A stretch of 30,492 nt of DNA from Pseudomonadota bacterium (lineage in GTDB: Bacteria; Pseudomonadota; Gammaproteobacteria; Burkholderiales; Burkholderiaceae_C). Location: assembly GCA_023422975.1 (NCBI GenBank), contig JAFAGF010000206.1, positions 1-30,492 on the forward strand, in the 5' to 3' direction. The translations under genes were made by a program, and so were the position numbers. Shown here piece after piece: positions 1-30,492 of this stretch. Position 1 is the stretch's first letter, and every line of letters begins with the position of its first letter. The notes under the pieces were generated by a model. That model was not told the origin of the DNA. It saw nothing but the letters and a program-made list of their open reading frames with translations, and made no database searches.

Positions 1-570
1 CGCACGCGGACTGCCTGTGCGCAACAAGGCTCGGGCGGCAGTGCCGTCTTCGCTCTCCAGAATTTCTGCGTAGACCTTGCCCAGCATGCCGCCATAGGTC
101 AGCCCCAATGCCAGCACTCCGGCTGCAGGCCCCAAGCCAAATACGCGCACAAACACCAGCGCCCATACCAGTTCAGGAATGCCACGCAATACGGTGAGCA
201 CACCCCGGGCCACCGGGTTTTGTGTGGCTTTCTCGCGCGCCGCGCTGCTGGCCCAGTACGACAGTGGCACCGCCAGCACAAAGGCCAGCAGCAAGCCGAT
301 GGTGGCAATCGCCAGCGTCTCCAGCGTAGCCTGCCACAGGTAGCCGCCAAACTCAGCACTGGTTTCGGGCGGCACAAAGCCTGCCAGAAAGCCACCAATC
401 ACCTGCAAATTATTGGCATCAAACAACGCCGAGGGTTGGAAGCCCGCCCCTTGAAACAACGGCCACAGCACCACCAGCGCAATAACACCGCCCCACAAGC
501 GCCGCGGTGCAGCCGGGTCGCGCAAAGCGACAGCGCCTGCATGTTCCACATGTGTTGCACGACTTGGCAT
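1..570 (-). CDS. phnE: ABC transporter permease, PhnE-like (C-terminus outside window)
   Basis: Inner-membrane permease of a phosphonate/phosphite/selenate-class ABC importer. Reading the minus strand from ATG at 570 gives 190 codons with no stop before the window edge. I see a hydrophobic segment near residues 28-40, two more near 85-105 and 130-155, and a cytoplasmic EAA-like loop at the truncated end (AEILESEDGTAARALL) that would contact the ATPase. PhnE proteins are usually about 260-290 aa, so roughly a third is missing. Its ATG overlaps the stop of phnC in the sequence TGATG, indicating translational coupling. The assignment rests on context and the EAA loop. The substrate is not determined by the permease. 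Confidence 0.85.
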   Translation of the reverse strand, partial: MPSRATHVEHAGAVALRDPAAPRRLWGGVIALVVLWPLFQGAGFQPSALFDANNLQVIGGFLAGFVPPETSAEFGGYLWQATLETLAIATIGLLLAFVLAVPLSYWASSAAREKATQNPVARGVLTVLRGIPELVWALVFVRVFGLGPAAGVLALGLTYGGMLGKVYAEILESEDGTAARALLRTGSPRA

Positions 571-1391
571 CAGCGGCACCCGTGCGCTGGCATAGACACT
601 GTAGCCACCGCCCCAACAGCAGGCTCGTTGCTGGGTGCGGCCTGCGCACTGACGGTTTCCGCCGCGTACAGCGTCTGCAGCTGTGCATCACTGACGGCAT
701 GGGCCGGCGCATCAAAGAAGATGCGGCCATCGCGAATGCCAATCAACCGGTCAAAACAGGTCCGTGCCAGCTCCACCGCATGCAAGCTGGCCACCAAAGT
801 GGCATTGTGCGCTTTGGCCTCCTGCACCAGTAGCTCCACGGTTTCTAGCGCCAGCGTCGGGTCCAGGGCAGACACGGGCTCGTCCGCCAAAATCAATTGC
901 GTCTCTTGGTAGAGCACGCGTGCAATGCCCACCCGCTGCAGCTGTCCACCCGATAGCTGGTCGCAACGCACAAACAATTTGTCGGCCAGATGCACGCGCT
1001 CCAGCGCTTGGCGAGCACCCGCCATGTCCTGCGGGTAGACCAGCGAAACCAGTGACTTCCATGTCGGCCACTGTCCCAGCTTGCCGGCCAGCACCGCCGT
1101 GATGACCCGCTGTCGTGGCGGAATAGGTGCCGCTTGGTGCACCGTCCCAATGCGCGTGCGCAACTGGCGCAACGCCGCGCCTGCTGCGGCAGGCTGCTGG
1201 CCCAGCACCTTCATGGTGCCTTGGGTGGGTATCAAGGCCGTACCCAGGGTGCTGAGCAAGGTCGTCTTCCCCGCGCCGGAGGGGCCAATCAAGGCAATGC
1301 TCTCGCCCTGCTGGGCTTGCACGCTGATATCCGCCAGCGCCACATAGCCATTGCTGTGGGTCAACCCCACGTTGTGCAGAAAAAAGCTCAT
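570..1391 (-). CDS. phnC: ABC transporter ATP-binding protein, PhnC-like
   Basis: Cytoplasmic ATPase that energises the importer with PhnD and PhnE. All ABC landmarks are intact: Walker A GPSGAGKT (36-43), Q-loop glutamine 86, signature LSGGQ (146-150), Walker B LILADE (166-171) and H-loop His204. At 273 aa it has normal PhnC length. The open frame extends to 1532, but I place the start at ATG 1391 because GGAG lies 7 nt upstream and the homologous region begins at [10 protein letters not shown]. An ATG two codons earlier (1397) is a possible alternative. The 151-bp gap to phnD holds a short Comamonadaceae-type repeat arm (1410-1425). The last ~25 residues are Ala/Pro-rich and probably variable. 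Confidence 0.9.
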
Positions 1392-1409
1392 AAACATGCT
1401 CCGCCAACC

Positions 1410-1425
1410 ATAGCTGTCAGCGCTT
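1410..1425 (+). repeat. Short intergenic repeat arm ATAGCTGTCAGCGCTTG-like
   Basis: The stretch ATAGCTGTCAGCGCTT between phnD and phnC closely matches arms at 8294-8310 and 23668-23684. It belongs to a dispersed family of ATAGCT..(C)AGCGCT elements seen several times in this window, always between genes. Confidence 0.5.
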
Positions 1426-1542
1426 GTTGCATATGCCTTAGCAGGCAATTTGGCATCTAAATCAAATCGACATGCAGCACACGGCCTTACCCGCCCCACA
1501 CAGCCGCTGGAGGGGCAAGGCCGCGCCTGCAAAAACTGGCGC

Positions 1543-2424
1543 TTACTTCAGCAGGCCAGCAGCCTTGGCGGCGTCTTCGATGCCTTGGTAGTTCTCAGGC
1601 TTGGATGCGATGAACTTGGAGGCACGCTGCAAATCCATGATGGCCTTGTGCTCGGGGTTGGCAGGGTCCAGCTTCAGGAAAGCATCGGTCAGCTTCTTGG
1701 TGAGCGCGGGGTCCAGGTCGCCACGCACCGTCCAGTTGTAGTCAAAGTATTCAGGGGTGGTGTAGAACACGCGCACCTTGGCGGGGTCTACCTTTTTGGT
1801 CTCTACCAGCTTGTCCCACACCGACGTGTTCAGCACACCGGCATCGGCCTTGCCTGCGGCCACAAAGGCCACGGTCGCATCGTGCGCCCCGGAGTACGCC
1901 ACGTTCTTGAAGTCTTTTTCAGGGTTGATGCCGGCCTTCTGGATGAAATAACGAGGCATCAACGAGCCCGAGGTGGACGAAGGTGCGCCAAAGGCGAACG
2001 TCTTGCCCTTCAGGTCTTCCAAGGTTTTGATGGCGGGATCGGCCGTGATGAAGCGCGAGGTGAACACCGCATCTTCTGCACGCTGCACGATGGGGTTGGC
2101 CGTGCCCTTGGTGCGGATCTTGGCCTGCACATAGGTAAAGCCACCCAGCCACGCCATGTCCAGCTTGCCCGTGGCCAGCGATTCCACCACGGCGGCGTAG
2201 TCGCTCACGGGGGTGAACACCACTTTCATGCCTGTTTCTTTGGACAGGTATTCGCCCAGGGGCTTGAATTTGCGTTGCAGCTCGGTGGGCGCTTCGTCAG
2301 GAATGGCCGAAACGCGCAGCACCTGCTCAGCAGCCGAAGCCGAGAAAGCAGTCAGGGTGGACGTTGCGGCAACAGCAAGCAGCGCCTGCTTGATCGCCAA
2401 GCGGCGGGCAAAAGATGTAGTCAT
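1543..2424 (-). CDS. phnD: Periplasmic substrate-binding protein of PhnD family (phosphonate/phosphite/selenate clade)
   Basis: This is the substrate-binding component of the importer. Residues 1-31 form a signal peptide with a basic start, a hydrophobic core and a cleavage-like end ASAAEQ. The mature protein has the PhnD-family order: [20 protein letters not shown] near the N-terminus, [12 protein letters not shown], the [10 protein letters not shown] strand, and the ligand-loop motif [15 protein letters not shown]. At 293 aa it is shorter than E. coli PhnD (338 aa). The [13 protein letters not shown] opening is, from memory, typical of a clade annotated as putative selenate-binding, so phosphonate specificity should not be assumed. 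It is the first gene of the minus-strand operon phnD-phnC-phnE. The start ATG has a weak GGAAA ribosome site. Confidence 0.85.
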
Positions 2425-2890
2425 GAAGTTTCCGATTCAAAAATCCACCACCGGACGGACAACACGGCGGCTTAATAGTCAGCCCCAACGGGGCATGGAA
2501 TAAGGGCGGTACGACTGACCGCTGGTTGGGATTCTCGCACCGATGCTTCAAATTTGATGGCCATCAAGCCATTAACCACAGCAGGTATGGCACCCATGGT
2601 GCGTAGCGCGCAGCCAACCAAACGCTATGGATTTCAAAGCGGCTTGCGCTGATTCAACCTACACATTCAAAGCAATAGACATTGAAACCTTTAACCTGCC
2701 AACGCATTAAGCTCTTATTTTTAAAGCCTCGCACCACCGTCGCTGCAGCACTACGCAACAAAGCCACAGCATCCAAGGGAAGTCCCGCACCCAGCTATCG
2801 CCATTGGCCTACGCCTGCTGCGCCTGAAGCTATGTAATTTGAAGCACATGGGTACGCCCATTTGCAAGATTTGCCAGAAAGGAGTTCGCG
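2425..2890. other. 466-bp intergenic region upstream of phnD
   Basis: I see no convincing gene in this stretch; short frames on both strands lack ribosome sites. It should contain the divergent control regions of phnD (leftward) and the 41-aa ORF (rightward). The one clear structure is a perfect 14-bp palindrome at 2554-2567, 130 bp before the phnD start. It becomes AT-rich around 2660-2740. Confidence 0.6.
2554..2567. promoter_or_regulatory. Perfect 14-bp palindrome TTGATGGCCATCAA upstream of phnD
   Basis: TTGATGGCCATCAA is fully self-complementary and lies 130 bp before phnD. This is a plausible operator position for a dimeric regulator of the importer, but I cannot assign a regulator and no good sigma-70 boxes flank it. 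Confidence 0.3.
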
Positions 2891-3016
2891 ATGTTTGACA
2901 ACGTCACCCTCCACGACCTCATCCACGCGGTGTTGTATTACGGCAGTCCTTTGCTCTTGCTGGCCGGCGTTGCGGGTTTTGCCACCAGCATGGCCATGTG
3001 GTTCATCCGCCGCTAG
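2891..3016 (+). CDS. Unrecognised 41-aa single-pass membrane protein
   Basis: A short ORF starts with ATG 2891 behind an almost ideal ribosome site (AAAGGAG, 7 nt before ATG) and stops at TAG 3014-3016. The product is 41 aa: an acidic/polar N-terminus (MFDNVTLHDL), one hydrophobic segment at about residues 13-38 (LYYGSPLLLLAGVAGFA...), and two terminal arginines (FIRR), the positive-inside signature of a single-span protein. I do not recognise the family. It stands alone on the plus strand, 147 bp before argA and divergent from phnD. The ribosome site and coherent topology make it likely to be translated; the function is unknown. Confidence 0.55.
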   Translation: MFDNVTLHDLIHAVLYYGSPLLLLAGVAGFATSMAMWFIRR

Positions 3017-3163
3017 CGCACCACAGCCCCCAGCCTTCGCTGTTGACGAATTGCGCATTGGCGCAAAAAGCGTCGCAGCAGCCACTCACACCGCTACACT
3101 TCACAACGGCTTGCGTTCCAAGGGGAATGGCAAGCCTTTTTTCCCTTTGCACTTTGCACACCC

Positions 3164-4510
3164 ATGTCCACTGTTTTCAATTTCACCTTTGTTCCTTGGT
3201 TCCGGTCCGTGGCCCCTTATATCCACAAGTTCCGACACCAGACCTTTGTGGTGGGCATCACGGGTGAGGCCATTGCCGCAGGCAAGCTGCAAGGCATCGT
3301 GCAAGACTTGGCGCTGATTCAGGCCATGGGCGTCAAGATTGTGCTGGTGCATGGCTTTCGTCCGCAGGTCAACGAGCAGTTGCGCCTCAAAGGCCAGGAA
3401 CCCGCCTACTACAACGGGGTACGCATTACCGACAGCGTGGCCTTGGACTGTGCGCAAGAGGCCGCAGGCCAGCTGCGCTATGAAATTGAAGCGGCCTTCA
3501 GCCAAGGTCTGCCCAACACCCCCATGGCAGGTGCCCGCGTGCGCGTCATGTCAGGCAACTTTTTAACGGCACGCCCGGTGGGTATCGTCAACGGCGTGGA
3601 TTTCATGCACTCTGGCTTGGTGCGCAAAGTCGATGGCGAAGGCATTCAGCGCGCCCTCAATTCAGAAGCCATGGTGCTGCTCTCCCCCTTCGGCTTTTCA
3701 CCCACAGGCGAGGCCTTCAACCTGAGCATGGAAGAAGTCGCCACACGTGTGGCCAGCGAGCTCAAGGCCGACAAACTGCTCTTTTTGACCGAAGTGCCCG
3801 GCATACGCACCCGCCCCAAAGACCCAGAGGGCGAAGACAACCCGATTGACACCGAACTGCCGCTGGCACAAGCACGCAAGCTGCTGGCACAGCTGCCCCC
3901 ACCCCAAGTGCCGACCGACACTGGCTTTTACCTGCAGCACTGCGTGCGCGCCTGCGAGCATGGTGTGGAGCGCAGCCACATCCTGCCATTCTCGGTAGAT
4001 GGCGCTTTGCTGCTGGAAATTTATGTGCACGACGGCATTGGCACCATGGTGATCGATGAAAAGCTGGAAGAGCTGCGCGAAGCCACCATCGACGATGTGG
4101 GCGGCATCATCCAACTGATTGAGCCTTTTGAGAACGATGGCACCTTGGTCAAGCGTGACCGCACCGAAATTGAGCGTGACATTCACAGCTACACCGTGAT
4201 CGAGCACGACGGCGTGATTTTTGGCTGCGCCGCATTGCACCCCTACCCGGAAGCCAAGACGGGCGAGATGGCGGCCGTCACCGTCTCCCCCAAGGCCCAA
4301 GGCACGGGCGATGGTGAAAAACTCCTCAAGCGCATTGAGCAACGCGCCCGCGACCAAGGCCTGGATTCGCTGTTTGTACTGACCACCCGCACCATGCACT
4401 GGTTCATCAAACGCGGCTTTCAGCCCGTCAGCCCTGAGTGGCTGCCCGAAGCGCGCAAATCCAAATACAACTGGAGCCGCAAGAGTCAAGTGCTCGTCAA
4501 GCACCTGTAA
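3164..4510 (+). CDS. argA: N-acetylglutamate synthase (amino-acid N-acetyltransferase)
   Basis: ArgA transfers acetyl from acetyl-CoA to L-glutamate, the first step of arginine synthesis, in the cytoplasm. The 448-aa protein has the classic two-domain layout. An amino-acid-kinase-like domain (about 25-290) includes the GxxG-type stretch VVGITGEAI and VLVHGFRPQVNEQL. A GNAT acetyltransferase domain (about 300-448) has the acetyl-CoA loop region VSPKAQGTGDGEKLLKRIE and ends with the usual RKSKYNWSRKSQVLVK. Length fits the bacterial ArgA family (about 440-450 aa). The AAK domain is the usual site of arginine feedback. The ATG at 3164 lacks a clear Shine-Dalgarno but the N-terminus aligns with family members from memory. 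It is monocistronic; no terminator is obvious directly after it. Confidence 0.95.
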   Translation: MSTVFNFTFVPWFRSVAPYIHKFRHQTFVVGITGEAIAAGKLQGIVQDLALIQAMGVKIVLVHGFRPQVNEQLRLKGQEPAYYNGVRITDSVALDCAQEAAGQLRYEIEAAFSQGLPNTPMAGARVRVMSGNFLTARPVGIVNGVDFMHSGLVRKVDGEGIQRALNSEAMVLLSPFGFSPTGEAFNLSMEEVATRVASELKADKLLFLTEVPGIRTRPKDPEGEDNPIDTELPLAQARKLLAQLPPPQVPTDTGFYLQHCVRACEHGVERSHILPFSVDGALLLEIYVHDGIGTMVIDEKLEELREATIDDVGGIIQLIEPFENDGTLVKRDRTEIERDIHSYTVIEHDGVIFGCAALHPYPEAKTGEMAAVTVSPKAQGTGDGEKLLKRIEQRARDQGLDSLFVLTTRTMHWFIKRGFQPVSPEWLPEARKSKYNWSRKSQVLVKHL

Positions 4511-4635
4511 CACTTGCTTACCGACTGGCGGCAAAATTTATTTAAGCAGGAATTACCAACAAATAGCAGCAATCTGCAGATATGTCATAGCGTTTATGCT
4601 ATTTATTTGATAATTTCATTCTCACTAGAATAGGC

Positions 4636-4830
4636 TGCTGTACAGGGCATACGCGCTCCCAGCGATAGCCCTGACAAAGGGTGCTGCCAATGCAGCACTC
4701 ACAAGCTGGACACTCGGTTTTTAGGTTTAAATCACCTTTGTCGGATGTACTTCCGAGCAGATCCACAAGGTCTGAAACCGATCCCCTGGCCGAGCGTGCG
4801 GAGTACGCCCGGCCTCTTTTTTTTCGCGAC
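4636..4830 (+). promoter_or_regulatory. Structured 5' leader RNA of nrdJ (candidate riboswitch/attenuator)
   Basis: This region folds extensively on paper. Hairpin 1 pairs 4643-4648 (CAGGGC) with 4668-4673 (GCCCTG) and has an inner CGCT/AGCG stem. Hairpin 2 is GTGCTG 4681-4686 with CAGCAC 4693-4698. A 7-bp long-range stem, 4714-4720 (TCGGTTT) with 4775-4781 (AAACCGA), encloses three small hairpins: AGGT 4723/ACCT 4734; TCGGA 4741/TCCGA 4752; and CAGA-CC 4758/GGTCTG 4769 with an ACAA loop. Together they make a four-way junction. A strong intrinsic terminator follows at 4788-4824, still 80 nt before the nrdJ ATG, so transcription must read through it. It lacks the conserved B12-box of classical cobalamin riboswitches. 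I recall a published 'nrdJ' RNA motif upstream of class II reductases but cannot confirm a match. A TAGAAT at 4626-4631 could be a -10 box. Confidence 0.65.
4788..4824 (+). terminator. Intrinsic terminator inside the nrdJ leader
   Basis: Stem GGCCG (4788-4792) pairs with CGGCC (4810-4814). After a single A-C mismatch, GCGT (4794-4797) pairs with ACGC (4805-4808) around a 7-nt loop. The run of eight T at 4817-4824 follows. It sits upstream of the coding start rather than after argA, so it is best read as the off-switch of the leader. The 5' arm GAGCG (4792-4796) could alternatively pair with CGCTC in the loop side of hairpin 1 (4654-4658), an inferred and weak antitermination pairing. Confidence 0.75.
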
Positions 4831-4903
4831 TTGCGCACAACTCTTGCTTAGCAAGTGTCGGCACAAGAATGTCTAGATTTTTTTACTTCTTTACAAAGAC
4901 GCA

Positions 4904-7282
4904 ATGACTTCTTTGAACACGCAACCTATCAGCCAAGATGTCTTGGCCGAGAAATATCTGGCAGCTGGCGAACAAACCGCTGAAGATCTGTTCCGCCGCG
5001 TCTCCCAAGCTCTGGCCGATCAAGAAAAGCCAGAACTGCGCGCCCAGTGGGCAGAGAAGTTTTTCCAGAATATGCAAGCGGGCGCCATTGGCGCTGGCCG
5101 CATCATGGCCGCTGCCGGCTTGGACACCAAAGCCACGCTGATCAACTGTTTTGTACAGCCCGTGGCTGACGCCACCAACGGCTTTGATGAAAACGGCAAC
5201 CCCGGCATCTACACCGCACTGTCGCAAGCCGCTGAAACCATGCGCCGCGGCGGCGGTGTGGGCTACGACTTCTCCAACCTGCGCCCCAAAGGTGCCAAGG
5301 TCAAGGGCACCAACTCCTACGCTTCGGGGCCCTGCTCCTTCATCGATGTGTTTGACGCTTCGTGCACCACCGTGGAATCGGCCGGTGCACGCCGTGGCGC
5401 CCAAATGGGCGTCATGCGCATCGACCACCCCGATGTGCTGGACTTCATTACCGCCAAGCGCCAAAAAGGTCGCTGGAACAACTTCAACGTGTCGGTGGGC
5501 GTGACCAGCGATTTCATGCAAGCCGTGGAAAACGACAGCCAGTGGGAGCTGGTGCACGTTGCCACCCCATCGGATGTGCAGATCGAAGGCGGAGCCTACC
5601 AGCGCGCAGACGGCAAGTGGGTGTACCGCACCACCACAGCACGTGAGTTGTGGGACTCCATCATGAAGTCCGCCTACGACTTCGCAGAGCCCGGTATTTT
5701 GTTTATTGACAACATCAATACCGACAACAACCTGTACTACGCGGAAACCATTGCCGCTACCAACCCCTGCGGCGAGCAGCCCCTGCCTCCTTATGGCTGC
5801 TGCGACTTGGGCCCCATCATCCTGACCAAGTTCGTGCGCGATGCTTTCACTGCAGATGCACGCTTTGACTTTGAGAGCTTCCGCGCTGCCGTCTCCATCC
5901 AGGTGCGCATGCTGGACAACGTGCTGGACGCCACCGTCTGGCCCCTGCCCGAACAGCACAAGGAATCACAGCAAAAACGCCGCATTGGCGTAGGCTTTAC
6001 CGGCCTGGGCGACGCACTGATCATGCTGGGCCTGAAGTACAACAGCGACGAAGGCGTGGCTCAGGGCGAAGAAATTGCCCGCCAGATGCGCGATGCTGCG
6101 TACCTGGCCTCCGTAGAGCTGGCCAAGGAAAAAGGCGCTTTTCCGCTGTTTGATGCAGACAAATACCTCAAGAGCGGCTTTACCCAGCGTCTGCCCGAAG
6201 CCATTCGCGCAGAAATCAAAAAGCACGGCATCCGCAACAGCCACTTGCTGTCGATCGCGCCCACAGGCACTGTGTCGCTGGCATTTGCAGACAATGCCTC
6301 CAACGGGATCGAGCCACCTTTCTCGTGGACGTACAACCGCAAAAAGCGCACTGCCGATGGTGGCAACGCCTACTACACGGTGGAAGACCACGCCTACCGC
6401 GTCTACAAGTCCATGTTTGGCGAAGATGCTGCCCTGCCCGACTACTTTGTCAGCGCCTTGGAGATGACCGCTGCCGAGCACGTCGCGATGATGCGTGTCG
6501 TCCAGCCCTATATCGACACCGCCATCTCCAAGACCGTCAATATCCCTGCCGACTATCCCTTCGAGGACTTCAAGAGTCTCTACATGGAAAGCTGGAAGGC
6601 TGGTCTCAAGGGCTGTGCAACGTACCGCCCCAATGACACACTGGGCGCCGTGCTGTCGGTGGAAGCGCCAAAACCCGCTGATACACCCAAACCTGCAGCA
6701 GCCACCCAAAGCAGCAGCAATATTGCGGCTGTAGTGGAACGCCGCCCTGAAGGCCCACTGAACGCAGTGGTGGACAAGATTGAGTACTTCACCCATGACG
6801 GTGCACGCCGCCTGTATCTGGTGGTGAGCTTCATGCTGGTGGATGGCGTAGAGCGTCCGATCGAGTTCTTCATGCCCGTGGGCCAAACCGGCGAAAGCCA
6901 GCAATGGATCACTGCCACTATGCGCTCACTTTCGCTGGCAGCACGCGGTGGCTTCCTCGAAAAGGCATTGGAAGACCTGCGCAAAGTAGCCTGGGATCGC
7001 GGCCCTATTCGCTACGGCTGGATGGACAAGGCCGACGGAACCCGCATTCCCTTGTGGCACGACAGCGAAGTAGCACTGCTCGCCTACGCAGTTCAAGCCA
7101 TTATTGCCAATCGCGGTGAGGCACAACCTGTGCCCTCTACCTCGGCAGCCCCTGCACCCGCCCCCGAAATCAATCAAACCATGAGCGGCACCAAATGCCC
7201 AGATTGCGGTGCCCATGCCGTAATCAAGAAAGACGGCTGCTCTTTCTGCACCGCCTGCGGCTACATCGGCGCCTGTGGTTGA
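4904..7282 (+). CDS. nrdJ: Adenosylcobalamin-dependent (class II) ribonucleoside-diphosphate reductase
   Basis: NrdJ reduces ribonucleotides to deoxyribonucleotides for DNA synthesis, generating its thiyl radical from adenosylcobalamin, so it needs no oxygen and no small subunit. The 792-aa chain carries the radical-site motif NPCGEQPLPPYGCCDLG at 287-303 (Asn287, thiyl Cys289, Glu291). It also has the redox cysteine pair Cys82 and about Cys300, and the phosphate-loop-like SIAPTGTVSLAF. After a low-complexity Pro/Ala linker comes a TSCPD-type domain (about 640-720: IEFFMPVGQTGESQQW...), then a C-terminal Cys-rich zinc-ribbon tail (Cys765, 768, 779, 782, 785, 791) used to re-reduce the active site. 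The fused TSCPD domain corresponds to NrdJb in split versions. The ATG has no good ribosome site. Expression is probably gated by the leader RNA upstream. Confidence 0.95.
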   Translation: MTSLNTQPISQDVLAEKYLAAGEQTAEDLFRRVSQALADQEKPELRAQWAEKFFQNMQAGAIGAGRIMAAAGLDTKATLINCFVQPVADATNGFDENGNPGIYTALSQAAETMRRGGGVGYDFSNLRPKGAKVKGTNSYASGPCSFIDVFDASCTTVESAGARRGAQMGVMRIDHPDVLDFITAKRQKGRWNNFNVSVGVTSDFMQAVENDSQWELVHVATPSDVQIEGGAYQRADGKWVYRTTTARELWDSIMKSAYDFAEPGILFIDNINTDNNLYYAETIAATNPCGEQPLPPYGCCDLGPIILTKFVRDAFTADARFDFESFRAAVSIQVRMLDNVLDATVWPLPEQHKESQQKRRIGVGFTGLGDALIMLGLKYNSDEGVAQGEEIARQMRDAAYLASVELAKEKGAFPLFDADKYLKSGFTQRLPEAIRAEIKKHGIRNSHLLSIAPTGTVSLAFADNASNGIEPPFSWTYNRKKRTADGGNAYYTVEDHAYRVYKSMFGEDAALPDYFVSALEMTAAEHVAMMRVVQPYIDTAISKTVNIPADYPFEDFKSLYMESWKAGLKGCATYRPNDTLGAVLSVEAPKPADTPKPAAATQSSSNIAAVVERRPEGPLNAVVDKIEYFTHDGARRLYLVVSFMLVDGVERPIEFFMPVGQTGESQQWITATMRSLSLAARGGFLEKALEDLRKVAWDRGPIRYGWMDKADGTRIPLWHDSEVALLAYAVQAIIANRGEAQPVPSTSAAPAPAPEINQTMSGTKCPDCGAHAVIKKDGCSFCTACGYIGACG

Positions 7283-7311
7283 TCAAGCTAAAACGGCTAT
7301 GTCGTAGCCAC

Positions 7312-7345
7312 AAAAAAGCCAGTGGACTGCCCACTGGCTTTTTTT
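7312..7345 (+). terminator. Intrinsic terminator after nrdJ
   Basis: GCCAGTGG (7318-7325) pairs with CCACTGGC (7331-7338) around a 5-nt loop, flanked by six A before and seven T after. It ends nrdJ transcription 30 bp past its stop and could also work for leftward transcription. Confidence 0.9.
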
Positions 7346-7406
7346 ATGCACAAACACCGGCGATAGGATCTCAACCGCGATGCGCATGCAGCAGAGCCAG
7401 AACGAC

Positions 7407-7436
7407 AAAAGGGCTAGATCTTTCGATCTAGCCCTT
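7407..7436 (-). terminator. Terminator of tRNA-Pro copy 1 (minus strand)
   Basis: A 12-bp perfect stem, AAGGGCTAGATC (7409-7420) with GATCTAGCCCTT (7425-7436), carries a GAAA tetraloop in the minus-strand RNA and ends in TTTT. It lies just 3' of tRNA-Pro and is repeated exactly next to the second tRNA-Pro (8402-8429). Confidence 0.8.
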
Positions 7437-7443
7437 CAATCTT

Positions 7444-7520
7444 TGGTCGGAGCGGCGGGATTCGAACTCGCGACCCTCTGCTCCCAAAGCAGATGCGCTA
7501 CCAGGCTGCGCTACGCTCCG
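7444..7520 (-). tRNA. tRNA-Pro (anticodon UGG), copy 1
   Basis: The minus strand reads as a complete 77-nt cloverleaf with encoded CCA. The acceptor CGGAGCG pairs with CGCTCCG, the discriminator is A, and the T-loop is GTTCGAATC. The anticodon loop within CTGCTTTGGGAGCAG gives TGG, decoding CCA and other proline codons. A near-identical copy lies at 8438-8514. Confidence 0.95.
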
Positions 7521-7602
7521 AACAGGACGTAGTATAACTGATTTTTGCTATCAAAAATTCTACCGAGGTGCTTGTTCGCACCAATCGGCGGCTGTACATC
7601 AC

Positions 7603-7683
7603 TCAATACAAGCCGTATCGATTCAAAAAATAAAGCGCGGCCAAAATGCCCACAATTGCCAAGATGGTCATGGTTCGAGTCAT
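7603..7683 (-). CDS. Unrecognised 26-aa hydrophobic peptide
   Basis: The minus-strand ATG at 7683 is preceded by a strong ribosome site (GAAGGAGG, about 7 nt from ATG) and runs 26 codons to TGA at 7603. The peptide begins MTRTM, has a hydrophobic helix (TILAIVGILAALYFL, residues 6-20) and ends NRYGLY, so it is predicted to be a single-span inner-membrane mini-protein. The ribosome site sits inside the perfect palindrome CTCCTTCGAAGGAG (7691-7704), so the mRNA could hide it in a hairpin. It lies between the lipoprotein gene (opposite strand) and tRNA-Pro copy 1, 82 bp upstream of the latter on the same strand. I do not recognise the family. It may be a genuine tiny ORF or a chance one. Confidence 0.45.
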   Translation of the reverse strand: MTRTMTILAIVGILAALYFLNRYGLY

Positions 7684-7690
7684 ATGAACA

Positions 7691-7704
7691 CCTCCTTCGA
7701 AGGA
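7691..7704. promoter_or_regulatory. Palindrome containing the ribosome site of the 26-aa ORF
   Basis: CTCCTTCGAAGGAG is self-complementary. In the minus-strand transcript it would pair the GGAG of the ribosome site with CTCC upstream, a simple occlusion hairpin. The RNA stem is at most about 5-6 bp with a tight loop, so the effect may be mild. Confidence 0.35.
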
Positions 7705-7883
7705 GTTTCATCGTAGCGCTGAAGGGCTTCCCGAAAAAGCCCTTCAAAAAAGCTGCCACCACCAAGCAGCCACACGTACTCAAAGCGAAAACACCTTACG
7801 TGCTGGCCACTACAGAACTCTCACAATGCAGTAACACACCCCATGTGATGCGCATCCTGAAAGACGCAAAAAAGGAGTTCTCC

Positions 7884-8276
7884 ATGAGATATTTTCTCCC
7901 TGTCGCATTGGCTACCACGGTGATTGGGCTGTCCGCCTGTAGCAGCACTACACACCACACCGACACCCGCAGCCCCGGCACAGTCTTACAAGGCCGACTG
8001 GTTGGGCCACAGCAAATGACGCTGTACGTTTTTGACCACGACATCAGCGGCAGCGGTAAAAGCATGTGCAACGGCAATTGCGCCAGTAACTGGCCTCCAC
8101 TGCAAGCCCCCAGCACGGCCCAGTCCATCGGAGCATGGCACACGATCACGCGCGATGATGGCAGCAAGCAATGGTCCTACAAGGGCAAACCTCTGTACTA
8201 CTGGGCCAAAGACAGCAAACCTGGCGACACCACGGGCGATGGCGTTGGCAATGCCTGGCACGTTGCCAAACCTTAA
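7884..8276 (+). CDS. Small lipoprotein with secreted-repeat (Lipoprotein_15) domain
   Basis: A 130-aa exported lipoprotein. The N-terminus MRYFLPVALATTVIGLSAC is a type II signal peptide with lipobox LSAC and lipidated Cys19. The rest matches the secreted-repeat family (PF03640): LYVFDHDISGSGKSMCNGNCASNWPPL (about 51-77, with the typical Cys pair), then a second half WSYKGKPLYYWAKDSKPGDTTGDGVGNAWHV. Proteins of this family sit in the cell envelope and their function is not established. I start at ATG 7884 because AAAGGAG lies 6 nt upstream and gives a full signal peptide; the frame is open further upstream to 7545 but without signal or ribosome site. It is monocistronic and flanked by the duplicated tRNA-Pro blocks. 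Confidence 0.85.
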   Translation: MRYFLPVALATTVIGLSACSSTTHHTDTRSPGTVLQGRLVGPQQMTLYVFDHDISGSGKSMCNGNCASNWPPLQAPSTAQSIGAWHTITRDDGSKQWSYKGKPLYYWAKDSKPGDTTGDGVGNAWHVAKP

Positions 8277-8293
8277 ATGAAAATTTATTTTGA

Positions 8294-8310
8294 TAGCTAT
8301 CAGCGCTTAC
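8294..8310 (+). repeat. Short intergenic repeat arm, downstream of lipoprotein gene
   Basis: ATAGCTATCAGCGCTTA matches the element at 1410-1425 in 15 of the first 16 positions. It lies 18 bp past the lipoprotein stop, in an otherwise featureless AT-rich spacer (8277-8399). Confidence 0.5.
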
Positions 8311-8399
8311 TAGAACTGCGAAAAGCTGTCTTTGTATAAAGAATAATAAAGATATCTACATCAATGTGTGTAGCGTCAAAAACCAAAAGCACCAATGAC

Positions 8400-8429
8400 A
8401 AAAGGGCTAGATCTTTCGATCTAGCCCTT
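8400..8429 (-). terminator. Terminator of tRNA-Pro copy 2 (minus strand)
   Basis: The same 12-bp stem and GAAA loop as at 7409-7436 (arms 8402-8413 and 8418-8429), ending in TTTT on the minus strand. It terminates the infA/tRNA-Pro transcription unit. Confidence 0.8.
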
Positions 8430-8437
8430 CAATCTTT

Positions 8438-8514
8438 TGGTCGGAGCGGCGGGATTCGAACTCGCGACCCTCTGCTCCCAAAGCAGATGCGCTACCAGAC
8501 TGCGCTACGCTCCG
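8438..8514 (-). tRNA. tRNA-Pro (anticodon UGG), copy 2
   Basis: A 77-nt cloverleaf with encoded CCA. It differs from copy 1 by a single base in the D-arm region (CCAGACTGCG versus CCAGGCTGCG on the plus strand). It is 70 bp downstream of infA on the same strand and may be co-transcribed with it. Confidence 0.95.
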
Positions 8515-8583
8515 ACAAGACTCAAATTATAAGCAGAAATTGGAAGTCATTTTGGAAAATCCCAAAATTTCTGCAAATTGTTT

Positions 8584-8835
8584 TTAGCGCGATGCCGAAG
8601 GGGCTGGCCCACGGTTAGGCAAGTGACGGAAGGTAATGCGACCTTTGGTTAAGTCATAGGGAGACATCTCTAGAGAGACTTTGTCACCTGCCAAGATGCG
8701 AATGTGGTGCTTGCGCATCTTGCCGCCAGTGTATGCAATCAGCTGGTGACCGTTTTCCAGCGTCACGCGAAAGCGCGAGTCTGGCAACACTTCAGTCACA
8801 GAGCCTTGCATTTCAATCAATTCTTCTTTTGCCAT
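8584..8835 (-). CDS. infA: Translation initiation factor IF-1
   Basis: IF-1 binds the ribosomal A site during initiation with IF-2 and IF-3. The 83-aa protein is one S1/OB-fold domain, with the highly conserved [24 protein letters not shown] start, [17 protein letters not shown], and [10 protein letters not shown](T)FRH. It has a 12-residue C-terminal extension (RGPAPSASR end) compared with the 72-aa E. coli protein. This is typical, as far as I recall, of the second stand-alone infA copy of Burkholderiales, so another infA is expected in the ribosomal-protein cluster. I use ATG 8835; an in-frame TTG two codons upstream is less likely. Its leader contains an inverted repeat (8890-8897/8911-8918). 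Confidence 0.95.
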
Positions 8836-8889
8836 GTTCAATCAACTCTTAAAGGTAGGTATCTGTTTGCGGCGCCTTTGCTTCGAACC

Positions 8890-8918
8890 CATGTCTTTAT
8901 CACCCAGACCAAGACATG
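8890..8918. promoter_or_regulatory. 8-bp inverted repeat in the infA upstream region
   Basis: CATGTCTT (8890-8897) and AAGACATG (8911-8918) are exact inverse complements separated by 13 bp, 55-83 bp before the infA ATG. It could be a leader hairpin or a protein site. No partner is known to me. The rest of the 300-bp spacer (8836-9135) shows only a terminator. Confidence 0.3.
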
Positions 8919-8980
8919 TGTCGTAATGCACGACGGAGAAAGGTTGCGCACGGCGCAAACCGAACAGAGGGCCTCAACGG

Positions 8981-9004
8981 AAAAATGCAGCACAGTCAGC
9001 TGCA
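8981..9004 (-). terminator. Probable terminator of the HPP-CBS gene (minus strand)
   Basis: TGCAGC (8986-8991) and GCTGCA (8999-9004) form a 6-bp stem with a 7-nt loop, followed on the minus strand by TTTTT (8985-8981). It lies 130 bp past the HPP-CBS stop and ahead of infA, separating the two units. The stem is short. Confidence 0.5.
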
Positions 9005-9135
9005 AAAATAACCGTTAATTGTAGCCGCTAAGCCCAATTTCCTTCAGCAACCAGGAAACTTAGCTTGCGTACCACCCCAAAAAAAACTCTGCGCAGCTAA
9101 GCATTTTCTATTACTTCAACACTCCAATCCATCCA

Positions 9136-10320
9136 TCAATGCTTTTGCGGGCCACTAATTGCCACACTGAGGGCACGAATCAAGTCCGTCTGCGTCACGA
9201 TGCCTACCAATTTACGCTGCCCATCCACCACTGGCAGATGGTGACACCCTCCTGTGGAAAACAAGGGCACCAAATCCACCAGCAAGCAACTCGCCTCGAC
9301 CACTTGCGTATCGGCCTCCATCAGCGCCTCAACTTTGGTTTTTTGCGCACTACGCCCTGTAACCAGATGGCGAATACGCTGCGTAACCCCCTCCGACGCA
9401 TCCAACGTCGCTTGGCGAACAAAATCCGAAATACTCACAATCCCCACAACCACGCCTTCAGCATTCACCACTGGCAGTGCTTTGACGCGCTCTTGCTTCA
9501 TCAACGCCCACGCCTCTTTTTGCGGCACTCCTGGCTCCACAGCCAACACAGGTTGCGACATGATGTCCACACAGCGCAAATTTCCGAAGTTCCGATTGAA
9601 CGCGGATCGACCAGCAATGTGCAGCAATCCCTCCAAGTCTGCGCGGCTGACGTCCAGCACTTGGTTGTAATGCTTGAGTGCGGCGTCCAAGTCTTCAGGT
9701 GCAAAAACACCATTGCCATCTGCGCTGAAGCCGCGCTTCAAACTGTGCTGCGGGTGCGGGTAGCGCTTGCCTGTGAACGCGTTGTAAATCACCGCGCACA
9801 TCAGCAAAACCGCCACATTGAACAAAATAGGGAAAGCCACCAGAGCCACCCCATTGATATGCTCCAGCACCACATAAGCCGCAAATCCGGCCCCTGGCGG
9901 GTGCATGCAACGCAATGGCACCATCAGCATGACTGACAACCCAACGGCCACCGCACAAGCCAGCGCTGTATCCGCAATCAATGCCTGAACCGCCGCACCA
10001 ACCAATGCAGACAGCACTGTTCCAACCAGCACGGGCCATGGCTGCGCCATAGGGCTGGCCGGCATGCCAAATAAAAGCACTGCACTGGCCCCCAGTGAAG
10101 ACACCATCCACATGGCGCCGGCACCACCAGCCCACCACCGCGAAAGCATCCCCGTAACTAACAAGCCAAGCGCCACTCCAATAGCCATGCGCAAAGCTTC
10201 AGAGTAGCCGACACGCACCGAAGCAGGCAAAAAGTTACGCAGCCACAGACCCCAGCGGCTGAGCTGGGCACGACCAGCATCCAGCGTGCTAGCAGGAGAA
10301 TTTTTAAAGTGATCCACCAT
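9136..10320 (-). CDS. HPP-family integral membrane protein with tandem CBS domains
   Basis: The 394-aa protein joins an N-terminal HPP membrane domain (about 35-185, four or more hydrophobic helices) to two C-terminal CBS domains (about 250-310, containing VEPGVPQKEAWALMKQERVK...GIVSISD, and about 330-390, ending LVGIVTQTDLIRAL). The family-naming motif HPPGAG is at 140-145. HPP proteins are membrane proteins; some plant and cyanobacterial members are implicated in nitrite transport, but the role of this fusion is unknown. CBS pairs usually sense adenosine nucleotides. I prefer ATG 10320; the open frame runs 13 codons further to a TTG (10359) that could also be used. It is divergent from psd and followed by a terminator at 8981-9004. 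Confidence 0.85.
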   Translation of the reverse strand: MVDHFKNSPASTLDAGRAQLSRWGLWLRNFLPASVRVGYSEALRMAIGVALGLLVTGMLSRWWAGGAGAMWMVSSLGASAVLLFGMPASPMAQPWPVLVGTVLSALVGAAVQALIADTALACAVAVGLSVMLMVPLRCMHPPGAGFAAYVVLEHINGVALVAFPILFNVAVLLMCAVIYNAFTGKRYPHPQHSLKRGFSADGNGVFAPEDLDAALKHYNQVLDVSRADLEGLLHIAGRSAFNRNFGNLRCVDIMSQPVLAVEPGVPQKEAWALMKQERVKALPVVNAEGVVVGIVSISDFVRQATLDASEGVTQRIRHLVTGRSAQKTKVEALMEADTQVVEASCLLVDLVPLFSTGGCHHLPVVDGQRKLVGIVTQTDLIRALSVAISGPQKH

Positions 10321-10484
10321 AGTACCTAAAGCGTTCGACCGCGCCACGCGCCACAACAACGGACGGGCAGCACATGCAATCTTGCATTTTGCCGCTCATA
10401 CCACGCAGTCGGTGTCATACCTAGCTATAGCCTTGGACGCTACCGATAGAATCCACTCTTTTGTATTCATCTCCAACATTACCC

Positions 10485-11336
10485 GTGTCTGATCGCCTTT
10501 CGGTCCTGCCCCAGTACCTCCTACCCAAGCAAGCTCTCACGCAACTGATGGGACGCCTTGCCAACCTGCAAGCAGGATCCGCCACCACCTCCGTCATCAA
10601 GTGGTTCATCCAGCGCTACCAAGTGGATATGTCTGAGGCCGCCAACCCAGACCCTGCCGCTTACCCCAGCTTCAATGCGTTCTTTACAAGAGAGCTACGC
10701 CAGGGGGCTCGCCCCTTGGCGCAAGCCGACTGGATTTGCCCCGTGGATGGAGCCATCAGCCAACTGGGGCCCATTGAGGGCGCGCAAATTTTTCAAGCCA
10801 AGGGGCATCATTACTCTACGCAAGCCTTGGTGGGAGGTGATGCACAGCTGGCGGCAAAATTTCAGGACGGCAACTTCGCCACGATTTATCTCAGCCCGCG
10901 CGACTATCACCGCATTCACATGCCCTGCGCAGGCAAGCTACTGCGGATGATTCACGTCCCTGGCGAGCTATTTTCAGTAAACCCCACGACGGCACGGGGC
11001 GTACCTGGTTTGTTTGCACGCAACGAACGTGTGGTGTGTGTTTTCGAGGGCCCCTTTGGTCCCTTCGTCATGGTGCTGGTAGGTGCAACGATTGTCGGCA
11101 GCATGGCGACGGTGTGGCACGGCACTGTCAACCCACCTCGTCCTGGAAAAATCCGGGAGTGGGACTATGCACAAAAAGACATTCAGCTCACTCAAGGTGC
11201 AGAAATGGGCCGCTTCTTACTGGGTTCCACTATTGTATTGCTCACCCCAAAAAGTGACTTGCAGTTCAACACCAATTGGCAGGCCGCAACCCCTGTTCGC
11301 TTGGGCGAAATCATGGCCACGGAAACTGCTGCGTAA
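10485..11336 (+). CDS. psd: Phosphatidylserine decarboxylase proenzyme
   Basis: Psd decarboxylates phosphatidylserine to phosphatidylethanolamine at the inner membrane, using a pyruvoyl group made by self-cleavage. The cleavage/pyruvoyl site LGST is present (Gly247-Ser248). The catalytic triad partners appear as Asp88 (PVDGA) and His145 within SPRDYHRIHMP, and the family stretch VGATIVGSM is intact. At 283 aa it is a normal bacterial type I Psd; processing would give a ~27-kDa beta and a ~4-kDa alpha chain. I choose GTG 10485 because family members begin MSDRLxVLPQYLLPK; an in-frame TTG at 10461 is the longer alternative. Neither has a strong ribosome site. It is divergent from the HPP gene and followed by a terminator. 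Confidence 0.95.
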   Translation: MSDRLSVLPQYLLPKQALTQLMGRLANLQAGSATTSVIKWFIQRYQVDMSEAANPDPAAYPSFNAFFTRELRQGARPLAQADWICPVDGAISQLGPIEGAQIFQAKGHHYSTQALVGGDAQLAAKFQDGNFATIYLSPRDYHRIHMPCAGKLLRMIHVPGELFSVNPTTARGVPGLFARNERVVCVFEGPFGPFVMVLVGATIVGSMATVWHGTVNPPRPGKIREWDYAQKDIQLTQGAEMGRFLLGSTIVLLTPKSDLQFNTNWQAATPVRLGEIMATETAA

Positions 11337-11347
11337 AAAACACGAAG

Positions 11348-11375
11348 AAGAAGCCCCCATCCGGAGCTTCTTTTT
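11348..11375 (+). terminator. Intrinsic terminator after psd
   Basis: AAGAAGC (11348-11354) pairs with GCTTCTT (11366-11372), with extra C-G pairing inside, followed by a run of T to 11375, 12 bp past the psd stop. It lies between convergent psd and the 68-aa gene. Confidence 0.75.
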
Positions 11376-11399
11376 ATGCCATCTACTGAATGTGCGGTA

Positions 11400-11606
11400 T
11401 CAGAGATACCAGTTCAGGGCTTCTGGACGGCGTGTGGTGGTAAACCAAGTAGGCACCAGGCTCAGACGCTCTGGCTTGACAGGGTCTTCCTTGCCGACCA
11501 GATACACCATCATTTCACGTCGACGCAGAACCACATGACTGACAGTTTCTTGCCTGCTTCCAGCTATCACCTTGACGCCTGGTTTAAAAACGGGCATTTG
11601 AAACAT
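11400..11606 (-). CDS. Small conserved-looking hypothetical protein (68 aa)
   Basis: A minus-strand frame encodes MFQMPVFKPGVKVIAG, then a charged core (RQETVSHVVLRRREMMVYL) and a tail ending RPEALNWYL. The alternation of beta-type hydrophobics with basic residues (FKPGVKVIAG, ETVSHVVLRRREMMVYLVG, ERLSLVPTWF) suggests a small SH3-like beta barrel, cytosolic with no signal or membrane segment. I have a faint impression that Comamonadaceae carry such a protein, but cannot name a family. The start is uncertain: ATG 11606, ATG 11597, or a longer version from ATG 11666 with AAGG upstream. It is convergent with psd and divergent from the SBF transporter. Base use resembles the neighbours. Confidence 0.55.
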   Translation of the reverse strand: MFQMPVFKPGVKVIAGSRQETVSHVVLRRREMMVYLVGKEDPVKPERLSLVPTWFTTTRRPEALNWYL

Positions 11607-11713
11607 GCTGGATCGCTCATGGTGCACGTGAGCAGAATCAGGGGAACCGGGGCTAACTAGCAACATAAAGCATGCCTTCAAAGATACGAACAAACCTCAT
11701 ATCGGCCGCTCTT

Positions 11714-11737
11714 TGAAAAAATTAAGTAATTTTTTCA
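11714..11737. promoter_or_regulatory. 11-bp perfect inverted repeat upstream of the SBF transporter
   Basis: TGAAAAAATTA (11714-11724) and TAATTTTTTCA (11727-11737) are exact inverse complements with a 2-bp centre, 48 bp before the transporter ATG and 107 bp before the 68-aa gene. It could be an operator for a dimeric regulator serving the divergent pair. As RNA it is an A/U-only hairpin, so a terminator role is unlikely. Confidence 0.4.
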
Positions 11738-11785
11738 GGATCACCTCTTTAACTGCAGTCTGCGCTTTCACCCAATCAACACGTT

Positions 11786-12766
11786 ATGAGTACTTTGGCC
11801 CGCTTTCGTCCCGACAACTTTACTTTGGCGTTGGCTGGCACTGTTGTACTTGCCAGCCTGTTGCCTGCTTCAGGAAACTTTGCCCAGGTGCTAGAACAGG
11901 TGACCAGCGCAGTCATCATCGTGCTGTTTTTTTTGCATGGCAGCAAACTGTCACGGCAAGCCATTTTGGCGGGCATTGGCCATTGGCGTCTGCACCTGCT
12001 CGTCACAGCAACAACGTTCGCTTTTTTCCCTGTTTTAGGATGGCTGCTCAAGCCAACGCTGCAACTGCTGCTACCGCCAGAGCTTGTGCTTGGCGTACTG
12101 TTTCTATGCGCCCTGCCTGCCACCGTTCAGTCCGCTATCGCGCTCACAGGACTGGCGCGCGGCAACATTCCTGCAGCGGTTTGCAGCGCTTCCGGCTCCA
12201 CCTTAATGGGGATCGTTTTCACCCCCATCTTGGTAGGCATCTTGTTCTCACACTCCGCCAGCGCCGGCAACCCCTTGGATGCCATTGGCAAAATTGCGGC
12301 GCAATTGCTCCTGCCTTTTGTCGTAGGCCACCTGCTGCGCCCCTGGACTTCTGGTTTGCTGCAACGCGTAGGTAACAAAATAAAAATCGTGGACCAGGGG
12401 TCTATTTTGCTGGTGGTTTACTCTGCATTCAGTGGCGCTGTGGTTGCAGGTCTGTGGCAGCAGATGCCCTTCACTTCAATGCTGCTGCTCTTTGCGGTGT
12501 GCGCATTGATTTTGGCCTGCTCCATGGGGTGGTGCATCTGGGCCAGCCGTCGCTTTGGGTTTAGTACAGCCGATGAAGCGACCATTTTGTTTTGTGGCGC
12601 TCAGAAAAGTCTCGTGAGCGGCATTCCAATGGCAAAAGTTCTGTTCGCTGCCAGTGCAGTGGGCCCCATGGTCTTGCCAGTCATGCTGTTTCATCCAATG
12701 CAGCTCATGGTTTCTGCCGTCATTGCCGGGTACTACGGACGCAAAGCAGACAACCCAGCAATTTAG
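11786..12766 (+). CDS. SBF-like (bile acid:sodium symporter family) membrane transporter
   Basis: The 326-aa protein is almost entirely hydrophobic, with about ten helices. This is the pattern of the SBF-like CPA/BASS transporters (PF13593, YfeH type). Recognisable pieces are FFLHGSKLSRQAILAGIGHWRLH after helix 2, FLCALPATVQSAIALTGLARGN in the crossover region, and the late motif FCGAQKSLVSGIPMAKVLF (about 268-286), matching the core Na+-binding crossover of the fold. Substrate is unknown for this subfamily; organic anions or metabolites driven by Na+ are plausible. The ATG at 11786 has no obvious ribosome site. It is monocistronic and 157 bp before the comEA-like gene. A perfect inverted repeat lies just upstream. 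Confidence 0.85.
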   Translation: MSTLARFRPDNFTLALAGTVVLASLLPASGNFAQVLEQVTSAVIIVLFFLHGSKLSRQAILAGIGHWRLHLLVTATTFAFFPVLGWLLKPTLQLLLPPELVLGVLFLCALPATVQSAIALTGLARGNIPAAVCSASGSTLMGIVFTPILVGILFSHSASAGNPLDAIGKIAAQLLLPFVVGHLLRPWTSGLLQRVGNKIKIVDQGSILLVVYSAFSGAVVAGLWQQMPFTSMLLLFAVCALILACSMGWCIWASRRFGFSTADEATILFCGAQKSLVSGIPMAKVLFAASAVGPMVLPVMLFHPMQLMVSAVIAGYYGRKADNPAI

Positions 12767-12923
12767 CTCGGTTCAAGCGCGCTTTTTACACCTTCAGTCC
12801 ATTTCACGCCGCATGGCCAGAATTCCTTGCGCAAGCATTTCTGAAATTACACGACCTTCTTAACATGCCTATGCACTCCGGTGCATCAATCATCAACTCA
12901 AAACTTTTGGGGGAGATATCCGC

Positions 12924-13280
12924 ATGCTTAAAAAACTGATTACCCTTTGCCTTGCTTTCTACGCAGCTATTGCCATGGCCGCAGTCGATGTCAACAAAGC
13001 CAGCCATAGTGACTTGCAGGAGGTAAAAGGCATTGGTCCGGCCACAGCCACTCGCATCATGGATGCCCGCAAACAAGGCCCATTCAAAAATTGGGATGAT
13101 TTGATTGCACGCGTCAAAGGGATTGCTACAACATCGGCCACCAAGCTGTCGGACGAAGGCCTCACCGTCAATGGCCAAGCCTATAAACAAGCTGGCAAAC
13201 CAACTGCCAAACCCGCTAGCACCAACGAAAAAACCGTAAAACCCTCACAAACTGCAAGCAAAAAACAAGAGAAGAGCTGA
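12924..13280 (+). CDS. Secreted helix-hairpin-helix DNA-binding protein, ComEA-like
   Basis: The 118-aa protein starts with a Sec signal peptide (MLKKLITLCLAFYAAIAMA, cleaved near 19) and then a ComEA-type double helix-hairpin-helix: VDVNKASHSDLQEVKGIGPATATRIMDARKQGPFKNWDDLIARVKGI. The KGIGPATA and KGIATTSA turns are the DNA-backbone-contacting hairpins. A low-complexity Lys/Thr/Pro/Ser tail (about 90-118) follows. In competent bacteria ComEA in the periplasm binds and retracts incoming DNA; many proteobacteria have such short stand-alone versions without other com genes nearby, as here, so the role is inferred. A ribosome site GGGGGAG lies about 8 nt before ATG. A strong terminator follows. 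Confidence 0.85.
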   Translation: MLKKLITLCLAFYAAIAMAAVDVNKASHSDLQEVKGIGPATATRIMDARKQGPFKNWDDLIARVKGIATTSATKLSDEGLTVNGQAYKQAGKPTAKPASTNEKTVKPSQTASKKQEKS

Positions 13281-13299
13281 ATTTCTCCTTTATGCTTAC

Positions 13300-13326
13300 A
13301 AAACGCCCGCCAATGGCGGGCGTTTT
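13300..13326 (+). terminator. Intrinsic terminator after the comEA-like gene
   Basis: AAAACGCCCGCC (13300-13311) pairs with GGCGGGCGTTTT (13315-13326) around an AAT loop: a 12-bp, GC-rich perfect stem ending in T. It separates comEA from the Mrp operon. Confidence 0.9.
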
Positions 13327-13409
13327 CGTTGCTGAGCCACAAAGACCATCATTACCAGCTTTAGTTTTCATAGCATCCAAGAGACCATAGAACTATTGAA
13401 CCCACATTC

Positions 13410-16340
13410 ATGCCCCTGATTTCTCTTATTCTTCTCCCTTTTATCGGCAGTCTTTTGGCAGCCGTTTTACCTGCGAACGCGCGGAACACTGAGTCCACCC
13501 TCGCAGGCATCATTGCGCTGGCTTGCACGATACAAGCGGCGATGTTTTTCCCAGAGATTGCAGATGGCGGCGTGATACGCCAAGAGCTGGTCTGGCTGCC
13601 CGCGCTTGGTTTGAATTTTGTGGTCCGCATGGATGGATTTGCCTGGATGTTCAGCATGCTGGTGCTGGGCATCGGCTCATTGGTCGTTCTGTATGCGCGT
13701 TACTACATGTCTCCTGCAGACCCCGTACCGCGCTTTTTCTCTTTCCTGCTTGCTTTTATGGGGGCAATGTCAGGCGTGGTGCTCTCGGGCAACATCATTC
13801 AACTGGTGTTCTTTTGGGAACTCACCAGCCTCTTTTCATTCTTATTGATCGGTTACTGGCACCACCGCCAAGATGCGCGGCGGGGCGCCCGCATGGCGCT
13901 CACGGTCACGGGAACAGGTGGCCTGTGCATGTTTGCAGGCATGCTGATCTTGGGCCACATTGTTGGCAGCTATGACCTAGAAAATGTGCTGGCTGCAGGT
14001 GAACAAGTACGCGCACATGACTTGTACACCCCGATGCTGGTCATGATCTTGTTGGGTGCATTGACCAAAAGTGCGCAATTCCCGTTTCACTTCTGGCTTC
14101 CCCACGCCATGGCGGCGCCCACACCCGTATCCGCTTACTTACACTCCGCCACGATGGTAAAAGCGGGCGTGTTTCTGATGGCACGTTTATGGCCTGTACT
14201 CTCCGGGACAGACCAGTGGTTCTGGATCGTAGGGGGCGCAGGTGTGACTACGCTCCTGGTCGGCGGCTTTTTTGCCATGTTCCAGCGAGATCTCAAAGGT
14301 CTGCTGGCGTATTCCACCATCTCGCACCTTGGCCTCATCACGCTGCTTCTTGGCCTCAACAGCCCGCTCGCTGCCGTGGCTGCCGTGTTTCACATCATGA
14401 ACCACGCCACATTCAAAGCCTCGTTGTTCATGGCTGCTGGCATTGTGGACCACGAAAGCGGCACACGCGATATGGATCGTTTGTCGGGGCTGCGCAAGAT
14501 GATGCCCGTCACCGCTACGCTCGCTTGTGTGGCAAGTGCCGCAATGGCAGGTGTACCGCTGCTCAATGGTTTCTTGTCGAAGGAAATGTTCTTTGCAGAA
14601 ACCGTATTTATTGAAACAGATCACTGGGTCAGCATCGTGCTACCGCTGGCGGCAACGATCGCCGGCATGTTCAGTGTCGCCTATTCGCTGTGCTTTACGG
14701 CCGACGTGTACTTCGGCACCAAAGCCGCGGATCTGCCTCGCAAACCACATGAACCGCCGCACTGGATGCGGGTTCCGGTGGAATTGCTGGTACTGATTTG
14801 CTTGGTGGTCGGCATCTTCCCTGCTTGGGCAGTGGGTGAATTTTTGAATGCCGCCGCATTGCCAGTGGTGGGTGGCAACTTGCCCGCCTTCAGCCTGGCT
14901 ATTTGGCATGGCATCAACACACCCTTGATCATGAGTGTGGTGGCCTTGGTTGGTGGCATTGTTTTGTATACCTTACTGCGCTGGTTACGCAAACAAGGTC
15001 TGCTGAGCGACGCCAAGCCCCTGCTTTTCCAACTCAATGGCAAACGGATATTTGAAAACCTGATCGCACGCCTGAGCCTGCTGGCACGCAACACGCGCAG
15101 GCTCTTGAGCACCCAGCATTTGCAGTGGCAAATGCTGTGGCTGGTACTACTGGCCCTCGGCGCTGGCGTGCTACCGCTCTGGATTCGCGGGCTTGAGCTT
15201 GGCAATCGCGCCAACTTGCCACTATCGCCGGCCTTTGTATTGCTTTGGACCATTGGCGGCCTGTGCGCTTTAGGCGCGGCATGGAAGGCGAAATACCATC
15301 GCATGGCCTCCTTGATCATGCTGGGTGGTGCAGGGCTGTGCACCTGCATTACGTTCCTGTGGTTCTCGGCACCGGATTTGGCACTCACCCAACTGGTGGT
15401 GGAAGTGGTCACCACCGTACTGATCTTGCTGGGTCTTCGCTGGTTGCCCAAGCGCGACAAGAGCCTGCGCATTCCTGCACTGTCCACCGAACTCTCCGCA
15501 CGTGCGCGACGCTTGCGCGACTTGCTGATTGCGCTGGCAGCTGGCGGTGGCGTGGGTTGGCTGGCCTTTGCCATGATGAGCCGCCCCTTCCCAGAAAGCA
15601 CCTCAACCTTCTTCCTAGAACGAGCACTGTCCGAGGGCGGAGGCACCAACGTGGTCAACGTCATGCTGGTTGACTTCCGTGGTTTTGACACGTTTGGGGA
15701 AATTGTCGTGCTCGGGATTGTGGCTTTGACGGTTTATGCCTTGCTGCGCCGCTTCCGTCCTGCACGCGAAACCATGGATATCCCAGAGCAGCAGCGCTAC
15801 ATTCCAGGCGATTTGCAAACCGACCTGATTAATCCGCGCCATGCTGGCGACACCGCCGTGGGCTACCTGATGGTGCCAGCGGTGCTGGTGCGCTTGCTGC
15901 TGCCCTTTGCCACACTGGTGGCGGTGTATCTGTTCCTGCGTGGCCACAACGAACCTGGAGGCGGCTTTGTTTCCGGACTGGTTTTCTCCGTCGCGCTCTT
16001 GCTGCAATACATCATCTCTGGCACGCACTGGGTAGAGGCACACATGCCCTTGTTCCCGCGCCGCTGGATTGGCGTGGGCCTGCTGTTTGCCATTTTGACG
16101 GGCCTTGGTTCTGTCGTGGTGGGCTACCCCTTCATGACCAGCCACACATTCCACTTCAGTTTGCCTTGGATTGGACAAATCCATCTCGCAAGCGCCACCT
16201 TCTTCGACATAGGAGTTTTCACTTTGGTTGTGGGTTCTACCCTGCTCATCTTGACGGCCATTGCCCACCAATCGGTGCGCGGCCACCGCTACCACGCCCG
16301 AATCCAAGAAGAGCAAGCAGCTCAGCAAGGAGGCCTCTGA
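13410..16340 (+). CDS. mrpA: Mrp-type Na+/H+ antiporter subunit A with fused MrpB domain
   Basis: Largest subunit of the multi-subunit Mrp (Mnh/Pha/Sha) cation/proton antiporter, an inner-membrane complex related to respiratory complex I (MrpA resembles NuoL). The 976-aa chain has the NuoL-like core with the key Glu137 (FFWELTS) and Lys220 (LLGALTKSAQFPFHFWLPHAMAAPTPVSA). A MrpA-specific C-terminal part (about 600-800) follows, then a MrpB domain (about 815-960: FRGHNEPGGGFVSGLVF-like stretch with LRGHNEPGGGFV). The A-B fusion marks a group 2 (six-gene) operon. It is first in the operon; its TGA overlaps the mrpC ATG (TGATG). The ATG at 13410 has no clear ribosome site. Confidence 0.95.
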   Translation: MPLISLILLPFIGSLLAAVLPANARNTESTLAGIIALACTIQAAMFFPEIADGGVIRQELVWLPALGLNFVVRMDGFAWMFSMLVLGIGSLVVLYARYYMSPADPVPRFFSFLLAFMGAMSGVVLSGNIIQLVFFWELTSLFSFLLIGYWHHRQDARRGARMALTVTGTGGLCMFAGMLILGHIVGSYDLENVLAAGEQVRAHDLYTPMLVMILLGALTKSAQFPFHFWLPHAMAAPTPVSAYLHSATMVKAGVFLMARLWPVLSGTDQWFWIVGGAGVTTLLVGGFFAMFQRDLKGLLAYSTISHLGLITLLLGLNSPLAAVAAVFHIMNHATFKASLFMAAGIVDHESGTRDMDRLSGLRKMMPVTATLACVASAAMAGVPLLNGFLSKEMFFAETVFIETDHWVSIVLPLAATIAGMFSVAYSLCFTADVYFGTKAADLPRKPHEPPHWMRVPVELLVLICLVVGIFPAWAVGEFLNAAALPVVGGNLPAFSLAIWHGINTPLIMSVVALVGGIVLYTLLRWLRKQGLLSDAKPLLFQLNGKRIFENLIARLSLLARNTRRLLSTQHLQWQMLWLVLLALGAGVLPLWIRGLELGNRANLPLSPAFVLLWTIGGLCALGAAWKAKYHRMASLIMLGGAGLCTCITFLWFSAPDLALTQLVVEVVTTVLILLGLRWLPKRDKSLRIPALSTELSARARRLRDLLIALAAGGGVGWLAFAMMSRPFPESTSTFFLERALSEGGGTNVVNVMLVDFRGFDTFGEIVVLGIVALTVYALLRRFRPARETMDIPEQQRYIPGDLQTDLINPRHAGDTAVGYLMVPAVLVRLLLPFATLVAVYLFLRGHNEPGGGFVSGLVFSVALLLQYIISGTHWVEAHMPLFPRRWIGVGLLFAILTGLGSVVVGYPFMTSHTFHFSLPWIGQIHLASATFFDIGVFTLVVGSTLLILTAIAHQSVRGHRYHARIQEEQAAQQGGL

Positions 16341-16705
16341 TGGAAACCGTATTGGCAATCGCTATTGGCGTGTTGGCAGGGTCAGGGGTATGGCTGCTGC
16401 TGCGCCCACGCACGTTCCAAGTCATCGTCGGCCTGTCTTTGCTGTCTTATGCCGTGAATCTGTTTATCTTCAGCATGGGCCGCGAAGGGCTTGCTATTGA
16501 TAAGGAACCGGTACTGCGCCCGGGCATTCCTGAAACCCTGGCTCACTATGCAGACCCTATGCCACAGGCTCTGGTGTTAACCGCCATCGTCATTGGCTTT
16601 GCCATGACCGCCCTGTTCTTGGTGGTCCTGCTTGCATCGCGCGGCATGTCGGGGACTGACCACGTTGATGGTGTCAAAGCACGTGATGTGCAGGAGATGC
16701 CATGA
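16340..16705 (+). CDS. mrpC: Mrp antiporter subunit C
   Basis: The 121-aa protein has three transmembrane helices and is the NuoK homologue of the Mrp complex. Typical stretches are LAIAIGVLAGSGVWLLLRPRTFQVIVGLSLLSYAVNLFIFSMG and PMPQALVLTAIVIGFAMTALFLVVL, the latter the conserved DPxPQALVLTAIVI signature of MrpC/MnhC. The start ATG at 16340 shares a base with the mrpA stop and a GGAGG lies 10 nt upstream inside mrpA. The end overlaps mrpD by 4 bp (ATGA). The C-terminal 20 residues are soluble and variable. Confidence 0.95.
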   Translation: METVLAIAIGVLAGSGVWLLLRPRTFQVIVGLSLLSYAVNLFIFSMGREGLAIDKEPVLRPGIPETLAHYADPMPQALVLTAIVIGFAMTALFLVVLLASRGMSGTDHVDGVKARDVQEMP

Positions 16706-18408
16706 GCTTGATTCTCGAATGGCTGGCATCCCTCATGCCCCACCTCATGCTGGCACCTATCGTGCTGCCGATGTTTATTGCCGCGTTCATGCTGCTTCTC
16801 AAAGAAGAGCAACAGCAAACCAAAATGGTGATGAATGTCGGTGCCACCACACTGGGCTTGCTGGTGGCTATTGCCCTGTTGATCTGGGCCGACCAATCTG
16901 GCTCCAGCACCACCATGGGTGTTTATCTGCCTGGTAACTGGCAGGCCCCCTTCGGGATTGTGCTGGCGGTTGACCGGCTCACGGCTTTGATGTTGGTGCT
17001 GACCTACAGCATCGCGCTGGCGTGTAGCCTGTTCTCCACTGCACGCTGGCACAAGGCGGGCGTGCATTTTCACCCGCTGTTTCAGTTGCAATTAATGGGC
17101 CTGTCTGGTGCTTTCCTCACCGCAGACCTGTTCAACCTGTTCGTCTTTTTTGAGATCATGCTGGCTGCCTCGTATGGCTTGCTGCTGCACGGCTCTGGGC
17201 GTATGCGCGTGCAATCTGGCATGCACTACATCGCCATCAACTTGGCGGCTTCCTCGCTGTTCTTGATTGGCGTATCCATGCTGTATGGCCTGACAGGCAC
17301 GCTCAACATGGCCGATCTGGCCCAGGCCATTCCCGAAGTGTCTGCGGCTGACCGTGGCCTGCTACACACGGCTGCAGGTATTTTGGCGACGGCCTTCCTG
17401 ATCAAAGCAGCGGTGTGGCCGCTGAACTTCTGGCTTGTGCCAGCTTACAGCGCAGCCACCGCCCCGGTTGGTGCGCTGTTTGCACTCATGACCAAAGTGG
17501 GCATCTATACCATCTTGCGTTTGTGGACCCTCATGTTCTCCAGCGAAGCGGGCGACTCTGCCCTCTTTGGATCCATGTGGCTGATTGTGGGTGGCATGGT
17601 CACCATGGTGTTTGGCGGTATTGGCACCTTGGCCGCTACCCGCCTGACGCATCTGGCGGGCTACGCGGCTATCTTGTCATCAGGCACCTTGCTCGCCGCC
17701 ATCGGGTTTGGCCAGAACATGCTAACCGCAGGTTTGCTGTACTACCTGCCCAGCTCCACGCTGGCTGTCGCGATTCTTTTCTTGCTGGCCGACATCATGG
17801 ACCGCTGGCGCAATGATGGGAATATCGACATCGACGATGAGGAAGCGCCTTTCCTCAACTCTGAGCTGGTGCCCACGCAAAGTCTGAACCTTGACGAAAA
17901 CGAGCAAGTGCTGATTGGCCGCGCCATCCCCGCCTCTGCCGCTTTCCTGGGCTTGGCATTCATCATGTGTACCTTGGTGGTCTCCGGCTTGCCGCCGCTT
18001 TCTGGTTTCATTGGCAAATTTGCCATGCTCACCAACTTGATCAACCCCGTGGGGCTGGGGCAGTCTGCAGGCTATCAGGCTGGCCAATGGGGCTGGGTGT
18101 TGATGGCGTTGATGATTGCCACGGGTTTGTTCGCCCTGATTGCACTCACGCGCGCAGGCATCCGCCACTTCTGGGCTACGCACGAGCGCGGCACGCCTGA
18201 GCTGCGTATCTCCGAAGGGCTGCCGATTGCAGCGCTGATGACACTGTGCATTGTGCTGACGGTGAAGGCCGACTCCGTCATGCAGTACACCCAGAATGCC
18301 GCCAATGCCTTGCATGCGCCCAGCACCTATGTGCAGGCCGTGATGGAGACACGGCCTGTACCCAACCCCACCAGCGCTCCAGCCAGCACTGCGGAGGCCC
18401 AGCCATGA
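16702..18408 (+). CDS. mrpD: Mrp antiporter subunit D
   Basis: Second NuoL/M/N-type antiporter subunit of the complex, 568 aa with about 14 helices. The proton-path residues are present: Glu151 (LFVFFEIMLAASYGLLL), Lys235 (FLIKAAVWPLNFWLVPAYSAATAPV) and Lys265 (ALMTKVGIY). An acidic cytosolic loop (about 370-398, DGNIDIDDEEAPF) interrupts the C-terminal helices and is longer than in some relatives. The C-terminus is a Pro/Ala/Ser tail. It overlaps mrpC (ATGA) and mrpE (ATGATG), so the subunits are probably made in coupled amounts. Confidence 0.95.
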   Translation: MSLILEWLASLMPHLMLAPIVLPMFIAAFMLLLKEEQQQTKMVMNVGATTLGLLVAIALLIWADQSGSSTTMGVYLPGNWQAPFGIVLAVDRLTALMLVLTYSIALACSLFSTARWHKAGVHFHPLFQLQLMGLSGAFLTADLFNLFVFFEIMLAASYGLLLHGSGRMRVQSGMHYIAINLAASSLFLIGVSMLYGLTGTLNMADLAQAIPEVSAADRGLLHTAAGILATAFLIKAAVWPLNFWLVPAYSAATAPVGALFALMTKVGIYTILRLWTLMFSSEAGDSALFGSMWLIVGGMVTMVFGGIGTLAATRLTHLAGYAAILSSGTLLAAIGFGQNMLTAGLLYYLPSSTLAVAILFLLADIMDRWRNDGNIDIDDEEAPFLNSELVPTQSLNLDENEQVLIGRAIPASAAFLGLAFIMCTLVVSGLPPLSGFIGKFAMLTNLINPVGLGQSAGYQAGQWGWVLMALMIATGLFALIALTRAGIRHFWATHERGTPELRISEGLPIAALMTLCIVLTVKADSVMQYTQNAANALHAPSTYVQAVMETRPVPNPTSAPASTAEAQP

Positions 18409-18896
18409 TGAAACGCCTCTTTCCCGCGCCCCTGCTGTCGGTTGCCTTGTTTGTGCTGTGGCTGCTGCTCAACCACTCGGTGAGCAAAGGGCATATCGTG
18501 CTTGGCGCCATCTTGGGGCTGATGATCCCGGTGCTCACACGCGGCTTACGTCCTTTGCCAGTACGCGTGCGCCATCCTTGGACAATCTTGAAGCTTTTTC
18601 TGACTGTGGTGGCCGACACGTCCGCCTCGAACTTTCAGGTCGTGCGCTTCTTGCTGCTACCCAAGATGCGCAAGCACCAAGCGGCTTTTGTGCACGTTCC
18701 ACTGGAGCTGCAAGACCCCAACGGACTGGCGGTGCTGGCCATGATTACCTGCATCACGCCGGGCACTGCGTGGGCAGAAATATCGCGTGACCGCTCGGTG
18801 TTGTTGATGCATGTCCTGGAAGTGGATGACCCACAAACCATCGTGGAACATGTCAAAACCAAATACGAGCGCCCACTGATGGAGATTTTCGAATGA
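18405..18896 (+). CDS. mrpE: Mrp antiporter subunit E
   Basis: The 163-aa subunit is unique to Mrp systems and needed for complex assembly. It has two or three N-terminal helices (LLSVALFVLWLLLNHSVSKGHIVLGAILGLMIPVL) and a cytosolic C-terminal domain with the MrpE signature LAMITCITPGTAWAEISRDRSVLLMHVLEVDD. The start is one of two adjacent ATGs (18405 or 18408) overlapping the mrpD stop. The end overlaps mrpF by 4 bp. Confidence 0.95.
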   Translation: MMKRLFPAPLLSVALFVLWLLLNHSVSKGHIVLGAILGLMIPVLTRGLRPLPVRVRHPWTILKLFLTVVADTSASNFQVVRFLLLPKMRKHQAAFVHVPLELQDPNGLAVLAMITCITPGTAWAEISRDRSVLLMHVLEVDDPQTIVEHVKTKYERPLMEIFE

Positions 18897-19171
18897 GCCA
18901 ATGGTTAATCTGGGCACTGTCTTTGGCCCTCTTTTTCTTGGTGCTGGCCATGGCCTGCACCCTGACACGCCTGCTCAAAGGCCCCTCCGCACAAGACCGC
19001 GTGCTGGCGCTGGATTGCATGTACCTCAACGGCATGCTGGCCATGCTGGTGCTGGGCATTCTGTACAGCTCCTCCATGTATTTCGAAGCGGCCTTGCTGA
19101 TTGCCTTGTTTGGCTGCGTTGGCTCTACCGCCATGGCCAAATTCCTGTTGCGCGGTGAGGTGATCGAATGA
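18893..19171 (+). CDS. mrpF: Mrp antiporter subunit F
   Basis: The 92-aa, three-helix subunit has the conserved LLKGPSAQDRVLALD motif (about 28-42) typical of MrpF/MnhF/PhaF, whose aspartate is essential in studied homologues. It overlaps mrpE (ATGA) and mrpG (ATGA), and a TGGAG ribosome site lies inside the end of mrpE. Confidence 0.95.
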   Translation: MSQWLIWALSLALFFLVLAMACTLTRLLKGPSAQDRVLALDCMYLNGMLAMLVLGILYSSSMYFEAALLIALFGCVGSTAMAKFLLRGEVIE

Positions 19172-19575
19172 ATGAAATCACACTGCCCTTGTGGGCAGAG
19201 GTGCTCATTGCCTTGCTGGTACTGGGCGGCTCCATCATCGCGCTGTTGGGTTCGCTGGGCCTGATGCGCCTGAAAAGCTATTTCGAGCGCGTGCATTCCC
19301 CCTCCATCATTGCCACCATGGGTTGCTGGCTGATCATGTGGGCCACCTTCGTCTTCTTCAGCGCCACCGGCAAGGGGCTGGCTTTGCATGCGCTGTTGAT
19401 TGCCGTCTTCATCGCGGTGACCGTGCCCATCACCACCATCTTTTTGATGCGTGCGGCGCTCTTTCGTGCACGCCGTGCGGGGCGAGATGTCCCCCCCAGC
19501 ATCAGCCGCATTGTGCGTAATGAGCCCCAGACTGAAGCATCGGCCACTGCAGAGTCAGAATCTTCAAAAAATTAA
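19168..19575 (+). CDS. mrpG: Mrp antiporter subunit G
   Basis: The 135-aa subunit has three helices. It carries the typical ALLVLGGSIIALLGSLGLMRLKSYFERVHSPSIIATMG region, where (F)RLHxP-like ERVHSPS is the MrpG signature. A soluble, charged C-terminus (about 105-135) is rich in Arg then Glu/Ser. It is the last gene of the operon. A perfect hairpin without a T-run and then crcB follow, so some read-through to crcB is possible. Confidence 0.95.
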   Translation: MNEITLPLWAEVLIALLVLGGSIIALLGSLGLMRLKSYFERVHSPSIIATMGCWLIMWATFVFFSATGKGLALHALLIAVFIAVTVPITTIFLMRAALFRARRAGRDVPPSISRIVRNEPQTEASATAESESSKN

Positions 19576-19579
19576 GCAC

Positions 19580-19604
19580 CTAACGCTTATCAGATAAGCG
19601 TTAG
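19580..19604 (+). repeat. 11-bp perfect hairpin between mrpG and crcB
   Basis: CTAACGCTTAT (19580-19590) and ATAAGCGTTAG (19594-19604) pair exactly around CAG, followed by AGGCC. There is no T-run, so it is not a standard terminator. Its AAGCG(T/C)TAG core resembles the AGCGCTT arms of the other intergenic repeats in this window. It may be an mRNA-stabilising or intergenic palindromic element. Confidence 0.55.
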
Positions 19605-19626
19605 AGGCCTATTTAACCCATAACCC

Positions 19627-19998
19627 ATGCACCAAGTCATTGCCATTTGCACCGGAGCCAGTCTGGGCGCTTTGCTGCGCTGGCAGCTGGGTATCTGGCT
19701 GAGTGCGCAAGGGCATCTGGCATGGGGCACGCTGGCCGCCAATGCACTTGGCGGCTACGGCATTGGCCTAGCCATTGCGTGGCTGGATGCTGCCCCCCAC
19801 CTAGACCCCGTCTGGAGATTGGCCATCATTACGGGCTTTCTGGGTGCACTCACCACTTTTTCTAGCTTTTCAGCAGAAGTCGTTGGTCTGCTGCAGGCGC
19901 AGCGCTGGGGCATGGCACTGCTGTGGGCCATGCTGCACCTGGGCACTTCGCTGTGCCTGACCATTGCTGGCATTTACAGCGTGCATGCGCTGCGTTAA
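19627..19998 (+). CDS. crcB: Fluoride exporter CrcB (Fluc channel)
   Basis: CrcB forms a dual-topology dimeric inner-membrane channel that lets toxic fluoride leave the cell. The 123-aa protein has four helices and the family landmarks: GASLGALLRW (10-19), TLAANALGGYGIG (about 35-47, with the conserved Asn), and GFLGALTTFSSFSAEV (about 70-85, holding the TTFSSFS polar track and Phe residues that line the pore). I see no fluoride riboswitch consensus in the short upstream gap. It lies 51 bp after mrpG on the same strand, so both may share a transcript; a link between fluoride and pH/Na+ stress would be inference. Confidence 0.95.
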   Translation: MHQVIAICTGASLGALLRWQLGIWLSAQGHLAWGTLAANALGGYGIGLAIAWLDAAPHLDPVWRLAIITGFLGALTTFSSFSAEVVGLLQAQRWGMALLWAMLHLGTSLCLTIAGIYSVHALR

Positions 19999-20092
19999 AC
20001 GCCATCCTGCTTTTCCCTTGTTTTTGCTGTAGAGGCGGGCTGCAATCTGCGAAGATGGCGGCTTGTTCCCGTGATAGTGCAATTGGAGATTT

Positions 20093-20977
20093 ATGGACGC
20101 AAAGACATCCCTGCACGAGCGCTCGCTGGCAGAGGAATTGGCTCCACTGGATGCCCCCACCACCGCCCGAGATGCAGCTACCGCCGACCCGATGCTGCCC
20201 GATGCATACCGTCTGGCTTTTGCTGACCCGGAATTCATGGCACGCCGCGAAGCGCGCGGTATCCGCTTCCAACTAGAGCTGCTCAAGCCCGACCTCGGCC
20301 AGGAAGCCCACGGTATCGAACACACGGTCGTGGTCTATGGCAGCGCCCGGTTTGTAGATGCGCAGACGGCGCAGCACCGTCTGGCCGCCGCGCAAGCCAA
20401 TGGCGATGCTGACCAGATTCGCACTGCAGAGCGCGATGTACGTAACGCGGTGCGCTACGAAAATGCCCGTGCTTTTGCCCGTCTGGTGGCCGAGTACAGC
20501 CAGCGCCAACCGCAAGATCAGCGCATCTACATCTGCACCGGCGGTGGCCCAGGCATCATGGAGGCCGCCAACCGCGGCGCTTTCGAGGCCGGTGCCGTCA
20601 ACGTGGGCTTGAACATCTTGCTGCCCCATGAGCAGCAGGGCAACCGCTACATCACGCCCGAGCTGAGCTTCAAGTTTCACTACTTTGCGCTGCGCAAAAT
20701 GCATTTCATGATGCGCGCCAAAGCCTTGGTCGCATTCCCCGGCGGCTTTGGCACCATGGATGAGCTGTTTGAAGTGCTGACACTGGTGCAAACCACCAAG
20801 GTCAAGCCCGTGCCTATCATCTTGTTTGACACAAAATTCTGGCAGCAGCTGTTCAATTTTGACCTACTGATCGCTGAAGGCATGATCTCGCCGGAAGACC
20901 GCAAGCTGTTCCACTTTGTGGATACGCCCGAAGCAGCGTGGCAAATCATCAAAGACTTCTACCAGTTGCCGCACTAA
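20093..20977 (+). CDS. LOG-family protein (predicted nucleoside 5'-monophosphate phosphoribohydrolase)
   Basis: The 294-aa protein contains the Rossmann-like LOG/lysine-decarboxylase-like fold: TVVVYGSARF (about 78-87), YICTGGGPGIMEAANRGAFEAG (about 148-169) and the hallmark PGGFGTMDELFEVLTLVQT (about 215-233). The PGGxGTxxE motif is the catalytic/nucleotide site of cytokinin-activating LOG enzymes, which cleave the N-glycosidic bond of AMP-type nucleotides. It has an extra N-terminal region of about 75 residues and an insert (about 95-130), making it longer than small LOGs (about 190 aa) and similar to the PpnN-like or long bacterial group. Start ATG 20093 has GGAG 4 nt upstream. It is followed by a terminator and convergent with the MFS gene. 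Confidence 0.9.
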   Translation: MDAKTSLHERSLAEELAPLDAPTTARDAATADPMLPDAYRLAFADPEFMARREARGIRFQLELLKPDLGQEAHGIEHTVVVYGSARFVDAQTAQHRLAAAQANGDADQIRTAERDVRNAVRYENARAFARLVAEYSQRQPQDQRIYICTGGGPGIMEAANRGAFEAGAVNVGLNILLPHEQQGNRYITPELSFKFHYFALRKMHFMMRAKALVAFPGGFGTMDELFEVLTLVQTTKVKPVPIILFDTKFWQQLFNFDLLIAEGMISPEDRKLFHFVDTPEAAWQIIKDFYQLPH

Positions 20978-21001
20978 GGCTCAACCAGCAAGCCTTTTCT
21001 C

Positions 21002-21029
21002 AAAAAAGCAGCCTTCGCGCTGCTTTTTT
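21002..21029. terminator. Bidirectional terminator between LOG gene and MFS gene
   Basis: AAAAAAGCAGC (21002-21012) pairs with GCTGCTTTTTT (21019-21029) around CTTCGC. The A-run and T-run let it work for both convergent genes. Confidence 0.9.
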
Positions 21030-21049
21030 CATGCCCTATCACCGCACGG

Positions 21050-22255
21050 CTAAGAACCAATACGGGGGGAAGCCGCCAAGTCCTGAGGCAAATTGTCCTT
21101 GCCCAACAGCCACGGCAAGCGGGCAGAACCGCCCACTATCGCGCCGACTGCCCAGAACAAGGCCGAGACACCCACCACCGTGCCAATGGAGCCAAACAGC
21201 ACGGGCATCACCACGCTGGAGCCATTGATGGCCATCATGCGCAGACCCAAGGCCTCGCCCTGGCGGTGCGGTGGAGTGATCTGGTGAATCATGCTCATCA
21301 CCATGGGCTGCACTGACCCCAGCACCAACCCCAACGCAATTGAGCAGCCCATCATGGCCCAGGCATTGGGCATTAAGGGGTATGCTGTGAACAAGGCACA
21401 AGCCCCCAACATGGCCCCCATCACCACCTTCCACTCGCTGATGCGCTCAGACAGCAAGGGAATCAGCAACCGGATGGCAGCAGCAGCAATCGCAAATGCG
21501 CCCAAAATGGTGCCGATCACCGAAGCGGACAGTCCGCGCTCATGCCCCAAAATAGGCACCACAAAAGTGTGCACATCCCAGCACGAAGACAGCGCCCAGT
21601 TCATCAACAGCAAACGGCGAAAGCCCTGGTTTTGCAGCATGTCCCACGCGGTGGTTTTATTGGCATCAGCAGGCTTGGGCGCGGGCTTTTCTTCCTGCAC
21701 GGTGCGTACCCACAGCCATGCACTCAAGGGCAGCAATGTCAGCAGCACAAAAGCAGCCCGGAAACCGGTCGTGCTGGCCGCTTCGCCCCCTGCATAGTCA
21801 ATCAGCAAGCCCGCCAAGAACGGGCCCAGAAAGTTGGACACCGCCGGCCCGATGGCCAGCCAGCTAAATACCTTGCGCAGTGTTACCTTGTCGTGCGTCT
21901 GCCGCCCCACATGGCGCTGCAGCGCGATGATGGCCGCACCCGATGCCCCGCCACTGCACAGCGCCGCAAAGCACAGCACCGGATAGATGGGGAACACCAC
22001 GGCCATCGCCGCCCCTGCGCTGGCCACGATCACGCTGATGGCCAAGGGGCGCTTCAAGCCATGTCGGTCTGCATAGCGCCCTGCGGGCAACGATAAAAAC
22101 ACCTGCGTCAGCGCAAACAACGCCAGCAGCACGCCCACCGCAGCAGGGCTATAGCCTTCGCGCAGCGCCAGCAGCGGCGTGGCCATGCGCATGCCCGTCA
22201 TGCAGGCGTGGATAGAAATTTGCGCCAGGATCAGGCGCAGCAAAGAAGCATTCAC
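21050..22255 (-). CDS. Major facilitator superfamily transporter
   Basis: The 401-aa protein has 12 predicted helices. The MFS loop 2-3 motif appears as GRYADRHGLKRPL (about 58-70). The middle loop (about 195-215) is hydrophilic (EEKPAPKPADANKT). Substrate is not recognisable; such proteins are often drug or metabolite exporters. The start is GTG 22255, four nt after the rmuC stop, so it is the promoter-distal partner of rmuC. An ATG 18 codons in (MTGMRMATPLL) is a less likely start because it would cut helix 1. Confidence 0.85.
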   Translation of the reverse strand: MNASLLRLILAQISIHACMTGMRMATPLLALREGYSPAAVGVLLALFALTQVFLSLPAGRYADRHGLKRPLAISVIVASAGAAMAVVFPIYPVLCFAALCSGGASGAAIIALQRHVGRQTHDKVTLRKVFSWLAIGPAVSNFLGPFLAGLLIDYAGGEAASTTGFRAAFVLLTLLPLSAWLWVRTVQEEKPAPKPADANKTTAWDMLQNQGFRRLLLMNWALSSCWDVHTFVVPILGHERGLSASVIGTILGAFAIAAAAIRLLIPLLSERISEWKVVMGAMLGACALFTAYPLMPNAWAMMGCSIALGLVLGSVQPMVMSMIHQITPPHRQGEALGLRMMAINGSSVVMPVLFGSIGTVVGVSALFWAVGAIVGGSARLPWLLGKDNLPQDLAASPRIGS

Positions 22256-22259
22256 TCAA

Positions 22260-23648
22260 TCACTCGTTGTCAGGATCTGCGGCCGCTACATCGGGCAGCA
22301 AGGGCGCTGCAGCCGCATCGTCAGCGGCTGCACTGGGCAGCTCTTGCACGGTGCGCAACCTGCGCTGGATGGCGCGGGTGCGCACATCCACTTGTTCAAA
22401 TTTTTTGGCTGCCGCATCAATCGATTTGCGGGTGGCTTCGACGACTTCGCCAAACTTGGCGAATTCGGTCTTCACTTGGCCCAGCACGCCCCATACCTCG
22501 GAAGAACGTTTTTCAATCGCCAAGGTTTTAAAACCCATCTGCAGACTGTTGAGCATGGCCGCCAAGTTGGCAGGGCCAGTAATGACCACGCGGCTGTCAT
22601 TTTGAACCGCTTCCACCAACCCTGGCCGCCGCATCACTTCTGCAAACAGCCCTTCGGAGGGCAGGTACATCACCGCAAAATCGGTGGTGAACGGTGGTGC
22701 CACATATTTGCCCGCAATTTTTTTGGCCTCGTTGCGGATGGAGCTTTCCAGCGCATTGCCCGCGCTGACAACGCCCAGTTTGTCCGCCGCGTCCAGCGCA
22801 TCTTGCAAGCGCTGGTAATGCTCCACAGGGTATTTCGCATCGATGGGCAGCCACACCGGGTGTTCCTCGTCGCGCCCCGGTAAACGGATGGCAAATTCCA
22901 CCAGCTCATCGCTGCCCGGCACGGTTTTCACGTTGCGTGCGTACTGCTCGGGGGTCAGCACATTGTCGATGATGCCGCCCAGTTGCACCTCGCCCCAGGT
23001 GCCGCGGGTTTTAACGTTGGTCATCACGCGTTTCAAGTCACCCACGCTGCTGGCCAGCGATTGCATCTCGCCCAGCCCTTTGTGTACCTGCTCCAGGCGA
23101 TCGCTGACCAGCTTGAATGATTCGCCCAAGCGCTGCTCCAGCGTGGCATGCAGCTTTTCATCGACGGTGCGGCGCATTTCCTCAAGTTTGGCCGCGTTGT
23201 CGGCCTGGATGGTGGCCAGCCGCTCATTGAGCGTGCCGCGCAGCTGCTCGGCCGTTTGATGACTGTCTTGGTTCAACCGCTGCAGCTGCAAAGCCAGCGC
23301 TTGCTGCAACTGGGCAAAATGCTGCTGCAGATCTTGCCGGCTGTGGCGCGCCTCCTGGCTTTGGCGCTGCATGTGGGTGTCCACCAACTCACGCAGACTG
23401 TCTGCGGCAGCCGTTTGGTTGTGACCCAGGCTGTGTACCAACCCCTGCACTTGCTGGCCCATGCTGCCCAGGGCACCGTCACTCTTGGCAACGGCCATCT
23501 GCGTCAGCTGCAGCGCACGCTCCAAGTGTTCCAGCCGCTCCAACAGATCAAGGTCAGCAGGCGCTGGCCGGGGCTTGAGCCAGTGCAGCACCTGCACGAC
23601 CAACACCAGCAGCAACCCACCCAGCAGTAGCCAAGACATCCAGTCCAC
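22260..23648 (-). CDS. rmuC: RmuC-family DNA recombination protein
   Basis: RmuC proteins restrain inversion-type recombination between short repeats and contain a nuclease-like core. The 462-aa chain has an N-terminal membrane anchor (WLLLGGLLLVLVVQVLHWL), a long coiled coil (about 35-170, Gln/Leu-rich heptads), and the conserved RmuC domain (about 190-400). The latter includes RGTWGEVQLGGIIDNVLTPEQYARN, LPIDAKYPVEHYQRL and VMYLPSEGLFAEVMR. I choose GTG 23648 because AAGGAG lies 5 nt upstream; ATG 23639 is a close alternative, and the open frame continues to 23687. The GTG and its ribosome site are 103 bp after the dehydrogenase gene, separated by a palindromic repeat. Confidence 0.9.
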   Translation of the reverse strand: MDWMSWLLLGGLLLVLVVQVLHWLKPRPAPADLDLLERLEHLERALQLTQMAVAKSDGALGSMGQQVQGLVHSLGHNQTAAADSLRELVDTHMQRQSQEARHSRQDLQQHFAQLQQALALQLQRLNQDSHQTAEQLRGTLNERLATIQADNAAKLEEMRRTVDEKLHATLEQRLGESFKLVSDRLEQVHKGLGEMQSLASSVGDLKRVMTNVKTRGTWGEVQLGGIIDNVLTPEQYARNVKTVPGSDELVEFAIRLPGRDEEHPVWLPIDAKYPVEHYQRLQDALDAADKLGVVSAGNALESSIRNEAKKIAGKYVAPPFTTDFAVMYLPSEGLFAEVMRRPGLVEAVQNDSRVVITGPANLAAMLNSLQMGFKTLAIEKRSSEVWGVLGQVKTEFAKFGEVVEATRKSIDAAAKKFEQVDVRTRAIQRRLRTVQELPSAAADDAAAAPLLPDVAAADPDNE

Positions 23649-23667
23649 ACAGGCTCCTTCAAAATAA

Positions 23668-23747
23668 ATAGCTTCCAGCGCTAGCAAATACTAGCTTTCA
23701 AAGATTTTTCTATTTGAAATCCTTTTAGAACAAGCGCAAGCAGCTAT
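23668..23747. repeat. Palindromic intergenic repeat element (~80 bp)
   Basis: ATAGCTTCCAGCGCTAG (23668-23684) faces the inverse AAGCGCAAGCAGCTAT (23732-23747), whose complement starts ATAGCTGCTTGCGCTT. The arms form an imperfect hairpin with an AT-rich centre. The left arm resembles 1410-1425 and 8294-8310. Confidence 0.55.
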
Positions 23748-23751
23748 GTTT

Positions 23752-24756
23752 TTATGCAGCCCAGCGCTGGGCTTTGGCCGCATCATCCGGCGTATTCACG
23801 GGGGTGAGTGGCTGCTTGCCACCCAGCACAGCGACCAGATTGTCGGCAGCCAACTGCGCCATCGCACGGCGTGTGGCAATGGTGGCACTGGCAATGTGCG
23901 GGGTGAGCACCACGTTGGGCACTGTCAACAGATCTGGGTGAACCTGGGGCTCGCCTTCAAACACATCCAGGCCCGCCGCCGCAATGCGCTGCGCTTTCAA
24001 GGCCTGGGCCAGCGCGGCATCGTCCACAATGCCACCGCGTGCAATATTGATGAGCGTGGCGGTGGGCTTCATCTGCGCCAGCTCGGCCGCGCCAATGGTG
24101 TGGCGGTTTTCGGGCGTAAACGGCAGTACCAGCACCACGTGGTCAGCCATCTTCAGCAGCGCTTCTTTGCTGACATATTCGGCCTTGCATTCGGCCTCCA
24201 GCTCAGCCGACAGGCGTGAGCGGTTGTGATAAACCACCTTCATGCCAAAGCCGTGGGCCCCACGCTTGGCAATGCCCTGACCAATACGGCCCATACCGAT
24301 AATGCCCAGCGTGCTGCCATGCACCTCAGCGCCGGCAAACAGGTCGTAGCGCCATTCTTTCCACAGACCCGCGCGCAGGTAGTGCTCGCTCTCGGTCACA
24401 CGGCGTGCTGTGGCCATCAGCAAGGCAAAGCCAAAGTCCGCCGTGGTTTCGGTCAGCACGTCGGGGGCGTTGGTGGCTTGCACACCTGCCGCCGTAATGG
24501 CGGGCACATCAAAGTTGTTGTACCCCACAGCCATATTGGCCACCACTTTGAGCTGCGGGCACGCAGCCAGCAACGTGCCATCAATACGCTGGCTGCCCGT
24601 GGTCAGCACACCGTCTTTGCCCTGCAGTTGCTGCGCCAGCTCCTGGGGCGACCAGACGATGTCGTCGGGATTGGCCTGTACCTCAAAGTGCTGCTGCAAA
24701 AACGCCACCACTTCAGCAGGAATGGCACGTGCGATCAAGATGCTCGGTTTACGCAT
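23752..24756 (-). CDS. D-isomer-specific 2-hydroxyacid dehydrogenase (GhrB/2-ketogluconate reductase type)
   Basis: NAD(P)H-dependent oxidoreductase acting on 2-oxo/2-hydroxyacids such as glyoxylate, hydroxypyruvate or 2-ketogluconate. The 334-aa chain has the Rossmann motif GMGRIG (154-159), and the catalytic trio Arg240 (NIARGGIVDD), Glu269 (DVFEGEP) and His287 (LTPHIAS). Active-site loop VGYNNFDV (78-84) and NAPDVLTETTADF (96-108) are typical of the GRHPR/GhrB clade. Following the Rossmann motif, NRS (178-180) at the end of the second strand suggests NADPH preference. It is the third member of the pncB-nhaD-dehydrogenase set, starting 4 nt after the nhaD stop. Confidence 0.9.
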   Translation of the reverse strand: MRKPSILIARAIPAEVVAFLQQHFEVQANPDDIVWSPQELAQQLQGKDGVLTTGSQRIDGTLLAACPQLKVVANMAVGYNNFDVPAITAAGVQATNAPDVLTETTADFGFALLMATARRVTESEHYLRAGLWKEWRYDLFAGAEVHGSTLGIIGMGRIGQGIAKRGAHGFGMKVVYHNRSRLSAELEAECKAEYVSKEALLKMADHVVLVLPFTPENRHTIGAAELAQMKPTATLINIARGGIVDDAALAQALKAQRIAAAGLDVFEGEPQVHPDLLTVPNVVLTPHIASATIATRRAMAQLAADNLVAVLGGKQPLTPVNTPDDAAKAQRWAA

Positions 24757-24760
24757 AGCT

Positions 24761-26173
24761 TTAGAACCAAATGAATGTCATCACCACAAACAACGGCACC
24801 AAGATGCCGACCGACCACAGCATGTAGCCAAAGAAGCTGGGCATGGCCACACCGCGGTCTTCCGCAATGGCCTTGACCATCAAATTCGGCGCATTGCCGA
24901 TGTAAGAGTTGGCCCCCATGAACACAGCGCCCGCAGAAATGGCTACCAGCGTTGGCGCCAAGGCCGTCATCAGCACCGCAGGATCACCGCCTGCCGTGTT
25001 GAAGAACACCAGGTAAGTCGGCGCGTTATCCAGGAAGGAAGACAGGGTGCCTGTAGCCCAGAAGTACATCGCAATATTGGGCGAGCCGTCGGGGTTGGTC
25101 ACCGCGCGCACCACAGCCCCAAACGGGCCATCCACGCCCGCCTTGAGCATGGCAATCACGGGAATGATGGTCAGGAAAATACCGGCAAACAGCTTGGCCA
25201 CCTCTTGCATGGGCCCCCAGCCAAACTGGTTGTTGGCGTGCACCAGTTTGGGCGTCAGCACCAAAGACAGCACAGCTACCACGATCAGGCCAACGTCACG
25301 CACCACACCGGGCAGCCCCACCTCCGTGCCTGCAATATTGAAGGCCACATCCGACTTCCACATGCCACTCAGCAGCACCAGGCCCACCACCACGGCCAGC
25401 CAGAAAAAGTTGAGCTTGCCATCAAATCCGATGGCCTCACGGGCCTGATCACTTTGCACAGCGGGCAGCTGGTTGTCGTCGTTCTTGCTCAGCCACGTGT
25501 CCAGCACAAAGAACATAGCCAGCAGCACGCCCACCAAGAACAGGGCCTGCGGCCAGATGTGCAGCAGCGTCCAACTGAAATCCACCCCCTTCAAAAAGCC
25601 CAGAAACAGCGGCGGATCACCCAGCGGGGTGAGCGAGCCTCCGGCGTTGGAGACGATGAAGATAAAAAACACCACAATGTGCACCACCTTGCTGCGGTGT
25701 GCATTGGCACGAATCAGCGGCCGAATCAGCAGCATGGAAGCGCCCGTGGTGCCCATAAAGCTGGCCAGCACCGCACCAATGGCCAAGATGGCGGTGTTCA
25801 GCACGGGGGTGCCCGTCAAACTGCCGCGAATGTAAATACCGCCCGCCACCACATACAAGGCCGTGAGCAAAATCACAAAAGGCAAATACTCTGCCAGCAA
25901 GGCGTGCACAAAGTTGGCAACAGCGACGCCCATGCCATAAAACAGCACCAGCGGAATCAAAAAGGCCAGCGCCCAAGCTGCAGTGACTTTGCCAAAATGG
26001 TGATGCCAGAAATTGGGCGCGACCAAAGGCATCAGCGCAATCGACAACAACAACCCCGCAAATGGAATGGCCCAGGCCAGCCCCAGGCTTGCACCATTCA
26101 GTTCTGCGGCTTGCGCCAAAGCGGGCAGCGTGGCCAACAGGCCGGTCATCGCTGCAAATCGCACCATCTTCAT
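24761..26173 (-). CDS. nhaD: NhaD-type Na+/H+ antiporter (ion transporter superfamily)
   Basis: A 470-aa inner-membrane protein with a cleavable-looking N-terminus (about 1-22, ending AQA) and about 12 helices. Conserved features of the NhaD/ArsB-like group include [50 protein letters not shown] (ion-site unwound helix) and [12 protein letters not shown] plus [20 protein letters not shown] in the second repeat. It exports Na+ (or Li+) in exchange for protons. It could also be a CitM-like carrier (PF16980), but the NhaD signature fits better. It overlaps pncB by ATGA and lies 4 nt ahead of the dehydrogenase. Confidence 0.8.
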
Positions 26174-27384
26174 GCAGTAGTCTCCTCTGGAATCTCAAAC
26201 ACCTGGCGCAAATACGCCAGGTACTTTTTATCGTCACACATGCTCTTGCCGGGTGTATCCGAGAGCTTGGCCACCGGCTGGTCATTGCAGCGCGTCATTT
26301 TGATCACGACTTGCAAGGGCTCATAGCCCAAGTCATTGGTCAAATTGGTGCCAATGCCAAATGCCAGCTGGCAACGGCCGTGAAAACGCTGGTACAGCGC
26401 AATCGTTTTAGGGATGGTGAGCGCATCGCTAAAAATCAAAGTCTTGTTCAAAGGATCCACGCGGTTGGCGCGGTAATGCTCCAGCATGCGCTCGCCCCAG
26501 GCAAACGGGTCTCCGCTGTCATGGCGTGCGCCATCAAACAGTTTGCAAAAATACAGATCAAAGTCGCGCAGGAAGGCACTCATGCCGTACACATCGGACA
26601 AGGCAATGCCCAAATCCCCCCGGTACTCTTTGGCCCAAGACTCCAGGCCAAATATTTGACTGTCACGCAGGCGTGGCCCCAAGGCTTGGCAGGCTTGCAA
26701 AAACTCATGCGCCATGGTGCCCAGCGGCGTAATCCCCAAGCGCATGGCATATAGCACATTGCTGGTGCCCGCAAACTGCCCAGGCCCGTGCCCTGGTGCC
26801 GGGCGTTTGTTGCCCGTACCCAGTTTGGCGCACAGCACACGCAAGACCTCTTCATGCCACGCCCGGCTAAAGCGGCGGCGCGTGCCATAGTCTGCAATCT
26901 TGAGGCCCTCTAGCGTATCGCCACGCAGCAGCTGAATTTTCTCTTCCAGACGGCGGCGCCCTTCCAGAAAATCAGGCACCGGCTGGGTATTGCGGAAATA
27001 CACCTCGTTGACGATAGCCAGCACCGGAATTTCAAAAGGAATCACGTGCAGCCACGGGCCTTGAATGGCGATGTCGATCTCGCCGTTTTCCAGCGCCGTG
27101 ATGGTGATGTATTTTTCGTTGAGCTTGAACAGGCTCAGAAAATCTACAAAATCACTTTTGATAAAGCGCAGCGAGCGCAGATATTCCAACTCTGCAGGTT
27201 GAAACTGCAGCTGACACAGTGCGCGAATCTCTTCACGAATTTCATGCACAAAAGGGGCCAAGCGCACACCAGGGTTGCGGCATTTGAAACGGTATTCCAC
27301 CTGCGCACCCGGAAACTGGTGCAGCACCGCCTGCATCATGGTGAACTTGTACAGGTCGGTATCCAACAAACTGGTAATGATCAT
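26170..27384 (-). CDS. pncB: Nicotinate phosphoribosyltransferase
   Basis: PncB joins nicotinate and PRPP to form nicotinate mononucleotide, the Preiss-Handler step of NAD salvage, in the cytosol. The 404-aa chain contains the family start [15 protein letters not shown] (6-20), [11 protein letters not shown] (163-173), and the phosphorylated histidine in GTMAHEFLQ (His226), as in E. coli His220. It also has DSGDPF for the phosphoribosyl site. I use ATG 27384, where homologues begin; a longer open frame reaches 27438. The stop overlaps the nhaD start. Confidence 0.95.
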
Positions 27385-27493
27385 GGCAGGCAAGCGGGGG
27401 CGAAAGTCACAGTGTAGGCCAATCTGCGCACACTGCACCGCAAGCTTTCAGCATGAAAACCTATTCACCTCGTTGGTATGCAAGCGCTAGGCG

Positions 27494-27979
27494 CTATGAA
27501 AAATCTTCCGACCGGACAGGGATTTGCAGCGGCGCGAGCGCAGTGCGCAAATCTGCAGGCAAAACGCAGGGCCGGCGCGTGATCTTGTCTACATAGACGT
27601 GCACAAAATGCCCTGCCGCAGCGCACATCGCCTCCCCCTGAGCAAACAAGCCAATTTCGTAGCGCACACTGCTACTTCCGAGTTTGGCCACACGTATGCC
27701 GGCCTGTACAGTTTGCGGAAATGCCAGCGGTGCAAAGTAATTGCACTGGGTTTCGATCACCAAGCCAATCGTTGCGCCGTGGTGAATGTCCAAAGCGCCT
27801 TGCTCAATCAGATAGGCATTCACCGCCGTGTCAAACCAGCTGTAGTACACAACATTGTTCACGTGGCCATACACATCGTTGTCGGACCAACGCGTGGGAA
27901 TGTCTCGAAAAACACGGAATGCACTGCGTGGCTGTGGCGCAGGCCGGGAAGCGGAAACTGATTGGGGTGCTGTGGTCAT
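27494..27979 (-). CDS. Acyl-CoA thioesterase, YbgC/4HBT hotdog-fold family
   Basis: The 161-aa hotdog-fold enzyme hydrolyses acyl-CoA thioesters. The active-site motif [12 protein letters not shown] is at residues 31-42, with the conserved Asp near 35 and HVNN start of the long helix, and EIGLF..GE in the following strands. The N-terminal ~20 residues are Ser/Pro/Ala-rich and unstructured. ATG 27979 is preferred over the TTG at 28024 that the open frame reaches. The substrate cannot be set: YbgC-type, 4-hydroxybenzoyl-CoA-type or short-chain acyl-CoA are all possible. It lies 109 bp upstream of pncB on the same strand and may share its transcript. Confidence 0.85.
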
Positions 27980-28157
27980 AGCATGCGATTGTGTGATGTG
28001 ACGCGCACGCACGCATTCCTCCAAGTGACAGCGTAGGTGACGCGCGACATTGCACTCAGCGATGCCATTGGCGCAGCACGCCTACCGTTCGTCGTGTTTC
28101 TCGTTTTTTTTGCTGCAGCGCACAAAAATCACTTGCACCAAATTGAGGCTTGTTGAA

Positions 28158-28213
28158 AAATAGCCTCCATGCTGCGCTGCAACATAGCGTTTGACAGGAT
28201 GCAGCTGCTATTT
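28158..28213. repeat. Imperfect inverted repeat in the phasin promoter region
   Basis: AAATAGC (28158-28164) and GCTATTT (28207-28213) are inverse complements, with TGC/GCA continuing inward. The centre contains a perfect TTGACA (28191-28196), but no matching -10 box 16-18 bp on. The region is just ahead of the phasin ribosome site. Confidence 0.3.
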
Positions 28214-28246
28214 CGACCCTCCCCTTTTTTATTGATGGAGCACACC

Positions 28247-28798
28247 ATGGCACTGACACCTGAACAAATCACCGCAGCACACAAAGCCAACATCGAAACC
28301 TTGTTCGGCCTGACCACCAAAGCCTTTGAAGGCGTGGAGAAAATTGTCGAGCTGAACGTTGCAGCGTCGCGCGCAGCTTTGGCTGAAGCAGCCTCGCACA
28401 GCCAAGCCCTGCTGAACGTGAAAGATGCACAGGAGCTACTGGCCCTGCAAAGCAGCTTTTTCCAGCCTTTGGCTGAAAAAACCGCTGCCTACAACCGCCA
28501 CCTCTACAACATCGCCACTAGCACCTCTGCAGAAGTCACCAAGGCGTTGGAATCCAAGGCTGGCGAATTTCAGCAAGGCTTTAACAGCTTGGTCGAATCG
28601 ACCGCCAAAAATGCACCTGCAGGCTCTGAAACAGCTGTTGCCGTCATGAAAAGCGCTGTCTCTGCAGCCAACAATGCATTTGAAAGTGTGCAAAAGGCCG
28701 TCAAGCAAGCTTCTGACTTGGCAGAAGCCAACCTGAAAGCAGTCACCACAACCGCAGCAGCTGCTGCACAGGCACCTGCCGCCCGCACCAAAGCCTGA
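28247..28798 (+). CDS. phaP: Phasin (polyhydroxyalkanoate granule-associated protein)
   Basis: PhaP coats polyhydroxyalkanoate storage granules and limits coalescence. The 183-aa protein is all-helical, with the phasin_2 pattern: [40 protein letters not shown] at the N-terminus, [34 protein letters not shown] in the middle, and an Ala-rich amphipathic tail. There is no signal or membrane segment. GGAG lies 6 nt before ATG 28247, which decides this start over ATG 28235. Codon use is highly biased, consistent with strong expression. Its presence means this organism makes PHA. No terminator follows immediately; the nearest is at 28929-28957. Confidence 0.95.
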
Positions 28799-28823
28799 CT
28801 TTTTACGGCTTTTGGTTGCAAAC

Positions 28824-28852
28824 TAGACAAAGTCTAGGGTTTACCCTAAAAT
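28824..28852 (+). promoter_or_regulatory. Predicted sigma-70 promoter downstream of phasin
   Basis: TAGACA (28824-28829) and TAAAAT (28847-28852) are separated by exactly 17 bp and each matches five of six consensus positions. The palindrome TAGGGTTTACCCTA (28835-28848) sits in the spacer, a repressor-type position. The overlapping inverted repeat CTAGAC/GTCTAG is at 28823-28837. Transcription would begin near 28859. Confidence 0.45.
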
Positions 28853-28858
28853 ACACAC

Positions 28859-28958
28859 ATCGATCAGTTTTCTGATCTCCAGTTGTCTCCTTGGATCCTC
28901 TTGAAACCCCCGTTTCTTGGATCCTTTTAAACCCGGTTTTATCACCGGGTTTTTTTTC
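28859..28958 (+). ncRNA. Candidate ~100-nt small RNA between phasin and the SDR gene
   Basis: A promoter-like pair at 28824-28852 and an intrinsic terminator at 28929-28957 enclose about 100 nt with no plausible ORF. Its 5' end would fold GATCAG (28862-28867) with CTGATC (28872-28877). The middle repeats TTGGATCCT twice (28892-28900 and 28916-28924 approximately). This could be an independent sRNA or only the terminated 3' UTR of phasin. Low certainty. Confidence 0.3.
28929..28957 (+). terminator. Intrinsic terminator between phasin and the SDR gene
   Basis: AAACCCGG (28929-28936) pairs with CCGGGTTT (28945-28952) around an 8-nt loop, and the T-run runs to 28957. Strong, plus strand. Confidence 0.9.
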
Positions 28959-29008
28959 GCCTATACATCCTCTGCACGTATGGCATTACCACGTGACTCC
29001 TCTCATAA

Positions 29009-29024
29009 TTGACGTTTACGTCAA
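29009..29024. promoter_or_regulatory. Perfect 16-bp palindrome before the SDR gene (candidate LiuR-type operator)
   Basis: TTGACGTTTACGTCAA is two inverted 7-bp halves with a TT centre, 20-36 bp before the ATG. It also supplies a TTGAC-like element. From memory it resembles sites of the MerR-family regulator LiuR, which controls branched-chain amino acid and acyl-CoA degradation genes in proteobacteria. That fits the downstream 3-hydroxyacyl-CoA-type dehydrogenase. Confidence 0.5.
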
Positions 29025-29044
29025 CAACAATCAAGGAGCACCAC

Positions 29045-29803
29045 ATGGACATTCAAGGCAAAGTTTTTATCGTCACCGGCGGAGCATCGGGTTTGGGCGA
29101 AGGCACAGCCCGTATGCTGGCTGCACATGGCGCCACCGTTGTGATTGCAGATATGCAAGCAGACAAAGGCCAAGCAGTTGCCCGCGAGCTTGGAGCAACC
29201 TTTGTGAAATGCGACGTTAGCAGCGAAACAGATGCCCAAACCGCCGTGCAGCAAGCCACTACGCTCGGCAAACTCATGGGACTGGTGAACTGCGCAGGGA
29301 TTGCTCCTGCAGAGAAAACCGTGGGCAAAAATGGGGCACACAGCCTAGCGATTTTCCAGAAAGTTGTTCAAGTCAACCTGATTGGCAGCTTCAACATGAT
29401 TCGCCTGGCCGCCGAAGCCATGAGCAAAAATGAACCTGAGTCGACCGGCGAGCGTGGCATCATCATTTCGACCGCCAGTGTCGCCGCCTACGATGGACAA
29501 ATTGGCCAAGCCGCTTACGCAGCCTCCAAGGGCGGTATTGTGGGCATGACCTTACCGATTGCGCGCGATCTTGCACGCAACGGCATCCGCAACATGACGA
29601 TTGCCCCCGGAATTTTTGGCACTCCGATGCTCTTTGGAATGCCCCAAGAAGTGCAAGATGCCTTGGCCGCAGGCGTACCGTTTCCCAGCCGCCTTGGCAC
29701 ACCTCAAGACTACGCCAAACTTGCCAAACACATTATTGAAAATGACATGCTCAACGGTGAGGTAATCCGCCTAGATGGCGCCATCCGTTTAGCCCCGAAA
29801 TAA
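29045..29803 (+). CDS. SDR-family 3-hydroxyacyl-CoA dehydrogenase (type 2-like)
   Basis: Short-chain NAD-dependent dehydrogenase, 252 aa. The cofactor site is GGASGLG (12-18) with Asp36 after the second strand, indicating NAD+, followed by NCAG (82-85). Catalytic tetrad: Asn111, Ser145, Tyr158, Lys162 (YAASK). The pattern [21 protein letters not shown] and [30 protein letters not shown] is that of the HSD17B10-like type 2 3-hydroxyacyl-CoA (3-hydroxy-2-methylbutyryl-CoA) dehydrogenases of isoleucine and fatty-acid breakdown, so I favour that over FabG. AAGGAG lies 7 nt before ATG 29045, overruling a longer TTG frame from 29009. It appears monocistronic, with its own operator and terminator. 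Confidence 0.9.
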
Positions 29804-29829
29804 TGAAAGCAATTAAAGCCACACAGTAA

Positions 29830-29852
29830 AAAACCGCCTCGAGGGCGGTTTT
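29830..29852 (+). terminator. Intrinsic terminator after the SDR gene
   Basis: AAAACCGCC (29830-29838) pairs with GGCGGTTTT (29844-29852) around TCGAG, 27 bp past the stop. Confidence 0.85.
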
Positions 29853-29881
29853 ACTTTGCGTATACCAAGACTAGAAAAAAG

Positions 29882-29916
29882 AAAAATCCGCATTAACGTA
29901 ATGCTAATGCGGATTT
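29882..29916 (-). terminator. Terminator of the minus-strand tRNA array
   Basis: AAATCCGCATTA (29884-29895) pairs with TAATGCGGATTT (29905-29916) around a 9-nt loop. On the minus strand the stem ends in TTTTT (29886-29882), just 3' of the last tRNA-Asp. Confidence 0.85.
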
Positions 29917-29922
29917 ATTATT

Positions 29923-29999
29923 TGGCGGAGTGGACGGGACTCGAACCCGCGACCCCCGGCGTGACAGGCCGGTATTCTAACCAACTGAACTACCACTCC
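29923..29999 (-). tRNA. tRNA-Asp (anticodon GUC), copy 1
   Basis: A 77-nt cloverleaf with encoded CCA. The acceptor GGAGTGG pairs with CCACTCC, with discriminator G and anticodon loop CTGTCAC giving GTC. It is the last gene of the array in transcription order and identical to copy 2. Confidence 0.95.
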
Positions 30000-30047
30000 T
30001 GGCAGAAAGCTTTGCTAGCTTTTTCAAAGCATCAAGCGCCTCAAACT

Positions 30048-30123
30048 TGGCGACCCTACGGGGATTCGAACCCCGGTACCCACCGTGAAAGGGTGGTGTC
30101 CTAGGCCTCTAGACGATAGGGTC
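30048..30123 (-). tRNA. tRNA-Glu (anticodon UUC), copy 1
   Basis: A 76-nt cloverleaf with CCA; acceptor GACCCTA/TAGGGTC, anticodon loop CTTTCAC giving TTC. The 48-bp spacer to tRNA-Asp contains a small AAAGCT/AGCTTT hairpin that may guide processing. Confidence 0.95.
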
Positions 30124-30160
30124 AAAACCTAAGAACCGATTTCTCGCTTCCGAAAATCTT

Positions 30161-30236
<76 letters not shown>

Positions 30237-30244
30237 AAAGGAAC

Positions 30245-30321
30245 TGGCGGAGTGGACGGGACTCGAACCCGCGACCCCCGGCGTGACAGGCCGGTATTCT
30301 AACCAACTGAACTACCACTCC
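30245..30321 (-). tRNA. tRNA-Asp (anticodon GUC), copy 2
   Basis: Identical in sequence to the copy at 29923-29999, offset by 322 bp, with encoded CCA. Confidence 0.95.
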
Positions 30322-30369
30322 TGGCAGGAAGCTTTGCTAGCTTTTAACAAGCATCAAGCGCTTCAAACT

Positions 30370-30445
30370 TGGCGACCCTACGGGGATTCGAACCCCGGTA
30401 CCCACCGTGAAAGGGTGGTGTCCTAGGCCTCTAGACGATAGGGTC
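30370..30445 (-). tRNA. tRNA-Glu (anticodon UUC), copy 2
   Basis: Identical to the copy at 30048-30123. It is the first tRNA of the visible array; its promoter would lie in or beyond 30446-30492. Confidence 0.95.
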
Positions 30446-30492
30446 AAAACCTAGAATCGTTACCGATTAAAAAAGCGCCCTACTCATTCAAG

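Follow-up and report, generated by a model that had tools for sequence, protein, structure and literature searches.

A candidate attenuating leader RNA upstream of the class II ribonucleotide reductase gene nrdJ in a small group of Comamonas

Introduction

What is an intrinsic terminator doing between a promoter-like stretch and the start codon of a ribonucleotide reductase gene? The question arises in a stretch of 30,492 nucleotides from a Pseudomonadota bacterium (hereafter, the window), in which nrdJ, the gene for an adenosylcobalamin-dependent class II ribonucleotide reductase (4904..7282; TIGR02504, 606 bits against a cut-off of 400), is preceded by argA, encoding an amino-acid N-acetyltransferase (3164..4510; NCBIfam NF003641 and TIGR01890, both above cut-off). 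A first-pass annotation, made from the sequence alone, described the intervening segment as a highly structured nrdJ leader, possibly a riboswitch or an attenuator, and held that a terminator in such a place only makes sense if read-through is controlled. We found no paper on a Comamonas nrdJ leader in the open-licence literature. Here, we compare the locus with its relatives and ask whether a shared RNA precedes nrdJ, whether it could act as a switch, and which of the known systems it resembles. All features are on the plus strand unless noted otherwise.

Results

Relatives were collected by their NrdJ proteins. Seven loci combine an NrdJ at least 89% identical with an argA gene upstream, namely, the window, Comamonas jiangduensis (L030), C. 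aquatica (L023), C. avium (L002), Comamonas sp. NoAH 17 (L001), C. kerstersii (L003) and the metagenome-assembled genome NTP6 (L004). Among the compared loci, C. jiangduensis is the nearest relative of the window, with 92% identity over 4590-4910, and the distance from the end of argA to nrdJ is about 370 to 525 nt in all seven. The next relative (L005, NrdJ 86% identical) has no argA in the locus and no match to the leader model. In the C. jiangduensis record, nrdJ matches in pieces and in two frames, with residues 1-36 and 34-450 apart, and the argA match is split in three; these genes, or the assembly, may be broken. Elsewhere, the window encodes a putative selenate ABC transporter substrate-binding protein (1543-2424, minus strand; TIGR04553, 386.8 bits, cut-off 250), an open frame between two tRNA-Pro(tgg) genes (7444-8514) that weakly resembles SCO0930-family lipoproteins (82.7 bits against a cut-off of 275) and, at 29923-30445 on the minus strand, a cluster of tRNA genes with two copies each of Asp(gtc) and Glu(ttc) surrounding one Ala(ggc) gene.

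The terminator is the firmest element of the locus. Its stem (4788-4814) contains one A-C mismatch and is followed by TC and a run of eight T (4817-4824), so that the near-perfect terminator placed by the first-pass annotation about 80 nt before the start codon was indeed found, 79 nt before nrdJ. A simple terminator scanner called nothing at 4788-4824, presumably because of the mismatch, and a mismatch-tolerant scan recovered the hairpin and T-run. The same arrangement precedes nrdJ in 6 of the 7 loci, C. avium being the one that lacks it, at about 64-78 nt from the gene. The terminator is also the best-kept part of the segment, with an identity of 0.92 between the window and C. aquatica. Its conservation is solid, and a conserved intrinsic terminator thus lies between the putative promoter and the start codon, the layout of an attenuator, in 6 of the 7 loci. 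The statement that this arrangement only makes sense with controlled read-through nevertheless goes too far: a terminator would also be expected at the end of a stand-alone small RNA or as an insulator.

The RNA that would end here is about 187 nt long (4638..4824, with a putative 5′ end) and, in the window, folds strongly, with a z of about -4.5 to -5. For 4636-4830, the minimum free energy (MFE) is -77.7, whereas shuffled sequences average -58.3 (sd 4.3; z -4.5) and none of 200 folds as low; this bears out the description of the segment as highly structured. Without the terminator, the z is -4.9 and none of 100 shuffles folds as well. Folding is less marked in the relatives (z -1.9 in C. jiangduensis, -4.6 in C. 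aquatica, -1.5 in strain NoAH 17, -2.2 in C. kerstersii, -3.2 in NTP6 and -0.7 in C. avium).

The two 5′ hairpins, the 7-bp long-range stem (4714-4720/4775-4781) and the terminator reported earlier all reappeared in our folding at the same coordinates. From the 5′ side, the parts are a hairpin closed by CAGGGC/GCCCTG in the MFE fold (4643..4673), absent from the matching alignment columns in C. aquatica; motif I, GCGATAGCCCTG, a run of conserved columns (4662..4673); hairpin P2 (4679..4700); a three-hairpin junction closed by the 7-bp stem (4714..4781); motif II, likewise conserved, with the short hairpin P3 (4719..4738); and hairpin P4 (4741..4756). The expectation that the structure would recur in relatives with compensatory changes holds for P2, in which 5 of 6 counted pairs changed on both sides in some species, and for P4 (5 of 5). 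The junction has support only among the window, C. jiangduensis and C. aquatica; in these three, 6 of the 44 pairs of the whole counted structure changed on both sides, a number reached by 3 of 500 shuffles. In the six-sequence alignment, none of the P3 pairs changed on both sides, and the pair probability of this hairpin is low. P2 is also the top helix in an unguided scan of column pairs, in which third place goes to a long-range helix between motif I and the sequence following motif II. Single-sequence ensembles often favour alternative pairings over P2, P3 and P4, whose pair probabilities range, by species, from 0.00 to 0.94 (0.00 in C. aquatica and 0.10 in strain NoAH 17), from 0.00 to 0.16 and from 0.00 to 0.98, respectively.

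Across a plain sequence alignment of the six loci other than C. avium, 90.6% of the cells of P2, P3, P4 and the terminator are paired (none of 500 shuffles as high; slid controls 29-48%) and 11 of 24 pairs changed on both sides (again, none of 500), and the number of further pair types was reached by 24 of 500 shuffles; these counts lean towards structure because the structure was chosen on that same alignment. The RNA bodies are closely similar within subgroups (z 11.5 for the window and C. aquatica; 16.6 for strain NoAH 17 and C. kerstersii), and those of the window and strain NoAH 17 align at chance by sequence (z 0.0). A model of the window, C. jiangduensis and C. aquatica finds the held-out C. 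kerstersii RNA at the aligned place and full length (15.0 bits; E 6e-4 in 542 nt) and neither strain NoAH 17 nor NTP6. The NTP6 locus is recovered at its aligned place by a model built without it, with 12.3 bits (E 0.0019 in 418-421 nt), although in 33 kb this match has an E of 0.15 and ranks behind a chance match of 13.9 bits in L049. The C. avium locus reaches only 2.1 to 4.3 bits with three models. One fold shared by the six loci is thus plausible, with modest support from covariation and modelling.

How far does this RNA extend? The six-sequence model gave five strong matches in 53 genomes of the genus (E 1.2e-15 or better; 69 candidates scored per genome), all of them training loci, with nothing beyond these better than E 0.0115. 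In 399 genomes of the family (9 candidates scored per genome), the only strong match is the training locus of C. aquatica, and 11 others fall between E 9e-4 and 0.05; three weak matches (L172, L173 and L179) overlap long open frames. Absence elsewhere does not follow from these searches, since held-out true relatives score 12-15 bits, below the 17-30 bits of chance-level matches. The association with nrdJ is that of one inherited locus and not of several independent ones.

Upstream of the RNA, conservation points to a putative promoter (4607..4631) that ends in a -10-like TAGAAT (4626-4631). The hexamer is present in 6 of the 7 loci, with TAAGAT in C. avium, and the 34 nt before it are alike in the window, C. 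jiangduensis, C. aquatica, C. avium and C. kerstersii, more weakly so in strain NoAH 17 and not in NTP6. In a sigma-70 scan, the site in the TAGAAT region did not by itself rise above shuffles, and the -35 before the RNA is weak, none being convincing. Promoter-like scores were not consistently above shuffles either before the RNA (6 to 100 of 200 shuffles as high, depending on the species) or after the terminator (4 to 158 of 200), where no consistent -10 recurs across species; in C. kerstersii, the post-terminator stretch does contain a sigma-70-like site whose score exceeds that of shuffles (reached by 4 of 200). The silence of the scan proves little, because it also misses a kept box of sister species. 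This box, TTGCGYTGYRTCAC, lies 71-97 nt before the nrdJ match in 16 of 17 further Comamonas loci (L126-L142) and, with one base different, in the seventeenth; it is absent near nrdJ in all seven loci compared here, and is possibly a regulator site. Downstream of the terminator, comparison of the C. avium segment with its relatives delineates a further conserved segment (4831..4849), with z of 3.9 to 8.4 against the window, C. jiangduensis, C. aquatica, strain NoAH 17 and C. kerstersii, and 2.3 against NTP6. This segment could be a promoter of nrdJ's own.

The C. avium locus provides a natural comparison, with both flanks kept around no such RNA. Measured against C. aquatica, its promoter side, hexamer excluded, has a z of 7.3 (window, 3.8) and its downstream flank 8.4 (window, 4.8), whereas its body has 2.1 (window, 11.5). 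There is no hairpin followed by a T-run in C. avium, and the sequence folds like a shuffled one. Dissimilarity of the body would not by itself prove loss of the RNA, given that the window and strain NoAH 17 bodies, too, align at no better than chance. A promoter that served a small RNA alone should have decayed in C. avium; its retention, judged from sequence comparison, suggests that the promoter-like stretch serves nrdJ. The survival of both flanks without the RNA thus favours one transcript that carries the RNA as a leader ahead of nrdJ.

We then asked how such a leader could be switched. The proposed antiterminator pairing of CGCTC (4654-4658) with GAGCG (4792-4796) can form in the window; as a conserved antiterminator it fails, since the pair is present only in the window and C. 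jiangduensis, being the favoured partner in the latter, and its sequence is absent in C. aquatica. In the window, 4713-4724 outcompetes CGCTC as the partner of the terminator arm in the folding model. The 5′ arm of the terminator can pair upstream in each of the six species, with partners that differ, and in 5 of the 6 this pairing is not above that with shuffled upstream sequence (as high in 33 of 100 shuffles for the window, 21 for C. jiangduensis, 87 for C. aquatica, 63 for strain NoAH 17 and 73 for NTP6), the exception being C. kerstersii (3 of 100). A test for a shared antiterminator column gave p 0.85, so a classical conserved antiterminator is not supported. A kept leader peptide was rejected as well: the frame from ATG 4690, followed by eye, shifts in C. 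jiangduensis, which has one C fewer in a CCCC run. Pairing of the leader with the starts of nrdJ (6 loci) or of nrdH-like genes (4 loci) never fell below 5 of 30 shuffles. Because no conserved antiterminator strand was found, read-through would have to involve pairing that differs between species, or a protein.

Known RNA families do not account for the segment. An Rfam search of 4400-5000 returned two chance-level matches (E 3; 16.7 and 15.7 bits against gathering cut-offs of 38 and 100). The classical B12 box was said not to be visible, and this is confirmed by the lack of a match to the cobalamin riboswitch RF00174 before nrdJ in the window or its six relatives, while the same model exceeds its cut-off elsewhere in 7 of 7 genomes tested. 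The nrdJ RNA motif named in the first-pass annotation does exist, as RF03034, and the check proposed there against the cobalamin and nrdJ models came out negative for both. No Comamonas genome of seven had an RF03034 match over the cut-off, and neither had the control genomes, so this search has no positive control; sub-threshold matches fall on contigs other than that of nrdJ. Likewise, 6S RNA (RF00013) has no match at the locus, and full-length sub-threshold matches occur elsewhere in 5 of 8 genomes.

In four related Comamonas genomes, G003-G006, a cobalamin riboswitch (L211:446-681, L212:3897-4130, L213:3437-3666 and L214:469-693) does lie about 700-835 nt upstream of a confirmed class Ib NrdE, suggesting that B12 sensing is already done elsewhere. 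The genomes with this arrangement also carry an nrdJ whose leader has no RF00174 match. In C. jiangduensis, the same order of riboswitch and protein is found with a putative NrdE, and C. aquatica gave no match of this kind.

Discussion

Our tentative reading is that, in these few Comamonas, the segment is the leader of the nrdJ mRNA, that this leader is specific to the lineage and previously undescribed, and that it probably acts by attenuation. Our confidence in this reading, which had stood at an even chance, has slipped slightly below it after the hold-out and ensemble tests, and two rivals, a small RNA and a plain terminator, have risen accordingly. If the reading is correct, transcription would start just after TAGAAT, near 4638, and the nascent RNA would fold into the lineage-specific structure suggested by folding and the modest covariation. 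Polymerase would then stop at 4824 unless something lets it through, and the level of nrdJ would be set by premature termination, with read-through brought about by species-specific pairing or by a protein that recognizes the kept motifs I and II and P2.

The main rival, which we regard as unlikely although worth serious attention, is that the roughly 187 nt form a small RNA gene in its own right, bounded by the TAGAAT promoter and its own terminator at 4824, with the promoter of nrdJ located in 4825-4890. In six species, a promoter-like start and a terminator do enclose a unit of similar length, no conserved antiterminator was found, conservation of the segment downstream of the terminator extends to C. 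avium, and the sigma-70-like site of C. kerstersii falls in the right place. However, the promoter-like stretch survives in C. avium without the RNA, no consistent -10 follows the terminator, although the scan also misses the kept box of the sister species, and no pairing with nrdJ or nrdH-like starts exceeds that of shuffles. A still less probable alternative dispenses with a functional RNA altogether: the terminator would merely shield nrdJ from transcription of argA or from further upstream, and the sequence before it would be a fast-evolving spacer with no specific role. That the terminator is the best-kept part, that the window and strain NoAH 17 bodies cannot be aligned by sequence and that hold-out scores are low is all as this explanation predicts; the similarity of bodies within subgroups, the compensatory changes in P2 and P4 and the strong folding of the window body are not.

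Least favoured is a riboswitch of diverged sequence with adenosylcobalamin or a nucleotide as its ligand. The position before a B12-dependent enzyme and the two kept motifs would suit it, but we consider it improbable, given that the leader has no RF00174 match in genomes that do carry ordinary cobalamin riboswitches. Equally doubtful, in our estimate, and slightly more so after the hold-out and ensemble tests, is a new lineage-specific RNA sensor that switches nrdJ as a complement to the cobalamin riboswitch with which the same cells would control their B12-independent class Ib reductase. Were such a sensor real, two different RNAs would decide which reductase makes DNA precursors.

Should the preferred leader reading hold, a genus that can be cultured would offer an RNA element that controls an essential enzyme and is missing from Rfam release 15. 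Alongside the cobalamin riboswitch that precedes nrdE in related genomes, it would open the choice between reductase classes at the RNA level to direct testing.

How does the Comamonas leader compare with known systems? The nrdJ RNA (RF03034) is listed, in a passage of PMC8079986, upstream of nrdJ in Streptomyces lividans, and the Comamonas leader occupies the same position; by contrast, the actinobacterial family is an 80-position model that does not match the window. With the cobalamin riboswitches of reductase operons, of which Streptomyces nrdABS is cited as an example in PMC5962746, it shares the placement of an RNA leader before a reductase, but an aptamer match is absent before nrdJ. 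In Pseudomonas aeruginosa, according to the same source, B12 influences the nrd genes independently of a B12 riboswitch, and P. aeruginosa nrdJ is placed under NrdR control in a passage of PMC4409342. Scored against an NrdR-box consensus, box-like sites lie inside P2, about 206-209 nt before nrdJ, in strain NoAH 17 (15 of 16 positions; none of 300 shuffles as high) and C. kerstersii (13 of 16; 2 of 300), and no site rises above shuffles in the other five loci. In three further loci from Malikia and a relative (L017, L029 and L039), paired NrdR-box-like palindromes ending in TAGTG can be seen by eye before nrdJ. From terminator-type attenuators the Comamonas leader differs in having neither a conserved antiterminator nor a kept leader peptide, whereas it shares with them the layout of a folded leader with an intrinsic terminator at its end, upstream of the start codon.
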